From contig NZ_FNQN01000010.1 of NCBI RefSeq assembly GCF_900107645.1, positions 1 to 64,000 on the forward strand: a stretch of 64,000 nucleotides of DNA, in the 5' to 3' direction. Shown here piece by piece: positions 1 through 64,000 of this stretch; the first letter of the stretch is position 1, and each line of letters opens with the position of its first letter. Origin of the DNA: Desulfuromusa kysingii. GTDB lineage: Bacteria > Desulfobacterota > Desulfuromonadia > Desulfuromonadales > Geopsychrobacteraceae. The translations under genes were made by a program, and so were the position numbers. The notes beneath the pieces are model-generated. The model saw only the letters and a program-made list of their open reading frames with translations, searched no databases and had not been told where the DNA came from.

Positions 1-1081
1 CGTTTGGAAACGAGCCCCGATTCTTCGTCACCTTTCGCAGCGACATATTGACCGACTCAATGGCGTTAGTCGTATAGATCGCCTTGCGGATATCCAGTGG
101 ATACGAAAACAGCGGTGTAATTCGTTCCCAGTTGTTCCGCCATGATTTGCCAATTGTCGGATGGCTACCATTCCATTTTCCCTCGAACACTTCAAGGTGA
201 TATTCAGCTTCTTCGATGGTCGGAGCAGAGTAAATTGCCTTCAGGTCAGCGGCAACTTCCTTGCGCTGCTTCCAGGAAACATAGTTCAGACTGTGCCGCA
301 CCATGTGGACGATACAAAGCTGAACCTGCGTATCCGGGAAAACCGTTTCTATCGCTTCAGGGAATCCTTTCAGGCCATCGACGCAGGCGATGAAGATATC
401 CTTTACGCCCCGATTCTTTAGCTCAGTCACGACCTGCAACCAGAATTTGGCTCCTTCGGTCTCGGCGGTCCACATACCGAGGACCTCTTTCAAGCCATCC
501 ATGTTGACGCCGACGGCCAGATAAACGGCCTTATTAATGACTCGGTTATCCTGTCGCACTTTGACGCGTATGGCATCAAGATAAACAATCGGCCAGACTT
601 CATCCAGCGGTCGGTTTTGCCAGAGGGCTATCTCCTCTTGAACAGCCTTGGTCACCTGAGAGACCAGCGTCGGTGAAATATCGACACCGTACATCTCTTC
701 CAAGTGCGCCTGAATATCGCGAGTGGTCATTCCACGAGCGTAGAGCGCAATGATTTTATCATCGAACCCGGTGAAACGACTTTGACCTTTGGGCAGAATT
801 ACAGGATCAAAGCTGGAATCACGATCACGGGGAACGGCAATATCAAGCTCGCCGAACTCCCCTTTGATCTTCTTCTGGTAACTGCCGTTGCGAGCGTTAC
901 CAGCTTTATTGTTCGAAAGAGCGTTCTTCTCATAACCAAGATGATCGGTCATCTCAGCCTGCATTGCGCGCTCCAGCAGTTGCTTGGTTAGTTGCTTCAG
1001 CAGCCCGGTTTCTCCGATGAGATCTTCAGGATTCTTGTAGTCCTTCATCAGGGTATCGAGCAAGTCTTTCGGTATGGTCAT
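1..1081 (-). CDS. IS256-family transposase, C-terminus beyond window edge
   Basis: The minus strand is open from the ATG at 1081 to the window edge, giving 360 codons of a family usually near 400 residues, so about 40 C-terminal residues lie outside. It catalyses DDE transposition of its own element. I translated it by eye. The expected family landmarks are present: an N-terminal block with MTDHLGYEK, a first catalytic Asp in YLDAIRVKVR, a second in ACVDGLKGFPEAI, and the catalytic Glu in TTNAIESVN close to the edge. No frameshift or stop was seen in the parts read, so the gene may be functional. A terminal-repeat-like sequence lies just upstream of the start. Confidence 0.93.
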   Translation of the reverse strand, partial: MTIPKDLLDTLMKDYKNPEDLIGETGLLKQLTKQLLERAMQAEMTDHLGYEKNALSNNKAGNARNGSYQKKIKGEFGELDIAVPRDRDSSFDPVILPKGQSRFTGFDDKIIALYARGMTTRDIQAHLEEMYGVDISPTLVSQVTKAVQEEIALWQNRPLDEVWPIVYLDAIRVKVRQDNRVINKAVYLAVGVNMDGLKEVLGMWTAETEGAKFWLQVVTELKNRGVKDIFIACVDGLKGFPEAIETVFPDTQVQLCIVHMVRHSLNYVSWKQRKEVAADLKAIYSAPTIEEAEYHLEVFEGKWNGSHPTIGKSWRNNWERITPLFSYPLDIRKAIYTTNAIESVNMSLRKVTKNRGSFPN

Positions 1082-1117
1082 TAGTGCCTCCAGTGGTTAC
1101 GAGTTGTAACCGACTGT

Positions 1118-1147
1118 GACCATTTACACAAAGTTTTTTACACACTC
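1118..1147. repeat. Probable terminal inverted repeat of the IS256 element
   Basis: A 30-bp segment between the transposase start and the CTAG-rich array contains TTTACACAAAG and TTTTTTACACACTC, typical of IS256-family ends. The exact limits are inferred because the partner repeat is not in the window. Confidence 0.55.
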
Positions 1148-1148
1148 T

Positions 1149-1590
1149 AGCTTTCTAGTTAGTGGCCAAAATAGTGGCCAAATCACCTTATCTAACAAAC
1201 GTCTCTACCTAGCCTGCCTAGCTAGCCCCTATCTATCTTCCTTCACTAGGCAAGCTAGACAGCTCAAAATTGAGCCTCCTAGCTAACTAATTAGTTAGTG
1301 GCCAAGCTAGTGGCCAAACCACCTTGTCTAACCAATTTCTCTAACTAGCTTGTCCAGCTAGGGTCTATCTTTCTTCCTTCGCTAGAAAAGCTAGTTAGCT
1401 CTAAGTTAAACCTCCCAACCAACTAATAAGTTAGTGGCCAAAATAGTGGCCATATCACCGCAATCAACTAACGTCTCTAGCTAGCTTGTCTAGCTAGATC
1501 CTACTTGCCCTTCTTCGCTAGGCAAGCTAAGATGCTCCAAGTTGATCTTCCAAGCTAGTGGCCAAGCTAGTGGCCAAATGAGTAGTCTAG
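1149..1590. repeat. Tandem ~136-bp CTAG-rich repeats with paired TAGTGGCC boxes
   Basis: Three degenerate units begin at 1160, 1296 and 1432 (spacing 136 and 136; the third is 124 bp), and a partial fourth starts at 1556. Each opens with two TAGTGGCC boxes 12 bp apart (1160/1172, 1296/1308, 1432/1444, 1556/1568). The units continue with CACC, a GTCTCT-type patch, CTAGCTAG-rich inverted repeats and a CTTCCTTC stretch. Unit length is not a multiple of three and the stretch is not coding. CTAG is normally scarce in bacterial DNA, so this density stands out. The array ends about 60 bp before the Fic gene. Confidence 0.85.
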
Positions 1591-1651
1591 TTGTTTTCTG
1601 CATGCTATGCTCTGTTATCATTAACGATAGCAAAAAAGAAAGGAGTTCATT

Positions 1652-2869
1652 GTGGTCCAAGATGTTCTCTACAACAAAATTCAACAGATGGAGCCAATGT
1701 TCCCTACCTCCAAAGGTGAAGAGCTAAGTGATCTTTCTGTTGAGGTAATACGTCAGTCTGCAGCACTAGGGGAAAGACTGCATCCGGTGACCCGCAGGGG
1801 AGTTGTAGAGCTTGTGCGTACTATGAACAGCTACTACTCCAACCTAATTGAAGGACACAATACTCACCCTGCAGACATTGAACGGGCCATGGCTCGCGAC
1901 TATTCCCATGAGCCCGCAAAGCGCGCACTACAAGTGGAGAGTGTTGCCCATATAGACGTACAACGACTAATCGAACAAAAGCTCGTTGAAAATACGAATG
2001 AAACTATATGCTCCCATGCGTTTTTATGTTGGATTCACCAAGAATTTTATGAGCGTATCCCTGATGAGTTCAGGGAGGTCGAGGCACCCAGTGGAGAAAC
2101 CAAAATAGTTATTCCTGGGAAGTTGCGAGAGGACGAGGTCGAAGTTGGTCGACATATTCCCCCTGCCTCAGGAACACTTGTTTCTTTTTTGAAACGTTTC
2201 GAGGATTGCTACGGAGATATCAAGCTGGGAGAGATACGAAAGGTAATAGCAGCGGCAGCAGCACATCATCGCCTAGCCTGGATTCACCCCTTTCTGGATG
2301 GCAATGGCAGAGTGACGCGGCTTTTTACTCATGCCTATCTAGTCAAAGCACGCATAGATGGGCATGGATTGTGGACTGTGTCGAGGGGGCTTGCACGAAA
2401 CCGAGCTGCCTATATGGAAGCTTTGGCTGGTGCTGACGAACACCGACGTGGCGACTTGGATGGGAGAGGGAATCTGTCCAACAAAGGCCTACTTGATTTC
2501 TGCACATTCTTTCTAAGAACGGCCCTAGACCAGATTACTTTCATGTCAGGACGCTTAGAGCTAGATGGTTTTCTGCGTCGTTTAGATGGGTATGTTGATC
2601 GGCAGGTAAGCTTTGGAGAATTGCAGCTGGAAGCAAAATATTTACTACGCGAAGCTTTTTTCCGTGGAGAAGTCCCAAGGGGTGAGGTTGCGCGCATTAC
2701 TGGCAAACCCGACCGAACTGCACGTCGTATTCTCAAAGATTTACTTGAAAAGAAGCTCCTAACTTCGGATTCGGAAAGAGCTCCTGTTCGTTTAGCATTC
2801 CCAACCAAAGTCGCTGGATACTATTTTCCGCAACTCTATCCAGAGGGGGTGGAGATGACGGAAGCATAA
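1652..2869 (+). CDS. Fic-family protein with N-terminal inhibitory motif and C-terminal winged helix
   Basis: This 405-residue protein carries the Fic active-site loop HPFLDGNGR at about residues 212-220, the signature of enzymes that transfer AMP or related groups to target proteins. An S-N-L-I-E-G sequence at about 63-68 fits the (S/T)xxxE(G/N) auto-inhibitory helix of class II Fic proteins, where the Glu blocks ATP positioning. The last 70 residues (GEVARITGKPDRTARRIL) look like a winged helix-turn-helix. The start is a GTG preceded by AAAGGAG with 6-nt spacing. It sits alone between a repeat array and an attachment site, with no separate antitoxin gene. The cellular target cannot be told from sequence. 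Confidence 0.9.
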   Translation: MVQDVLYNKIQQMEPMFPTSKGEELSDLSVEVIRQSAALGERLHPVTRRGVVELVRTMNSYYSNLIEGHNTHPADIERAMARDYSHEPAKRALQVESVAHIDVQRLIEQKLVENTNETICSHAFLCWIHQEFYERIPDEFREVEAPSGETKIVIPGKLREDEVEVGRHIPPASGTLVSFLKRFEDCYGDIKLGEIRKVIAAAAAHHRLAWIHPFLDGNGRVTRLFTHAYLVKARIDGHGLWTVSRGLARNRAAYMEALAGADEHRRGDLDGRGNLSNKGLLDFCTFFLRTALDQITFMSGRLELDGFLRRLDGYVDRQVSFGELQLEAKYLLREAFFRGEVPRGEVARITGKPDRTARRILKDLLEKKLLTSDSERAPVRLAFPTKVAGYYFPQLYPEGVEMTEA

Positions 2870-3033
2870 CCCTCTAGATGACAAGCGATACAAACCGAAA
2901 GTATCTAGTCGAAGGAAGTTCTTACCTTGCTAGGGATTCCATAGCTAAGGTACTTTCTTGGGGAGGGGCCAGCCATCTTGGTTTCCGTTGATCCGAACGT
3001 GAACTAAACGTGAATCTGACCAGCCATAAGAAT

Positions 3034-3061
3034 GGGGAGCAGAACCAAAACCCTGCTCCCC
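3034..3061. terminator. GC-rich hairpin downstream of the Fic gene
   Basis: A perfect 9-bp stem (GGGGAGCAG / CTGCTCCCC) encloses a 10-nt loop about 165 bp after the Fic stop. It lacks a clear T-run on either strand, so its role as a terminator is uncertain. Apart from this hairpin I see nothing between 2870 and 3134. Confidence 0.4.
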
Positions 3062-3134
3062 GAAAAAACATTAAATGCCAACAAAACCTAATAGCAACTA
3101 ACTACAACTACTACATTGTCTCCATCTTCCAGTT

Positions 3135-3180
3135 ACTGAAAATCCTCGTGTCGGCAGTTCGATTCTGTCTCTGGGCACCA
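3135..3180 (+). other. 3' fragment of tRNA-Phe(GAA): probable attachment site of an integrated element
   Basis: These 46 nt match the 3' part of a tRNA-Phe gene. They start in the anticodon loop (ACTGAAAATCCTC, containing GAA), run through the variable loop and the T arm (GGCAG-TTCGATT-CTGTC), and end with the 3' acceptor strand TCTGGGC, A and CCA. The 5' half (acceptor GCCCAGA, D arm, first half of the anticodon stem) is absent upstream; the sequence before ACTG is unrelated. This is the usual outcome when an element integrates at a tRNA 3' end and leaves a partial duplicate at its far side. It marks 1-3180 as island DNA whose other end, integrase and intact tRNA-Phe would lie to the left. 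Confidence 0.85.
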
Positions 3181-3190
3181 GAGAATTCAA

Positions 3191-3223
3191 GGGGTTACAC
3201 TTTATTGTGTGACCCCTTTTTTT
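3191..3223 (+). terminator. Rho-independent terminator after the tRNA-Phe fragment
   Basis: A 10-bp stem GGGGTTACAC / GTGTGACCCC (one G-T wobble) with a TTTATT loop is followed directly by seven T. It starts 10 nt after the tRNA CCA and is probably the original terminator of the intact tRNA-Phe gene before the element integrated. Confidence 0.85.
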
Positions 3224-3415
3224 CGCTTTGCTAAACCGACCAACCTCACCGGGACATTTTAGTGGTGTCGTTCTGATCATCGTGATCAACTCTCACCTTG
3301 ATAGCAGATACCGATATTTCCCTTTGTAGCTAAGTTATTAAACGACTTGCTCTCTGACACGGAGATGATATTTTTTGACTTGGTGGCTTGGATGATCCTG
3401 TGGTAGGAAAAGATC

Positions 3416-4036
3416 ATGATCAGCTTCTTGGCCATTGGTACCATTCTTGGATTATCTGCAGGGTTCGCTCCGGGGCCATTGCTGGCACTGGTTATCTCTG
3501 AAAGCCTCCACCACAATATTCGCTCTGGCGTTAAAGTTGCCCTGTCACCCATAGTGACCGATCTGCCCATTATTTTGGTTGCATTCTTTGTTTTTGCAAA
3601 ATTATCCGATTTCAATGCTGCGTTGGGAGCTATTTCTCTGGGAGGCGGGTTTTTTCTCTTGTTGACCGGTTACCAGAGCTTAAAAATGGCAGATATCAAC
3701 TTGGAGACAACAAACACGCGGCCAACGTCTCTTGCCAAAGGGATCTTGACTAACCTTTTGAGTCCGCATCCTTACCTGTTCTGGCTTACTGTTGGCGCGC
3801 CAACAATGGTTTCAGCTGTCAACCAGCAGCCGCTTGCAGGGGCTGCTTTTCTCGGTGGTTTTTATGTGTGTCTTGTTGGCTCTAAAGTGATCGTTGCGAT
3901 CCTTACCGGAAAATCAAAAACCTTCCTGACAGGAAACAGTTATCGCGCTATCATTCGTTGTCTTGGTTTCGTTATCATCATTCTGGCAGGAAAGCTGTTT
4001 TATGATGGTCTGAAACTGTTACAAATTCTAGCCTAA
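3416..4036 (+). CDS. LysE/RhtB-family exporter
   Basis: The 206-residue protein is almost wholly hydrophobic with about six predicted membrane segments. It begins with the small-residue motif GFAPGPLLALV that marks the LysE/RhtB amino-acid exporter superfamily (usual length about 200-210). These inner-membrane carriers export amino acids or related small molecules by proton exchange; the substrate cannot be assigned. AGGAAAAGATC precedes the ATG. The thioesterase gene follows after 21 bp, so the two may be co-transcribed. This is the first chromosomal gene right of the tRNA-Phe attachment site. Confidence 0.85.
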   Translation: MISFLAIGTILGLSAGFAPGPLLALVISESLHHNIRSGVKVALSPIVTDLPIILVAFFVFAKLSDFNAALGAISLGGGFFLLLTGYQSLKMADINLETTNTRPTSLAKGILTNLLSPHPYLFWLTVGAPTMVSAVNQQPLAGAAFLGGFYVCLVGSKVIVAILTGKSKTFLTGNSYRAIIRCLGFVIIILAGKLFYDGLKLLQILA

Positions 4037-4057
4037 AACCGACTTACAGAGGACACA

Positions 4058-4561
4058 ATGAACCATAAAATTACTAAATCTCAACATATTTCCAAGCAGT
4101 GCCTGGTGTGCGGAACCGAGAATCAATTCGGGTTGAAAACACGTTTTTTTGAAACCGATGAGAAGGAGGTCATCGCTCTGTTCACACCACGGAACGAACA
4201 TCAAAGTTATCCCGGTATTGCCCATGGCGGCGTGTCAGCGGCTCTACTGGACGAAGTGATTGGCAGGGCGATCATGGCACATTATGATCAGGATACTTTC
4301 GGTGTCACCATCGATTTGCAAGTCAAATATAAAAAGCCCGTTCCCCTTGGAGTTGAATTAAAGGTGATTGGCCGTGTCACTAACGACCGGGGACGCTTGT
4401 ATGAAGGGACCGGAGAGCTCTATTTACCTGACGGCACCGTTGCCGTTCTGGCACAGGGAAAATACATGAAAAGGACCTTACAGCAAATCACCGATAGTAA
4501 TTTTATTGAAGAAGAATGGTTTTCTCCCGAAGGTGAACTTCCAGATGAGATAGAACTGTAA
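4058..4561 (+). CDS. PaaI-type hotdog-fold thioesterase
   Basis: This 167-residue single hotdog domain would hydrolyse acyl-CoA or related thioesters. The family motif GIAHGGVSAALLDE, with HGG at 56-58 and the acidic residue at 65, is intact. The N-terminus has CLVCGTENQFGLK (Cys 15 and 18), a short Cys-pair segment common in one PaaI-like subgroup. The C-terminal about 25 residues are acidic and lie outside the fold. It follows the LysE-type gene by 21 bp. The substrate is unknown; a role in clearing dead-end acyl-CoAs is possible but not shown. Confidence 0.85.
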   Translation: MNHKITKSQHISKQCLVCGTENQFGLKTRFFETDEKEVIALFTPRNEHQSYPGIAHGGVSAALLDEVIGRAIMAHYDQDTFGVTIDLQVKYKKPVPLGVELKVIGRVTNDRGRLYEGTGELYLPDGTVAVLAQGKYMKRTLQQITDSNFIEEEWFSPEGELPDEIEL

Positions 4562-4575
4562 GGGGGGATGAGTAA

Positions 4576-4606
4576 GTGTAAGGAGATACGCCGTATCCCC
4601 TTACAC
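4576..4606. terminator. Long hairpin between convergent genes
   Basis: An inverted repeat of about 14 bp with one mismatch (GTGTAAGG-A-GATAC / GTATC-C-CCTTACAC) and a 3-nt loop sits just after the thioesterase stop. There is no T-run on either side. It may end transcription in both directions or protect mRNA ends. The rest of 4607-4746 shows nothing. Confidence 0.45.
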
Positions 4607-4746
4607 AGCGCCAAAATAACCATTTGGGAGGATTTTTTTGGCGAACGGTAATGTATCGCAACTTTCATATATTTGCAATCAGCGATTATTTAAATACAGA
4701 ATCAACAGACAAAACAACTGTTATCAGGACGTTCACTTGTTCCGGC

Positions 4747-5022
4747 TTATGGCAACACTTTATTCCAGCGATCAATCGTCTGTTGCTCGAAGAGACCTGC
4801 CTGGGCATAAGGATCCCCGGCAGCAAACGTTTCAGCTTCCCCCTTATCTGCTAAGTCAACGATGACAACAGAACCACACATCTCTTCGTTTTCATCCAAA
4901 AGAGCTCCAGCAGCAAAAAGTCTGTCACCAAATCCTTTCAAGTATTCCACATGGGCAGGACGATTTTCCAAACGTACAGGTAAATGACCTTTTTTATCGA
5001 CACTACGTACAACAAAAAGCAT
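4747..5022 (-). CDS. YciI-like family protein
   Basis: A 91-residue protein of the YciI/dimeric alpha-beta barrel family. The first residues MLFVVRSVDKKGHLPVRLENRPAHVEYL match the family pattern with the conserved His, and SVVIVDLADKGEAETFAAGDPYAQAGLF is the typical second half. The reading frame extends 16 codons further up, but the ATG at 5022 has GGAGA nine bases upstream and fits the family length. Members are small cytoplasmic proteins, some acting as dehalogenase- or muconolactone-isomerase-like enzymes; the function here is unknown. It lies just downstream of the response regulator on the same strand, with 57 bp between. Confidence 0.8.
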   Translation of the reverse strand: MLFVVRSVDKKGHLPVRLENRPAHVEYLKGFGDRLFAAGALLDENEEMCGSVVIVDLADKGEAETFAAGDPYAQAGLFEQQTIDRWNKVLP

Positions 5023-5079
5023 GACAGATATTCTCCATTGAAAATAAGTTAACGTATTGATGATCTTCAAATAATCTTT

Positions 5080-6426
5080 TCAGGATGATTTTATCCCATA
5101 CTGCTTCATTTTTTCCCACAGATTTTTACGACTGATCCCAAGGATCTCTGCTGCCGCCGTACGATTGCCACTGGTCTTTTTCAAGGCGCGGCGAATACAT
5201 AGCTTTTCTGCGACAGCGACAGCTGCCGCAAGGTTGATCTCTCCGGTTTCCGTCGATTGCCCTTCGCCTCCACGAATTTCAACGGGTAAATCCCAGAGCT
5301 GAATGTGAGGAGCTGGAGCCAGTACCGTTAAACGCTCCAGAATATTTTTCAGTTCGCGGACGTTTCCAGGGAAGGGATAGCCATTTAATGCTGCAGCAGC
5401 TTCAGTGGAAAGGGTGAACGTCAAGCCTCGTTCCCGCCCAAACTGTTGCAGAAAATAACGACTCAATGCAGGGATATCTTCGCGTCTGTCCCGTAACGAT
5501 GGCACTGTAACGGGAATCACTTGCAGGCGATAATAGAGGTCTTCCCGAAAGGTCCCTTTTTTGATTTCTTCGCTCAAATTTCTAGCGGTGGCACAGAGAA
5601 CCCGAACATTAATCGGAATCGGTGCGTTGCCCCCAACCCGCTCAATCTCTTGCTCTTGTAGCACGCGTAATAATTTCACCTGCAAATTAAGAGGCATTTC
5701 GCCGATTTCATCGAGGAGGATCGTCCCCTGATCGGCCAATTCAAACTTACCCAGCGTTGTTTGCTCCGCGCCAGTGAAGGCCCCTTTTTCATGTCCGAAC
5801 AGCTCTGATTCCAGCAGTTCTCCCGGAATCGCCGCACAGTTGACTCGAATATAAGGTTTATCAGCACGACGACTTTCGTAGTGAATAGCGGCAGCGACCA
5901 GTTCTTTTCCGGTGCCGCTTTCTCCTTGAATCAAAGCCGTGGAATCCGTTTGCGTGATCTGGCTGATCAGATTGAGTAACTGCTGCATCGGCGCACTGGA
6001 TCCGATCAATGGTTGCCGTTGACCACAACAATTCTCCAGAGAAACACAACGGATCTTGATGGCCTGAATATTCAACAACCGTTGCACCCGGAAGGTGAGA
6101 TCATCCAGATCAAAAGGCTTCAGAATGTAATCTGCCGCGCCTTGCTTCAAACAATTGACGGCACTTTCGGTATTGCCGTAGGCCGTCATCAGGACAACTT
6201 CTGTTCGCGGAGCACATTGTTTCACTTCTAAAAGCAGCTTTTCGCCATCCAAACCCGGCATGCGGATATCGGACAGAACCAGATCGTAACTCCCCTTCTG
6301 GATGCACTCTAAAGCATCAGTCCCATTTGTCGCCGCATCGACATGCCAGCCTTGATGGCGGAGATGGTCCACCACGGTGATCCGCATGATTTCTTCATCT
6401 TCCGCGACCAGAATTCGGGTGTTCAT
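5080..6426 (-). CDS. Sigma-54-dependent response regulator (NtrC family)
   Basis: A 448-residue activator in the standard order. A receiver domain (1-120) has the phosphoacceptor Asp53 in LSDIRMPG and Lys103 in LKPF. The AAA+ domain (about 140-375) has Walker A GESGTGKE (168-175), the sigma-54 contact loop GAFTGA (215-220) and Walker B ILLDEIGEM. A Fis-type helix-turn-helix (NRTAAAEILGISRKNLWEKMK) ends the protein. The start overlaps the kinase stop by 4 nt, so kinase and regulator are co-translated. Phosphorylated, it should drive RNA polymerase-sigma-54 at promoters such as the one at 8119-8133 facing the cytochrome operon. Confidence 0.95.
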   Translation of the reverse strand: MNTRILVAEDEEIMRITVVDHLRHQGWHVDAATNGTDALECIQKGSYDLVLSDIRMPGLDGEKLLLEVKQCAPRTEVVLMTAYGNTESAVNCLKQGAADYILKPFDLDDLTFRVQRLLNIQAIKIRCVSLENCCGQRQPLIGSSAPMQQLLNLISQITQTDSTALIQGESGTGKELVAAAIHYESRRADKPYIRVNCAAIPGELLESELFGHEKGAFTGAEQTTLGKFELADQGTILLDEIGEMPLNLQVKLLRVLQEQEIERVGGNAPIPINVRVLCATARNLSEEIKKGTFREDLYYRLQVIPVTVPSLRDRREDIPALSRYFLQQFGRERGLTFTLSTEAAAALNGYPFPGNVRELKNILERLTVLAPAPHIQLWDLPVEIRGGEGQSTETGEINLAAAVAVAEKLCIRRALKKTSGNRTAAAEILGISRKNLWEKMKQYGIKSS

Positions 6427-7976
6427 TCATCCCCCTTCAACAAAGAATGCCCTGCTACAGGAATCTGCAAAGTAAAGCAGGCGCCACCGGCGGGTCTGTT
6501 TTTTACTGCTATCGAGCCACCCAACTGGTTGATTAAAGCCGCGGAGACCGAGAGTCCAAGACCCGTTCCATCGCCAACCTGCTTGGTCGTAAAAAAGGGC
6601 TCAAAAATTTTATCCAGATACTCTGGCTTGATCCCTGGTCCCGTGTCGGACAGTTCGATAAAAATCTTCTCGTCATCCAAGTGACTGCTGACCCTTATTT
6701 CCCCTTCGTGCGCACCAATCGCCTGGACAGCGTTTCCGGCGAGATTCATAATGACTTGTCGTAACGATTCTATCCCTGTTGTCACCAGCTGATTGATGCC
6801 AAGATCCAGGTTGGTTTGAATATTTTTGTGCCCGACACAAGATAACTCCAGACAATCGCGGATAACTTGATCCACATCACCTTTACTGACCTCCAGAGGC
6901 TCTTTTCTGCCAATATTTAATAGTTTCTGAACGATCCCTTTGATTTTTTCCGTTCCCTGACCGAGCATTGCCATATAGCGAACTTGCAATTCGGGCCGAT
7001 CCATATTCCGCTGCATGGTCTGGATACAATTCTGCATCCCCCCTAAGGGGTTGTTAATTTCATGTGCAATACCGGCAACCAAGCGTCCAAGTGCTGCCTG
7101 TTTTTCGCTTTGGAAAACCTGCTCACGACTGACATCAAGGTCCTTCTGCGACGTTTCTAGACGGTTGCACAGTCGCTGGAAGTGCTGACTTAGCACCCCG
7201 ATCTCATCATTGCGCTCAGCCACAGTAGGAAAGGATTGCTGCGGATATCCATCCATCGCTGCGGCAAGCAGTGACAATCGCTTAGCAACCAGAAAATTAA
7301 ACAACAGGTAGATACTCAACGAGACGATGACAATGGTCGCTAGGGCAATCCAAAGTAACATCCGGTTATTCCCCTTAATTTCTGCGTATGCCCAATCCAT
7401 TGGCACGGTAACATTCATCCCTCCACGGATATCCCCGAGGGCGTAACCCTGTTGATCATGGCAGACCAGACATTGGGAATCGACGATCAATGGTGCCATA
7501 TAGCGGAGTCTGTAGCTTCCCCCAAGCTGCTCAATTTCTACGGCTTCAGGGAGCCCCTGTGCAAATTTAAGTAAGCTACGGCGTTCAAAAGCATCGGGAG
7601 CATTTACCGGGTTCATTGGTTGTAAGCTGGTCACATTAAACTGTCCCATCCCCTCTTTCGCTGCATACAAGGAGAGTTCCCGGGTCACCATCGCCGGGTT
7701 GCGCTTCACCAGCCAGTGCCCCTGATCATCTTGAATTTCGCCATCCTCAAGAAAGGGATTACTTTCAACGCCAGAAGTCTTAACCAGAAAGAGGCCATTG
7801 TGATCGGAGACCCATTGGCGCGTCAGACGGATCTGGTTGAAAAGCATTTTGGCTTGCCGGGTGGCTTGTTGGACAACGAGCTCTTCCTGGAAGCTGGATG
7901 TGCGATAGAACGTGATCCCGTAAGAGATACAGATCACCAGACTGATCAACAGGATAAGCTTGGTTTTTAACTGCAT
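6423..7976 (-). CDS. Membrane sensor histidine kinase with haem-binding (DUF3365-type) periplasmic domain
   Basis: A 517-residue kinase: membrane segment at about 5-24; periplasmic region 25-205 ending in the haem-attachment motif CLVCH (169-173) followed by GDIRGGMNV, as in DUF3365/Tll0287-like domains; a second membrane segment at about 207-230; HAMP; a HisKA domain with the phospho-acceptor His305 in AGIAHEINNP; and a HATPase with DTGPGI and GTGLGLSVS. The reading frame extends to 8045, but I chose the ATG at 7976: the membrane anchor then sits at the N-terminus as expected and the gene does not overrun the palindromes at 8016-8065. It probably senses redox state or a haem ligand and phosphorylates the regulator encoded downstream. 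Confidence 0.92.
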   Translation of the reverse strand: MQLKTKLILLISLVICISYGITFYRTSSFQEELVVQQATRQAKMLFNQIRLTRQWVSDHNGLFLVKTSGVESNPFLEDGEIQDDQGHWLVKRNPAMVTRELSLYAAKEGMGQFNVTSLQPMNPVNAPDAFERRSLLKFAQGLPEAVEIEQLGGSYRLRYMAPLIVDSQCLVCHDQQGYALGDIRGGMNVTVPMDWAYAEIKGNNRMLLWIALATIVIVSLSIYLLFNFLVAKRLSLLAAAMDGYPQQSFPTVAERNDEIGVLSQHFQRLCNRLETSQKDLDVSREQVFQSEKQAALGRLVAGIAHEINNPLGGMQNCIQTMQRNMDRPELQVRYMAMLGQGTEKIKGIVQKLLNIGRKEPLEVSKGDVDQVIRDCLELSCVGHKNIQTNLDLGINQLVTTGIESLRQVIMNLAGNAVQAIGAHEGEIRVSSHLDDEKIFIELSDTGPGIKPEYLDKIFEPFFTTKQVGDGTGLGLSVSAALINQLGGSIAVKNRPAGGACFTLQIPVAGHSLLKGDE

Positions 7977-8015
7977 AGAAAAGAGACCCCCTTGATCGTG
8001 AGAGGAGCAACCGCT

Positions 8016-8065
8016 GCTACCGGACGGTAACACACAGAGTGCCACAAAAGCTACCGGATGGTAAC
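8016..8065. promoter_or_regulatory. Two copies of a 16-bp palindromic site, probable activator-binding sites
   Basis: GCTACCGGACGGTAAC (8016-8031) recurs with one change (GCTACCGGATGGTAAC) at 8050-8065, centres 34 bp apart (about three helical turns). The core is the palindrome TACCG-GA-CGGTA. The pair lies about 54-103 bp upstream of the -24 element of the sigma-54 promoter at 8119, the usual place for enhancers of NtrC-type activators. By position, the regulator at 5080-6426 is the obvious candidate to bind here. Confidence 0.7.
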
Positions 8066-8118
8066 GAAAATAACATTCTATCTTTTATATATTGCTGAAA
8101 TATAGAGTTTTTATTTAC

Positions 8119-8133
8119 GGCACACCCATTGCA
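8119..8133 (+). promoter_or_regulatory. Sigma-54 promoter of the cytochrome operon
   Basis: GGCAC-ACCCA-TTGCA matches the -24/-12 consensus (GGCAC-N5-TTGCA) with GG at 8119-8120 and GC at 8131-8132. Transcription should start near 8144, about 120 bp before the NapC-type gene. The presence of a dedicated sigma-54 activator gene next door supports the call. Confidence 0.85.
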
Positions 8134-8263
8134 AAACAATATCGATGGTGAGCTTGTTATTGAGCTTTATTATGATTTAATTATTACAATTGATTATTGA
8201 TGATGAAATTATTCTCAACATGGAAAGGATAACAGACTGCCACTCAAGTAAGGAGGTGATTGA

Positions 8264-8830
8264 ATGTCAAGTAGACAGACCCCAAGGATATCCACGGCGA
8301 AAAAGATGTGGATGCTAGGAGCCGTTTTTGGTGTTGTCGGTGCAATGGTTTTGGTTCTGGCATCGGGCTTTATGGTCGAATCAACCAACACTGATGAATT
8401 CTGCTCAAAATGCCACGTTATGGAGCCCTTCAGGACCGCCTGGCAAGCATCCGTTCACGGGGGCAAAAATCCACAAGGGTTTACAGCACAATGCGTTGAT
8501 TGTCATCTGCCACATAGCGGCTTCGTGAATTACTTAGTCACCAAGGCAATAACCGGAACAAGTGATATCTATCACAATTTCTTCATTGATGGGAAAAGTT
8601 TCGATTGGGCTGCAAATGCCGAAGAAAATCGTCTCAAGTTTACCTTTGACAGTGCCTGTCACCGCTGTCATCACAATCTGACGCCACCAGGCATATCAAG
8701 TGGTGGTTTGATCGCTCACCGATCCTATTTAAGAGGTGAAGCAAACAAGATGTGCGCTGAATGTCATATGCACGTAGGTCACAAAGATATGTTGCAGACG
8801 GTCGAAAAATTTTATGCAGCGGAAAAATAA
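8264..8830 (+). CDS. NapC/NirT (NrfH-like) tetrahaem membrane cytochrome c
   Basis: A 188-residue cytochrome with one N-terminal membrane anchor (about 16-36) and four CxxCH haem motifs at 47-51 (CSKCH), 77-81 (CVDCH), 132-136 (CHRCH) and 164-168 (CAECH). This is the pattern of NapC/NirT/NrfH quinol dehydrogenases, which pass electrons from menaquinol to a periplasmic reductase. The ribosome-binding site is unusually complete (TAAGGAGGTGAT, 8249-8260). The octahaem cytochrome gene follows after 22 bp and is the expected partner. The operon starts from a sigma-54 promoter. Confidence 0.93.
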   Translation: MSSRQTPRISTAKKMWMLGAVFGVVGAMVLVLASGFMVESTNTDEFCSKCHVMEPFRTAWQASVHGGKNPQGFTAQCVDCHLPHSGFVNYLVTKAITGTSDIYHNFFIDGKSFDWAANAEENRLKFTFDSACHRCHHNLTPPGISSGGLIAHRSYLRGEANKMCAECHMHVGHKDMLQTVEKFYAAEK

Positions 8831-8852
8831 TTGAGAGAGAAGGAGGTTTAAG

Positions 8853-10211
8853 ATGAAACACATTTATGGAAAGATTGGATTGATCACCCTTGCTGGCCTG
8901 CTGGTCTGGGCCGGGATGGCCATCGCCGCTGACACCCCCAATCTGGCACCACGGAAAATCGAGATCCAGCGTGGCTACACTGAAGAAGCAGCAAAATGTA
9001 TTGAATGTCATGCCGAAAAAACTCCCGGAATTTATGAAGACTGGAAGGTCGGCAGAATGGCCAATGCTGGCGTCTCCTGTTACGATTGCCACAATGTTGA
9101 GTCTAACTCACCGATGGCCGGTCAGTGCTCAGGATTGAAGGGGACCAAAATATTTATTTCGCCGATGGTCTCAGCAAAAACTTGTTCTCGCTGTCATCCG
9201 AGCGAAGTTGATGAATTTATGAAGAGTGGTCATGCTGATCTGTCCAGAGCTGCTGTTTATGATAAAAATAAATCTGGTGGGGGACTGGTCAAACTACAGG
9301 AACATTATGAAGGTGCGGCTTTTCTTGGTGTTGAAGACGGCTCTCTGACTAATCAGGCCGCTCGTACTTCTGGTTGTAAGGTGTGTCATGGTTCAGTTGT
9401 TGAACTTGGCCCCGACAACAAACCCATTAATAACACCTGGCCCGGCGGTGTCGGTACCCTCTACCCAGATGGTTCCGTCGGCACCTGTACTGTTTGCCAC
9501 ACCCGCCATGCTTTCTCTGTTGCCGAAGCGCGTAAGCCGGAAGCCTGTGCCAGCTGTCATCTTGGTCCAGATCATCCCCATATCGAAATTTATCATGAAT
9601 CGAAGCACGGCCAGATCTTTTTGACCGAAGGTGAAGAGTGGACATGGGACAGTGCCTCTGGAACCTGGCAGCCCGGCGATTATCGCGCCCCAACTTGTGC
9701 CACCTGCCATATGTCTGGTATTGGTGAATTGCAGACGACCCACAACGTCAACGAACGCCTCAAGTGGGACCTGGTCCACCAGCGCAGTGAGATTCGTACC
9801 GGCGTCCGTGGGGACGGAGTCAAAGGGGACAAGTTGATGCGTAAAGTCTGTATCAATTGTCATGGTCCATCTCATATCGATGAGACCAGACAAACCCTGG
9901 ATAGTGCTGTTGCCCTGTATAATGTCTACTGGGATGAAGCGGTGAAAATGAAGACCGAACTGGCCGCCAAGGGTCTGCTTGGTGACGATCCATGGAGTGA
10001 CGGATTCCAAGAGCTGATGTACTTCCTCTGGCACCACACCGGCCGTCGTGCCCGTCATGGTACCGCGATGTTTGGTCCTGACTACGCCCATTGGCATGGT
10101 TTCTTCCAGGTATTCCAAGTCGTTAAAGATATGCAAGGTATCTATAATTGGCGCCTCGAAAACAATAAGATTGAAGATTTGAGCACGGTTATGAGCACTG
10201 GACCGATTTAA
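8853..10211 (+). CDS. Octahaem cytochrome c of the hydroxylamine oxidoreductase (HAO) family
   Basis: A 452-residue exported protein with a signal peptide (about 1-26) and eight CxxCH motifs at about 49, 76, 111, 175, 212, 232, 282 and 333. The heme-free helical C-terminus (GRRARHGTAMFGPDYAHWHGFFQV) is typical of HAO-like proteins. Paired with a NapC/NrfH-type electron donor it resembles the HaoC-HaoA arrangement, thought to reduce nitrite or hydroxylamine rather than oxidise hydroxylamine. Whether the tyrosine that cross-links the catalytic P460 haem in true HAO is present needs an alignment; the Tyr in PDYAHWHG is the candidate. The ribosome-binding site is strong (AAGGAGG). Confidence 0.9.
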   Translation: MKHIYGKIGLITLAGLLVWAGMAIAADTPNLAPRKIEIQRGYTEEAAKCIECHAEKTPGIYEDWKVGRMANAGVSCYDCHNVESNSPMAGQCSGLKGTKIFISPMVSAKTCSRCHPSEVDEFMKSGHADLSRAAVYDKNKSGGGLVKLQEHYEGAAFLGVEDGSLTNQAARTSGCKVCHGSVVELGPDNKPINNTWPGGVGTLYPDGSVGTCTVCHTRHAFSVAEARKPEACASCHLGPDHPHIEIYHESKHGQIFLTEGEEWTWDSASGTWQPGDYRAPTCATCHMSGIGELQTTHNVNERLKWDLVHQRSEIRTGVRGDGVKGDKLMRKVCINCHGPSHIDETRQTLDSAVALYNVYWDEAVKMKTELAAKGLLGDDPWSDGFQELMYFLWHHTGRRARHGTAMFGPDYAHWHGFFQVFQVVKDMQGIYNWRLENNKIEDLSTVMSTGPI

Positions 10212-10235
10212 CAATCATCTCTTCTTAAGACGCAC

Positions 10236-10266
10236 AAAAGCCCCTGTCGCAAGATAGGGGCTTTTA
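10236..10266 (+). terminator. Rho-independent terminator of the cytochrome operon
   Basis: The hairpin AAAAGCCCCTGTC / GATAGGGGCTTTT has a 5-nt loop and a T-rich 3' arm, 25 bp after the octahaem cytochrome stop. Confidence 0.88.
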
Positions 10267-10298
10267 ATCTTTATTCCAGCAAATAAAAGGGTTAGATC

Positions 10299-10634
10299 AT
10301 GAAGAGATTGTTGATTATTTTTCTGCTGTTGTCTGTTGCTACTACCTGCTTTGCCCTGACAGAGAGCTTCGGGCCTAAGTATGATGAGATTGTCATATTT
10401 TTCCAAGGGGATGATGAACCAGGCGCTCTCGATGCGATGTGGGAATCTAAATCATTGTTGAAAATTGGTGTGTTCGATAACAGTACCGGTTATGACTCCT
10501 ACGCAGAGCATGCTTGTGAGATCATCAAAGAGAAAGAGATTGTAGATAAAAATATCACGATTCAGATTATCGATATCAAAAAACTTGCACAGCATGAGGA
10601 GTGGGTTGTTCTAGGAAGTGCTCAGTGTCAGTAG
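10299..10634 (+). CDS. Small exported protein of unknown function
   Basis: A 111-residue protein with a clear signal peptide (KRLLIIFLLLSVATTCFA, cleavage near 19). I do not recognise a family. The mature part is acidic, includes YDEIVIFFQGDDEPGALDAMWESKSLLKIGVF, and has two Cys residues (one in HACEII, one near the C-terminus). AAGGG precedes the ATG. It begins just after the cytochrome operon terminator, so it is probably transcribed separately, though read-through could link it. It overlaps the convergent TrmO gene by 7 nt. Confidence 0.7.
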   Translation: MKRLLIIFLLLSVATTCFALTESFGPKYDEIVIFFQGDDEPGALDAMWESKSLLKIGVFDNSTGYDSYAEHACEIIKEKEIVDKNITIQIIDIKKLAQHEEWVVLGSAQCQ

Positions 10635-11356
10635 GCTGTGAGGTCCTGATTAACGGGTTCGATGCTGTCTACAATGAGTTTTTCTTGAAAATTTTTCCAG
10701 CGGATTTCGTAGTTGTCGAACCGCACTCCATATTCTTGTGAATCTTCGGTTCCACGGCGGTAGGCAGGTCGCGGGTCAAGACCCAGGACTTCCCGAATCA
10801 TCAACTCTAACCTTGGAGCCTCGCTTAAATATTGCTGCAATTGCTGTCTGGCAACCTCGGTAAATTCCACCTTCAAAGTCGCTTGCGGAGTCTTTTCGGC
10901 GAAACCTCCCTGGGCTTCCGGGATACTGTCGCTGTAAGGGATGTAGGGTTTGATATCGAGGATCGGGGTTTCATCGATTAAGTCTGCCCCTTCCACGAGT
11001 AGAGAGACATTTCCTTTATCAACATGGATATCCAGCAATTTAACCGCTGATAGGCCGACCGGATTTGGTCGAAAAGGGGATCTGGAGGCGTAAACCCCAA
11101 CTCGTTGCTTGCCTCCCAGGCGAGGAGGACGAACGGTTGGTTGCCAACCTTTTTGCCAGTTCTGATGAAACAGAAAGATGAGCCAGAGGTGGCTAAAACC
11201 CTCCAAACCACGGATGGCTTCCGGCGTCGCAAAGCCGGGATGAAAATCAATTTGAGCGTGAACAGAAGGGACCAATCCCGGTTGTCGCGGCGTCGCAAAT
11301 TTTTCTTTAAATGGAGTATGGATAAGTGCGATTGGTTCCAATGGATAATTTATCAT
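10628..11356 (-). CDS. trmO: tRNA (t6A37) N6-methyltransferase TrmO-like
   Basis: A 242-residue member of the TsaA/TrmO family, which methylates N6-threonylcarbamoyladenosine at position 37 of certain tRNAs using SAM. The N-terminal beta-barrel is visible from LEPIALIHTPFKEKFATPRQPG through the signature ASRSPFRPNPVGLSAVKL, and the family's C-terminal domain with LGLDPRPAYRR follows. Length fits. An EamA-type transporter gene ends 10 bp upstream on the same strand, so the two probably form an operon without an evident functional link. Confidence 0.9.
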   Translation of the reverse strand: MINYPLEPIALIHTPFKEKFATPRQPGLVPSVHAQIDFHPGFATPEAIRGLEGFSHLWLIFLFHQNWQKGWQPTVRPPRLGGKQRVGVYASRSPFRPNPVGLSAVKLLDIHVDKGNVSLLVEGADLIDETPILDIKPYIPYSDSIPEAQGGFAEKTPQATLKVEFTEVARQQLQQYLSEAPRLELMIREVLGLDPRPAYRRGTEDSQEYGVRFDNYEIRWKNFQEKLIVDSIEPVNQDLTAY

Positions 11357-11366
11357 AGCTTACCGT

Positions 11367-12275
11367 TTATTCGACGGGCTGTTGTTTAAGGGAGCGACCA
11401 CCTCGGCTGCTCAACCAGACACCGTAAAACACCAATCCACAGGCAAACCACTGCGATAAATTCAACTTATCCCCTAGGATCAGCATTCCCAAAATGACGC
11501 CGAACACCGGAATCAAGTTAACATATCCAGCAGCACGGCTGGCAGGAATCCGACTGACGCCATAATTATAACAACCATAGGCGCCGAAAGTGATCATCGT
11601 GCCTAGGTAGAGAACTGCCAAAGCTGGGGCGAAATCCCAGCTCGCGGGCCAACCAACTCCAGGGAGGAGCAGAAAGGGAAAAAAGAACAGGCTGCCGACA
11701 AACGCTTGTAGTGCGGTGATAAACAGGGGTGGATAATTGCTCGACAAACGTTTCAGAGAAACTGTATATGCCGCAGCAAAGGCCATCGCCAGAAATTCAT
11801 AAAAGTTCCCCAATAACGGGTTCGGTGCATTTGTACTGGCTTCACTGGCCAGGCTCAACCAACAAGCACCGAGAATTGCCAGACAAAAACCTGCCAACGT
11901 TTGTTTCCCTATATTTTCCTTTAACCAACTCCAAGCGAGAATTGCCACCATTAATGGCAGCATGGCTGTGATCATCCCCGCCTGCGATGCGCTGGTCAAC
12001 TCTAATGCTTTGGCCTCAAATATAAAATACAGACAGGGTTCGCAGATCACCATAACCAAGAGATATTTAATATCCTGACGCCGCCAGTTGATCTTCCGGA
12101 AAGAGGGGAGGAAGGCAACAAAACAGAGGCTGGCAATAAACATCCGCCCAAAAATCACCTGCATCGGGTGATAACCCTGAAAGGCAATCTTCAGGGCAAC
12201 AAAGGAACTGGACCAGAGCAGCATCGCCATAATCAGGCTGATCGATGGCAGTAGATTGTAAGTTTTGTCGGTCAA
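11367..12275 (-). CDS. EamA/DMT-superfamily transporter
   Basis: A 302-residue inner-membrane protein with about ten membrane segments arranged as two EamA repeats (roughly 10-145 and 155-290). The motif SSFVALKIAFQGYHPMQVIFGR near the N-terminus and GYVNLIPVFGVILGMLILGD near the C-terminus are typical. The start is a TTG with GGAG 7 nt upstream; no ATG in the frame fits as well. Substrates of these drug/metabolite transporters cannot be assigned from sequence. It is followed closely by trmO. Confidence 0.88.
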   Translation of the reverse strand: MTDKTYNLLPSISLIMAMLLWSSSFVALKIAFQGYHPMQVIFGRMFIASLCFVAFLPSFRKINWRRQDIKYLLVMVICEPCLYFIFEAKALELTSASQAGMITAMLPLMVAILAWSWLKENIGKQTLAGFCLAILGACWLSLASEASTNAPNPLLGNFYEFLAMAFAAAYTVSLKRLSSNYPPLFITALQAFVGSLFFFPFLLLPGVGWPASWDFAPALAVLYLGTMITFGAYGCYNYGVSRIPASRAAGYVNLIPVFGVILGMLILGDKLNLSQWFACGLVFYGVWLSSRGGRSLKQQPVE

Positions 12276-12368
12276 AAGGGGGCTCCATAAGTAAAAATGG
12301 AACCCAAGATAAGCTGACGGGAATTTAGATGCTAGAAAAATCGAAATGCACCCCGAGTATTTAAATGA

Positions 12369-12398
12369 GCCCCTTGACTAGAAATAAATCAAGGGGGC
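12369..12398. terminator. Hairpin in the 281-bp gap between EamA and Crp-type genes
   Basis: GCCCCTTGA / TCAAGGGGGC forms a stem of about 9 bp with an 11-nt loop. It may terminate the Crp-type gene transcript (minus strand), but no clear T-run follows on either strand. The rest of 12276-12556 is AT-rich without a gene I can support. Confidence 0.4.
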
Positions 12399-12556
12399 AA
12401 ATACCATAACCAACAGAATTCCTCTGGATTTAATTTTTTTCATTGGGGTAACGATACAGGAACAGGATACAGATGGATGTAAGTCGGGATACAATTGGAG
12501 AAAATACTTTAGGAGAAAGAGGCAGGAGGAAGTTTAAGTCTACGGGGAAATAAAAT

Positions 12557-13237
12557 TTAAAATTGTTCTCGAAGAGCATCCAGATTGGAAAGCAGAAGTG
12601 AACGATAAGCCGTTTTCACCAGCCCGGCCCGTTTCATTGTAGCAAGCTCTTCTGCGACAGATTCTCGGGTTGCACCAACAAGAAAAGCAATATCTTTTTG
12701 AGTTATTGAGAGCTTTATTTGACCGTTTTTATCCGCAGATCCATATTTTTCAGCAAGGTGCAGTAACGTTCCACGAAGACGCTCGGCGACCGTCTTAAAA
12801 GCCAGATCTTGCAAGCGTGTTTCCAGTTCACGCAAGCGAAAACCAATCAGCTTCATCATTTTAAAGGTTATGATCGGGTGTTCTCCAAGAAACTTTTGGA
12901 ATTTATCCTGGGGGAAAACACAGACAAGCGTATCTTCGGTTGCTTCTGCAAAATGAGATCGATGTTGTTCATCAGTGATGGCGAGTTCCCCAAATATTTC
13001 ACCAGGTCCCAGCACGCTGAGGGTAATTTCATTTCCATCTTTATTGACTTTTCCCAGACGTACTTTTCCTTTTTTGACCAGATAGATTTTGTCGCTCAAC
13101 TCATCTGATAAATAAAATTGATGTTTACGCTGGCACTCGACCATTCTGCTAATATCTGCGAGGGTTTGCATTTCTGACTCATTCAGACCTGAAAATACAC
13201 CGCCAGATTTTTTTATATACCAGAGTTTTTGATCCAT
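12557..13237 (-). CDS. Crp/Fnr-family transcriptional regulator
   Basis: A 226-residue regulator with an N-terminal cyclic-nucleotide-type sensor domain (about 20-120, including LGPGEIFGELAI) and a C-terminal HTH_Crp domain (about 150-220, ITQKDIAFLVGATRESVAEELATMKRAGLV). It lacks the N-terminal Cys cluster of the oxygen-sensing FNR iron-sulphur type, having only two scattered cysteines, so it is not a canonical Fnr. GGAGGG precedes the ATG. It is divergent from the DUF547 gene across about 186 bp, so it may control that gene and the redox cluster downstream; no operator was identified with confidence. Confidence 0.92.
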   Translation of the reverse strand: MDQKLWYIKKSGGVFSGLNESEMQTLADISRMVECQRKHQFYLSDELSDKIYLVKKGKVRLGKVNKDGNEITLSVLGPGEIFGELAITDEQHRSHFAEATEDTLVCVFPQDKFQKFLGEHPIITFKMMKLIGFRLRELETRLQDLAFKTVAERLRGTLLHLAEKYGSADKNGQIKLSITQKDIAFLVGATRESVAEELATMKRAGLVKTAYRSLLLSNLDALREQF

Positions 13238-13423
13238 TGGCCCTCCATCTCATTTCCTGTTTGTTAAGCATACCAATATCCGGCTGGAACTGTCGCAAAA
13301 AAATCTTTTTCTGTTCTTCGCAAAACAATGGCTTAATTGTAACCTAGCTTATAGTGGTAGCATGTTACTTCTGATTTACTACCTGTATATCGCTTCGATT
13401 TTAGGTTGAAAGGGAAAGAAACC

Positions 13424-14254
13424 ATGCGTGCTACCTGCAACTTTTTTTTCATCATGAGCTTTCTGCTGCTGCCAGCAATTGTTTTTGCCGCTCCAAAGGC
13501 TGAACTCTGGCAACGTTGGCAAACGAATGATCCCCAGAGCCGTACCCATATTGATCATGCCGTTTGGGCGAATTTTTTGGACCAGTATCTGGTGGTCGGA
13601 ACAGCGGAATCTACAAACCTGGTCCGCTATGCAGAGGTCAAACCTGACGACAAGTCTGCCCTTACACAATATATCGCCAGCTTAACCGCCTTACCGATAT
13701 CCAGATTGAACCGTGCTGAGCAAAAGGCACTATGGGTTAACCTTTATAATTCTTTGACTGTTCTCACTATTCTCGAACATTACCCAATAAAGAGCATCAG
13801 AAAAATAAGCTCAGGTTGGTTCAGCTCTGGTCCCTGGGATTTGAAACTTATTAAAGTGGAAGGGATAGAACTGTCTCTCAACGATATTGAACATCGTATC
13901 TTGCGCCCTATTTGGCAGGACAACCGCGTTCATTATGCCGTGAATTGTGCCAGTCTGGGGTGTCCGAACCTGCAAGCAGAGCCTTTTACTGCAGCCAACA
14001 TGGAGCGCTTGCTGGATAAAGCGGCTCAGGATTATATCAATAGCCTGCGAGGAGTGAACTTTACTGAAGAAACATTGCAGCTTTCAAGTATCTACGATTG
14101 GTTCCTGGTTGATTTTGGAGGCTCAAAAGAAGCTCTATTTTCTCACCTGGAACAGTTTGCGACACCGGTACTGGCGAGTAAACTCAAAACCTATCGAGGA
14201 ACAATTTCGTATCAGTACAATTGGGATTTGAATGAACAACGCTCTTCATTTTAA
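13424..14254 (+). CDS. DUF547-domain exported protein
   Basis: A 276-residue protein with a signal peptide (about 1-23, ending FAAP) and a DUF547 domain. The typical blocks are present: KALWVNLYNSLTVLTIL, then VHYAVNCASLGCPNL with its Cys pair, and LSSIYDWFLVDFGG. The family has no established biochemical role; the NCASxGCP block is its hallmark. The frame extends to a TTG at 13406, but the ATG at 13424 has AGGGAAAG upstream and gives a clean signal peptide. DUF547 proteins are often found near TVP38 and disulfide-reductase genes, as here (16094-19049). Confidence 0.88.
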   Translation: MRATCNFFFIMSFLLLPAIVFAAPKAELWQRWQTNDPQSRTHIDHAVWANFLDQYLVVGTAESTNLVRYAEVKPDDKSALTQYIASLTALPISRLNRAEQKALWVNLYNSLTVLTILEHYPIKSIRKISSGWFSSGPWDLKLIKVEGIELSLNDIEHRILRPIWQDNRVHYAVNCASLGCPNLQAEPFTAANMERLLDKAAQDYINSLRGVNFTEETLQLSSIYDWFLVDFGGSKEALFSHLEQFATPVLASKLKTYRGTISYQYNWDLNEQRSSF

Positions 14255-14510
14255 GAGAGGGTCCACTCTGAAGCGAAGGCGTGAGTTTTCAATGGAGCAT
14301 TACCTTGCGATTGTTGCCGATCCCTAAAGCTAAAAGTGCTGGAACTGCAGATGGATGGTTTTTGTTGCTCAACCCTGAAGAAGATTAGATCCCCTGCAGT
14401 TGGTAGCGGTTGAACTATCCAGCTAAACGGGCTCAACAAAGGAAAAGTTACGTTGTGGAATACCGATGACAATGAAATCTCTGCTATATTGAAATTTACG
14501 GGGGACCACC

Positions 14511-15170
14511 ATGAAGACATTGACTGTCCATAAAGTCATCTTTAGAACTGATGAGCTGTTTGAGTTGCAGCTTGAACGCGAGACGATCCAGTTTGAACCT
14601 GGTTCTTGTCTGGCGCTATTCAACGATGATGAATCACGTCCCTACAGTATTGCTTCTGGAACTGGGGAAGACAAATTGCGATTTCTGCTCCGGCAGGTTG
14701 TCGATGGCACCGTGAGTCAGTGGTTGGCACTGCGAAAACCGGGAGATAAGGTGCAGGTCAGTGCCCCTTTTGGTTGGTTTCGTCCTGGCGCAGCCATCGG
14801 TTCACGCTCAGTATTCATCGCAACCGGGACTGGAATCGCACCATTTTTAAGTTACTTTCGGAGTCACTCCCTAGCCCCACCTGAATGTTGTCTTTACGGT
14901 GTGCGTCGATGCGTCGAGGCTTTCAACCTTGAGGAACTTCAGCGGGTTAAAAATTTTTCGCTGGCTTTATCTCAGGAACAAACCGACGACCACTTTTATG
15001 GGCGAGTGACTGGACTCTTGGAGCAGATACCCCTTGCCGATGATATTCATTACTATCTTTGCGGGCTCGATGCGATGATTGCTGAGACCAGTGTCTGGCT
15101 GGAAAATCATGGTGTCGCCTACACACAAATTCACCGGGAGATCTTTTTTTATGAAGATGAACAACACTGA
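14511..15170 (+). CDS. Ferredoxin-NADP+ reductase-like flavoprotein
   Basis: A 219-residue protein with an FAD-binding barrel (RPYSIASGTGEDKLRF, about 43-60) and an NAD(P)-binding half (VFIATGTGIAPFLSYFRS, about 101-118; YYLCGLDAMIAET, about 184-196). The C-terminal EIFFYEDEQH resembles the ending of bacterial ferredoxin/flavodoxin reductases. It would move electrons between NAD(P)H and a one-electron carrier. The radical SAM gene starts inside its last 20 bases, suggesting translational coupling and that the reductase may supply the reducing power for that enzyme. About 256 bp of non-coding DNA precede it, with a possible -10 TATATT close to the start. Confidence 0.85.
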   Translation: MKTLTVHKVIFRTDELFELQLERETIQFEPGSCLALFNDDESRPYSIASGTGEDKLRFLLRQVVDGTVSQWLALRKPGDKVQVSAPFGWFRPGAAIGSRSVFIATGTGIAPFLSYFRSHSLAPPECCLYGVRRCVEAFNLEELQRVKNFSLALSQEQTDDHFYGRVTGLLEQIPLADDIHYYLCGLDAMIAETSVWLENHGVAYTQIHREIFFYEDEQH

Positions 15171-16074
15171 TCAGTGGCTCTATACCAGTCAGAACGAATC
15201 GCGGGGGTACATCCAGCCACAAAGCCTTGATGAACTCTGGTTTCATACCGGGACTAACTGTAATCTGCGTTGTCCATTCTGCCTCGAAGGGTCAAAGCCC
15301 GGTGATAATCGTATCGAATTTCTCACTTTGACTGAGAGTCAGAAATTTATTGATGAAGCGCTGCTTCTTGGAGTCAAAAAGTTCTCCTTTACCGGCGGTG
15401 AACCCTTTGTCAATCCGGAATTTATTTCGATCCTTACCGCCGCTTTGGCGCACCGCCCCTGTCTGGTGTTGACGAATGCCACTGAGCCACTGATGAATCA
15501 GATGGGCGCGATTCTGCCATTATTAAAACAGCCAAACCCATTAAGTTTTCGGGTCAGTCTCGATCATCCCGATCCGATCAAACACGATGAATCACGCGGT
15601 AAAGGGAATTTTCGCAAAGCCCTTGATACTCTGGGGCGCCTCTATCAGGCAGGATTTGGGGTCTCAATCGCTCGGCATATGCTTCCCGGTGAGGACAGCG
15701 CTGCAGTTGATCAAGCCTATGCTCCCTACTTTGAAACGGCAGGGGTGCCTGCCGATTTAACCATCATCAAGTTTCCGGAATTTCATCTCCCCGGTTCACT
15801 GCCGCAGGTCACAGAAATCACCGAGGGCTGTATGACCCGCTATTTAAGCGCCGAACGCCGTGCCGCATTTATGTGTAACTTCAGCAAGATGATTGTGAAA
15901 ATAAATGGTCAATGCGGGGTTTACGCCTGCACCCTGGTTGATGATGTTGCTGCCTATGATCTCGGCGACACTTTACACAAAGCGATGCAGCAACGTGTCA
16001 TGTTGGGGCATCACCGTTGCTACTCCTGTTTTGCTGGCGGGGCCAGTTGCTCTGAGGGGGTAGAAAAAAAATAA
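15151..16074 (+). CDS. Radical SAM protein with SPASM-like C-terminus
   Basis: A 307-residue radical SAM enzyme. The cluster motif CNLRCPFC follows ELWFHTGTN at about 33-40, and FTGGEPFVNPE is the SAM-binding GGEP motif. The C-terminal region has CGVYACTLVDD, LGDT and HHRCYSCFAGGASC, the Cys pattern of a SPASM domain binding extra iron-sulphur clusters. The frame extends further upstream, but the ATG at 15151 follows GGGAG and removes most of the overlap with the flavoprotein gene. The substrate is unknown. SPASM enzymes often modify peptides, but no obvious precursor peptide gene is adjacent. Confidence 0.88.
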   Translation: MKMNNTDQWLYTSQNESRGYIQPQSLDELWFHTGTNCNLRCPFCLEGSKPGDNRIEFLTLTESQKFIDEALLLGVKKFSFTGGEPFVNPEFISILTAALAHRPCLVLTNATEPLMNQMGAILPLLKQPNPLSFRVSLDHPDPIKHDESRGKGNFRKALDTLGRLYQAGFGVSIARHMLPGEDSAAVDQAYAPYFETAGVPADLTIIKFPEFHLPGSLPQVTEITEGCMTRYLSAERRAAFMCNFSKMIVKINGQCGVYACTLVDDVAAYDLGDTLHKAMQQRVMLGHHRCYSCFAGGASCSEGVEKK

Positions 16075-16093
16075 CAGCCATTACTCCTATGGA

Positions 16094-16792
16094 ATGAAAT
16101 CAAGGCAACATATGATGAGATTAACAGTGAGTCCAATAAAATTAATCTTCGGCACCCTTTGGCTCAGCCTGTTTATTGTTGCGCTATTCTTCTGGTGGAG
16201 ATCAACCATCACTTTGGTCGAAGTTCCTTTATTACTTCAGCATTTGCTGAATGATGTCGGCCTGTACAAAGCGGCTTCTATCTATATCTTGATCTATGCT
16301 GTGCGCCCCCTGATTCTGTTTCCTGCAACACTCCTGACGGTTGCTTCAGGACTTATCTTTGGCCCCTGGCTCGGAACCCTTTTTACAATTGTGGGAGAAA
16401 ATGCCAGTGCCAACCTGGGCTTTTCACTGAGTCACTGGTTTGGTCGAAAAACCGTGGAGACATATTCCACTGGTTGGCTTAATCATTGGGATACAAAATT
16501 GCGCCAAAACGGCATCGTCACAGTCATGACGATGCGACTCATTATGCTCCCCTTTGATGCCGTTAATTTTGGCTGTGGTCTCACCGCCATTCGCCATCGT
16601 GATTACGCCATTGGAACATTTATCGGCATTTTACCATCGCTGGTCGGCTTCGTCCTTTTAGGGGGGATTGCCGCATCTGGCGTTCAACACCGCTTCTTAG
16701 TCTTGACCCTTTCGATCTTTTTCATGGTCTTGGGCTTTACTCTTGCTCACCATCTTAAGCGTCGGGAAGGGGCAAATTTCCAACAAAACTGA
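16094..16792 (+). CDS. TVP38/TMEM64-family membrane protein
   Basis: A 232-residue protein with about five to six membrane segments and the VTT-domain core (ILIYAVRPLILFPATLLTVASGLIFGPW, then GENASANLGFSLSHWFGRK and MRLIMLPFDAVNFGCGL). These DedA-like proteins are thought to act in membrane lipid or ion homeostasis. The start could be 16094 or the ATG at 16112, which has AAGG at a better spacing. It follows the radical SAM gene by 19 bp, and a second TVP38 domain is encoded immediately downstream as a fusion. Confidence 0.87.
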   Translation: MKSRQHMMRLTVSPIKLIFGTLWLSLFIVALFFWWRSTITLVEVPLLLQHLLNDVGLYKAASIYILIYAVRPLILFPATLLTVASGLIFGPWLGTLFTIVGENASANLGFSLSHWFGRKTVETYSTGWLNHWDTKLRQNGIVTVMTMRLIMLPFDAVNFGCGLTAIRHRDYAIGTFIGILPSLVGFVLLGGIAASGVQHRFLVLTLSIFFMVLGFTLAHHLKRREGANFQQN

Positions 16793-16907
16793 CTCTGAAA
16801 TGTTCATTTTTTGAAGTTTATAACTGTTTTTACTGCATTTAACAAATTACTCGATACACTTCAGGTTGAACTTCGGTCATCGCAACAACAGACTAAAAAG
16901 GAAGGTT

Positions 16908-19049
16908 ATGACGAATCGTTCTATAAAAATATCAATTCTGGCTGTCATTCTAGTTCTGATTGTCAGCTTTTTCGCCTTTGATTTAGGCCAATATTTAACC
17001 TTGACCTATCTCAAAAGTCAGCAACAGGTATTTAACAATTATTATCAACTCCACCGCTTTTCAACTTTGGCGAGTTATTTTGTTATTTACATTATCGTCA
17101 CGGCTCTCTCTCTACCAGGAGCGACAGTCATGACTTTGGCCGGAGGTGCCCTCTTTGGCCTCTGGACAGCCCTCATTGTTGTTAGCTTTGCCAGCAGTAT
17201 TGGTGCAACCTTGGCTTTTCTGGTTTCCCGTTTTTTGTTGCGTGACTGGGTCCAGCAAAAATTTGGGGACAAACTGCAGGCAATTAACAAGGGGGTAGAA
17301 AAAGAGGGGGCTTTTTATCTGTTTTCGCTTCGGTTAGTCCCACTTTTTCCGTTTTTTGTCATCAACTTGGTGATGGGATTAACGCCACTAAAGACCTCTC
17401 TCTATTACATCGTCAGTCAAGTTGGGATGTTGGCGGGAACCTTTGTCTTCGTGAATGCCGGAACTCAACTTGGTCAGTTGGAAAGTGCCGGAGGGATTCT
17501 GTCTCCTGGATTATTAATTTCGTTCGCCCTGCTTGGCGTATTCCCCTTGGTTGCCAAGCGCATCGTTGCCATTTTTCAAGCGCGTAAGGTATTCGCCGGG
17601 TATCAGAAACCGCAGAAGTTCGACTACAATCTTGTGGTGATCGGGGCCGGAAGTGGCGGGCTGGTCAGTTCGTATATTGCTGCTGCGGTCAAAGCTAAAG
17701 TGGCGCTGATTGAAAAACATAAAATGGGTGGCGATTGTCTGAATACCGGCTGCGTACCCAGTAAAGCTCTGTTGCGTAGTGCTAAAATGCTTTCCTATGC
17801 CAAACGGGCCAAAGAGTTTGGTTTTGAAAAAGCCGAGGTTGCTTTCGATTTTGCCCAGGTCATGGAACGGGTGCAGCAGAAAATTGCACAAATTGAACCG
17901 CATGATTCGATCGAACGATATACCAGCCTCGGAGTTGAGGTGATTGAAGGGGAAGCAAAAATCACTTCTCCGTGGATGGTTGAGGTCAACGGAAAAAGCT
18001 TAACCACACGGAGTATTATTATTGCCACGGGGGCTAAACCCTTTGTGCCACCGATCAAGGGATTGGAGCAAATCGACTATCTAACCTCAGACAATTTATG
18101 GTCACTGCGTGAACGACCGGAAAAATTGGTGGTGCTGGGTGGCGGGCCGATTGGTAGTGAGATGACGCAGGCTTTTGCTCGCCTCGGCAGCCACGTTACT
18201 CAGGTTGAAATGGGCGACCGAATTGTCGGACGTGAAGATCCAGAGGTCGGTGAATACCTGCAGAAAAAATTTATTGAAGAAGGTATTCAAGTCCTAACTG
18301 GGCATCAGGCGCAAGAGGTGCAGGTGGATGCAGGTCATAAACGGCTAATTTGTGCCCACCTGGGAGAAAAAGTAACCATTGAATTTGACCAGATTCTGGT
18401 TGCTGTCGGTCGTAAAGCGAATGTCAGTGGCTTCGGATTAGAAGAGCTTGGAGTTGAAATTAGTCCCCGTGGTACCGTTGCCAGCGATCCATTTCTGCGG
18501 ACGAATTTCCCTAATATTCTCTGTGCAGGTGATGTCGCAGGTCCTTATCAATTCACCCATACTGCGGCACATCAGGCCTGGTATGCTGCGGTTAATGCGC
18601 TGTTTGGACAGTTCAAAAGTTTCAAAGTCGATTACCGGGTCATCCCCTGGTGCACCTTCACCGATGCTGAAGTTGCCAGAGTTGGGCTCAATGAAGCCGA
18701 GGCAAAAGAACAGAATATTTCTGTTGAAGTGACCCGTTACGGGATTGAGGATCTGGATCGTGCCATCGCCGACAGTGAGGATGATGGGTGGGTCAAGGTT
18801 CTTACTAAGCCCGGCTCTGACAAGATTCTTGGGGTGACAATTGTTGGCACCCATGCTGGAGATTTGTTGGCTGAATATGTTCTCGCCATGAAATATAACC
18901 TCGGCTTGAATAAAATTCTCGGAACGATTCATACCTATCCGACCTTATCCGAGATGAACAAGTTTGCGGCTGGCGAGTGGAAACGGGCTCATGCCCCAGA
19001 GAAACTGTTAAGTTGGATTGAAAAATACCACACCTGGCGAAGAGGATAG
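16908..19049 (+). CDS. TVP38 membrane domain fused to a mercuric-reductase/lipoamide-dehydrogenase-like flavoprotein
   Basis: A 713-residue fusion. Residues 1-225 form a TVP38/VTT membrane domain (LPGATVMTLAGGALFGLW, SLRLVPLFPFFVINLVMG). Residues 235-713 are a class I pyridine-nucleotide disulfide oxidoreductase with FAD motif VVIGAGSGG (about 244-251), redox pair CLNTGCVPSK (277-286), NAD(P) motif VVLGGGPIGSE and the dimerisation domain ending TYPTLSEMNKFAA. The start at 16908 follows AAGGAAGG and is preferred over 16866. The catalytic domain should sit on the cytoplasmic face. Its substrate is unknown; true mercuric reductase C-terminal cysteines are absent, so mercury reduction is unlikely. 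Confidence 0.92.
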   Translation: MTNRSIKISILAVILVLIVSFFAFDLGQYLTLTYLKSQQQVFNNYYQLHRFSTLASYFVIYIIVTALSLPGATVMTLAGGALFGLWTALIVVSFASSIGATLAFLVSRFLLRDWVQQKFGDKLQAINKGVEKEGAFYLFSLRLVPLFPFFVINLVMGLTPLKTSLYYIVSQVGMLAGTFVFVNAGTQLGQLESAGGILSPGLLISFALLGVFPLVAKRIVAIFQARKVFAGYQKPQKFDYNLVVIGAGSGGLVSSYIAAAVKAKVALIEKHKMGGDCLNTGCVPSKALLRSAKMLSYAKRAKEFGFEKAEVAFDFAQVMERVQQKIAQIEPHDSIERYTSLGVEVIEGEAKITSPWMVEVNGKSLTTRSIIIATGAKPFVPPIKGLEQIDYLTSDNLWSLRERPEKLVVLGGGPIGSEMTQAFARLGSHVTQVEMGDRIVGREDPEVGEYLQKKFIEEGIQVLTGHQAQEVQVDAGHKRLICAHLGEKVTIEFDQILVAVGRKANVSGFGLEELGVEISPRGTVASDPFLRTNFPNILCAGDVAGPYQFTHTAAHQAWYAAVNALFGQFKSFKVDYRVIPWCTFTDAEVARVGLNEAEAKEQNISVEVTRYGIEDLDRAIADSEDDGWVKVLTKPGSDKILGVTIVGTHAGDLLAEYVLAMKYNLGLNKILGTIHTYPTLSEMNKFAAGEWKRAHAPEKLLSWIEKYHTWRRG

Positions 19050-19123
19050 TCTTAGCAATGGATAGACTTGCGAAACAACTTCTGCATTTGCAGTTTCAAC
19101 AACTAAAGCTAAAGGAGTTACCA

Positions 19124-19585
19124 ATGAAAAAGATTAGCTGGTTCCTGACACTATGTTTGTTCCTCATCAGTACTTCATCAGTTTTTGCTGCCGACGGTCT
19201 AATCGCTCTCAAAAGTTCCTATTCTCCAGAAGAGACCATGAACCGCTTTGAAGCGATTGCCAAACAAAAGGGGTTGAATATTTTTGCCCGCGTCAACCAC
19301 ACCGCTGGTGCGGCTAAGATTGGCAAATCATTGCGTCCGACGGAAGTGTTGATTTTTGGTAACCCCCAAGGTGGAACCCCGTTTATGGAGTGTGCACAGA
19401 CCGTTGGGATTGATCTGCCACTCAAGGTGCTGGTTTGGGAAGATAGCACTGGACAAGTATGGCTCGGTTATAATGATCCGGCCTATTTAGCTGCGCGGCA
19501 TGGTGTCTCAGAATGTCCTTCTGCCGTAAACTTGAGTAAAGCCTTGGCAGGGTTATCGGCTGCTGCTCTGGCTGGGGCCATGTAA
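19124..19585 (+). CDS. DUF302-domain exported protein
   Basis: A 153-residue protein with a signal peptide (about 1-23, ending FAADG) and a single DUF302 domain (SPEETMNRFEAIAKQKGLNIFARVNHTAGA, VLIFGNPQGGTPFMECAQTVGIDLPLKVLVWED). DUF302 has no proven function. AAAGGAG lies 6 nt before the ATG at 19124; the frame continues 22 codons upstream but without a ribosome-binding site. It follows the TVP38-reductase fusion by 74 bp and overlaps the next gene by 1 nt, so it belongs to the same run. Confidence 0.88.
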   Translation: MKKISWFLTLCLFLISTSSVFAADGLIALKSSYSPEETMNRFEAIAKQKGLNIFARVNHTAGAAKIGKSLRPTEVLIFGNPQGGTPFMECAQTVGIDLPLKVLVWEDSTGQVWLGYNDPAYLAARHGVSECPSAVNLSKALAGLSAAALAGAM

Positions 19586-19941
19586 TGAAAGCACTTTTGG
19601 TGTTAGGTTTTCTGTTGCTGCCGACAATATTAATGGCCAATGAAGCTGATGTTGTCAGAGTCGAGGTTGACAAAGTCGGCAGCGGCTACCGATTTGACGT
19701 GACCGTTCAACACCACGATGAGGGTTGGCAACACTACGCCAATAAGTGGGAGGTTGTGACGGCCGATGGTCAGGTTCTCGCGACCCGGGTGCTGCATCAT
19801 CCGCATGTCAATGAACAACCCTTTACCCGTAGCTTGTCTGGCGTTGAGATCGCAGCGGAAATCAGCTCAGTAATTATTCGCGCCCACGATCTGGTGCACG
19901 GCTATGGTGGAGAGGAGATGACAGTGATGCTCCCCAAGTAA
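19585..19941 (+). CDS. Small exported protein, unknown function
   Basis: A 118-residue protein with a signal peptide (MKALLVLGFLLLPTILMANE, cleavage near 18). The mature part is rich in His (VQHHDEGWQHYANKW, LHHPHVNEQ, AHDLVHGYGG), suggesting a metal-binding beta-rich periplasmic domain. I do not recognise a named family. Its start codon overlaps the DUF302 stop (TAATG), so the two are translationally coupled. It is the last gene of the run that begins at 13424 or 14511, and its stop is 26 bp from the convergent PBP1A stop. Confidence 0.75.
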   Translation: MKALLVLGFLLLPTILMANEADVVRVEVDKVGSGYRFDVTVQHHDEGWQHYANKWEVVTADGQVLATRVLHHPHVNEQPFTRSLSGVEIAAEISSVIIRAHDLVHGYGGEEMTVMLPK

Positions 19942-19966
19942 ACAATGAATTGTGGAGTGGCTACCG

Positions 19967-22369
19967 TTACAGTGTCCCTTCCATATCCAAGCGGAAGAAA
20001 TCTTTGGCTTTCAGCTTTTCTTCACCGCTGTAGCGGGTTGGAGCTGTCCCTGGAGCGAAGACCTCAAAATAGGCATTCTTATCGTCTTCAGGCAGAAGCA
20101 AGCCGGTTTTTTTATCAATGGCGTGGAATTCGATGCTGTCGGGAATCTGAAAATTCTCAACCGGATATTGCTTCGACGCCTCTTTCATAAAGTCAACCCA
20201 CGCTGGCGCTGCGGCGCGTGAGCCTGTCTCACTTTTCCCCAAAGGCCGCTCTTGGTCATATCCGACCCAGGAGACACAAGCAAGCTGGGGGATGAAACCA
20301 ACATACCAAGCGTCTTTCAGATCGTTTGTTGTCCCGGTTTTACCCGCTGAAGGGCGATTGATAGCTTTGGCACGCCAGCCGGTCCCTTCTCTGACGACGC
20401 TCTCCATAATATTGGTGATCAAATAAGCTGTTTCTGGTGAGATGACCCGACGTGGCGGTTTTCGAATCAAACGTTGGTCGTCAGCCATCCCTGTCGCAAA
20501 ATCCGCTGGATCGATCGACTCCAGAATCCGGCCATTCCGGTCACGGATTCTGGTGATATAGGTTGGAGGCACCAAAACCCCACCATTAGCAAACACCGTA
20601 TAGGCCGTCAGCATCTCAAGGGGAGTCACCGCTGTGGAGCCCAGCGCCATGGACAGATCGCGCTGTTGAGGCGTTTCTAATCCCAGTTTTTTTATATAAT
20701 TGGCGGCATAGTTGACACCGATATCTTCAAGGATTTTGATGGTTACCACATTGCGGGAATGGGCCAGAGCTTCACGAAACCGGGTTGGACCATAAAACTT
20801 CTCTTCGTAGTTTCTGGGTTTCCACTCTTCCAGCTTTCCCGTTTCTTCTTTGATGTTTTCATAAATAAGTGGGGTATCCAGAAGGATACTGGCAGGCGTA
20901 TAGCCCCGGTCTAAGGCTGCAGCGTAAATCAGCGGTTTAATTGCGGAACCGGGTAACCGTTTGGCTTGAATGGCGCGGTTAAACTGACTTACAGCAAAAT
21001 CGTAGCCACCCACCATCGCCTTAATTTGCCCGCTGAAAGGATCTACAGCAACCAATGCTCCCTGAGCCAGAGGTGTCTGTTCCAGGCTCAGTTTGACCAC
21101 TTCAGACTCAAGATCAAGAACCTCGACCTCGACGACTGAACCGCGAGGAAAGAGGGTCACCTTTTTCTCTCCGGCATTGCCGAGAGGTTCGGTATCGTTC
21201 TGAGTAAATTTAATCGGAGCAGCCCATTTCGACTTGGCTATTGAGATTGTCCCCTCTCGAGAACCAATTTTACACAGCAGCGAATCCCCTTCTTGGCCGA
21301 CAATAATGGCCTCGGTCACACGGCCATTCTCCAGTGGTTCTGTTGCCCATTGTTCTTCCTGTTTGGTGAGAAATTCGGCTATTCCTGCATCATCAAGGAC
21401 TTGTTGTGCCCCACGGTAACCGCGACGCTTATCGTGATGACGCAGATTATTTTTGACGGCCTGTTGTGCAACCTTCTGCATCGGCAGATTAATACTGGTT
21501 TCTACCTGAAGCCCGCCAGTGTAGAGGACCTCTTCACCGAACCGTTCTTCGAGATAGCGACGGACCTGCTCATTGAAGTAGGCGGTCACATCCAACAGAT
21601 TATTGAGGCGGGGTTTAATTGCGACCTCTTCTTGTGCGGCCTGGACATATTCCTCAGGAGTGATGAAGCCCTCCTTCACCATCCGTTCAAGGACATATTT
21701 TTGTCGCTCCATGGCACGCTCATAGTGTCGATAGGGAGAGTAACGGCTCGGGGCCTGAGGTAATCCGGCGAGGATTGCCGATTCTGCCAAAGTCAATTCT
21801 TCCACGTTCTTATCAAAATAATTTTCTGCGGCGGCCTCAACTCCGTAAGCACGGTGCCCAAGGTAGATCTGATTCAGATAGAGATAGAGAATCTCCTGCT
21901 TGGTCAGAGCTTTCTCCATCCGCCAGGCCAGAATGGCCTCTTTAAATTTACGCGTGAAGGTCCGCTCTGAAGTCAGTAACAGTTTTTTTGCCACCTGCTG
22001 GGTGATTGTACTTCCCCCCTGAGCAATTCCCCCGGCTTTAACATTTTTAATTGCTGCCCGCAGGATAGAGACAAAATTAATCCCTTGATGCTTAAAAAAG
22101 CTTGAATCTTCCGCAGCAACAAAAGCTTGTACCAGGGTTTTTGGCATCTTCTCAAAAGGGACCAGAATCCGTCGTTCACGTGAATATTCTGCAATGATAG
22201 AGGCGTCATCGGCATAGATCCGGGTGATCAACGGGGGTTGATAGTCGGAGAGGGTCTCTACTTTTGGTAAGGTGGTCGAAACAAAGAAATAAGCCCCGAT
22301 AAGACATGCTGCGGCAAGCAAAGGCGTTGCGAACAACAAAAATAAAAAATACTTTATGTAGTTATTCAT
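19967..22369 (-). CDS. mrcA: Penicillin-binding protein 1A, bifunctional peptidoglycan synthase
   Basis: An 800-residue class A PBP. It has an N-terminal membrane anchor (about 8-30) and a glycosyltransferase domain (about 55-230) with AAEDSSFFKHQGIN, GGSTITQQVAKKLLL and ESAILAGLPQAPSRYSP. A linker/OB-like region follows, then a transpeptidase domain (about 440-740) with catalytic SAIK (LPGSAIKPL), SRN and KTGTT (SAGKTGTTNDLKDAWYVGF). It polymerises and cross-links peptidoglycan in the periplasm. Length fits PBP1A. No co-transcribed neighbour is evident; it is convergent with the small exported protein gene and divergent from queC. Confidence 0.95.
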   Translation of the reverse strand: MNNYIKYFLFLLFATPLLAAACLIGAYFFVSTTLPKVETLSDYQPPLITRIYADDASIIAEYSRERRILVPFEKMPKTLVQAFVAAEDSSFFKHQGINFVSILRAAIKNVKAGGIAQGGSTITQQVAKKLLLTSERTFTRKFKEAILAWRMEKALTKQEILYLYLNQIYLGHRAYGVEAAAENYFDKNVEELTLAESAILAGLPQAPSRYSPYRHYERAMERQKYVLERMVKEGFITPEEYVQAAQEEVAIKPRLNNLLDVTAYFNEQVRRYLEERFGEEVLYTGGLQVETSINLPMQKVAQQAVKNNLRHHDKRRGYRGAQQVLDDAGIAEFLTKQEEQWATEPLENGRVTEAIIVGQEGDSLLCKIGSREGTISIAKSKWAAPIKFTQNDTEPLGNAGEKKVTLFPRGSVVEVEVLDLESEVVKLSLEQTPLAQGALVAVDPFSGQIKAMVGGYDFAVSQFNRAIQAKRLPGSAIKPLIYAAALDRGYTPASILLDTPLIYENIKEETGKLEEWKPRNYEEKFYGPTRFREALAHSRNVVTIKILEDIGVNYAANYIKKLGLETPQQRDLSMALGSTAVTPLEMLTAYTVFANGGVLVPPTYITRIRDRNGRILESIDPADFATGMADDQRLIRKPPRRVISPETAYLITNIMESVVREGTGWRAKAINRPSAGKTGTTNDLKDAWYVGFIPQLACVSWVGYDQERPLGKSETGSRAAAPAWVDFMKEASKQYPVENFQIPDSIEFHAIDKKTGLLLPEDDKNAYFEVFAPGTAPTRYSGEEKLKAKDFFRLDMEGTL

Positions 22370-22477
22370 TTATATCTTTTCTTTAAATGGTAAGTACTGA
22401 TCTTTGAAACGAAGAAAATCAACTTGGTTTTATAACATGCAGCCGATATAGGAGCAACTGATTGGAGGCTTGACCCA

Positions 22478-22514
22478 CCATAAGGTTCGGCTTATTCTTC
22501 ACCTTTGGTTATGG
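22478..22514 (+). other. Hairpin in the leader upstream of queC
   Basis: CCATAA (22478) and TTATGG (22509) can pair around a 25-nt loop that contains a further short GGT/ACC pairing. It lies about 50 bp before the queC start. It does not match the preQ1 riboswitch consensus as I know it, so I report structure only. Confidence 0.25.
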
Positions 22515-22562
22515 ACATTCAATATTAAAATAGGATTGTGATAAGACGAAAGAAGGTTGGCA

Positions 22563-23234
22563 ATGAAAAAAGCGGTCGTCCTCTATAGTGGAGGCCTTGA
22601 TTCTACGACCTGTATGGCAATTGCACGGGAGCAAGGATTTCAGCCCTATGCCCTCAGTTTTGCCTATGGTCAAAGACATACGGTTGAATTGGATAAGGCG
22701 CGTAAATATGCTCCATTGATCGGCGCAGAAGAACATATGGTCATTGATATCGATCTACGCAAGATGGGTGGTAGCGCTTTAACCGCAGATATTGATGTGC
22801 CCAAAAGTGGTGTCTGTGCAGATGAGATTCCGGTGACTTATGTCCCCGCGCGAAATACCATATTTCTTTCCTTTGCGCTCGGCTGGGCCGAGGTGCTCGG
22901 AGCCAGCGATATTTATATCGGTGTCAACGCCCTGGATTACTCCGGTTACCCGGACTGCCGTCCCGAATTCATCCAGGCCTTTCAGCAGATGGCAAACCTT
23001 GCAACCAAAGCCGGGGTCGAAGGTCATCCCTACCAGATTCACGCCCCATTACTTAATTTGACCAAAGCACAGATTATTCAACAAGGATTGTCTCTGGGCG
23101 TTGATTATCAACTCACCCACTCCTGCTACGACCCGACACCGGAGGGATTATCCTGCGGTCAGTGTGATTCCTGCCGCCTGCGGTTAAAAGGATTTGCCGA
23201 CGCTGGGCAGGAGGATCCGGTCTCTTATGTCTAA
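22563..23234 (+). CDS. queC: 7-cyano-7-deazaguanine synthase QueC
   Basis: A 223-residue enzyme that makes preQ0 from 7-carboxy-7-deazaguanine, ATP and ammonia in queuosine biosynthesis. The PP-loop SGGLDSTT is at 9-16 and the C-terminal zinc-binding cysteines are in [22 protein letters not shown]. The start at 22563 follows GAAGG. It overlaps the folE2 start by 8 nt. FolE2 supplies the first step of the pathway, so the pair makes biochemical sense. Other queuosine genes (queD, queE, queF) are not in the window. Confidence 0.96.
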
Positions 23235-24033
23235 TCATCATAAACAACAGCGCCCCGCTGTCATGCCCGATATGCAGCAAAGCCGTGATACGCGAAACAT
23301 TGCGATTGACAAAGTCGGGGTCAAGGATATCGGTTATCCAATTGTGGTGATGGATAAATACCGGGAGAAGCAGCACACTGTCGCCAGGATAAATATGTTT
23401 GTTGATCTCCCCGAACACTTTAAGGGGACTCATATGAGCCGCTTTATTGAAGTGCTCAATCAACATCATGCTGGTATCAGTGTTGAAAACATGGAGACCA
23501 TCCTGACGGAGATGAAATCCCGTCTCGGCTCTGGCCGAGCCCATCTGGAACTTGATTTTCCTTATTTCATTGAAAAACGGGCCCCCATCTCTGGGGCGCG
23601 GAGTCTCATGGAATACCAGTGCCGGATGATTGGGACTCAAGCTGAAACCTATGACTTTATTCTCGAAGCAAGCATTCCGGTGACATCACTGTGCCCTTGT
23701 TCCAAAGAGATCAGCGAACGCGGTGCCCATAATCAACGCAGCATTGTCACCGTGCAGATCAGGTACTCCGAACACATCTGGTTAGAGGACCTGATCGAAT
23801 GGGTTGAAGACTGTGCAAGCTGCCCTGTTTATGCACTCCTTAAACGTGAGGATGAAAAGGCTGTCACTGAACAGGCTTATGACAACCCCATGTTTGTCGA
23901 AGATATGGTCCGTGCGGTGACCCAAAAGTTACGTTCTATTCCACAGATAAGTTGGTTCAAGATACAATGTGAGAATTTTGAATCCATCCACAATCACTCC
24001 GCTTACGCCATGGTCGAAGGGGGTAACAACTAA
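23227..24033 (+). CDS. folE2: GTP cyclohydrolase FolE2
   Basis: A 268-residue type IB GTP cyclohydrolase producing 7,8-dihydroneopterin triphosphate, the first step toward folate and queuosine. Family blocks are visible: [47 protein letters not shown] with the metal-ligand Cys, and the C-terminal [14 protein letters not shown]. FolE2 can use metals other than zinc. The start at 23227 overlaps queC, which indicates translational coupling. The frame extends further upstream inside queC but without support. Confidence 0.95.
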
Positions 24034-24034
24034 A

Positions 24035-24064
24035 TGTGGATAAGCCTGTGGATAAAGTGGATAA
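24035..24064 (-). promoter_or_regulatory. Cluster of three DnaA-box sequences
   Basis: Two perfect TTATCCACA boxes read on the minus strand (24035-24043 and 24047-24055) and one near-perfect TTATCCACT (24056-24064), all in the same orientation, lie 2 bp after the folE2 stop. An AT-rich stretch (TTTTCATTTAAAAAAG...TTTTTTAAC) follows at 24083-24111. The 289-bp gap to tolQ has no gene. The cluster could be a DnaA titration or regulatory site, or part of a replication origin; none of the genes usual at origins (dnaA, dnaN, rpmH) is nearby. Confidence 0.7.
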
Positions 24065-24322
24065 CTTCAGAAAACACAAGGATTTTCATTTAAAAAAGAC
24101 TTTTTTAACAAGTTCTCCGCCGCAAAATAGATAGAGACAGGATCACTATTCGCTCAACACATTGTTAGTTTTTTGTTGAATCCGGTTGACTGCTTGACTT
24201 GGCTTTGCGACTACCGGATAATTTGCCGCCAAGCTGACATGGCTTTACCAACTACTGACTTTTGTTGTAAAGTTGACAATTCCACTAGCTGTTTACCGTA
24301 CCCCCTTAAAAGGAGAAAACTT

Positions 24323-25000
24323 TTGCTGGACCTGATATTTAGCGCCGGACCTGTGGTCAAACTGGTTCTTTTGATTCTGCTCTATTTTTCGCTCGTCTCC
24401 TGGGCAATCATATTTTACAAAGTTGCGGTGATTCAACGTGCGATTAAAGAATCTGACCGTTTTCTTGATTTTTTCTGGACCAAGAAGCGCTTTGATCTCA
24501 TTGGTCAAGGGATCAAGGAATTTAGCCACTCGCCGATCGCCATCCTCTTTCGCGAGGGCTATCATGAGATGCTGCAACTCAAAAAGAAATCTGCCGACCC
24601 TGCTGAATCTGGTGACTTTTCTTTAAAAATGGAGACCACCGAAATGGTTGGTCGGGCCTTGCGTCGCGCCACAACCCAAGAGACTCAGAGACTGGAAAAG
24701 TACCTCACCTTCTTGGCCACAACCGGTTCCACCGCCCCCTTTATCGGGCTATTCGGAACCGTATGGGGAATCATGGACGCTTTTCATGGAATCGGAACCA
24801 CAGGGAGCGCCTCACTTGCTGTGGTTGCCCCAGGTATTTCAGAAGCTCTGATTGCCACGGCAATTGGTTTGGCCGCGGCGATCCCCGCAGTTATGGGGTA
24901 CAACCATTTTCTCAACAAGGTCAATATTCTGATTGGTGAAATGGATAATTTCAGTCAGGAACTCCTCAATATCGTCGGGCGGATGGAGCAGGGAAACTAG
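24323..25000 (+). CDS. tolQ: TolQ, proton-channel subunit of the Tol-Pal system
   Basis: A 225-residue MotA/TolQ/ExbB protein with three membrane segments (about 8-30, 130-150, 165-190). The conserved core TTGSTAPFIGLFGTVWGIMDAF and GISEALIATAIGLAAAIPAVMGYN is intact. With TolR it forms the inner-membrane proton channel that energises TolA. I place the start at a TTG (24323) with AAAGGAG 7 nt upstream; it gives the normal family length, and the 50 extra in-frame codons upstream do not look like protein. The tolR ATG follows the stop directly. Confidence 0.94.
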   Translation: MLDLIFSAGPVVKLVLLILLYFSLVSWAIIFYKVAVIQRAIKESDRFLDFFWTKKRFDLIGQGIKEFSHSPIAILFREGYHEMLQLKKKSADPAESGDFSLKMETTEMVGRALRRATTQETQRLEKYLTFLATTGSTAPFIGLFGTVWGIMDAFHGIGTTGSASLAVVAPGISEALIATAIGLAAAIPAVMGYNHFLNKVNILIGEMDNFSQELLNIVGRMEQGN

Positions 25001-25423
25001 ATGGACACAGGAAGCCCGTCTCGGGGCCGGCGCAGTAGCCTCTCGCAGATTAATGTGACTCCGTTTGTGGATGTCATGCTGGTGCTCTTGATTATCTTTA
25101 TGGTGACCGCACCGATGCTGGATCAGGGTGTCGAAGTGAGCCTCCCTGAGGTCGCTGAAGCGCCGGGGTTACCAGCCCAAGAAGAGCCGTTAGTGGTTAC
25201 CTTGGAACGCAGCGGTCAGATTTTAATCGGCAAGGCAAAGATTGACCAACTCTCAAAATTGGGCCCCGTGATTCAACAAGCATTGAAGGGCAAACCCGAT
25301 CGTGAAGTTTTCCTTGAAGCCGATGAAAAGGTCCCCTACGGTCGGGTTGTACAGGTGATGGCAGCAGTTAAAAAAGCTGGGGTAGAAAAGCTCGGCATGG
25401 TCACCCGCCTCCCTGAGGAATAA
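25001..25423 (+). CDS. tolR: TolR, ExbD-family subunit of the Tol-Pal system
   Basis: A 140-residue ExbD/TolR protein with a short cytoplasmic N-terminus, one membrane helix with the critical Asp in NVTPFVDVMLVLLIIFMVTAP (about 18-38) and a periplasmic domain with LPEV and VFLEADEKVPYGRVVQVMAAVKKAGVEKLGMVT. It couples proton flow through TolQ to TolA movement. It begins on the base after the tolQ stop and ends 10 bp before tolA. Confidence 0.95.
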   Translation: MDTGSPSRGRRSSLSQINVTPFVDVMLVLLIIFMVTAPMLDQGVEVSLPEVAEAPGLPAQEEPLVVTLERSGQILIGKAKIDQLSKLGPVIQQALKGKPDREVFLEADEKVPYGRVVQVMAAVKKAGVEKLGMVTRLPEE

Positions 25424-25433
25424 CGGCTTGAGC

Positions 25434-26339
25434 ATGGAATCTCCTCGTAAACAACGCTGGCAGCAGCTACAGTCGGTGTTTGAACCCGGTTTTAAGAAGA
25501 TGTTATTGATTTCGGTCCTGCTCCATTTACTGGTGCCGATTCTGTACTATTCCCCTTTTTTCCCTAAACGCGCTATCGAAAAGCCCCCTGTATATCGCGT
25601 TAACCTCGTCAATAAAATTGTTAAGAATCCACAGGCTGGCCGACCTGAAGCGGCTCCGGTAAAAAAGAAGGCAGTGGTGAAACCACAACCAAAGCCACAA
25701 CCAAAACCTGAACCCAAGCCAGTCGTGATACCAAAACCGATTCCCCCAAAACCGAAACCCGAACCGGTCAAGCCGAAACCGAAACCGCCGGCACCGAAAC
25801 CCGAACCCAAGCCTGAGCCAATAAAAGTGAAACCGCAGCCCAAACCTGAGCCGAAGCCAGCAGTTTCTCAGGCTCAGGAGAATTCGCTGCAGCAGCGATT
25901 GGAACAGATGCGAGCAGCTCAAGAGAGAAAAGCGAGTGAGCAGGCTCGGAAGGATAAAATTGCCGCTCTGAAAGCAGCGGCGCTGGCTGAAAGCAACAAA
26001 ATCACATCACCAATCACTGACGCTCCGGTTGGGGTGTTAGACGGTAAAGGGGATGAAGCTGGAGTTAGTGCTGTCGCTTATGTTCAAGAGTTTATTCAAC
26101 AACAGTGGAGCTTTGCCAAATACCAGGCCGCTGGAAATCCAGAAGCTGAAGTGAAAATGTTTTACAGTGCTGAAGGGACATTACTTCATTATAAATTTGA
26201 AAAGAAATCGGGTAATAATGCCTTTGATGAATCTCTGACTCGAGCCATTGTTAAATCCAAACAGCTCGACCAAACGCTTCCAGAAGCGATGGAATTTCAT
26301 ATTTTCTTTAATCTTAAAGACATGATGGACAAGCCATGA
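25434..26339 (+). CDS. tolA: TolA-like energy transducer with Pro/Lys-rich spacer
   Basis: A 301-residue protein with an N-terminal membrane helix (about 26-45), a long spacer and a globular C-terminal domain of the TonB/TolA type (YVQEFIQQQWSF onward, about 210-301). The spacer (about 80-145) is an extended run of Pro-Lys/Pro-Glu repeats followed by a charged alpha-helical stretch. Such rigid spacers resemble TonB more than the Ala/Lys-rich helix of enteric TolA. It spans the periplasm to contact Pal and TolB. A TTG lies 6 nt upstream; I chose the ATG. It overlaps tolB by 4 nt. Confidence 0.9.
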   Translation: MESPRKQRWQQLQSVFEPGFKKMLLISVLLHLLVPILYYSPFFPKRAIEKPPVYRVNLVNKIVKNPQAGRPEAAPVKKKAVVKPQPKPQPKPEPKPVVIPKPIPPKPKPEPVKPKPKPPAPKPEPKPEPIKVKPQPKPEPKPAVSQAQENSLQQRLEQMRAAQERKASEQARKDKIAALKAAALAESNKITSPITDAPVGVLDGKGDEAGVSAVAYVQEFIQQQWSFAKYQAAGNPEAEVKMFYSAEGTLLHYKFEKKSGNNAFDESLTRAIVKSKQLDQTLPEAMEFHIFFNLKDMMDKP

Positions 26340-27643
26340 AGTATTTTAAAGCTAATCTTTTCATCATCTTGATCCTGTTGTTCCTCGGTTCTACTGCTTT
26401 TGCAGCCAGAATTGAAATCAGTGCGCCGGGAGAACAGACCATTCCTCTCGCCATGCCCCGTTTAGTCTCCATGGGTGTCGGATCGGTGCAACCAGCAGTG
26501 GCAGCAGAATTTCAGCAGGTGTTACAAGGCGATCTGGAACTCTCAGGTCTTTTCGACCTCGTCAATCCCGCCTCTTTTTTGAGTGACGCTCAAAAGCTTG
26601 GTTTGCGGAGAACTGATATCGATTTTCAGCAGTGGCGAATACTCGGAGCTGAAACCCTCATCAAGGGGGGGTATAGTGTCTCTTCCGGGCAAGTCACCGT
26701 TGAGCTGCGTCTTTTTGACGTCATTACGCAGAGATTATTAACTGGCCGACGTTATACCGGTAAACTGGCCGATATCCGTAAGATTGCTCACACCTTTGCC
26801 GATCAAATACTCCTGAGTTTAACTGGTGAAAAAGGCCCCTTTGCGACCAAAATTGCCTATATCTCAAAGCGGACGGGTCACAAAGAGCTATACTTGATGG
26901 ATGTTGATGGTCATCAGTCGAAACAGATGACCAACCATCGCTCGATTGTTCTCAACCCCGACTTTTCCCCTATGCGTAAGGAGTTGATCTTTACTTCTTA
27001 CAGTAAGGATAATCCAGACCTTTACCGCAAGGAGGTCTATACGGGACGCGAATCGCGCTTATCCCTGAAACAAGGTTTAAACATAGGTGGTCGCTATAGC
27101 CCGGATGGGCGCGAGATTGCCATCACCCTCTCCAAGGATAAGAACTCAGAGATCTATTTGATTGGTACAGATGGGACAATTCATAAACGTTTAACCAACC
27201 ATTATAGTATTGATGTCGATCCGAGCTGGAGTCCCAAGGGGAACAAGATTGCTTTCGTTTCTGACCGACGTGGGAATCCCAACGTTTTTATTGTTGATAT
27301 TCGCACCCTCGAAGTGAGTCGCCTGACTTATGAAGGAAAATATAATGTGACCCCAGCTTGGAGTCCAAAAGGGGACAAGATTGCTTTCTCTCGCATGGTT
27401 GATGGTGTCTTTAATATTTTTACAATTCGGGAAGATGGCACCGATGAGCGGCAACTGACCTTTGGCTCGGGGAGCAAAGAACATCCGCGCTGGAGCCCTG
27501 ATGGACGGTTTCTGATTTACTCTGTGGATCAGAGTGGGGGCGACAAATCGATCTGGGTTATGCGTGCTGACGGCACCGGAGCGAAACGAATCTCAGCCCC
27601 AAGGAGCAATGATTCTCATCCGGCGTGGTCCGGTCGTTGGTAA
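26336..27643 (+). CDS. tolB: TolB, periplasmic beta-propeller of the Tol-Pal system
   Basis: A 435-residue exported protein with a signal peptide (about 1-23, ending FAAR), an N-terminal alpha/beta domain and a six-bladed propeller visible as repeated WSPKGDKIAF / YSPDGREIAI / WSPDGRFLIYS elements (about 170-435). It binds Pal and links it to TolA. The start overlaps tolA by 4 nt. The gap to pal (121 bp) contains its own promoter-like sequence. Confidence 0.96.
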   Translation: MKYFKANLFIILILLFLGSTAFAARIEISAPGEQTIPLAMPRLVSMGVGSVQPAVAAEFQQVLQGDLELSGLFDLVNPASFLSDAQKLGLRRTDIDFQQWRILGAETLIKGGYSVSSGQVTVELRLFDVITQRLLTGRRYTGKLADIRKIAHTFADQILLSLTGEKGPFATKIAYISKRTGHKELYLMDVDGHQSKQMTNHRSIVLNPDFSPMRKELIFTSYSKDNPDLYRKEVYTGRESRLSLKQGLNIGGRYSPDGREIAITLSKDKNSEIYLIGTDGTIHKRLTNHYSIDVDPSWSPKGNKIAFVSDRRGNPNVFIVDIRTLEVSRLTYEGKYNVTPAWSPKGDKIAFSRMVDGVFNIFTIREDGTDERQLTFGSGSKEHPRWSPDGRFLIYSVDQSGGDKSIWVMRADGTGAKRISAPRSNDSHPAWSGRW

Positions 27644-27672
27644 AATGATACAATTCTTCCATCAAACTGCTG

Positions 27673-27700
27673 TTGTTTTTATGCGCGGCTTCTGTATAAT
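27673..27700 (+). promoter_or_regulatory. Probable sigma-70 promoter for pal
   Basis: TTGTTT (27673-27678) and TATAAT (27695-27700) are separated by 16 bp, 65 bp upstream of the pal start. This would let pal, an abundant lipoprotein, be made apart from tolQRAB. Confidence 0.6.
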
Positions 27701-27764
27701 AAGTAAGATATGTGTAGAATATAAATCTGTAATCAAATCGCTAATGCGAAAGGAGTCTTTAATC

Positions 27765-28325
27765 ATGACGAAATCAACCATTACCCGCCTGGTGGTGATG
27801 CTCTTTGCCCTGACCCTGTTGGCCTCAGGTTGTGCAAAAAAACCGGTTGCCGAAGAACCTGCAATGATGGAAGCACCTGCTGTTGAGATGCAACAGGAAG
27901 CGCCTGCTGTCGTTGTTGAAGAATCAGTGACCGAAATGGCACCTGCCTATGATGCTGCAGCTGTCGCAAAAGCAGCTGAACTTGCAGCAGCCAAAGGTTT
28001 GGAAATGATCCACTTTGACTTTGACCAATATACCTTAACTGAAGCAGCCAAGGCCACATTGGTCAGCAACGCTGGTTTGCTCAGGGCAGCTCCTAAGGTT
28101 AATGTTCTCATCGAAGGCCATTGTGATGAGCGCGGTTCTGACGAGTACAACCTTGCTTTGGGCGAAAAACGTGCTCTGGCAACCAAGAATTATCTGGTTT
28201 CCCTCGGTGTCTCAGTTGGTCAACTAAACGTCATCTCCTATGGTGAAGAGATGCCGATTGATCCAGCACATAATGTCGATGCCTGGGCTAAAAACCGTCG
28301 TGCAGCTTTCAAGGTTAAACGTTAA
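27765..28325 (+). CDS. pal: Pal, peptidoglycan-associated outer-membrane lipoprotein
   Basis: A 186-residue lipoprotein with the lipobox LASGC (Cys about 22), an Ala/Glu/Met-rich linker (about 25-75) and an OmpA-type peptidoglycan-binding domain (FDFDQYTLTEAAK, GHCDERGSDEYNLALGEKRA, NRRAAFKVKR). It anchors the outer membrane to peptidoglycan and binds TolB/TolA. The start at 27765 follows AAAGGAG; upstream in-frame codons overlap tolB and are not needed. A strong terminator follows. Confidence 0.95.
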   Translation: MTKSTITRLVVMLFALTLLASGCAKKPVAEEPAMMEAPAVEMQQEAPAVVVEESVTEMAPAYDAAAVAKAAELAAAKGLEMIHFDFDQYTLTEAAKATLVSNAGLLRAAPKVNVLIEGHCDERGSDEYNLALGEKRALATKNYLVSLGVSVGQLNVISYGEEMPIDPAHNVDAWAKNRRAAFKVKR

Positions 28326-28345
28326 TCCGAGCCTATAGTTTATCC

Positions 28346-28377
28346 GGGCCGCTCATTTCCCTTGAGCGGCCCTTTTT
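28346..28377 (+). terminator. Rho-independent terminator between pal and cpoB
   Basis: GGGCCGCTCA / TGAGCGGCCC forms a perfect 10-bp stem with a short loop and TTTTT. It lies inside the tol-pal-cpoB run, so cpoB must be expressed by read-through or from its own promoter. Confidence 0.88.
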
Positions 28378-28403
28378 GTTTCAGATCTTCAGGAGGATAT
28401 TCA

Positions 28404-29201
28404 ATGCGCTTTATATTCATACTACTGAGTTTATTGTTATTGTCTGGGTGTGTACCACCTAGTCAGAATCAGTTGCGGATGGAAAAGGATCTGGCAGAAA
28501 TGAAGCGTCGTCTGGCCCAATTAGAAGTGCGCACAGTCGAGACTTCTCAAGCCAAAATCGCTGGTGGAGATACTCAGCAACGGCAAGCGGCAGAGCTGTT
28601 GGCAGGTGTTGATAATCTGCGCGTTGAATTTCAGTCGGTCAATGGTCGCATGGATGACCTCGGGCAAGAAAACCGAGCTTTGGCCAACGAGCTCCAATTG
28701 ATCAAAGATGATATGGGGCTGCAGCTTACTTCATTGACGAATCGGGTCGCCGAACTGGAAGGTCAGGCCCTTACCCAGCAGACGCAATCCGCACAACAAC
28801 AGCCCGAACAGAACCTTAAGCCAGAACCGACAGCAGAACAGCTCTATCAGGATGCCCTTGATGCTATTCGCAATCAGGACAAATATTCTGCTGGTCGCAA
28901 GATGCTGGAATCCTTTGTCAGCAAATACCCAAAGCATGAATTATATATCAACGCCCTGTATTGGATTGGGGAAGCTTACTATGGTGAGAAGCAATACGAA
29001 TCAGCCATCCTTCAGTTTCAGGATGTGATCAGTAAGTATGCTTCGCACCCCAAAGCTGCGGCGGCAATGTTGAAGCAGGCGCTCTCCTTTGATGCCTTGG
29101 GAGACAAAGAAAATGCAAGAACCACAATGCAGAAAGTGATGGCTGAATACCCAGACTCTCCTCAGGCCACGACAGCAAAAAGCTATTTAGAAAAGGGTTA
29201 A
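28404..29201 (+). CDS. cpoB: Tol-Pal associated protein CpoB (YbgF) with TPRs
   Basis: A 265-residue exported protein beginning MRFIFILLSLLLLSGC, a lipoprotein-type signal rather than the cleaved signal of enteric CpoB. A coiled coil (about 24-115, MEKDLAEMKRRLAQLE) is followed by a Gln-rich linker and TPR repeats (about 140-265, LYQDALDAIRNQDKYSAGRKMLESFV). CpoB coordinates outer-membrane constriction with peptidoglycan synthesis. AGGAGG precedes the ATG. It is the last gene of the Tol-Pal region. Confidence 0.9.
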   Translation: MRFIFILLSLLLLSGCVPPSQNQLRMEKDLAEMKRRLAQLEVRTVETSQAKIAGGDTQQRQAAELLAGVDNLRVEFQSVNGRMDDLGQENRALANELQLIKDDMGLQLTSLTNRVAELEGQALTQQTQSAQQQPEQNLKPEPTAEQLYQDALDAIRNQDKYSAGRKMLESFVSKYPKHELYINALYWIGEAYYGEKQYESAILQFQDVISKYASHPKAAAAMLKQALSFDALGDKENARTTMQKVMAEYPDSPQATTAKSYLEKG

Positions 29202-29221
29202 CCAGCCCTGAACTTCAATTC

Positions 29222-29263
29222 AAAAAAAGCAGGACAGCTGTGATGGCTTGTCCTGCTTTTTTT
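29222..29263. terminator. Bidirectional terminator between cpoB and the antiporter gene
   Basis: An A-run, then GCAGGACA / TGTCCTGC, then a T-run forms a stem of up to 15 bp with a 12-nt loop. It serves convergent genes; the antiporter stop codon lies in its right edge. Confidence 0.9.
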
Positions 29264-30998
29264 ATTCTTCCAGATCAATCCGGCGAAAAGCAGCAAGAAC
29301 GTCATTCTGGCTGAGAATCCCAAGTAACTTTTGCGGTTCATCGGGATCAATAACCGGGAAATAACTGATATTCCGTTTCTTCTGAAAGGTTTTTAGGGCG
29401 ATACGGAGTGGGGTGTCTGGTGGGATGGAGTGGTGTGCCGATGAGACCAGATCCCGCGCAACAAGGAGACTTGAAAGGGACTGGTCAAACAACAGATTGC
29501 GGATCTCTGTATAGTTGATGATGCCGATAAAGTTCTGTTCGTCATCGACAACGGGAAAACGGTCATAGCGACTATGGGCAATAATATTCAATAGTTCCTG
29601 AAATTTAGTGCCATGGTGAATGGTCTCAACATTAAGGCGCATGACATGACGCACCAAAATATCGCCGGGATTATCCAAATTGTGACCAGCAGGAAGACCC
29701 AAGTTATTGCGAAAATGGTTAGCGACACTGTGCATCCCTTCCATCCCCCCTTGGGGAGCCCGCTTGCGTAACAACGAGAGCAATGGCACTTCACCTGCTC
29801 TGACCAATCCACAACGGACCGCCAATGGTCCAACCAGTTCAAAGACAACGACTGAACCCAGGATCACCGTTTCAACCAGTTTCCCCCCTTCTGGCCATTG
29901 TTTTGCCAAAGTGGCTGCAAGACCGATAGCCATCCCGGCCTGTGCCAGCAAAGTCATCCCGACCCACCTCTGCTCTCTTTGACCAAAGCCCCCTAGGTGT
30001 GCACCCAAAGAAGCACTCGCCAGTTTTGCAATGGTTCTCGCCAGCACATAGGCAACCCCTAACAAACCAATGCGGGCTAAGGTTTCGATATGGAGATTGG
30101 CGCCAGCAAGGACAAAGAAGACCACATAGAGGGGATAATCGACCTCATTGAGAGCTTTGAGGAGACGATTCCAACGAGGAGAACTATCAGCCAGGATCAT
30201 ACCCAATGCCATGCAGGAGAGGAGAGGTTCGATACCAAGATAGCGGCTGATCACGGCCACAACAGTAACTCCTCCCAGCAGCAAGATCTTGTATTCACTG
30301 GGCAGTTCCATACGCTGTGCCCACAACGACATGACAAAACCGACACTGCCTCCCAGAATCAAAGGGATACAAAGTTGGTAAATGATGGATATTATTCCAC
30401 CATTTGGGGTGACTAATAATTGCGCAGCTATCGAAAAAGCAAACACTGAAAACAAGTTATTCAGGCTGACCAGCGTCAACACCAAGCGGGTAATGGGCCC
30501 CTCTGCCTCATATTCACGGATCACCATCAAAGTGGCTGCTGGTGCTGTGGCAATGCTAATGGTTCCGGTAAATACAGCAAAAAAGAATGATGTCTGGATC
30601 AGACTCAAACCCGTCACGGTTTGCTGTACGATAAAATAATTGACCACAAAAACGGATGCTCCAACCAGCAGTCCGGTAGACAATGTTTCGGTCAATGAAA
30701 AAATTAGCAGGCGCTGTTTCCAGCGACGCAAATTCTCGGTCCGGAGCTGACCACCGATGTTCATCAAGATTAATGCTAAAGCGATATCCGATATCAGGCG
30801 TAATTCATCCAAGTCAGGATGCGAGACGAGGGCTGGAAGATTCAACAGTTCGGCAAATGAGGGGCCGACAAGCAACCCTGCCAGCAGATAGCCCGTGACC
30901 CGAGGGACGCGAAAGAACGCCGCAAAGCGCCCGCCTATCAGTGCTGCGGTCAAGATCACCGCAAGAGAAAAAATGATGTGAAATGAATCAGCTGGCAT
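29262..30998 (-). CDS. CPA2-type cation:proton antiporter with C-terminal CBS pair
   Basis: A 578-residue protein. The first about 390 residues form a Na+/H+ exchanger-type membrane domain with about twelve segments (RVTGYLLAGLLVGPSFAELL near the N-terminus, ALGMILAD, GMTLLAQAGMAIGLAATLAKQ). Residues about 450-575 hold two CBS motifs (MRLNVETIHHGTKFQELLNIIAHSRYDRFPVVDDEQNFIGIINYTEIRN and the following repeat), which usually bind adenine nucleotides and gate activity. It exchanges Na+ or K+ for protons in the inner membrane. No neighbour suggests the ion. Confidence 0.9.
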   Translation of the reverse strand: MPADSFHIIFSLAVILTAALIGGRFAAFFRVPRVTGYLLAGLLVGPSFAELLNLPALVSHPDLDELRLISDIALALILMNIGGQLRTENLRRWKQRLLIFSLTETLSTGLLVGASVFVVNYFIVQQTVTGLSLIQTSFFFAVFTGTISIATAPAATLMVIREYEAEGPITRLVLTLVSLNNLFSVFAFSIAAQLLVTPNGGIISIIYQLCIPLILGGSVGFVMSLWAQRMELPSEYKILLLGGVTVVAVISRYLGIEPLLSCMALGMILADSSPRWNRLLKALNEVDYPLYVVFFVLAGANLHIETLARIGLLGVAYVLARTIAKLASASLGAHLGGFGQREQRWVGMTLLAQAGMAIGLAATLAKQWPEGGKLVETVILGSVVVFELVGPLAVRCGLVRAGEVPLLSLLRKRAPQGGMEGMHSVANHFRNNLGLPAGHNLDNPGDILVRHVMRLNVETIHHGTKFQELLNIIAHSRYDRFPVVDDEQNFIGIINYTEIRNLLFDQSLSSLLVARDLVSSAHHSIPPDTPLRIALKTFQKKRNISYFPVIDPDEPQKLLGILSQNDVLAAFRRIDLEE

Positions 30999-31136
30999 AG
31001 GGAACCGTAATTAAAGAATCATTAAAATTAATAATCTTATCATAGTATTTCATCAAGATGACAATTTGTAGATAAAACTGCGCTGCTGAATTAACCCTTT
31101 TTTAAACTATTTTTTGAGATCAGAGAGGGGAGGCAT

Positions 31137-31559
31137 CTATCTGAGTTGACACGATTTTTGTTGATACGCAAAAAGGGCATAAATCGTCCCATTGTGCATC
31201 CCTCCACAACCAATATCTGATGTTGAGATGGCGAACATGAAAGCAGTCTTTGTCGCCACAATTTCAGCAGCGATTGTTGCGCATTTCTCAATCCGAACAG
31301 AGGCCGTATAGTCTTCTATCGTGCCATAAAAACCGTTCTTGCACGCCTCTTCGTAGCGTTTTTTCAGAACCAGTTTGAACTGTTGGGCATCTTGATCCTG
31401 TTGCCATGCATAGCTCTGAGCCGCAGAATCTCCCCAAAACAGCAGATGCGGGCAAATATTTTGCTGAACTCCGAGAGAAAAGATAAGTTGGCCGCAGACG
31501 GGACAGTGCAGATCAACGGGTTCACTACAGAAATCCAGAGTGATTATCGGAATAGACAT
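31137..31559 (-). CDS. Conserved-looking hypothetical protein with zinc-ribbon-like Cys pattern
   Basis: A 140-residue protein of unknown function. The N-terminal part has LHCPVCGQLIFSLGVQQNICPHLLFWGDSAA, a CxxC plus CPH arrangement that could bind zinc. The rest is mixed alpha/beta with KKRYEEACKNGFYGTIEDYTASVRIEKCATIAAEIVATKTAFMFAISTSDIGCGGMHNG. The frame extends 27 codons upstream, but the ATG at 31559 has GGAGAG 6 nt ahead. It lies downstream of the LysR-type gene on the same strand with 25 bp between, and they may be co-transcribed. Confidence 0.65.
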   Translation of the reverse strand: MSIPIITLDFCSEPVDLHCPVCGQLIFSLGVQQNICPHLLFWGDSAAQSYAWQQDQDAQQFKLVLKKRYEEACKNGFYGTIEDYTASVRIEKCATIAAEIVATKTAFMFAISTSDIGCGGMHNGTIYALFAYQQKSCQLR

Positions 31560-31584
31560 GATAGCTCTCCAGTATTTTTCCGGT

Positions 31585-32541
31585 TCAAGAACCGATACAT
31601 TGAAACCGTTCCAGAACCTGTTTTTTTTGCATCCCGGCAATCATGAAGTCACGAAAGGTTTTTTCCGTCAAAGTTGGAACCTTATCTTGTAGTTGCACCA
31701 GTGAAATCATATTGACCATAACGTTTTTAGTGGTCGCGATAGGGATAATCTCACCCTTCTGAATCTCTTCCCAGATGAGATAGGATGTCGCCACTCCTAG
31801 CCCCATCCCTAACTTCAACCCTGAAATCAAGGCTTCATGACTATCAAGGGTCATCACAACGTTGAGACTCTCCGGAATTTTCTGAAAATGGTGCTTGAAC
31901 CATAACGCCAGAATTGAGGGATCATCTTCATCGGTGATATATTCCTTATCAAGAAGATTCTTAAAGGAGTGATCGCCTGCTATCCTTTCTTGATAATACT
32001 CTTTCGAACAGACCAGCACCATCTCTTCCTTGAGGAGAGGATCAATACTAAAAATATCGGGGAAACTGGGCAATTCAACCTGATTAAAATAGACATCGAC
32101 CAGGGCATAATCCAACTTCCCTTCGCGAATCATGGTGAGCAGAGGAATTGATTCTTTAAACTTTAACTTAAACATCACATCGGGATAGAGTCGCCGGAAT
32201 TCATGACAAAATCGGGGCAGGTATTCTTTACCAAACTCCCTGGGAGCACCTATCCGTAAGGTTCCAGCTGGCCGGTCTGAAGGTTGCCGGATATAAGAAA
32301 TTTCATCCTCCAGCTTAACTACAAACGGCTCAACCAAAGTAAATAACCGTTCCCCTGCCGCCGTAGGAACCAGCTTCTTATGCAATCGGGTAAATAGCGG
32401 AACCTTCAGTTCTGCCTCGAGCTTCTGCAGTTGCTGACTGATCGCCGGTTGAGATAGATGCAGCTTATTTGCCGCACCGACGATGCTGTTCAGCGTATAG
32501 ATATGATAAAAAACTTTAAGGCGATTAAAATCTGGCAGCAT
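31585..32541 (-). CDS. LysR-family transcriptional regulator
   Basis: A 318-residue regulator with an N-terminal winged HTH (FYHIYTLNSIVGAANKLHLSQPAISQQLQKLEAEL, about 10-46) and an effector-binding domain (about 90-300). It is divergent from a 48-codon membrane ORF at 32654 across 112 bp of AT-rich DNA that includes a TAATAATGAATAATT-like dyad, which may be its operator. The effector is unknown. Confidence 0.92.
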   Translation of the reverse strand: MLPDFNRLKVFYHIYTLNSIVGAANKLHLSQPAISQQLQKLEAELKVPLFTRLHKKLVPTAAGERLFTLVEPFVVKLEDEISYIRQPSDRPAGTLRIGAPREFGKEYLPRFCHEFRRLYPDVMFKLKFKESIPLLTMIREGKLDYALVDVYFNQVELPSFPDIFSIDPLLKEEMVLVCSKEYYQERIAGDHSFKNLLDKEYITDEDDPSILALWFKHHFQKIPESLNVVMTLDSHEALISGLKLGMGLGVATSYLIWEEIQKGEIIPIATTKNVMVNMISLVQLQDKVPTLTEKTFRDFMIAGMQKKQVLERFQCIGS

Positions 32542-32653
32542 AATTAAAACTTATCCTATAGCTAATAATGAATAATTTTACTTATACTTCGATTCTGGCT
32601 AACATGCAAGCCATGACAACATGTTTTGTCCTATCTTCTGTGAGGGAATCGTT

Positions 32654-32800
32654 ATGACTTATATTTTTTTAGCTGTATTTGGGGCAATCATCCTTGGACT
32701 CATCACCCTCGGAAGTTGGGAAGGTGAAGGACGAATGGTTAACGCCAACTGGTTAGAAGATGATGAGAAATTTCATTTTATTTCCCGCTGGGGAGCATAG
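32654..32800 (+). CDS. Small putative membrane protein, 48 aa
   Basis: ATG at 32654 preceded by GAGGGA; 48 codons then TAG. The product begins MTYIFLAVFGAIILGLITLGSWEGEG, one membrane helix, followed by a short soluble tail (NWLEDDEKFHFISRWGA). A good ribosome-binding site, a clear helix-plus-tail design, position divergent from a LysR gene and a terminator 42 bp downstream support a real gene. I recognise no family. A role with the LysR regulator is inference from position only. Confidence 0.55.
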   Translation: MTYIFLAVFGAIILGLITLGSWEGEGRMVNANWLEDDEKFHFISRWGA

Positions 32801-32841
32801 TTAGGCGCTCGCACAGAAGCAATGATATTGACTTAATTTAT

Positions 32842-32868
32842 AAAGCAGCCGTTAACGGCTGCTTTTTT
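32842..32868 (+). terminator. Rho-independent terminator after the 48-aa ORF
   Basis: AAAGCAGCCGTTAACGGCTGCTTTTTT is a near-perfect palindrome with a T-run, 42 bp after the small ORF stop. It supports transcription of that ORF. Confidence 0.88.
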
Positions 32869-32983
32869 GCGTTGAGGATAAGTTAAAAGCAAATTTACAT
32901 TTGCCCTCAACCTTTAAGCAGCTGTACACTAGCGAATCGTAGCACCGCGATGACCAGTTTCAAAAGAGAAAGGGAAGTAAACA

Positions 32984-33361
32984 GTGTACACTGAGACAGT
33001 GATGGAGCATTTCAAAAATCCACGTAATATCGGAGTCATAGAAAATCCAACTGCGATTATTCAAGTTGGTGATCCTGATTGTGGAGACACCCTACTTTTA
33101 TCTCTAAAGATTAAAAAAGATCGGGTCGTTGATATAAAGTATAAGGTTTATGGTTGTGCTGCCGCGATTGCGACCTCTTCGATTGCCAGTGAAATGGCCA
33201 TGGGAAAAACCCTCAATGAGGTCTTAAAGATTGATGAGAAAGCGATCACTAAGGCGCTTGGAGGCCTTCCGGGAGAGAAAAACCATTGCTCAAACTTAGC
33301 CGCAGGAGCTTTGCGCGGAGCCATCAACGAATACCGTAAGTCCGCATTAAAAAGGGCATAG
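32984..33361 (+). CDS. NifU/IscU-type iron-sulphur cluster scaffold
   Basis: A 125-residue NifU N-terminal/IscU protein on which [2Fe-2S] clusters are built. The start is MYTETVMEHFKNPRNIG, and the three cluster cysteines are present in DPDCGD, YGCAAAI and KNHCSNL. It lacks the C-terminal NifU domain and has no cysteine desulfurase gene beside it. The start is a GTG with AGGGAAG upstream. plsY follows after 5 bp, probably in one transcript with mltG. Confidence 0.9.
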   Translation: MYTETVMEHFKNPRNIGVIENPTAIIQVGDPDCGDTLLLSLKIKKDRVVDIKYKVYGCAAAIATSSIASEMAMGKTLNEVLKIDEKAITKALGGLPGEKNHCSNLAAGALRGAINEYRKSALKRA

Positions 33362-33366
33362 TCTGC

Positions 33367-33954
33367 ATGACCCTCTACTTGCTTCTTATCCTTGCCTATT
33401 TTATCGGGGCCATCCCAACGGGAGTTATTCTCACCCGCTTGATTGGGAACCACGATATCCGCAATACCGGTAGCGGTAATATCGGTGCAACCAATGTTTA
33501 TCGAATTGCAGGGCGCAAACTCGGAATTGTCACCTTGTTTGGTGATTGTTTGAAGGGGGTCGTTCCGCTGTTGATAGCCCAGCATGGTTTCCATCTTTCA
33601 GAGCAGGGAATTGCTCTGGTCGCACTGGCAGCATTTATTGGTCATTGTTACCCGGTTTATCTCGGATTTAAAGGTGGCAAAGGAGTTGCCACGGCATTAG
33701 GGATTTTTCTGGTTTTGTCTCCCCTTTCTGTTCTTTGTGTCCTTCTCATTTTCATTTTGGCTCTCAGCATCTGGCGCTATATTTCTCTGGCCTCGCTTTC
33801 GGCTGCTGCGGCAATTCCCCTGCCGGTTCTGTTCTTTGAGCGTTCTTATCCTCTGTTTGTGACAGCCCTGATTATTGTGGCGATTGTCATCTGGCGACAC
33901 CGAGCCAACATTGAACGACTTCGCAATGGCACAGAAAGTAAATTCAAGGTCTGA
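33367..33954 (+). CDS. plsY: Glycerol-3-phosphate acyltransferase PlsY
   Basis: A 195-residue inner-membrane enzyme that transfers acyl groups from acyl-phosphate to glycerol-3-phosphate, the first step of phospholipid synthesis. The family motifs are intact: GSGNIGATNVYR (about 38-49), GFKGGKGVATALG (about 99-111), and a C-terminal WRHRANIERLRNGTE. Five membrane segments are expected. It lies 5 bp after the NifU-like gene and 8 bp before mltG. Confidence 0.95.
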   Translation: MTLYLLLILAYFIGAIPTGVILTRLIGNHDIRNTGSGNIGATNVYRIAGRKLGIVTLFGDCLKGVVPLLIAQHGFHLSEQGIALVALAAFIGHCYPVYLGFKGGKGVATALGIFLVLSPLSVLCVLLIFILALSIWRYISLASLSAAAAIPLPVLFFERSYPLFVTALIIVAIVIWRHRANIERLRNGTESKFKV

Positions 33955-33962
33955 GAAAACCT

Positions 33963-34961
33963 ATGCGTCGATATCTCTTATCCTTTGTTAGTCTCCTCAT
34001 TCTCCTTATTCCTGTCGTTGCCTTCGTCTCCTATGCTCTCCTTTTCAGCCCTAAGACCCCGGAAAGTCCCGTCCAGTTCGAAATTCAACCGGGCACTGGT
34101 CTCAATCAGGTTGCCGCAAGTCTGCAAAAGACAGGGGTGGTTCGTAATGCCTTGGCTGTCAAATTGCTAGCTCGCTGGAAACAACAGACGGGTCAGATTC
34201 AAGCAGGGCACTATGTTTTTAAAAATCCGGCATCTGCGGAAAAAGTTCTTGATCGTCTGGTTCAAGGAGATGTTGAAAAAGTCAGCCTGACAGTCCCTGA
34301 AGGGTTTACTCTGAAGCAGGTCATCGCCAGAATTGCAGAAAAGGGTTTCGGTCAAAGTGAACGCCTGCAGAGGCTGGCGACAGACAAAGGATTTATTCAA
34401 TCTTTAGGGATTGAAGCCAATAGTCTGGAAGGGTATCTGTTCCCTGAAACCTATCTGTTTGCACCGGGGATTGATGAAAAGGCGCTGTTGACGATGATGG
34501 TCTCCCAGTTTTTTGATCACACTGGATCAAAATTCAAGGCGGATATTGCAAAATTAGGACTAAGCCAGCATCAGTGGGTCACCTTAGCGTCGATCATTGA
34601 AAAGGAGACGGGAATCGTTACCGAGATGCCTTTGATCTCCTCGGTTTTTCACAACCGGCTCAGAGGCAATATTCCACTACAGACAGATCCTACAGTCATC
34701 TATGGGATTGATGACTTCGATGGCAACATCACCCGTAAGCATCTGAAAACACCAACCCCCTACAATACTTATACGACCAAAGGGCTACCGCCGGGACCGA
34801 TTGCCAATCCTGGACTTTCGGCCCTTGATGCCGCAGCGCACCCAGCAATCACACAACTGCTTTATTTTGTCGCCAGAGGCGATGGGAGTCACCAGTTTTC
34901 AAAAACACTCAAGGAACATAATGCTGCGGTACGGAAGTATCAATTGCGCAAACGGAAATAA
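33963..34961 (+). CDS. mltG: Endolytic murein transglycosylase MltG
   Basis: A 332-residue YceG-family protein with one N-terminal membrane helix (about 5-25), a LysM-like region (GLNQVAASLQKTGVV) and the catalytic domain with LEGYLFPETYLF and the catalytic Glu in SIIEKETG, ending in TKGLPPGPIANPGLSALDAAAHP. It cuts nascent glycan chains and is thought to set their length. It sits 8 bp after plsY. Length fits the family. Confidence 0.95.
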   Translation: MRRYLLSFVSLLILLIPVVAFVSYALLFSPKTPESPVQFEIQPGTGLNQVAASLQKTGVVRNALAVKLLARWKQQTGQIQAGHYVFKNPASAEKVLDRLVQGDVEKVSLTVPEGFTLKQVIARIAEKGFGQSERLQRLATDKGFIQSLGIEANSLEGYLFPETYLFAPGIDEKALLTMMVSQFFDHTGSKFKADIAKLGLSQHQWVTLASIIEKETGIVTEMPLISSVFHNRLRGNIPLQTDPTVIYGIDDFDGNITRKHLKTPTPYNTYTTKGLPPGPIANPGLSALDAAAHPAITQLLYFVARGDGSHQFSKTLKEHNAAVRKYQLRKRK

Positions 34962-35048
34962 TGTAGGTTGAATCCTTCTTCAGTCGGGAGAAGGGGGATG
35001 TAAGCGAGTTGAGGGGAAATGTCAGTATGATTAATATCTGTATCGGGA

Positions 35049-35079
35049 GGTGAGGCAGGTAATGAAAACCTGCCCCACC
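35049..35079. terminator. Hairpin between convergent mltG and hemL
   Basis: GGTGAGGCAGGT / ACCTGCCCCACC (12 bp, one mismatch) with a 7-nt loop, but no clear T-run. It probably ends transcripts from one or both sides. Confidence 0.45.
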
Positions 35080-35087
35080 GGATATTC

Positions 35088-36371
35088 TTAAACCGTAGCT
35101 AACGCTTTTTCTAGTGCAGCGATAGTTTTATCCAGATCTTCCTTTGAGTGCGAAATGCTTATAAATCCAGCTTCAAATTGTGCTGGGGCCAGATTTATCC
35201 CTTGATCTAGCATACTCCGGAAGTAACGACCAAAGGCCTCAGTATCACTTGCCAATGCAGCGTCAAAGTTATTGACCGGTCCCTCTTGAAAGTAGGTACA
35301 GAACATGCCGCCGACGCGCTGCCAGCATGTTGCAATCGGACTGTTACCTGCGACCTGCTGTACCCCTTTTTCCAGGTAAGCAGCTTTCTCCTCTAACTGC
35401 TGATAAAAGCCTTCTTGCTGGAGAAGTTTCAACGTCGCAATCCCTGCGCTCATCGCTAGAGGGTTACCCGATAGCGTCCCTGCCTGATAAACGCCACCTT
35501 CCGGTGAAAGGCTATCCATGATTTCGCGCTTGCCACCAAAGGCCCCTACAGGTAATCCACCACCGATGATTTTACCGAGACAGACCAAGTCACCACGCAC
35601 GCCAAAGCGTTCCTGTGCTCCACCGTATGCGACCCGGAATCCAGTCATCACTTCGTCAATGATCAAAATGATCCCCTCAGCAGTACAGAGATCCCGCAAC
35701 TCCTGAAGGAAGCCTTTAACCGGAGGGACGCAGCCCATATTTCCAGCAACCGCTTCCAGGATAATACAAGCAATTTCTCCTTTGTTGGCAGCGACGAGCT
35801 CCTGAACATTAGCCAGATCATTGTAGTTTGCCGTTAAGGTATATTTGGCAAAATCCGCAGGAACCCCTGGTGAGGTTGGTACCCCAAATGTTGCTAAGCC
35901 ACTGCCGGCTTTAACCAGGAGGGAATCCGCATGACCGTGATAACAGCCATCAAACTTGAGGATTTTATCGCGACCGGTATAACCACGCGCCAAGCGGATG
36001 GCACTCATGGTTGCTTCGGTCCCCGATGAAACCATGCGTACTTTTTCGATATTCGGATAAGCCTCACATACGATCTCAGCAAGTTCGGTTTCTAATGGTG
36101 TTGGGGCTCCAAAAGAAGCACCACTTGCTGCGGTCTTTTGAATCGCTTCCACAACCTTGGGGTGACAGTGCCCCAGTATCATCGGTCCCCACGATCCAAC
36201 GTAGTCGATATATTCATTGCCATCGACATCGTAAATCTTGCTTCCAGCGGCTTTAGCAATAAAAATTGGATTGCAGCCTGCCGATTTAAAAGCCCGGACA
36301 GGGCTGTTCACTCCACCGGGTATAATCGCTTTTGCCTTGACAAATAACTCTTCAGATTTTGTATGATTCAT
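35088..36371 (-). CDS. hemL: Glutamate-1-semialdehyde 2,1-aminomutase HemL
   Basis: A 427-residue PLP enzyme converting glutamate-1-semialdehyde to 5-aminolevulinate in the C5 haem pathway. Landmarks: N-terminal [21 protein letters not shown], the PLP-binding [15 protein letters not shown], the Schiff-base Lys in [16 protein letters not shown] and [15 protein letters not shown]. Length matches the family. Haem supply is relevant to the multihaem cytochromes encoded elsewhere in the window. Confidence 0.96.
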
Positions 36372-36532
36372 AGCGGTTGCTGACTCCTTTGAAAGAAGCG
36401 GTTAAAAGGAATATCGATATTTACAAACAAGTCATTATATAGCATAGATACGCCACTCGCAAAAATGAATAGAATGTTTGTTATTGTCTCTCAGCTCTAG
36501 GCGCGAAAAACGAACAGTGTTATAAAATAAGA

Positions 36533-36560
36533 TTGACCTTCGCGTAAAGGTACGATAAAA
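36533..36560 (+). promoter_or_regulatory. Promoter-embedded dyad upstream of the DUF1302 cluster
   Basis: TTGACC (36533-36538) and ATAAAA (36555-36560) are spaced 16 bp. The spacer and -35 form the dyad ACCTT-CGCGTA-AAGGT (36536-36551). A related sequence sits at 43760 before the acyl-CoA ligase gene (16 of 22 positions identical, including TTGACC and CGTAAA). The transcript would have a leader of about 280 nt. The rest of the 475-bp gap (36372-36846) is AT-rich and shows no gene. Confidence 0.6.
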
Positions 36561-36846
36561 AGAGATTGATATCATGTTTCTTAAAAACAAATCAGCGATT
36601 CTCCTTGAAACAAAAGGATAAAATTTACCAAGAGAAGAATAAATACGTTTTGGAAATGCTCAAAACACCTTTTTATTCTTGCGATCAAGACAGGTCGGAG
36701 CTAGTATCGACAAAAAATTCATAAATCGGCAGACAGAACTTGCTATGAACCCCATATCGATTTCTGTTGATTTTTTCTACGCAATGCCGACGAGTTGACT
36801 TGTTTACTGAGGTTGTTGATTAAATCACGCGCTCCAAGGAGGACAC

Positions 36847-38868
36847 ATGGGAATCAGAATGAAGAAAATAAAATTTAAATTAAGGGTACGAAGCACTTGC
36901 CTAACCCTGCTGGCTTTGGTATTGACTGCTACCTTTGTAGCACCATCTTTTGCCTTTCAGTTTGGATCTGGAGATCTCACCGGTAGCTTTGACTCGACCC
37001 TCTCTTATGGTCTTGCCTGGCGGATGGCCGATCAGGATTCCGACTTGATAGGTGTTGCCAATGGTGGGAATGCCTATTCCCTGAACTTTGATGATGGCGA
37101 TCTTAATTATGATAAAGGGGATCTGATCAACAATACTGCAAAAATTACTAGTGAACTTGGTCTTCAGTATAAAAGTTTTGGTCTTTTCGTGCGCGGTAGC
37201 GCTTTTTATGATTTTGAAAACAATGATGGTGACCGTGCCAGAACCGATCTTAGCGACGAAACTTTGGATATGGTCGGCAAAGACGCTGAACTTCTTGATG
37301 CCTACATCACCTGGGATTTTGATGTTGCGCAAATGCCGGCCCAGATTCGCGTTGGTAGCCAGGTTTTGAGCTGGGGAGAAAGTACTTTTATCCAAAATGG
37401 TATCAATGTCATCAACCCTTTCGATGTCAGCAAGCTACGCGTTGCCGGGGCGGAGTTGAAGGAAGGCTTAATCCCTGTCGGCATGGTGTCTGCCTCTATC
37501 AGCCCAACGGAAAATATAACTTTTGAAGGTTTTTACCAGTACGATTGGCAAGAGGTGAAGATTGATCCGCCAGGCTCTTACTGGAGCACGAATGATTTCG
37601 CTGGTGAGGGTGGCGATCAGGTTATGCTCGGTTTTGGGCAGTGGTCCGATCAAGGTGAAAGTTGGACAGGGGCATTGTACGAAGATTCAGATGAAAGATT
37701 TAATATGGTCCCCCGTGGATCAAATGTCTACGCCGATGATGATGGTCAATATGGTGTCGCCATGCGTGTCTATGCCGCCAACCTGAATGATACTGAATTC
37801 GGTTTTTATTACATGAACTACCATAGTCGCCTTCCAGTTCTCAGCGCGAGAACTGGTTCTGCAGTTGGTGCGCTTAAAGCGACAACAGCAGCTACGGCTG
37901 CTGGAACATTTGCGGCACTCTACGATCCTCAAGACCCTACGTCGGCAACAGCTGCCATAACTGCGGGGGTAACGGCTGGAACAACAACTGGCGTAACGGG
38001 TGGTCTTGATGTCGCTGAAGCTCAAGCTATTGCGACCGGTGCCATAAATGCAGCAACCGCAGGGGGAAGTGCCTTAGCCTCTGCATATGCGGTCAATGAA
38101 TATGCCCAGACCGCCGAATACATGATTGAGTACCCTGAAGACATTCAACTGTTTGGGGTCAGCTTTAACACCACCTTGCCTGCCAGTGGTATTGCCCTGC
38201 AGGGAGAAGTGTCCCACAGATTGGATGTTCCCTTGCAGATGGATGATATTGAGCTTATCTTTGCGGCCCTTGGGCCGATAAGTCCGGGATTGGCAACATA
38301 CAACCAAATTTACGATGCGACGGGACAGTATGAATATTATATTCAGGGGTACAAACGCCTGGACGTCACTCAGGCCCAGATAACAGCAACCAAACTTCTC
38401 GGTCCCACTTTTGGCGCTGATCAATTTGTCCTGGTTGGGGAAGTTGGCTTGACGCATGTTCATGGGATGCCGGATAAAGACGATTTACGTATGGATGGAG
38501 TAGGAACCCCAATCAGTGGTAATGCGCTTCTTGCAAGCTCCCACTATGATGAAACTGAATCCTCATCAGCTTTTGCCGATGCCACTTCCTGGGGCTACCG
38601 TCTGGTTGCCAAGCTCGACTTCAACAACGCTATCGGCGCTGTCACTCTGTCACCGCGGGTTGCCTGGGCCCATGATGTCAACGGTACCACCCCTGGCCCC
38701 GGTGGTAATTTCATTGATGGTCGGAAGACTGTCACTTTAGGGCTCGAAGCTAACTATCAAAATCAGTGGACTGCTGATTTGAGCTATACCGATTTTTTTG
38801 GTGCAGGCCGATATAATCTGATCAATGATCGGGATTTCTTGGCATTTAACATCAAATATTCATTCTAA
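36847..38868 (+). CDS. DUF1302-family outer-membrane protein
   Basis: A 673-residue exported protein with a signal peptide (about 1-37, ending PSFAFQF). Many alternating beta segments and a C-terminal aromatic ending (NIKYSF) indicate an outer-membrane beta-barrel. Residues about 335-420 are an Ala/Thr/Gly-rich low-complexity insert, probably a surface loop. DUF1302 proteins occur next to DUF1329 and RND genes and are linked to handling of hydrophobic compounds, but a function is not proven. The start has AAGGAGG close upstream (4-nt spacing); the ATG at 36859 is an alternative. The DUF1329 gene follows after 22 bp. Confidence 0.9.
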   Translation: MGIRMKKIKFKLRVRSTCLTLLALVLTATFVAPSFAFQFGSGDLTGSFDSTLSYGLAWRMADQDSDLIGVANGGNAYSLNFDDGDLNYDKGDLINNTAKITSELGLQYKSFGLFVRGSAFYDFENNDGDRARTDLSDETLDMVGKDAELLDAYITWDFDVAQMPAQIRVGSQVLSWGESTFIQNGINVINPFDVSKLRVAGAELKEGLIPVGMVSASISPTENITFEGFYQYDWQEVKIDPPGSYWSTNDFAGEGGDQVMLGFGQWSDQGESWTGALYEDSDERFNMVPRGSNVYADDDGQYGVAMRVYAANLNDTEFGFYYMNYHSRLPVLSARTGSAVGALKATTAATAAGTFAALYDPQDPTSATAAITAGVTAGTTTGVTGGLDVAEAQAIATGAINAATAGGSALASAYAVNEYAQTAEYMIEYPEDIQLFGVSFNTTLPASGIALQGEVSHRLDVPLQMDDIELIFAALGPISPGLATYNQIYDATGQYEYYIQGYKRLDVTQAQITATKLLGPTFGADQFVLVGEVGLTHVHGMPDKDDLRMDGVGTPISGNALLASSHYDETESSSAFADATSWGYRLVAKLDFNNAIGAVTLSPRVAWAHDVNGTTPGPGGNFIDGRKTVTLGLEANYQNQWTADLSYTDFFGAGRYNLINDRDFLAFNIKYSF

Positions 38869-38890
38869 ATTGATACAGGGAGCAAATATT

Positions 38891-40252
38891 ATGCTGAAAA
38901 ACGCATTAGCTGGGGCCTTTGCCCTATTACTGATCACGGCATTGGCAGGGCTTTCTTTTGCCGCCATTACTGCTGATGAAGCCGCCCGTCTGGGTAAAGA
39001 CCTGACTCCGGTCGGCGCTGAAAAAGCGGGAAACTCGGATGGTTCCATTCCCGCCTGGGACGGTGGCATCACCACTCCACCTGAAGGTTATACCAAGGGG
39101 ATGCATCACCCTGACCCCTATGCTGATGATAAAGTTCTGGTGACCATTACTGCTGCCAACATGGATCAGTATAAGAACAGGTTGACCGCCGGACATCAGG
39201 CCATGCTTAAAACCTACGATAGCTTCAAGATGAACATCTACCCAACACATCGTAGCGCCTCATCGCCACAACGCATCTATGACATGACCAAAAAAGTCTC
39301 CCAAACCGCCGAACTGATTAATGGTGGTGATGGAGTCAAAGGTACCGTGAACGGCATCCCCTTTCCCATTCCTGAATCCGGGATTGAGGTTCTCTGGAAC
39401 CACATGCTGCGTTATCGGGGTGATGCCGCGTCACGTAAAATTGCCCAGGCACCGATGACCCGTGGTGGAAGTTATACCCTGGTTAAGTTTGATGATGAGT
39501 TCAGCCTGAGTTATTCACAAGAAGGGATGACTGAAGAAGAATTAAAAAACCGGATTCTGATGTTTCGTCAAGAGGTGACAGCACCAGCGCGGTTGGCAGG
39601 TAATGTCTTGCTGGTTCATGAAACCATGAATCAAGTCACTGAACCACGTGCTGCCTGGGTATACAATCCTGGTCAACGGCGGGTTCGCAGAGCTCCGAAT
39701 GTTGCTTACGACAACCCGGGGACAGCTGCGGACAGCTTGCGGACGGCGGATCAATTTGACATGTTCAATGGCGCACCTGACCGCTACAACTGGAAGTTGA
39801 TTGGCAAAAAAGAACTCTATATTCCTTACAATAACTACCTGCTTCACAGCGATAAATTGAAGTATAAAGATATCCTCACCCCATTACATGCAAACCCGGA
39901 TTATTTACGCTATGAACTCCATCGGGTTTGGGTGATTGAAGCCACGTTGCGTGAAGGGGCCCGTCACCTCTATAAAAAGCGAGTTTTCTATATTGATGAA
40001 GACTCCTGGCAGATTATGGTTGCCGAACATTACGATAACCGTGACCAACTGTGGCGGGTTTCTGAAGGTCATTCCATCAATTACTACGAAGTTCCAACCT
40101 TCTGGACAACGCTAGAAACCCATTACGACCTGCAATCTGGACGCTATCTGGCTCTTGGGCTGGACAATGAAGCGGAAATGTACGATTTTAGTATCAAACG
40201 GACCGATCAGGACTATTCTCCCGGGGCTTTGCGTCGGGCTGGCCGTCGTTAA
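38891..40252 (+). CDS. DUF1329-family exported protein
   Basis: A 453-residue protein with a signal peptide (about 1-25, ending SFAAITADEAARLG). The family signature AARLGKDLTPVGAEKAGNSDGSIPAWDGG is at the mature N-terminus and a C-terminal region WIIEATLREGARHLYKKRVFYIDEDSW is typical. DUF1329 proteins are predicted to resemble the lipid-carrier folds of LolA/LolB and are thought to work in the periplasm or at the outer membrane with a DUF1302 partner. The start at 38891 has a GGGAG site; the frame extends upstream into the DUF1302 gene. A terminator follows. Confidence 0.9.
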   Translation: MLKNALAGAFALLLITALAGLSFAAITADEAARLGKDLTPVGAEKAGNSDGSIPAWDGGITTPPEGYTKGMHHPDPYADDKVLVTITAANMDQYKNRLTAGHQAMLKTYDSFKMNIYPTHRSASSPQRIYDMTKKVSQTAELINGGDGVKGTVNGIPFPIPESGIEVLWNHMLRYRGDAASRKIAQAPMTRGGSYTLVKFDDEFSLSYSQEGMTEEELKNRILMFRQEVTAPARLAGNVLLVHETMNQVTEPRAAWVYNPGQRRVRRAPNVAYDNPGTAADSLRTADQFDMFNGAPDRYNWKLIGKKELYIPYNNYLLHSDKLKYKDILTPLHANPDYLRYELHRVWVIEATLREGARHLYKKRVFYIDEDSWQIMVAEHYDNRDQLWRVSEGHSINYYEVPTFWTTLETHYDLQSGRYLALGLDNEAEMYDFSIKRTDQDYSPGALRRAGRR

Positions 40253-40274
40253 TAGGTCTTCAACCATTTAGTCT

Positions 40275-40306
40275 TGGCCGAGTCGGCAACGGCTCGGCCA
40301 TTTTTT
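40275..40306 (+). terminator. Rho-independent terminator between DUF1329 and YCF48-like genes
   Basis: TGGCCGAGTCG / CGGCTCGGCCA, perfect 11-bp stem with loop GCAA and six T. Located inside what looks like one functional cluster, it probably lowers expression of the inner-membrane and periplasmic partners relative to the outer-membrane pair. Confidence 0.9.
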
Positions 40307-40328
40307 ATGCCTTTTCTGAGTGTTGGAT

Positions 40329-41300
40329 ATGATAAAAATTTTTGCACAATTCAGCGACCTTGCCCTCGCTATCAGCGTCAGCCTGCTGGTCATTTTCTAT
40401 AGTGCTTCCCCAGTTATTAGCGCTGATACCGCAGTGATTGCTCCACTGGCAACCCAGTCATTGCTGCTTGATGGTCAACGCATCGACGATACCCTGGTCG
40501 TCGTTGGTGAGCGTGGCCATATTCTCATCAGTGAAGACAATGGCAGCAGTTGGATGCAATGTCAGGTCCCGACACGTGCCACCTTGACCGCGGTCTATTT
40601 TATTGATCGTCAAAATGGTTGGGTGGTCGGTCATGATCAGGTTATCCTGCGAACCAGAGACGGTGGCAGCAGCTGGAAGCTTGTTTATGAAAATCCGGAA
40701 GCCCAAAGCCCTTTGTTAGACATCCTTTTTCTTGATGACAACCACGGCTATGCCATTGGTGCATATGGACAATTCCTGGAGTCTTTTGATGCTGGCAGCA
40801 GTTGGGAGGGGCGCTGGATCAGTGAGGATGATTTCCATTTAAACCAGATCGTTGCAGTCGGAGACCAGCTGTTTATTGCAGCTGAAGCCGGTTTTGCCTA
40901 TCGCTCCGATGATCAGGGGCAAAACTGGACGCTGCTGGACCCTGACTATCAGGGATCCTTTTTTGCGATCTTCCCTGCCGAGCATAACCGACTCCTGTTA
41001 TTCGGCCTGCGTGGACATCTGTTTCTCTCTGATGACGCCGGGGAAACCTGGTCGACTACGACCACAGGCACAGAGGCGAGTTTAACCAGTGGCATCCGGC
41101 TTGACGATGGCTCCATCGTCATAACCGGTCTCGCCGGGGTGATTTTAACCAGTCACGACAATGGCTCTACCTTTGCTCTCCATCAAGATCCGGAGCGCAA
41201 AGGCTTCAGTCAATTATTACAAGCAGCAGACGAGACTATTATCGCAATCGGTAATTTTGGTGTAACCAAGCTTTCCCAACAAATTTTTATGATTAAGTAG
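40329..41300 (+). CDS. YCF48/BNR-repeat periplasmic protein
   Basis: A 323-residue exported protein with a hydrophobic leader (about 10-35) and a beta-propeller built of repeats with the pattern GxxGxxxxSxDxGxxW (VGERGHILISEDNGSSWMQ, VGHDQVILRTRDGGSSWK, IGAYGQFLESFDAGSSWE, FGLRGHLFLSDDAGETW). The family includes Ycf48, an assembly factor. Proteins of this kind accompany RND transporters of the MMPL type in DUF1302/DUF1329 clusters; their role is not established. A GTG 9 nt upstream is an alternative start. The RND gene follows after 21 bp. Confidence 0.85.
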   Translation: MIKIFAQFSDLALAISVSLLVIFYSASPVISADTAVIAPLATQSLLLDGQRIDDTLVVVGERGHILISEDNGSSWMQCQVPTRATLTAVYFIDRQNGWVVGHDQVILRTRDGGSSWKLVYENPEAQSPLLDILFLDDNHGYAIGAYGQFLESFDAGSSWEGRWISEDDFHLNQIVAVGDQLFIAAEAGFAYRSDDQGQNWTLLDPDYQGSFFAIFPAEHNRLLLFGLRGHLFLSDDAGETWSTTTTGTEASLTSGIRLDDGSIVITGLAGVILTSHDNGSTFALHQDPERKGFSQLLQAADETIIAIGNFGVTKLSQQIFMIK

Positions 41301-41321
41301 CGGAAAAAGCAGGAGATTTAG

Positions 41322-43655
41322 ATGAAACTGAATGCCTTCAGAACGGGGCTTGAAAAGCTCATTTTTAACAATCGGCGTATTTTGCTGGGCTTTTTTATCC
41401 TGGTCACCCTGCTTATGTCTTATTCTCTCACCAGCCTGCGCATCGACGCGGGCTTCAACAAACTGCTGCCGCTTGAACACGAGTATATGCAAACCTACGT
41501 TGAACACCGCAAGGAGTTTGGCGGTGCCAACCGGATTTTGATTGCACTGATGTCCAAGCAGGGGGATATTTTCACCCCCGAATTCTTCACCACCTTGCAA
41601 AATGCCACAGATGATGTCTTCTTTATCCCTGGAGTCGATCGTGCCCAGGTGACATCATTGTTTACTCCCAACGTCCGTTTTACCGAAGTCGTTGAGGATG
41701 GCATCTCTGGAGGCAATGTTGTTCCTGCAGACTTTGAGCCGACCTCAGAGGGGTTGGAGAAAGTCCGCAAAAATATCCTCAAAGCGGGGATTCTCGGACG
41801 CCTGGTCGCCAATGACTTTAGCGGGGCGGCAATCAGTGCACAATTGCTGGATGTCGATCCGGCAACCGGTGAAAAGCTCGACCTGATCAAGGTCTCACAT
41901 CTGCTTGAAGAACGGATAAGGGATAAGTATCAGAGCGATCAGGTCAGCGTTCATATCATTGGCTTTGCCAAGGTCATTGGTGATATTGCCGATGGGGCAC
42001 AACGGGTTATCCTGTTTTTCTGCATTGCCTTTGCGATCACCAGTTTGCTGGTTTTCCTCTACACCCGCTCTTTCATCCTCACCCTGATTCCCATAGGTTG
42101 CTCCTTGATTGCAGTTATCTGGCAACTGGGGCTCTTACCAATTCTCGGTTATGGTATCGATCCGATGGGATTGTTGGTGCCGTTTCTGATTTTTGCAATC
42201 GGGGTCAGTCACGCAGTACAGATGATCACAGCCAACACTGCTGAAGTGCGTGCTGGAGCAGACCGTCTGGAAGCGGCCAAAGCCTGCTTTCGGCAACTGC
42301 TGATTCCCGGCTTTATCGCTCTGGCCAGCGATACCATTGGTTTCATTACGATTCAGTTGATTGAAATCCAGGTCATCCAGGAGATGGCGATTACTGCAAG
42401 CTTAGGTGTTGCTGTCATTATTCTCAGCAATCTGATCCTGCTGCCAATCCTCCTCTCTTATGTCAAAACCGGGCGCCGTTACAAACGCCGGGTCGATGAG
42501 CAGACCCGAACGCTGAAACCGATCTGGAATTTCTTTGAACGGGCCGCAGAACCCAAGTTTGCGACAGTCATTATCGCGATCGCCATCATTCTTCTCGGTT
42601 TTGGCCTCTGGAAAGGGTCCGATATCAAGATGGGAGACATGCACCGCGGCGTCCCTGAGTTGCGGACCGATTCCCGTTATAACCAGGATAGTAAGGTCAT
42701 CACTGAAAACTTTTCTATCGGTGTCGATCTGATTACCGTCATTGTTGAAACCAAACCAGACGGCTGTATTGATTACGATATTATGACCGCTATTGATCGC
42801 TTTGCCTGGCATATGAACAATGTTGATGGTGTCCAGTCGGTCATCGGACTTCCCGGTATTGCCAAAATTATTAATGCCGGATGGAATGAGGGGAGCTTAA
42901 AGTGGCAGGTTTTGCCACGGAATCAAGCAACCATGGTTCAGGCCGTTGGTTATATCCCAACCAGTAGCGGTTTGTTGAACTCCGATTGCAGTGTTATGCC
43001 GGTGGCCATCTTCACGAAAGACCACAAAGCAGAAACCATCGCCAATATTGTTGCAGAAGTCAAAAGTTACCGTGAACAGCATGTTTCTGAGAATGTCACC
43101 TTCAGACTGGCTTCCGGTAATGTCGGGGTGATGGCAGCAACCAATGAAGAAGTCTCCGCTGCACAGTTTCCCATCCTCCTCTATGTTTTTGGTGCTGTGA
43201 CCCTCCTTTGCTTCTATGAGTTCCGTTCCATAAGGGCGGTCCTTTGTATCATCTTACCTTTGGCGCTGGTATCTCTGCTGGCCTATGCCTTGATGAGTAT
43301 TCTGGAGATTGGCTTAAAAGTCTCCACTCTCCCGGTTGTTGCTTTGGGGGTTGGGGTTGGGGTTGATTACGGTATCTATATTTTTAGCCGTTTACGCAGC
43401 TACTTGCGCAAAGGTCAGACTTTGCAGGAAGCCTACTTGCACACCTTGGCGATTACTGGAAACGGGGTTGTGTTTACCGGGGTAACCCTCGCTATCGGCG
43501 TTGCGACCTGGATTTTTTCACCACTTAAATTTCAAGCCGATATGGGAATCCTGCTGACCTTTATGTTTCTGGTCAACATGCTTGGAGCTATCTTGCTGCT
43601 TCCCGCCTTAGCCTGCTTTTTACTGCCAAAATCGAGAAATATCTTCTCGAAATAA
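41322..43655 (+). CDS. MMPL-type RND transporter
   Basis: A 777-residue RND-superfamily protein with twelve expected membrane segments in two halves (first at about 20-40, block about 210-360; second half about 405-425, 620-770), each followed by a large periplasmic loop. The motif GVGVGVDYGIYIFSRLRSYLRKGQTLQEAY near residue 685 is characteristic. MMPL proteins often move lipids or hydrophobic molecules. With the DUF1302 barrel, DUF1329 carrier and YCF48-like partner it could form a trans-envelope path. Direction of transport is not determined by sequence. Confidence 0.9.
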   Translation: MKLNAFRTGLEKLIFNNRRILLGFFILVTLLMSYSLTSLRIDAGFNKLLPLEHEYMQTYVEHRKEFGGANRILIALMSKQGDIFTPEFFTTLQNATDDVFFIPGVDRAQVTSLFTPNVRFTEVVEDGISGGNVVPADFEPTSEGLEKVRKNILKAGILGRLVANDFSGAAISAQLLDVDPATGEKLDLIKVSHLLEERIRDKYQSDQVSVHIIGFAKVIGDIADGAQRVILFFCIAFAITSLLVFLYTRSFILTLIPIGCSLIAVIWQLGLLPILGYGIDPMGLLVPFLIFAIGVSHAVQMITANTAEVRAGADRLEAAKACFRQLLIPGFIALASDTIGFITIQLIEIQVIQEMAITASLGVAVIILSNLILLPILLSYVKTGRRYKRRVDEQTRTLKPIWNFFERAAEPKFATVIIAIAIILLGFGLWKGSDIKMGDMHRGVPELRTDSRYNQDSKVITENFSIGVDLITVIVETKPDGCIDYDIMTAIDRFAWHMNNVDGVQSVIGLPGIAKIINAGWNEGSLKWQVLPRNQATMVQAVGYIPTSSGLLNSDCSVMPVAIFTKDHKAETIANIVAEVKSYREQHVSENVTFRLASGNVGVMAATNEEVSAAQFPILLYVFGAVTLLCFYEFRSIRAVLCIILPLALVSLLAYALMSILEIGLKVSTLPVVALGVGVGVDYGIYIFSRLRSYLRKGQTLQEAYLHTLAITGNGVVFTGVTLAIGVATWIFSPLKFQADMGILLTFMFLVNMLGAILLLPALACFLLPKSRNIFSK

Positions 43656-43681
43656 CCCTTGTATCAGCACCTTTTTACTTA

Positions 43682-43705
43682 GGGCCATCTGTCAACAGAT
43701 GGCCC
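43682..43705 (+). terminator. Hairpin downstream of the RND gene
   Basis: GGGCCATCTGT / ACAGATGGCCC is a perfect 11-bp inverted repeat 27 bp after the stop. It lacks a T-run, so termination is likely but not certain. Confidence 0.55.
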
Positions 43706-43759
43706 AAGAACGACTCTCTTCTCCATAGCTTCAAAAATAGAACAATTTTATATTTTAGG

Positions 43760-43787
43760 TTGACCCGAACGTAAAAGTAAGTAGAAT
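43760..43787 (+). promoter_or_regulatory. Promoter with motif shared with the DUF1302 cluster
   Basis: TTGACC (43760-43765), 16-bp spacer containing CGTAAAAGTA, TAGAAT (43782-43787). The -35/spacer matches the sequence at 36533 at 16 of 22 positions. It lies about 104 bp before the acyl-CoA ligase start. A shared regulator of both operons is the simplest reading. Confidence 0.65.
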
Positions 43788-43890
43788 ATAGACTCTATCT
43801 TTAAAATAAATCTTAATCGCAGCTTGGGTTGCAGATAGTCGAAAAGACATTATCATTAATTGACCTAACCTGGTTAAAAGGGAAATGACG

Positions 43891-45771
43891 ATGACTGAAG
43901 CCAGAGCCAAAAAACTTCCCTATCGATCCATTCCGCAAATGATGCAGGTCAACGCAGAAAAATATGCTGACCGGCCAGCGATCAGTTTTAAAAAAGGGGG
44001 CGGATACATCACTCTGAACTATCAACAGTTCTATTCCCGGATTCTAATGACAGCCCGCGGGTTGCGTAAAGCGGGGATGCAAGCTGGTGACAGGGTGGCG
44101 ATTTTTTCTGAAAACCGGGCCGGCTGGGTTATCGCAGATATGGGGATTCAAGCCGCTCTCGGGATCAGCGTTCCAGTCTACGCGACCAATACCGGGGTGC
44201 AGGCTGCATATGTTATTAACCATAGTGGCTCTAAAATCGTTTTTGTTTCTGATCGCAGCCAATACGAAAAACTGCTTGCCGTCCGCGATCAAATTCCCCA
44301 AGTGGAGATGGTTTTCTCGTTTGAGCGTTTTCTTGGGGAGCGAAATCTGCCAGTCCATACTCTTTACCAGCTGTCTGAAATTTCTTATCCTATCCAAGAT
44401 AAAGAAAAACAACAGATTGAAGAGCAGATAGCGTCGATTGATTCAACCGACCTAATCACTGTTATTTACACCTCTGGAACCACAGGAATCCCCAAAGGGG
44501 TGATGTTGACCCAGCATAACATGGCAATCAACGCATGGGATGGTATCCAGCGGGCAGGTGAAGCACAAATGACCGGAACGTTTTTAAGTTTTCTCCCTTT
44601 GAGCCATGTTCTGGAACGGACCGCTGGATACTATGCTGTGTTGATGGGTGGCGGGCATATCGCTTTTGCTGAAGATGTGAATAAAGTGGTTGAAAACATC
44701 CTTGAGGTCAAACCCTCAGCCATGATCAGTGTCCCGCGCCTATTTGAAAAAATTTATTCGCGGATTTATGAAAATATCCACCTGTTGGGCCCGGTTAAAC
44801 GGCAACTTTTTCATAGTGCCATCGCCACAGGACACAAATATATCCACGCCAAATATATTCGGCACCAATCCATAGGACTCCTCGGCCTCAAATACAAGAT
44901 ATATGATCGGTTGGTCTTTCGTAAAATTCGTTCCCGTTTTGGTGGCCAGCTGAAATTCTTTATTTGTGGGGGTGCCCCTCTAGATAAAACCATCAATGAA
45001 TTTATGTGGATTATCGGTATTCCGGTTTTTGAAGGCTACGGTCTGACCGAAACCAGCCCTGCGATTGCCTTGAACAGTCTGCATGAAAATCGTTTTGGCT
45101 CTGTCGGCAAAGCGTTGGGTGACACCGAGTTTAAACTGTTAGAGGATGGTGAACTGCTGGTCAAAGGGTCGGCAGTGATGCGCGGGTATTATCAGGACCA
45201 AAAAGCGACCGCTAACGCATTTGTCGACGGCTGGTTTAAAACTGGAGATATCGCCCATATTGATGAACAGGGTTATGTTTATATTGTTGATCGGAAAAAG
45301 GAGATTATTGTCACTGCTGGGGGGAAAAATATCGCCCCTCAACCTCTGGAAAACACTTTAAAGCTCGACAAATATATTTCTCAAGCCTATATCCATGGGG
45401 ACACTAAACCCTACTTGATCGCGATATTAACCCCGAATTTTGAACGACTGATTGAATTCGGGCACGAAAAACACATCAACTATCTCAGTGTTGACGATTT
45501 AGTCGCTAATGAACAGGTGAAACAACTGTTTGCTGAACGGATAGCGCTATTCAATAAAAACCTTGCGTCCTATCAGACGATCAAAAAATTCATCTTGCTC
45601 CCCCGTGAATTTTCGACAGAGGGTGGGGAATTAACCCCGACGATGAAACTGAAACGCAAAGAGATCTATAAAACCTATAAAGATAAAATCGAACAACTCT
45701 ATCAGCACAATGGTGAGGGGCAAAACTCCCAGCCACAATCTGAAAATGGAGGAAAAAATGAGGCAAATTAA
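43891..45771 (+). CDS. Long-chain acyl-CoA synthetase (AMP-forming)
   Basis: A 626-residue adenylate-forming enzyme that activates fatty acids to acyl-CoA. Landmarks: the P-loop-like TVIYTSGTTGIPKGVMLTQHN (about 188-208), SFLPLSHVLERTAGYY, GYGLTETSPAIALNS, and WFKTGDIAHIDEQGYVYIVDRKKEIIVTAGGKNIAPQPLE. Its length and C-terminal form resemble the FadD15/FAA1-type branch. I chose the ATG at 43891 because AAGGG is 8 nt upstream; the ATG at 43885 is too close. The next gene overlaps by 14 nt, showing tight coupling to beta-oxidation. Confidence 0.94.
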   Translation: MTEARAKKLPYRSIPQMMQVNAEKYADRPAISFKKGGGYITLNYQQFYSRILMTARGLRKAGMQAGDRVAIFSENRAGWVIADMGIQAALGISVPVYATNTGVQAAYVINHSGSKIVFVSDRSQYEKLLAVRDQIPQVEMVFSFERFLGERNLPVHTLYQLSEISYPIQDKEKQQIEEQIASIDSTDLITVIYTSGTTGIPKGVMLTQHNMAINAWDGIQRAGEAQMTGTFLSFLPLSHVLERTAGYYAVLMGGGHIAFAEDVNKVVENILEVKPSAMISVPRLFEKIYSRIYENIHLLGPVKRQLFHSAIATGHKYIHAKYIRHQSIGLLGLKYKIYDRLVFRKIRSRFGGQLKFFICGGAPLDKTINEFMWIIGIPVFEGYGLTETSPAIALNSLHENRFGSVGKALGDTEFKLLEDGELLVKGSAVMRGYYQDQKATANAFVDGWFKTGDIAHIDEQGYVYIVDRKKEIIVTAGGKNIAPQPLENTLKLDKYISQAYIHGDTKPYLIAILTPNFERLIEFGHEKHINYLSVDDLVANEQVKQLFAERIALFNKNLASYQTIKKFILLPREFSTEGGELTPTMKLKRKEIYKTYKDKIEQLYQHNGEGQNSQPQSENGGKNEAN

Positions 45772-48145
45772 TCGTGTTGCCGTGCTTGGGGCCGGCGTTA
45801 TGGGCGCCACTATCGCGGCCCATCTTGCCAATGCGGGTCTGGAAGTTCTGATGTTGGATATCGTCCCGCGAGAACTCACCAGCGAAGAGGAAGCACAGGG
45901 GCTGAACCTGCAATCCCCCCAAGTCCGTAACCGCATCGCCAATGCCGGTCTGGCACAACTGTTAAAAATGAAGCCAGCACCGTTTTATCTACAGCAATAC
46001 GCGAAACAGATCAGCACCGGAAATCTGGATGATGATCTGGCAAAGCTGAAGGACTGTGACTGGGTTATTGAGGTTGTTATTGAGCACATGCCGATCAAAA
46101 AAGATCTGCTGTCAAAATTGGTTCCGAATTTAGCGGCTGGGGCCATCCTTTCAACCAACACCAGCGGTCTTTCGGTGAATGAAATGGCCGAAGTTCTCCC
46201 TGCAGAGATGCGGAAGAATTTTCTTGTCACCCACTTTTTTAATCCTCCGCGTTACATGCGTTTACTGGAAATTGTCCCCAGCCAATATACCGATCCGGCT
46301 ATTGTCTCTGAGTTGGCCGATTTCATCAGCCGCAAACTGGGTAAGGGGATTGTCTACGCTAAAGACACCCCCAACTTTATCGCCAACCGGATTGGGGTTT
46401 TCTCCATTTTCAATGGCATTAAACACATGCTCGATCTGGAGATGACGGTTGAAGAGGTCGACAGTGTCGCTGGACCAGCTACGGCCAGACCGGGATCTGC
46501 TGCCTTCCGCACCAGTGATCTGGTCGGCATCGACACTTTGGTGCACATCTGTAAAAACACTTATGAGTTACTTCCTGACGATGAATGTCGTGAAACCTTC
46601 CAGATTCCTGAATTTATGCAACAGATGGTGGACACAGGACTGCATGGAAATAAAAGCAAAAAGGGCTTTTACAAGAAAGAGCAACGTGACGGTCAGCGAC
46701 AGATCTATTACTACGATTACACCAGCGGTGAATATAAACTTGCAGAAAAACCGAAATTCCCATCCGTCGTCGCCGTCAAGATGGTTGATGATCCGGCGCA
46801 AAAGGTGAAGATGGTGGTCAATGGCAAGGACAAAGGGGCTGAGTTTGCCTGGCGTTCCTTGCGTGATTCACTGATCTATACCGTCAACCGTATCCCTGAA
46901 ATTGCTGACGACATTGTCAATATCGATAATGGCATGAAGTGGGGCTTCAACTGGGAAATCGGTCCCTTTGAAATGCTTGACGCCATTGGTGTTGAAAGTT
47001 TTGTCAAACGGGCAGAAAAAGATGGCGTCGCGGTTCCTGAAAGCTTGAAAGGGGTCACCAGCTTCTACCGCTACAACGATTCCGGACAGCAGGAATACTA
47101 CGACTTACAAGCAAAAAACTACCATCTGATGGCGCAAAAAGAGGGGCAGATCAATCTGCAAATTCTTAAGAAAACCTCGGGAGTGGTAGAGAAAACGGCA
47201 AACTGTTCAGTGGTCGATCTGGGCGATGGTGTCTTCGGGATGGAATTTCATTCGAAGATGAACTCTATCAGTGGTGACATTCTGGCCATGACCCACAAGG
47301 CCATAAAACGGGCGGAAGAAGAGGGTGTTGGGCTAGTGATCGGCAATCAAGGGAGCAATTTTTCGGTCGGTGCCAATCTGATGTTGTTGGCGGTTGCTCT
47401 GGCTGAAGGGGCTTATGAAGATATTGATTTAAGTGTCCGCGCCTTCCAGAAAGCCACCATGGCAGTGAAATACGCCAAAGTCCCTGTTGTTGCTGCCCCT
47501 TTCGGTATGGCTCTGGGTGGAGGTTGTGAATTCTCACTCCATGCTGATGCCATCAACGCCTCCGCAGAAACCTACATGGGGCTGGTTGAGATTGGTGTGG
47601 GGCTCATTCCAGCAGGCGGCGGGACTAAGGAGATGTGTCTCCGTGCTGTGGAATTAGCCAACCAATATGATACCGATGTCACCCCCTTTATCTTCAAAAA
47701 CTTTCAGCAGATCGGCATGGCCAAAGTCTCCATGGGAGCCGCTGAACTCAAGGGAATGGGGTATATGCGCAACGGCGATAGTATTAGTATGGATATTGAT
47801 CGTCTTCTTGCTGATGCGAAACAGAAGGTTCTGGCGCTGGCAACCAACTATCGACCTCAACGACCTGCGGAAGATGTCCCCGCCCCTGGCCGGAGCATCG
47901 CTGCCAGCATCAAAAGTCAGCTGTGGAATATGAAGATGGGTGGTTTTGTCACTGCATACGAAGCTGAAATGGGTGGCGTTATTGCCGATGTCATTACCGG
48001 CGGAGATGTTCTTCCGGGGACGCCGATTTCAGAAGAGTATCTCCTGCAACTGGAACGGCAGGCGTTTCTCAAATTGTGTGGCAATAAGAAGACCGCCGAG
48101 CGGATTCAACATATGTTGAAAAAAGGCAAACCGCTGCGCAATTAA
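45758..48145 (+). CDS. fadN: 3-hydroxyacyl-CoA dehydrogenase/enoyl-CoA hydratase, FadN-like
   Basis: A 795-residue bifunctional protein with the dehydrogenase domain first (NAD motif VAVLGAGVMGATIAAHLANAG, about 7-27; VTHFFNPPRYMRLLEIVP; KDTPNFIANRIGVF) and an enoyl-CoA hydratase domain near the C-terminus (about 480-720; GNQGSNFSVGANL, GMALGGGCEFSLHADAI, EIGVGLIPAGGGTKE). This order and length match FadN of Gram-positive bacteria, not enteric FadB. It overlaps the ligase gene by 14 nt with GGAGG upstream. Thiolase and acyl-CoA dehydrogenase follow, giving the fadN-fadA-fadE order. Confidence 0.93.
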   Translation: MRQINRVAVLGAGVMGATIAAHLANAGLEVLMLDIVPRELTSEEEAQGLNLQSPQVRNRIANAGLAQLLKMKPAPFYLQQYAKQISTGNLDDDLAKLKDCDWVIEVVIEHMPIKKDLLSKLVPNLAAGAILSTNTSGLSVNEMAEVLPAEMRKNFLVTHFFNPPRYMRLLEIVPSQYTDPAIVSELADFISRKLGKGIVYAKDTPNFIANRIGVFSIFNGIKHMLDLEMTVEEVDSVAGPATARPGSAAFRTSDLVGIDTLVHICKNTYELLPDDECRETFQIPEFMQQMVDTGLHGNKSKKGFYKKEQRDGQRQIYYYDYTSGEYKLAEKPKFPSVVAVKMVDDPAQKVKMVVNGKDKGAEFAWRSLRDSLIYTVNRIPEIADDIVNIDNGMKWGFNWEIGPFEMLDAIGVESFVKRAEKDGVAVPESLKGVTSFYRYNDSGQQEYYDLQAKNYHLMAQKEGQINLQILKKTSGVVEKTANCSVVDLGDGVFGMEFHSKMNSISGDILAMTHKAIKRAEEEGVGLVIGNQGSNFSVGANLMLLAVALAEGAYEDIDLSVRAFQKATMAVKYAKVPVVAAPFGMALGGGCEFSLHADAINASAETYMGLVEIGVGLIPAGGGTKEMCLRAVELANQYDTDVTPFIFKNFQQIGMAKVSMGAAELKGMGYMRNGDSISMDIDRLLADAKQKVLALATNYRPQRPAEDVPAPGRSIAASIKSQLWNMKMGGFVTAYEAEMGGVIADVITGGDVLPGTPISEEYLLQLERQAFLKLCGNKKTAERIQHMLKKGKPLRN

Positions 48146-48236
48146 ATGAAATCTTTGTCGGGGCAGACTTCGGTGTCTGTCCTGCCATACGCAAGGGCGT
48201 ACACACAGATGCGCTCCTACAGACGGAGAATAAACG

Positions 48237-49409
48237 ATGAAAACAGCTTATATACTTGCCGCCTACCGCACCCCTGGCTGTCGCGCCAACAAAGGCAAAT
48301 TCAAAGATATGCGTCCCGATGATCTGGCTGCAGCGGCCTTGGCCGGCTTGATTGAACGGACCAAGATTGACCCTATGCGGATTGATGACGTGATCCTCGG
48401 CTGTGCTTTTCCGGAAGGGGAACAAGGGATGAATGTTGCCCGGGTCGCTGCGCTGAAAGCAGGGATCCCTTACCAGGTGCCGGCTCAGACAATTAACCGC
48501 TTCTGCTCTTCTGGTCTACAGAGTATTGCCCTGGCAGCAGAACGGATCATGGCAGGATTTGCCGACTGCATCATTGCCGGAGGGACCGAATCCATGACCA
48601 CGGTTCCTATGGGAGGCAATAAATACAGTGCCAACCCCGGACTGGTATCACAGTGGCCTGAAACCTTCGCCTCTATGGGAGTCACCGCTGAATTAGTCGC
48701 GGAAAAATATCAAATCAGCCGTCAGGATCAGGATGCTTTTTCGGTCGCAAGCCATCAAAAAGCGGCTGCAGCGATCGCAGCAGGACGTTTCAGTGATGAA
48801 ATTATCCCTGTAGAGATTGAAAAAACCGCCATTGTTAAAGGGAAGATTCAGAAAACAACTGAACTTGTTGACATCGATGATGGCGTTCGCGCCGACACTA
48901 GCCTTGAAGGGTTGGCCAAACTTAAAACCCCTTTTAAGCAAGGGGGGTCAGTCACCGCAGGGTCATCGTCACAAATGACCGATGGCGCTGCGGCAGCTCT
49001 GGTGGTCTCTGAAGACTTTATCAAACAAATCGGTGGTGAACCACTGGCCCGCTTTGTTGCTTTCGCGGTTAAAGGGGTCCCACCTGAAATTATGGGAATT
49101 GGCCCTATTGAGGCCATCCCTGCAGCTCTAAAACTCGCGGGACTGCAACTTGGCGATATTGGTCTGATTGAGCTGAATGAGGCCTTTGCAGCACAATCGC
49201 TAGCGGTTATCAGAGAACTCGGCTTAAATACGGAGACCCTCAATGTCAACGGAGGCGCGATCGCCCTTGGACATCCGCTGGGTTGCACAGGAGCGAAATT
49301 GACAGCAACTCTATTGCACGAAATGCAGCGGCGTGAATTGCGCTACGGCATGGTCTCTATGTGTATCGGCGGTGGTATGGGGGCTGCCGGAATTTTTGAA
49401 AAGATTTAA
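48237..49409 (+). CDS. fadA: Acetyl-CoA C-acyltransferase (thiolase)
   Basis: A 390-residue thiolase that splits 3-ketoacyl-CoA. The nucleophilic Cys90 is in NRFCSSGLQS, the His in GGAIALGHPLGCTGAK and the second Cys in SMCIGGGMG near the C-terminus. Length fits. It lies 91 bp after fadN, whose protein supplies its substrate, and 32 bp before the acyl-CoA dehydrogenase gene. The spacer of 91 bp contains no feature I can name. Confidence 0.95.
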   Translation: MKTAYILAAYRTPGCRANKGKFKDMRPDDLAAAALAGLIERTKIDPMRIDDVILGCAFPEGEQGMNVARVAALKAGIPYQVPAQTINRFCSSGLQSIALAAERIMAGFADCIIAGGTESMTTVPMGGNKYSANPGLVSQWPETFASMGVTAELVAEKYQISRQDQDAFSVASHQKAAAAIAAGRFSDEIIPVEIEKTAIVKGKIQKTTELVDIDDGVRADTSLEGLAKLKTPFKQGGSVTAGSSSQMTDGAAAALVVSEDFIKQIGGEPLARFVAFAVKGVPPEIMGIGPIEAIPAALKLAGLQLGDIGLIELNEAFAAQSLAVIRELGLNTETLNVNGGAIALGHPLGCTGAKLTATLLHEMQRRELRYGMVSMCIGGGMGAAGIFEKI

Positions 49410-49441
49410 ATTTAATTCTTTAGATAAGAGGAGGTGAGATT

Positions 49442-51220
49442 ATGGCTGGAAAAATTATGAAAGGTGGCGAATTTCTAATTGTCGAAACCGACTGTCAGGA
49501 TATTTTTACTCCGGAAGACTTTACTGATGAGCAGCGGCAGATAGCTGAAACAACAGAACAATTTGTCGAGAATGAAATCATCCCCCATCAGGATGAGATT
49601 GAAGCGCAAAACTTCGATTACGTTATCGATGGGATGCGCAAATGTGGTGAACTCGGGCTGTTAATGATGGATGCTCCGGAAGAAGAGGGAGGATTGGAAC
49701 TGGACAAAGCCACCAGCATGTTGGTGGGCGAAAAGATTTCCACCAGCGGCTCCTTTTCTGTCGCTTTTGCCGCCCACACTGGAATCGGCACTCTGCCTCT
49801 GATCTATTACGGAACCGCAGAGCAGAAGAAAAAATATCTGGAAAAAATAATTACCGGTGAATGGTGTTCGGCATATTGTCTGACAGAGCCCGGATCGGGG
49901 AGCGACGCCCTGGGGGCACAATCCTCTGCCATTCTTTCCGAAGACGGGACACATTACATCCTCAATGGCACCAAGCAGTACATTACAAATGGTGGTTTTG
50001 CCGAACTCTTTACCATTTTTGCCAAGGTTGACAAGCAACACTTTACCGCCTTTCTGGTAGAAAAAAGTTTCCCAGGTCTGGTCGTTGGCAACGAAGAGAA
50101 AAAAATGGGGATCAAAGGGAGTTCAACTACGCAGATTATCCTTGATAACTGCAAAGTCCCTGTTGAAAACGTTCTCGGAGACATTGGCAAAGGCCATAAA
50201 ATCGCCTTTAATTCCTTGAATATCGGTCGGTTCAAACTTGGTGCGGGGGTTACAGGTGCAGCGAAAATGGCCCTCGCTGAAGGGATTCGTTACGCCAATG
50301 AACGTAAACAGTTCAGTCGGCAGATCTCTTCCTTTGGTGCAATACAAGAAAAAATTGCCGATTTAACGGCCTCGATCTATGCGTCGGAATCTTTAGTTTA
50401 CCGCCTGGCGGGTCTCCTTGATGATAAACTTGCAACCATCGAAAAGGGAGCCGATGACTACTATGAGCAATATCTCAAAGGGATAGAGGAATATGCTCCC
50501 GAGTGTGGTATCTCCAAGGTTTTCTGTAGCGATGTGCTGGCCAAAACCGTCGATGAAGTTGTCCAGATTCACGGCGGCTATGGGTTCTGCAGCGAATACC
50601 CTGCTGAGCGCTATTATCGGGATGAACGGATCAATCGGATTTTTGAAGGGACCAATGAAATCAATCGATTGTTAACCTCGGGGATGATCCTCAAACGGGC
50701 TATGAAGGGTGAACTCCCTTTACAGGCAGAATCCATGAAGGCATTTGAAGCATTGATGACCCCTTCGTTTGAAGACGTCGATGATTCGATCCCTTTTATT
50801 GCCGAGAAAACCACGATCCAAAACCTGAAAACCCTGTTCCTGATCCTGTCCGGTGCTGGCGTGCAGAAATACATGGACAAATTGGCCGATGAACAGGAAA
50901 TCCTCATGGCTGCAGCCGACATTGCTATCCAGATTTTTGCCATGGAAAGTGCGGTTCTCCGGGCAGAAAAGATTATTGACTCGCTGAGCCCGGCCAAGCA
51001 GGAGCAACTCCGTGCTGCGGTCAAGGTTGCCACCTTTAACGCCACCGAAATCGCCGCCAGCGCTGCAAAAAAAGGCGCCTATATGGTCGAGGAAGGTGAT
51101 ACCCTAACCATGATCCTCTCCGGGGTACGTCGTTTCACCAAATATGACGCCACCGGGTTATTGCAAGCCAAGCGCACCCTTGCTCAGGCAGCTATCGAGG
51201 TGGAAAAGTATATTTTCTGA
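49442..51220 (+). CDS. fadE: Acyl-CoA dehydrogenase with C-terminal extension
   Basis: A 592-residue flavoprotein oxidising acyl-CoA to 2-enoyl-CoA. The core (about 25-420) carries the CoA/FAD signature AYCLTEPGSGSDALG, the second signature and the catalytic Glu in RIFEGTNEINRLL. An extra helical domain (about 430-592) makes it longer than short-chain enzymes (about 380) and similar to the 590-residue FadE of the fadNAE operons in bacilli. AGGAGG lies upstream. It ends the beta-oxidation operon; a terminator follows. Confidence 0.93.
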   Translation: MAGKIMKGGEFLIVETDCQDIFTPEDFTDEQRQIAETTEQFVENEIIPHQDEIEAQNFDYVIDGMRKCGELGLLMMDAPEEEGGLELDKATSMLVGEKISTSGSFSVAFAAHTGIGTLPLIYYGTAEQKKKYLEKIITGEWCSAYCLTEPGSGSDALGAQSSAILSEDGTHYILNGTKQYITNGGFAELFTIFAKVDKQHFTAFLVEKSFPGLVVGNEEKKMGIKGSSTTQIILDNCKVPVENVLGDIGKGHKIAFNSLNIGRFKLGAGVTGAAKMALAEGIRYANERKQFSRQISSFGAIQEKIADLTASIYASESLVYRLAGLLDDKLATIEKGADDYYEQYLKGIEEYAPECGISKVFCSDVLAKTVDEVVQIHGGYGFCSEYPAERYYRDERINRIFEGTNEINRLLTSGMILKRAMKGELPLQAESMKAFEALMTPSFEDVDDSIPFIAEKTTIQNLKTLFLILSGAGVQKYMDKLADEQEILMAAADIAIQIFAMESAVLRAEKIIDSLSPAKQEQLRAAVKVATFNATEIAASAAKKGAYMVEEGDTLTMILSGVRRFTKYDATGLLQAKRTLAQAAIEVEKYIF

Positions 51221-51283
51221 TTCTGGACATTCGCAACGGGGACAGAGACCCGTTCTTAACGTCATTGACTATTTATTGTGTTG

Positions 51284-51312
51284 GGGGAGCCTCTCTGTGG
51301 GCTCCCGCGTTT
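51284..51312 (+). terminator. Rho-independent terminator after the acyl-CoA dehydrogenase gene
   Basis: GGGAGCC / GGCTCCC with an 8-nt loop followed by GCGTTTCGTTTT, 64 bp after the stop. Its position also argues for the later start (51334) of the MBL gene. Confidence 0.75.
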
Positions 51313-51333
51313 CGTTTTAGGCAATCATATTAT

Positions 51334-52275
51334 ATGACACCGATACAGCACACCATCAATACCGCCTATGTCGTTGGCCCGGTCCATTGCTACAGTAGCG
51401 AAATCAATGGCCAACTGGTTCTCTTTGATACCGGGCCACCATCCGATGAAGCTAAACGATATCTGCAAAGCAATCTTCAGTTTGAGCGTCTGCAACATGT
51501 CATTATTACCCATTGTCACATTGATCACTATGGGTTAGCCAACTGGCTGAGTCAGCAGACCGATGCCACCATCTACCTTCCGTTCCGGGATCATCTAAAA
51601 ATTACCCGGCATGCGGAGCGGTTAGAGCTGATGTACGACCTGATCTTGCAGATTGGCTTTGCACCTGACTTTTTAGATCGCTTTCGCGCCAATATGGGGG
51701 ATGGAACAGTTTTCCCGCCATTACCAGAAAAATTTAAGATTATTGAAGATGGATTGCCGCCAGAACTGGGGTTAACCGCTCAGTCCTGCCCTGGACATTC
51801 TCAAAGCGATATGGTTTTCACTACCGCAGATTGGGCGATTACCGGGGATGTGATGTTACAAGCGATTTTTCAGACCCCGTTGCTTGACGTTGACCTGTTG
51901 ACTGGAGAGCGTTTTCACAACTATGCAGCCTACTGTGAAAGTTTAAAAAAACTGGTCACCTTGCGGGATAAAATCATCCTACCGGGCCATCGGGAGACTA
52001 TTGAAAGCGTGGACAGTTGCCTCCTTTTTTATCTCCGCAAACTGCTGGTGCGGGCAGGGCGAATTAAAAACCTGTTGTTGAACATGAACGCCGCAGACAT
52101 TGTCATTAATCATTTAAACGATGACACTAAGCATCCCTTTGTCAGTTATCTAAAAGCCTCTGAAATTGTTTTTTTACAGGATTTTATGGCTCATCCTGAA
52201 CGGTTAAAGGCAACCCTGATTGAGATCGGTCTATATCCGCAGGTAGCAGATAGCTTTACTTATGCCATCACATGA
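51334..52275 (+). CDS. Metallo-beta-lactamase-fold hydrolase
   Basis: A 313-residue MBL-fold protein. The zinc motif HCHIDH (in ITHCHIDHYGLANWL), a second ligand in CPGHSQSD, the Asp in ITGDVML and a late His in LPGHRETI are present, so both metal sites look intact. The C-terminal about 90 residues form an extra helical domain. It may hydrolyse a thioester or ester; its place between beta-oxidation genes hints at acyl-CoA metabolism but does not prove it. The ATG at 51334 is chosen because the upstream part of the frame overlaps a terminator hairpin. Confidence 0.87.
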   Translation: MTPIQHTINTAYVVGPVHCYSSEINGQLVLFDTGPPSDEAKRYLQSNLQFERLQHVIITHCHIDHYGLANWLSQQTDATIYLPFRDHLKITRHAERLELMYDLILQIGFAPDFLDRFRANMGDGTVFPPLPEKFKIIEDGLPPELGLTAQSCPGHSQSDMVFTTADWAITGDVMLQAIFQTPLLDVDLLTGERFHNYAAYCESLKKLVTLRDKIILPGHRETIESVDSCLLFYLRKLLVRAGRIKNLLLNMNAADIVINHLNDDTKHPFVSYLKASEIVFLQDFMAHPERLKATLIEIGLYPQVADSFTYAIT

Positions 52276-52378
52276 TGGTCTAAGTTTTGGGGCATGCACT
52301 CAGTTTTTTCCGCTGTTGATTTGCTCCAGATGCGGCTGGTCTGCTGTTCAGAATCTCTGTGACTACAAGGACTAAAAT

Positions 52379-53158
52379 ATGAAAAATAGAACCGAGTTAG
52401 TGAGAACCAAAATAGATCGGGGAATTTTACAAATTACCATTCACAGACCGGAAAAGAAGAATGCCCTGACATTGGCTATGTATACTGCCCTGACAACAGC
52501 TTTGGACGAGGCGGAGATGAATACTGCAATCCGGGTCATTCTGTTGTGCGGAGCAGAGGGGTGCTTTACCAGCGGTAATGATTTAAATGATTTTGCCACG
52601 CATCCCCCGCAAGGGGAAGAGAGCCCAGTTTTCCACTTTCTCCGCGCGATCAGTCAGGCCAATAAGCCGATTATTGCCATGGTCAGTGGTGCTGCCGTGG
52701 GTATCGGTACCACCATGCTCCTTCACTGTGATCTGGTTTATGCTGATCAAACCGCCAACTTTCAACTCCCCTTTGTCCCCCTTGGCCTTTGCCCCGAGGC
52801 GGCTTCAAGTTATCTGCTGCCAAAGCTAGTGGGTTTTTTACGTGCATCTGAGATATTGCTGCTGGGGGAATGCATCAATGCTGAAAAGGCTGAGTTGCTT
52901 GGATTGGTCAATCAAGTTTTTCCCAAAGATAAATTGCGGCAACATGTTATGGATAAGGCCCTGCGACTGGCGAAACAACCCCCTGCCTCGGTTCGCCTGA
53001 CCAAATCCTTACTGCGAGAAAGTCAAGCTCAGCAAGTGGCCGAGGTGATGAGTAAAGAAGGAGCATTATTCCTCCAGCAGCTTGCTAAACCTGAGGCACA
53101 AGAAGCGATTAAGGCTTTTACAGAAAAAAGGCCAGCCGACTTTTCACGCTTTTCCTGA
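52379..53158 (+). CDS. Enoyl-CoA hydratase/isomerase family protein
   Basis: A 259-residue crotonase-fold protein (VRTKIDRGILQITIHRPEKKNALTLAMYTAL, CGAEGCFTSGNDLNDF, MVSGAAVGIGTTMLLHCDLVYADQTANFQLPFVPLGLCPEAASSYLLP). In the second block the position usually Glu in hydratases is Ala or Gly, and an Asp-containing NDL segment is present, so it may act as an isomerase rather than a hydratase. AAGGA lies upstream. It stands alone, 103 bp after the MBL gene, and may extend the substrate range of the pathway. Confidence 0.88.
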   Translation: MKNRTELVRTKIDRGILQITIHRPEKKNALTLAMYTALTTALDEAEMNTAIRVILLCGAEGCFTSGNDLNDFATHPPQGEESPVFHFLRAISQANKPIIAMVSGAAVGIGTTMLLHCDLVYADQTANFQLPFVPLGLCPEAASSYLLPKLVGFLRASEILLLGECINAEKAELLGLVNQVFPKDKLRQHVMDKALRLAKQPPASVRLTKSLLRESQAQQVAEVMSKEGALFLQQLAKPEAQEAIKAFTEKRPADFSRFS

Positions 53159-53247
53159 TGAATGCGTGTTTACTGTTTGATGGCAGAGCCTTTTGATATC
53201 GATTATTATGATAATGACAGAAATTATTGTTTTGACCCGGTGAGTGT

Positions 53248-53460
53248 ATGGCGGCTGTAGTTATCCTGAATAAATGCACTGGTTGTGGCGCCTGTGTGGC
53301 CAGCTGCCCACTATCTGCGCTGACGCTGGAAGCCGAACACGCCAATGGTTTCTGCTGTAAACGGGCGATCGTCAATAAGCAAAAATGTCACATCTGTGGC
53401 AATTGTATTTCCGTTTGTCCGCATCTGGCGCTGGTTTTCCTGCCCCAACAAAAGCAATAA
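53248..53460 (+). CDS. Small 2[4Fe-4S] ferredoxin
   Basis: A 70-residue protein with two cluster motifs: CTGCGACVASCP (9-20) and CHICGNCISVCP (47-58). It is a low-potential electron carrier in the cytoplasm. Two further Cys (FCCKR) lie between the motifs. It follows the enoyl-CoA hydratase gene by 89 bp. It could serve acyl-CoA dehydrogenation or be unrelated. The ribosome-binding site is weak (GGTGAG). Confidence 0.87.
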   Translation: MAAVVILNKCTGCGACVASCPLSALTLEAEHANGFCCKRAIVNKQKCHICGNCISVCPHLALVFLPQQKQ

Positions 53461-53815
53461 AGTCGCTCGCTATAATCAAAGTGTTGTTACTTTGCACTTG
53501 CTTCCCACAAAATTTTTAGATTTATGCTACTGACCAACCTGCTATTTTTTAAGCACTTTTTGTTGCTTTTCTTGCTCCTCAAGAGGCGATGGTTAAAATT
53601 CATCTGGATAAAAATTTCAGAGATTATATACTCACGTATGCTTGATCGGAATTATGATTAATAGTTTAGTGAATCACTGGCCTTTCTCTGATATGTTCTG
53701 GATCTAACAGGGGCCTAATCCTTTGTTACCGCTCACTTTTAAATTGAGTATTCAATCCGCTTTTAAGGGGAATTTATTTGCTTGAAAAAAACAGCGTTTT
53801 AATGATCGAAGCGGT

Positions 53816-53829
53816 TGACCATGAGGTCA
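53816..53829. promoter_or_regulatory. Palindrome TGACC-ATGA-GGTCA in the leader of nhaD
   Basis: A perfect 5-bp dyad overlapping a possible -35 (TTGACC at 53815) about 100 bp upstream of nhaD. The remainder of the 464-bp gap (53461-53924) is AT-rich with no gene or hairpin I can support. Confidence 0.35.
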
Positions 53830-53924
53830 CGCTCATGCTACATATGCGAGGTTTTCACCTTTAATGTGAGATTTCCCGTAAATTAACCCGAGAGCAATCA
53901 AACCTTATATTGGAGTCTGATGCA

Positions 53925-55430
53925 ATGAATTCCCAGAAGAGAACGTTTCTTAGCTACAAACTGCAGAGCTATCCCTGGATCAAGTATCTCCTTCTCAGCA
54001 TCTTTATCCTGAGCGCTCCTGTGACATCCGCCTTTGCTTCTGCAGCTGCAAGCAGCGAACCACAAAATATGACCGGGACCTTTTACGGCATATTTGCATT
54101 AATACTTTTTGTCGCTGCGTATTCTCTGGTTATTTTTGAGGAACAACTCCACTTACGTAAAAGCAAGCCAGTCATGCTGGCAGCGGGAATTATCTGGGTT
54201 CTTGTTGCACTTGCTTATATTGGTATCGGAGATACCCATACCGCCCACGATGCCATCAAACATAACCTGATTGAATATGCAGAGTTATTTCTGTTTCTCC
54301 TGGCAGCAATGACCTATATCAATGCCATGGATGAACGTAACGTCTTTCAATCCCTACGTTCATGGTTGGTCGGTCGCGGATTCACTTTACGAGCAGTGTT
54401 CTGGGTCACCGGTCTTTTGGCTTTCCTGATCTCCCCCCTGGCAGATAACCTGACCACCGCCTTACTCATGGGTGCAGTCGCAATGGCTGTTGGTGGTACC
54501 AACAAAAAGTTTATGGTCGTTGCTTGTATCAATATTGTTGTCGCAGCCAATGCCGGTGGTGCCTTCTCCCCTTTTGGCGATATTACAACTTTGATGGTCT
54601 GGCAAAAGGGGATGGTTGACTTTGCCGAATTCTTCGCGATTTTTATCCCGTCCCTTATCAACTGGTTAATCCCGGCAGCGATCATGAGTATGACTGTGAG
54701 TAAAGAGCGACCAGAGGCTTTGGATGAAAATATTAAAATGAAGCTTGGTGGCAAACGGGTGATCTTCTTGTTTCTTTGCACCATCACCACCGCAGTCTCA
54801 TTTCATAACTTTCTCCATCTGCCACCCGCAGCTGGGATGATGCTTGGCCTCGGTTACCTGGGCTTCTTTGGTTACTGGTTGAAAGGTCAGGAGCATCGTC
54901 GTGGTACAGGTGACCACCCTCTTGATATGATCGGTCACAACCCCGATGATCACAAAGCACCAGTATCCAACGGCCATGGTAGTGTGATTGGTTTCGATCT
55001 CTTCCGTAAGATAGCCCGTGCCGAGTGGGATACGCTGTTGTTTTTCTATGGAGTCATCCTCTGTGTTGGCGGACTCGGGCAATTTGGTTATTTAGCTATG
55101 GCATCACACGCGATGTATGAAGGTTTGGGAGCTACCAGTGCAAACGTTCTGGTTGGTGCGCTTTCTGCGATCGTTGACAATATCCCGGTTATGTTTGCTG
55201 TTTTAACCATGAATCCAGATATGTCACACGGGCAGTGGTTGTTGGTCACCCTCACTGCCGGTGTCGGTGGCAGCTTGTTATCAATTGGCTCTGCCGCAGG
55301 CGTTGCTCTGATGGGCTCTGCTCGTGGAATCTATACCTTTGGATCTCACCTCAAATGGACCTGGGCTATCGCTCTTGGCTATGCAGCAAGTATTATCGCT
55401 CATATTTATATCAATGCGAGCCATTTCTGA
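53925..55430 (+). CDS. nhaD: NhaD-type Na+/H+ antiporter
   Basis: A 501-residue membrane protein with an N-terminal signal-like segment and about 12 membrane helices. NhaD/ArsB-type motifs are visible: LISPLADNLTTALLMGAV (about 170), VVAANAGGAFSPFGDITTLMVW, SAIVDNIPVMFAVLTMNPDMSHGQWLL and GGSLLSIGSAAGVALMG. It exports Na+ in exchange for protons at alkaline pH or high salt, which fits a marine or saline habitat. The start at 53925 follows TTGGAG; a TTG at 53910 is less likely. A strong terminator follows the stop. Confidence 0.92.
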   Translation: MNSQKRTFLSYKLQSYPWIKYLLLSIFILSAPVTSAFASAAASSEPQNMTGTFYGIFALILFVAAYSLVIFEEQLHLRKSKPVMLAAGIIWVLVALAYIGIGDTHTAHDAIKHNLIEYAELFLFLLAAMTYINAMDERNVFQSLRSWLVGRGFTLRAVFWVTGLLAFLISPLADNLTTALLMGAVAMAVGGTNKKFMVVACINIVVAANAGGAFSPFGDITTLMVWQKGMVDFAEFFAIFIPSLINWLIPAAIMSMTVSKERPEALDENIKMKLGGKRVIFLFLCTITTAVSFHNFLHLPPAAGMMLGLGYLGFFGYWLKGQEHRRGTGDHPLDMIGHNPDDHKAPVSNGHGSVIGFDLFRKIARAEWDTLLFFYGVILCVGGLGQFGYLAMASHAMYEGLGATSANVLVGALSAIVDNIPVMFAVLTMNPDMSHGQWLLVTLTAGVGGSLLSIGSAAGVALMGSARGIYTFGSHLKWTWAIALGYAASIIAHIYINASHF

Positions 55431-55453
55431 TTCTGTCTTAACATTTAAGTAGC

Positions 55454-55495
55454 AAACTAAAAATGCCCTCTGTCTTCAGGGGGCATTTTTAGTTT
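55454..55495 (+). terminator. Rho-independent terminator of nhaD
   Basis: AAACTAAAAATGCCC...GGGCATTTTTAGTTT forms a very long stem (about 18 bp) with a short CTT-containing loop and T-rich 3' arm. Confidence 0.92.
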
Positions 55496-55750
55496 ATAGT
55501 TATCTCCTTCCGCTTCGATTTCAACTGGGTCTGCGTGTAAGTGATTGAGGTAAACGTTGTATGCCTAAAGTGATCGGGGGTGACTGCAGGAGGAGATAAC
55601 AAGTATTGATGCATGATGCTTGAGCAAATAAATTTACTAGCGTAAAAGAACTTCTGGACTCAATTCTGATTCAACAGTTATTTCTGCAGATTGTCTTTCC
55701 TGGACAACCGTTTGGTCGTTGATTGACCGCAAAAATGTAGACTCAACTCT

Positions 55751-55825
55751 ATGAAGTATGGGAAAATTTTGAGGAGGTATACAGTGCTGACCTCAACAGC
55801 TGGATGGTTATTGACCTTGGCTTAA
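55751..55825 (+). CDS. Possible 24-codon leader ORF before the TPR gene
   Basis: ATG at 55751 opens 24 codons (MKYGKILRRYTVLTSTAGWLLTLA) ending 16 nt before the TPR gene start. An inner GTG at 55784 has AGGAGG 7 nt upstream, giving a 13-residue version. The strong ribosome-binding site has no other gene to serve. It could be a regulatory leader peptide, a translational coupling device or a gene remnant. The 55496-55750 stretch shows nothing else. Confidence 0.3.
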   Translation: MKYGKILRRYTVLTSTAGWLLTLA

Positions 55826-55841
55826 AATAGTGGAGAGACGA

Positions 55842-56342
55842 ATGAACATAAAAAAAACAAATTTGATCATTATCAGCCTATTGGCCCTTTTTCTGATTGC
55901 TGGGCCGGTTAGCGGTGAGGACACCAATATCATCTTCAAACACGATCGAACCGGTGTTGCCGATGAAGTCAATAAAATGAAGGATTTTGATTTTGAACTG
56001 CAGCAACGGGAACGGGATCGGATGAAAGAATGGAACATTGAAGACTCAATGGACGCCATGAAGGTTGGCGATACCTACTTCAATAAGGATGAAATTGACG
56101 ATGCGATTTTCTTTTATCAGGTGGCGATTAAAATTGATCCTGCCAACACTGAAGCCCATGATAAATATATTACCGCCAGAAATCGGGAAAAAGAGATGAC
56201 CAGTTCTCATTATCATCAGGCCATGGAGTATTACCGCAAGGGGATGAGAGATAAAGCGATTGATGAGCTGGTTCTGGCCATCAAAGAGGATCCTGATAAT
56301 GAACTGGCTCGTATCAAGCTGAACGAAATCGAAAGCCGGTAA
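55842..56342 (+). CDS. Exported TPR-repeat protein
   Basis: A 166-residue protein with a signal peptide (about 1-25, ending GPVSGED) and two or three tetratricopeptide repeats (about 70-165: AMKVGDTYFNKDEIDDAIFFYQVAIKIDPANTEAHDKYITA, then AMEYYRKGMRDKAIDELVLAIKEDPDNELARIKL). TPRs mediate protein-protein contacts; the partner is unknown. GGAGAG precedes the ATG at 55842. An in-frame GTG at 55830 is less likely. Confidence 0.8.
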   Translation: MNIKKTNLIIISLLALFLIAGPVSGEDTNIIFKHDRTGVADEVNKMKDFDFELQQRERDRMKEWNIEDSMDAMKVGDTYFNKDEIDDAIFFYQVAIKIDPANTEAHDKYITARNREKEMTSSHYHQAMEYYRKGMRDKAIDELVLAIKEDPDNELARIKLNEIESR

Positions 56343-56496
56343 CGTTACGTTGAAGCAGTGTTAAGGTTTCAGGTCTTACGCAAAACACAGCATGGACTGA
56401 TGGCGATGTGCTGCATCCATGAAGAGGGCTACCAAAAAGGGATCAGCACTGGGGAGAAAGAGGAGCCCTTTCAGAAGAGGACTCCTCGGTCATCTC

Positions 56497-56829
56497 TCAG
56501 GTTGCGTCATCAACTTTTGCATCTGCAGCATTCTTTTTTACCGATTCAATCCCGTTTTCCATCGCTGCTTTTGCAGAGTAGTATTCACTGCGCCCTATCT
56601 CCTGGCCGTTTGTAGCTTTTAGGATGAAATAGGGTTCTCCCTTGGAATTCTCTCTCACCTCAAAAGCGCCATCACGGTTGGCGTTCTTGCGGACAGATTC
56701 AATCCCTTTTTCCGCACTGCTTTTTTGCTTATAGCGTTCACTGGTGAGGATCACCTGACCGTTTGCCGCCTTAAGGTTGAACATTATTTGCCCGTCTTTA
56801 GCTGTTTTGAGTTCAAATTTGCCTGCCAT
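56497..56829 (-). CDS. DUF1508 (YegP-like) protein with two repeats
   Basis: A 110-residue protein made of two tandem YegP repeats (about 2-50 and 53-101; FELKTAKDGQIMFNLKAANGQVILTSERYKQKSSAEKGIESVRKNA and the matching FEVRENSKGEPYFILKATNGQEIGRSEYYSAKAAMENGIESVKKNA). These small basic-to-neutral cytoplasmic proteins have unknown function and are often duplicated in this way. GAGGAG lies 8 nt before the ATG at 56829. Confidence 0.88.
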   Translation of the reverse strand: MAGKFELKTAKDGQIMFNLKAANGQVILTSERYKQKSSAEKGIESVRKNANRDGAFEVRENSKGEPYFILKATNGQEIGRSEYYSAKAAMENGIESVKKNAADAKVDDAT

Positions 56830-57056
56830 AACTTTTCTCCTCATGATTTATAAATCAATTCGTATTTCTGTAATATATGACCAATATGGTCAATTATCGT
56901 CAAAACGGTGAAAATGTCAAACAGGAAAAGATTTTTTGTTGGCTGAGAGATGCTCCGTTTTGAAGGGAGATCAGTCATGGCTCCATCTGTCATTTGCCCA
57001 ATCTTTTCGGTTACATCATGATTGGCGGTGTAACGGTTGGCTTTTTTTGCTACTGA

Positions 57057-57800
57057 TTATCCTGAAAGCGCTTTGAACAACAGCATAGCAGCTATGAGAA
57101 CTAAGAGGATATGGATTGCCTTACGGAATTTCTCAGGAGAAACCTTTTTGTGAAGCTTCGATCCGAGCCAAATAGAGATGATGACGACCGGCAGTGATAA
57201 CCCGTAGAGGGTAAAGACTCGCTGATTCCAAAGGCCACCTAGAGCGTGGGCGCTTAGCAGCATGAATCCTGTGACGAAGAAGTATCCTTGGAGGGTAGCG
57301 CGAAACTCGGCAGGAGGCCAATCCCTCATGGAGGCAAAGAGGACGACCGGAGGTCCATTGGTATTATAGGCCCCACCAAGGAGCCCAGCGACAAAGCCGA
57401 AAAGATAGGAACTTTTTTCGCTTTTTAACTTAGGCACGACAAGGTTGGAGAGGTTAAAACCTGAAAACAGCAGGAGCACGCAGGCCAGCAGAAATTGCAT
57501 AATCCTCTCATCCACCCCTTTTAAGAGGACAATGCCCAGTGGTATCCCCACCATCGTTGAGATAATGAGTCGAAAAGCTGATCTGACTTTCAGACTCCTC
57601 CAGGTACTAAGTAGGATGATGGTGGCGATAGTAAAGGCGATTAAGGCCACGAGAGGAGTTGCCGTCTTGAGACCAAGGATCATTGCCAGCAGCGGCATGG
57701 CGATCAAAGCGTCACCAAAGCCGAACACGGATCGTATCGTGGTAGAGAAGGCAAGTACGGCAAGGGTCGCCAATATTGAGGGGTCGAAGAAAATGTCCAA
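57057..57800 (-). CDS. TauE/SafE-family permease
   Basis: A 247-residue membrane protein with about eight helices in two repeats (ILATLAVLAFSTTIRSVFGFGDALIAMPLLAMILGL; LFGFVAGLLGGAYNTNGPPVVLFASMRDWPPAEFRATLQGYFFVTG). The family exports sulphite, taurine derivatives or sulfoacetate. The start is a TTG with a poor ribosome-binding site, so it may be slightly different. It is separated from the LysR gene at 58016 by about 215 bp with no gene. Confidence 0.82.
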   Translation of the reverse strand: MDIFFDPSILATLAVLAFSTTIRSVFGFGDALIAMPLLAMILGLKTATPLVALIAFTIATIILLSTWRSLKVRSAFRLIISTMVGIPLGIVLLKGVDERIMQFLLACVLLLFSGFNLSNLVVPKLKSEKSSYLFGFVAGLLGGAYNTNGPPVVLFASMRDWPPAEFRATLQGYFFVTGFMLLSAHALGGLWNQRVFTLYGLSLPVVIISIWLGSKLHKKVSPEKFRKAIHILLVLIAAMLLFKALSG

Positions 57801-58015
57801 GAAAACACTCAGGAACAGATAGAGGTTATATCCACAGCAAACAAGCCAGAATCAATTTACTCCAGAATCCTACCAAGGTAAAGAATGCTGTCGCATTTAT
57901 AGGTTTTAGAATTGATGGGGGAAATGAGGCCGCCTATACCATTTTTACCGGGCGGCAGATCAAGGTCAAATCTGAACAGATTTTATCTGGTCAGTTAAAT
58001 ATGCTGACACTAATT

Positions 58016-58909
58016 CTATTGATTCGTATTTTTCTTCTGCTTTTCATAATCGATGAGAAAATCGACAAAGGCTTGATTCGCCATTGAAAGATGACAACTC
58101 TTTTTCCAGGCTATGGCAAAATCAAAAATAATTGGCGGGTTAAAAGAAATGCCTTTAAACCTCGGATCTCCCTCAATGACTGGCCGTAAAAAACTGGTAA
58201 CTCCATGGCCAGCACTGACAAGATTTTTGATTAATGGGATTAAATTTGTTTCAAAAATAACATTAGAATCAATATTTTCGGCTTTACAGGTTTTTTCAAT
58301 TAACTCCCTCTGAACGGCTCCCCCCGTAAAGACCAATAATGGTTCGCGGATGAATTTTTTGTATGTGATCGTTTCATGCTGTGCCAGTGGGTGTAAAACG
58401 GAGGCACAAGCGACGATTTCATCGGTGAGGAAATGGCGTCCAGTCATGTTGTTTGGCATATTCTCCAGCATAACAACCCCCATATCCAGTTGATCTTCTT
58501 CTATCAATTGTTCGATTTTGCGCATTCCAAACACCTGTACAGAAAAATTGAGGTTGGGATGTCGTTGCTTAAAAGCCTCAATAACTTTAGGGAAGTAATA
58601 CATACCAAGGGTATTCGTGACCCCCAGCCGAACTTCTCCCCTTTCCATTTGACGCAATTCGACCATTTCTAATTCTGCTTTTTTGAATTGTCCCAGAATG
58701 ATCCGAGCGTTTTTGAGTAAGACCTTCCCCTCGGTCGTGAGTGATACTGACTTGTCTTTGCGCATAAAAAGCGACATTTGCAACTCTTCTTCAAGTTTTT
58801 TGATCGTATTGCTCACCGCAGGTTGAACAATGTTTAGCGACCTTGCCGCCTTTGTAAAATTGCCCACTTCGGCGACTGCGACAAAAACCTGTAACTGTCT
58901 TGAATTCAT
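58016..58909 (-). CDS. LysR-family regulator divergent from the amidohydrolase operon
   Basis: A 297-residue LysR protein with the HTH in VGNFTKAARSLNIVQPAVSNTIKKLEEEL (about 15-43) and an effector domain with typical blocks (MERGEVRLGVTNTLG, MGVVMLENMPNN, GHGVTSFL). The ATG at 58909 follows AGGAG with 8-nt spacing; an upstream in-frame ATG is not needed. It faces the amidohydrolase-racemase/aspartase-DcuC genes across 227 bp that contain a perfect dyad at 58955-58973, so it probably activates that operon in response to its substrate. Confidence 0.93.
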   Translation of the reverse strand: MNSRQLQVFVAVAEVGNFTKAARSLNIVQPAVSNTIKKLEEELQMSLFMRKDKSVSLTTEGKVLLKNARIILGQFKKAELEMVELRQMERGEVRLGVTNTLGMYYFPKVIEAFKQRHPNLNFSVQVFGMRKIEQLIEEDQLDMGVVMLENMPNNMTGRHFLTDEIVACASVLHPLAQHETITYKKFIREPLLVFTGGAVQRELIEKTCKAENIDSNVIFETNLIPLIKNLVSAGHGVTSFLRPVIEGDPRFKGISFNPPIIFDFAIAWKKSCHLSMANQAFVDFLIDYEKQKKNTNQ

Positions 58910-58954
58910 GCGGCACACTCCTGACGATAACAATTAGTGATCACTGGGATAAAA

Positions 58955-58973
58955 TCATAATATTTTATTATGA
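58955..58973. promoter_or_regulatory. LysR-type operator dyad
   Basis: TCATAATA-TTT-TATTATGA is a perfect 8-bp inverted repeat 46 bp upstream of the LysR start, in the interval shared with the divergent amidohydrolase gene. LysR regulators usually bind a T-N11-A dyad in exactly such a place. Confidence 0.65.
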
Positions 58974-59136
58974 CGTAAGCAAGAGATAGAGTAACGGCAT
59001 CTGCAGATAACAAACAAAATACGGCAGCATTTCTTTGTCGCTGGTAGATAGATTCGGGTGCGTCATATTGGTAGTCAAGAACGGTTTTGGCGTTGCGGAG
59101 AATCATGAAAATTTAATTATAAGAGGAATAATCATT

Positions 59137-60549
59137 ATGCTGAAACGATACAAAATAATTTTTAAAAACGGTTTCGTTGTCGATCCGGTTAATCATCGCA
59201 ACGGTCGTTTTGATATCGCTATTGTGGACGGTCAGATTGCTGCCATAGCCCCAGAGATAGATCCCACTTTAGCCGATGAATCCTTTGATCTTTCGGGGCA
59301 ATATGTAGTTCCCGGCATCATTGATCCGCATATCCACGCTTCAGCATGGTTGGGTGGACAGTTTGCCCATAAAATGTTAGCGCGAGCCGGAGTCACAACG
59401 GCCCTTGATATGTCGGGACCTATCGATAGTGTGTTGGATATCGCCCAAAAGCACGGCACCGGCTTGTCTCTAGCGAGCGTACAATATGTTCGTCCAGAAC
59501 ATACGGTTGCCAACAGCAATCCCGGGAGCGATGAGTTTCGTCAGCTCCTGACCGACACTCTCCGTAAAGGAGCCATCGGCTTTAAGCTGCTCGGTGGTCA
59601 TTACCCCTTGACCCCTGAAGCCACTGCCAGAGGAATTGAGGTCTGTTATCACCATGGTGCCTATGTAGCGTTTCATGCCGGGACTCTTGCAACGGGATCT
59701 AATATCGAGGGCTTTCATGAGGCGATTGAGCTGGCACACGGCTATCCCCTCCACATCGCCCACATAAATTCTTATTGTCGAGGGTCTGTCCGTCCTTATA
59801 GACAGGAAACGGAAGAAGCCATTTCTGCACTGGAAGCCCACCCTAATATCGTCTCGGAATCATATCTTTCACCATTTAATGGCACCAGTGGCGAATGCAA
59901 GAATGGAGTTCCCCTCAGCCAAGTCACGGTTACGTGCTTAGAGCGTCAAGGTTTTGCTCCAACCGAAAAAGGTCTGGAAGACGCGATCGTGTCGGGATGG
60001 GGACAGGTGAATGTGGAATCGGGGGGGGAAATCATTCTTGCTGAGGGAGAAAGCGCTCTGGCCTATTGGAAGGCTCACGATACAGACACAACGATCAGTT
60101 TCAGGGTCAACCTTCCTGAACCGAGAATTAATTTAGCAACGGTCAAGCAGGCAGATGGCAAGTTTGTCGTGGGCTCTATCAGTACGGATGGTGGTGGTAT
60201 CCCACGCAATGTCATCGTTGAATCTGGCTTAGCTTTAGTCCGACTTGGGGCCTTATCGATGTCAGAGTTTGTGATTAAGACCAGCCACAACCCGGCAAAA
60301 ATGCTCGGTCTGGATAACAAAGGTCATCTGGGTATTGGAGCGGACGCTGATATCACCGTGCTGAATCTTGAAACCCAGAAACCCGTTATGAGCATGGCCA
60401 ACGGAAATATGGTGATGTTTAAAGGTTTTGTCTGTGGCCACGGAACCCGATTCATTACGACAACAGAAGGGGAAGCTCATGTCCGTAGCAAAGGTCTGAC
60501 CCCATTGGTGATTGATCTGAATTCGCGCCCCTTTTGTAAAAGAGACTAA
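59137..60549 (+). CDS. Metal-dependent amidohydrolase
   Basis: A 470-residue amidohydrolase-superfamily enzyme. The first metal site is DPHIHAS (after the hallmark VVPGIID), and further ligands fit KLLGGHYPLT, AHINSYCRG and STDGGGIP. The N-terminal NGFVVDPVNHRNGRFDIAIVDGQIAAIAPEID and the C-terminal LGIGADADITVLNLE are the usual flanking beta-sandwich. It may hydrolyse an N-acyl or N-carbamoyl amino acid, a cyclic amide or similar; the following genes make an aspartate derivative likely, but this is inference. AGAGGAA precedes the ATG. The fusion gene follows after 24 bp. Confidence 0.88.
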   Translation: MLKRYKIIFKNGFVVDPVNHRNGRFDIAIVDGQIAAIAPEIDPTLADESFDLSGQYVVPGIIDPHIHASAWLGGQFAHKMLARAGVTTALDMSGPIDSVLDIAQKHGTGLSLASVQYVRPEHTVANSNPGSDEFRQLLTDTLRKGAIGFKLLGGHYPLTPEATARGIEVCYHHGAYVAFHAGTLATGSNIEGFHEAIELAHGYPLHIAHINSYCRGSVRPYRQETEEAISALEAHPNIVSESYLSPFNGTSGECKNGVPLSQVTVTCLERQGFAPTEKGLEDAIVSGWGQVNVESGGEIILAEGESALAYWKAHDTDTTISFRVNLPEPRINLATVKQADGKFVVGSISTDGGGIPRNVIVESGLALVRLGALSMSEFVIKTSHNPAKMLGLDNKGHLGIGADADITVLNLETQKPVMSMANGNMVMFKGFVCGHGTRFITTTEGEAHVRSKGLTPLVIDLNSRPFCKRD

Positions 60550-60573
60550 CCTCTAAAGAATTTGTGAGTCGTT

Positions 60574-62781
60574 ATGAAAACTAAAACAGTCGGCATTCTC
60601 GGTGGAATGGGTCCAGAGGCAACGGCCTCTCTCTACCAGAAAATCATCAGACATACCGTGGCGACAACGGATCAACAGCACCTGCATGTCATCATTGATG
60701 CAGATCCAAGCGTTCCAGATCGAACGGAGGCGATTCTGCATAACGGCGCCTCACCGGTACAAGCTCTCGAAACCATGGCACTACGGCTTAAAAACGCAGG
60801 TGCAGACGTTTTGATCCTGCCCTGCAATACCGCACATTTTTTTATTGATGCTGTTCTTCGTGACGTCAACCTCCCTTTTGTCAACATGATTGATGAAACG
60901 GTTCGAGTCTGTCAGGCCATGTTATCCAAAACAGGCCGCGTTGGGCTTTTAGCTACGAGTGGAACACTGGCTGCCAAAGTTTACCATGATCGTTTTTTAA
61001 CAACGGATATGGAGCTGCTCGTTCCTACAGATATCGACCAGCAAAAATTGATGGATGGAATCTACAACGGAGTTAAGGCTGGCCGCCTTGATTATGGGGC
61101 GAAGCTCCTAAAAGAGGTAGCACAGAGCTTGATAGCGAAAGGAGCTCAACTGATTATCGGTGGCTGCACCGAAATTCCACTGGCCATCAACGATAAAGAT
61201 TTAGAAGTTCCTTTTGTCGATACATTGGATGTTTTGGCAGCTGCAACAGTTGCTTATGCTCAAGGACTGAAAATATCTGCAGACGGAGATACCGCAGTTA
61301 ACAAAATCAGTTTTCTGTCCACAATTCAGGACATTAACAAACGACCAACCATTGAATCAGGAGTGAGTACCATGACTAAAGAGTACCGATTAGAACATGA
61401 CCTACTTGGTGAACGCAAAGTGTCAAATAACTGTTATTACGGTGTTCAGACCTTACGCGCAAAGGAAAATTTTGCCATGACGGGAATTCCTATTTCATCA
61501 ACACCATCAATGATTATTGCTCTTGCCTACGTGAAAAAAGCGGCGGCATTAACCAATCTTGAACTGGGTTTATTGAATACCAAAACGGCCAAAGCAATTT
61601 CCGAAGCCTGTGATCAGCTGATCGACGGACAGCATCATGACCAATTTGTCGTCGATGTTTTTCAAGGCGGAGCTGGAACCTCCACCAACATGAACGCCAA
61701 TGAGGTGATCGCTAATCTGGCTTTGGAGATTCTTGGGGAAGAAAAAGGTGATTACCGCCATTGCCATCCAAACAATGATGTTAACTGTTCGCAATCGACT
61801 AATGATGTTTATCCAACCGCCTTTCGAATTGCTCTGCATCTTGAATTAAAAAAATTGCTCGACAGCATGCGGGTATTGCAGCAGAGCTTTGCCCAAAAAG
61901 GGACCGAATTCGCGGATGTATTGAAAATGGGGCGTACCCAGTTACAGGACGCAGTGCCAATGACTCTGGGACAGGAATTTGCGGCTTATGCGACGACGAC
62001 CGGTGCCGATATCAATCAGGTTGTTGAAGCTCAGAAACTGATCCATGAAATCAATCTCGGTGCGACTGCTATCGGCACTGGGCTGAATTCACCACCGGAT
62101 TATACCAAAAAGGTGACCGAATGTTTACGGACCTTGACCGGGATTCCTTTGAAATCTTCAGCCGACCTCGTGGCCGCGACTTGGGATACCGGTGACTATA
62201 TACAAGTTTCTGGGACCTTGAAACGATTTGCCATCAAGCTATCAAAAATTTGTAACGATCTTCGTTTGCTCTCTTCTGGTCCACGAGCCGGGTTTAACGA
62301 AATTAACTTGCCTAAAATGCAACCAGGCTCATCGATTATGCCGGGGAAGGTAAACCCGGTTATTCCAGAAGTCGTGAATCAAATCGCCTACCAGGTCGCC
62401 GGGGCTGATCTGACCATTGCTATGGCTTCAGAAAATGGACAACTTCAGCTGAACGTTATGGAGCCAGTGATTGCTTATAACTTATTTCAATCAATTTTAC
62501 TCCTGAATCGGGCGTGTCTGACTCTGTCCGAAAAATGCATCGTTGGCATCACCGCTAATCGGGAACATTGTCAAGAGTTGGTGAGTCGCAGCATTGGAAT
62601 TGTCACGGCATTGAATCCTTGTATTGGCTATGAAAATGCGTCTGCCGTGGCAAAAGAAGCGTTGGAAAATGGTCGTTCTGTCTATGAGTTGATCTTGGAG
62701 AAGCATCTTCTCTCTAAAGAGAAGCTGGATGAGATTCTCTCAGCAGAAAACATGATGCATCCACATTTTATCAGGGCCTGA
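60574..62781 (+). CDS. Aspartate/glutamate racemase fused to aspartate ammonia-lyase
   Basis: One uninterrupted 735-codon frame. Residues 1-232 are an Asp/Glu/hydantoin-type racemase with VGILGGMGPEATASLY and both catalytic cysteines (Cys84 in LPCNTAHFF, Cys198 in GGCTEIPLA). A linker (233-266) joins it to a full aspartase (267-735) with GAGTSTNMNANEVIAN, NDVNCSQSTNDVYPT and the signature GSSIMPGKVNP (585-595). Together they would turn D-Asp into L-Asp and then fumarate and ammonia. An internal ATG at 61372 (Met267) has AGGAG 8 nt upstream, so the aspartase may also be made alone. DcuC and an amidohydrolase gene flank it. Confidence 0.93.
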   Translation: MKTKTVGILGGMGPEATASLYQKIIRHTVATTDQQHLHVIIDADPSVPDRTEAILHNGASPVQALETMALRLKNAGADVLILPCNTAHFFIDAVLRDVNLPFVNMIDETVRVCQAMLSKTGRVGLLATSGTLAAKVYHDRFLTTDMELLVPTDIDQQKLMDGIYNGVKAGRLDYGAKLLKEVAQSLIAKGAQLIIGGCTEIPLAINDKDLEVPFVDTLDVLAAATVAYAQGLKISADGDTAVNKISFLSTIQDINKRPTIESGVSTMTKEYRLEHDLLGERKVSNNCYYGVQTLRAKENFAMTGIPISSTPSMIIALAYVKKAAALTNLELGLLNTKTAKAISEACDQLIDGQHHDQFVVDVFQGGAGTSTNMNANEVIANLALEILGEEKGDYRHCHPNNDVNCSQSTNDVYPTAFRIALHLELKKLLDSMRVLQQSFAQKGTEFADVLKMGRTQLQDAVPMTLGQEFAAYATTTGADINQVVEAQKLIHEINLGATAIGTGLNSPPDYTKKVTECLRTLTGIPLKSSADLVAATWDTGDYIQVSGTLKRFAIKLSKICNDLRLLSSGPRAGFNEINLPKMQPGSSIMPGKVNPVIPEVVNQIAYQVAGADLTIAMASENGQLQLNVMEPVIAYNLFQSILLLNRACLTLSEKCIVGITANREHCQELVSRSIGIVTALNPCIGYENASAVAKEALENGRSVYELILEKHLLSKEKLDEILSAENMMHPHFIRA

Positions 62782-62890
62782 GAACGGTCGTTTTAAACGA
62801 GTCAAATTGTGAATCTAGAGTTCACAAAAATTTGTTGCCTGCAAAATGAATCGCACCTTGATAACTCTTTTTAGGTAAAGGAATCAAATT

Positions 62891-64000
62891 ATGAACATTG
62901 TCCTCGGCATTATAATCATCTTAGCAACCATCTATTTGCTGGTAAAACAGTATGACACCCGTATGGTATTGATCGCTGCTGGTTTTCTGATGGCAGGGAT
63001 CGCTTTAGAGCCACTGTCTGTCCTTGATGCCTTTGCTAAACGGATGACGACTGGCAGTCTGATTCAGGCAATTTGTTCGGTCATGGGTTTTGCCTTTGTC
63101 ATGAATGCGACCAAATGTGACCAGCACCTGATTCATTTAGTTGCTAAGGGCCTATCAAAGGTTCGCATGGTTCTTATTCCTGGTGCGACTCTGGCAACCT
63201 TTGCCATCAATATGGCGCTTCCGAGCGCCGCCGGATGCGCAGCGGCGGTGGGCGCGATCTTTATCCCTCTGCTGATTTCTACCGGTGTGCATCCCGCAAT
63301 TGCCGCCACCGCTGTTTTTGCCGGGACGTTCGGGAGCATGTTGAATCCGGGGTTGTCACATAACCCCTTTATTGCCAAGCTCGCTGACGTTGATGTGATG
63401 AGTGTTATCAATACCCATGCGAAAGCGGATATCATCTCTGGTGTTATCGGGGCTCTTTGCTTGACCGCTGTCGCCATTTATCTGAAAGAACATAAGGGCT
63501 ATGTTCCGGAAGAGGGTGAGTTAGACAATACTATAGACAAAGCCAATCCGTTGTTCGCCATTGTCCCTTTAGTTCCTGTCACGATACTCGTTCTCGGTGC
63601 TAGTGGTCTGGTTCCGGCATTGAAGATGGGAGTTGCCCAAGCGATGATTATTGGTTGCTTGCTCGGTCTGGCTCTGACGCGGACTTCGCCAACTAAAGTG
63701 ACGTTGAAATTTTTTGAAGGTATGGGTTCCGCCTACGGTAGCATTATGGGTATCATCATCGCTGCGGCTGTTTTTGTCGGTGGGATGCAGTCCCTCGGCT
63801 TGGTCAGCGCATTTATTGACCTGTTAACCAACACTCCAAGTATTGCTAAATTGGGTGGCACTTTCGGTCCCTTTATCCTTGGCCTGATTTGCGGTTCCGG
63901 TGATGCTGCCGCCTTTGCTTTTAACGAAGCGGTCACTCCGCATGCTGCCCAGTTCGGGATGGAAGTGGCTAATATGGGGAGTATTGCTGCACTAGCCGGA
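62891..64000 (+). CDS. DcuC-type C4-dicarboxylate carrier, truncated by window end
   Basis: At least 370 residues are encoded before the window ends; the family has about 450-460. It has many membrane helices and the DcuC features MNIVLGIIIILATIYLLVKQYDTRMVLI, INMALPSAAGCAAAVGAIFIPLLIST, GTFGSMLNPGLSHNPFIAK and GPFILGLICGSGDAAAFAFNEAVTPHA. Dcu carriers exchange fumarate, aspartate and succinate across the inner membrane under anaerobic conditions. Following racemase-aspartase, it could take up aspartate and release succinate or fumarate. AAAGGAA precedes the ATG. The 109-bp gap before it contains nothing notable. Confidence 0.9.
   Translation, partial: MNIVLGIIIILATIYLLVKQYDTRMVLIAAGFLMAGIALEPLSVLDAFAKRMTTGSLIQAICSVMGFAFVMNATKCDQHLIHLVAKGLSKVRMVLIPGATLATFAINMALPSAAGCAAAVGAIFIPLLISTGVHPAIAATAVFAGTFGSMLNPGLSHNPFIAKLADVDVMSVINTHAKADIISGVIGALCLTAVAIYLKEHKGYVPEEGELDNTIDKANPLFAIVPLVPVTILVLGASGLVPALKMGVAQAMIIGCLLGLALTRTSPTKVTLKFFEGMGSAYGSIMGIIIAAAVFVGGMQSLGLVSAFIDLLTNTPSIAKLGGTFGPFILGLICGSGDAAAFAFNEAVTPHAAQFGMEVANMGSIAALAG

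Follow-up and report, generated by a model that had tools for sequence, protein, structure and literature searches.

Desulfuromusa kysingii carries an open frame in which two ordinary enzymes, an amino acid racemase and an aspartase (aspartate ammonia-lyase), are truly joined in frame, and this joining is a singleton in all the genomes searched. The frame lies in the window, which is the whole stretch of 64,000 nucleotides that was analyzed, and the coordinates of its features are collected in Table 1. Probably, two genes of one operon have run on into each other in this lineage, and the start of the aspartase gene has been retained internally. A scan of the frame found no stop between the two halves, and Pfam places Asp_Glu_race at residues 9-224, Lyase_1 at 279-610, and FumaraseC_C at 676-729. 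A preliminary description of this DNA had proposed such an in-frame fusion of a complete racemase with both catalytic cysteines, a 34-residue linker, and a complete aspartase. The 735 stop-free codons and the detection of both domains by Pfam and NCBIfam bear out the fusion itself, both halves are complete as proposed, and the linker length is about right, with racemase homology that stops at ~229 and aspartase homology that starts at ~267-272. The fusion is present as one copy in its own genome, and other contigs of that genome feature racemase-like genes as well as another lyase of the aspartase family, with 44% identity.

Table 1. Coordinates of the racemase-aspartase frame, its parts, and the neighboring genes.
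Feature	Position	Strand	Remarks
Divergent LysR-type regulator	58016..58933	-	
Metal-dependent amidohydrolase (Amidohydro_1), 470 aa	59137..60549	+	upstream of fusion
Racemase-linker-aspartase frame	60574..62781	+	735 codons, ATG start, TGA stop, no internal stop
PLP-independent Asp/Glu-type racemase domain	60574..61269	+	residues 1-232, homology 4-229; Cys84, Cys198, Arg50, Lys168
Linker	61270..61371	+	codons 233-266; no homology detected
Shine-Dalgarno-like AGGAGT	61359..61364	+	7 nt before aspartase ATG; anti-SD duplex -6.9 kcal/mol
Aspartase (aspartate ammonia-lyase)	61372..62781	+	Met267 to stop; GSSIMPGKVNP at 585-595
C4-dicarboxylate transporter DcuC, 416 aa	62891..64000	+	extends beyond window end
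Downstream amidase/amidohydrolase stretch of operon	G000:C8 64153-66697 (L173:1354-3898)		

The racemase half (residues 4-229) is a full-length match to the TIGR00035 amino acid racemase model with 210.9 bits against a cutoff of 93.1, and its Cys84 and Cys198 are invariant in an alignment of 30 racemases. Its best solved relative is the aspartate racemase of Pyrococcus horikoshii (1JFL), which matches over its full length with 201 bits and has both catalytic cysteines in common with it; however, the 1JFL chain ends after 228 residues, whereas the racemase in the window runs on into the aspartase. Arg50 and Lys168 align with Arg48 and Lys164 of 1JFL, which we take to be carboxylate/substrate-binding residues. 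Arg50 is invariant across the 30 aligned racemases, and since Lys168 lies outside the invariant or nearly invariant columns, its presence weakly supports aspartate as the substrate. The cysteate racemase model NF052483 (CuyB) scores 249.8 on the racemase half against a cutoff of 190. We rejected the specific assignment to cysteate racemase: 1JFL, deposited as an aspartate racemase, scores 250.2 on this model, which thus fails to discriminate. The substrate of the racemase half is likely aspartate, since its fused partner is an aspartase.

The aspartase half (residues 272-731) exceeds the cutoff of the TIGR00839 aspA equivalog model with 720.4 bits against 681.2. The GSSIMPGKVNP loop features Ser587, Lys592, and Asn594, and Ser587 is invariant in 22 aligned aspartase sequences. 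The best solved relatives are the aspartases 6WNG and 1JSW, with 594 and 555 bits. The aspartase in the window has the same full length and the same intact signature loop as AspA proteins, but it differs from them in sitting in frame behind a racemase, with its own start codon and a Shine-Dalgarno-like site kept inside the frame. The ATG at 61372 (codon 267) coincides with the usual aspartase start. Among the long frames of the window, which are mechanical and not curated genes, an anti-SD energy as strong as that of the site before this ATG is found for 17 of 364 other internal in-frame ATGs versus 17 of 46 gene-start regions, each represented by its best ATG within the first 50 codons. The racemase start has a weak Shine-Dalgarno-like site (-2.2). 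Judged from these signals, the aspartase is likely also made separately from Met267, and the internal site could be a chance match, as the 17 of 364 internal ATGs that are equally strong indicate. A scan for promoters and terminators revealed no excess over shuffled sequences.

The linker has no clear coding signature. Its codon score ranks at the 18th percentile among gene segments, while 38% of stop-free intergenic segments equal or exceed it, so the score does not tell coding from intergenic sequence; in the window, 23% of intergenic frames of 34 codons are stop-free. Distinct racemase matches numbered 57, of which two are the first domains of tandem proteins and were left out of the tail count. 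The remaining 55 comprise 46 that end within 1-19 residues past position 229 and nine with tails of 26-54 residues. The three nearest racemases (47-48% identical) feature 26-residue tails past this position, so a native racemase tail could supply much of the linker. These tails showed no significant likeness to the linker of the window, as 27, 22, and 110 of 200 shuffles reached the respective scores. Codons ~233-266 may thus be a former spacer, or a native variable racemase tail followed by a short spacer.

Stop-free stretches of this length are found before many aspartases that stand alone. A run of at least 34 stop-free in-frame codons precedes the start of 31 of 98 stand-alone lyases of the aspartase family, a count that was obtained from 131 loci by leaving out nine duplicates, three copies of the window's own locus, two loci open at the 5' end, and 19 fusions with a cNMP-binding-type domain. 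Such runs occur in 25 of the 71 lyases with at least 54% identity and in six of the 27 below this identity, lyases that may be class II fumarases. Six of the 25 aspartases have at least 100 stop-free upstream codons, which may include divergent extra domains. Since such runs precede so many stand-alone aspartases, a stop-free spacer would not be rare once a racemase stop had been lost. The AlphaFold2 model of the fusion is mostly confident over the aspartase, and the lowest mean pLDDT values (22-36) are found in the blocks over residues 231-270, which have no secondary structure. The pLDDT is below 50 across most of the racemase; the 20 rows of the alignment used were all aspartases except for the query, and the model is therefore uninformative on the racemase fold and on the assembly of the protein. 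We also aligned racemases and aspartases jointly to the fusion, but dropped this alignment because the racemases were scattered across the aspartase part.

A search for other proteins with the same two-domain order, which the preliminary description had put forward as a check, returned the window's own genome alone at the thresholds used, and a second lineage that would make this a conserved fusion family was not found in the genomes searched. Among the matches listed from 60 genomes of relatives, the window's own is the only one that spans both halves, and among 136 genomes of the order the fusion was found in its own genome only (E <= 1e-135). The nearest aspartases (75% identity in G022 and 72% in G458) align from residue 267, and their open frames of 517 and 497 codons are too short for both domains. 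In the sample of the phylum, 19 of 395 genomes, the window's own included, have the racemase (E <= 1e-30), and the frames of the other 18 span 242-317 codons. The fusion was likewise not found in a phylum sample around a Variovorax MAG, where 29 of 378 genomes have the racemase (E <= 1e-25), nor in the samples around a Chloroflexi MAG, Amycolatopsis, and Hymenobacter, where 10 of 201, 6 of 198, and 8 of 198 do. A 756-codon frame from an actinomycete was considered as a second fusion and rejected: the match is confined to the C-terminal end of this high-GC frame, and no aspartase is evident in the frame or in the locus. The other long frames, of 657 and 616 codons, are below the length needed for a racemase and an aspartase. 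The fusion may exist elsewhere, either in lineages that are distant or were not sampled, or as matches that fall short of the thresholds. A search of an open-access literature collection gave no paper that describes a racemase fused to an aspartase.

Among the top 80 of at least 589 loci on genome-wide contigs, some with flanks that ended at contig ends, a racemase gene lies near the aspartase in one, ~4 kb away and separate. Nine racemase loci of 11-14 kb each were searched for homologues of the window's genes for the aspartase, the amidohydrolase, DcuC, the carbamoylase, and the M20D enzyme, and none was found, so the gene pair of the window has no close precursor there. The preliminary description had reasoned that the fusion would be called into question if close relatives always had two separate genes; no close relative with the pair was found, and the distant neighboring pairs that were examined are two genes.

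These distant pairs are located on plasmids. Matches to the query were found in 605 of 72,556 plasmid records, and nine of these have a single place that accounts for 80% or more of the query (eight among the matches listed). The three pairs examined, from Burkholderia, Paraburkholderia, and Phaeobacter, each feature a racemase and an aspartase as two adjoining genes. As in the window, both activities adjoin, and both annotated records show LysR regulators alongside, together with a dicarboxylate/amino acid symporter. Unlike the window, they are two genes with another type of transporter, and the aspartase comes first in Phaeobacter. In ten named genomes or records, an in-line arrangement of both halves, interrupted by one TGA, was found only on the Paraburkholderia plasmid. 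On this plasmid, P. phymatum pBPHY01, the racemase ends with TGA and the ATG of the aspartase follows 14 codons on in the same frame, so the loss of one stop would give a similar fusion. Where annotated, the plasmid racemases have 493 and 477 aa, and those of both Burkholderiaceae records are tandem-domain proteins. These tandem two-domain racemases beside an aspartase (L136:4236-5717, 493 aa, and L137/L148) are an observation in their own right.

The gene order around the fusion is LysR (divergent), amidohydrolase, racemase-aspartase, DcuC, hydantoinase/carbamoylase-family amidase, and M20D-type amidohydrolase. Among the matches listed for the upstream amidohydrolase, none of 25 NCBIfam families (of 58) reached its cutoff. 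At E <= 1e-60, one other copy of this protein was found in the 395 genomes of the phylum (own included), with 40% identity and in a different neighborhood. Past the end of the window, the amidase matches TIGR01879 with 456 bits against a cutoff of 204 and is a relative of the N-carbamoyl-L-amino acid hydrolase 3N5F, and the M20D-type amidohydrolase is related to the aminobenzoyl-glutamate utilization protein 3IO1. These gene families suggest that the operon serves to break down an aspartate derivative, N-substituted or cyclic, to fumarate. An N-carbamoyl, N-acyl, or cyclic precursor would be cleaved by the amidohydrolases upstream and downstream of the fusion to give L- or D-aspartate, the racemase would convert D-aspartate to L-aspartate, the aspartase would convert L-aspartate to fumarate and ammonia, and DcuC would move C4-dicarboxylates.

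The explanation that we consider probable is that the racemase gene lost its stop (or shifted frame at its end), which joined neighboring genes for an Asp-type racemase and an aspartase, and that the ~34 intervening residues would be the former spacer, perhaps along with a non-conserved tail native to the racemase. Provided that the sequence is correct, ribosomes that start at 60574 and finish would make a 735-residue racemase-aspartase protein, while the Shine-Dalgarno-like site and ATG at 61359-61374 would probably also yield the aspartase alone; such an internal start would therefore lead to tetramers that mix fused and unfused subunits. We infer the lost racemase stop and do not see it, because no relative has the operon with both genes still separate. 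The idea that a missed stop or an indel within 61258-61371 masks two ordinary genes draws on the fact that the fusion is a singleton and that the other two frames have stops near the end of the racemase (61268 TGA and 61299 TAA). However, the contig has 159,814 bases in a 27-contig assembly that is rated 100% complete and 2.55% contaminated, and the two halves share one frame with no other damage, so that a sequence or assembly error appears improbable.

The preliminary description went further and proposed that the fusion couples racemization of D-aspartate directly to deamination. The part of this proposal that stands is the pathway, which is sensible and whose genes adjoin on the three plasmids; a purpose-built fusion enzyme is a possible reading. 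Such a selected bifunctional enzyme would tether the racemase to the aspartase tetramer for efficient conversion of D-aspartate to fumarate, with the linker as a functional tether. In its favor, the residues of both active sites are in place, no secondary structure is predicted for the linker, and the N-terminus of aspartase accepts added domains. We regard it as unlikely, though deserving of some weight, as the fusion occurs in one genome only among those searched, the aspartase keeps its Shine-Dalgarno-like site and ATG, and a clear coding signature is missing from the linker. A more elaborate version, in which an internal ribosome-binding site sets the ratio of tethered to free aspartase in a selected D-aspartate-to-fumarate enzyme that serves an operon for N-substituted or cyclic aspartate, is unlikely. 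A substrate other than aspartate for the racemase half, such as cysteate, so that the halves form no pathway, is quite improbable: the cutoff of the CuyB model is exceeded and Lys168 lies outside the invariant or nearly invariant columns, but 1JFL scores equally on that model, both Arg50 and Lys168 have their counterparts in 1JFL, and the fused partner is an aspartase. With its standard halves and its occurrence as a singleton, the fusion changes little in the knowledge of either enzyme. A fused protein that is made and active would be a ready-made two-step catalyst from D-aspartate to fumarate, and a snapshot of how one stop loss within an operon can create a bifunctional enzyme, with the start of the downstream gene preserved.

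A second type of aspartase fusion was observed in several phyla. Here, ~150 residues that form a cNMP-binding-type (CRP-like) domain precede the aspartase in frame, an arrangement found in 19 distinct loci; Pfam PF00027 was detected in all six that were scanned (L089, L021, L038, L048, L026, and L058). Six of the 19 are from the order of the window (L089, at 1048-2919, and L142-L146). The other thirteen (L021, L022, L026, L031, L035, L038, L048, L052, L054, L058, L064, L065, and L079) lie on contigs whose labels include Draconibacterium, Melioribacter, Chthoniobacter, Akkermansia, Chloroflexi, Gemmatimonadetes, and Gammaproteobacteria. These proteins resemble the fusion in the window in that the extra domain is at the N-terminus of the aspartase; however, the domain is of a regulatory type and not an enzyme, and the arrangement is recurrent. 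Since the aspartase N-terminus tolerates an added domain in these proteins, the racemase fusion is structurally plausible. A narrow literature search found no paper on a cNMP-domain aspartase. The domain architecture suggests that the cNMP-fused aspartase is under direct nucleotide or ligand control. Additionally, two aspartases from Marinobacterium (L039 and L061) are preceded by 141-156 stop-free codons, and the translation of this stretch resembles a divergent extra domain that the cNMP profile missed.
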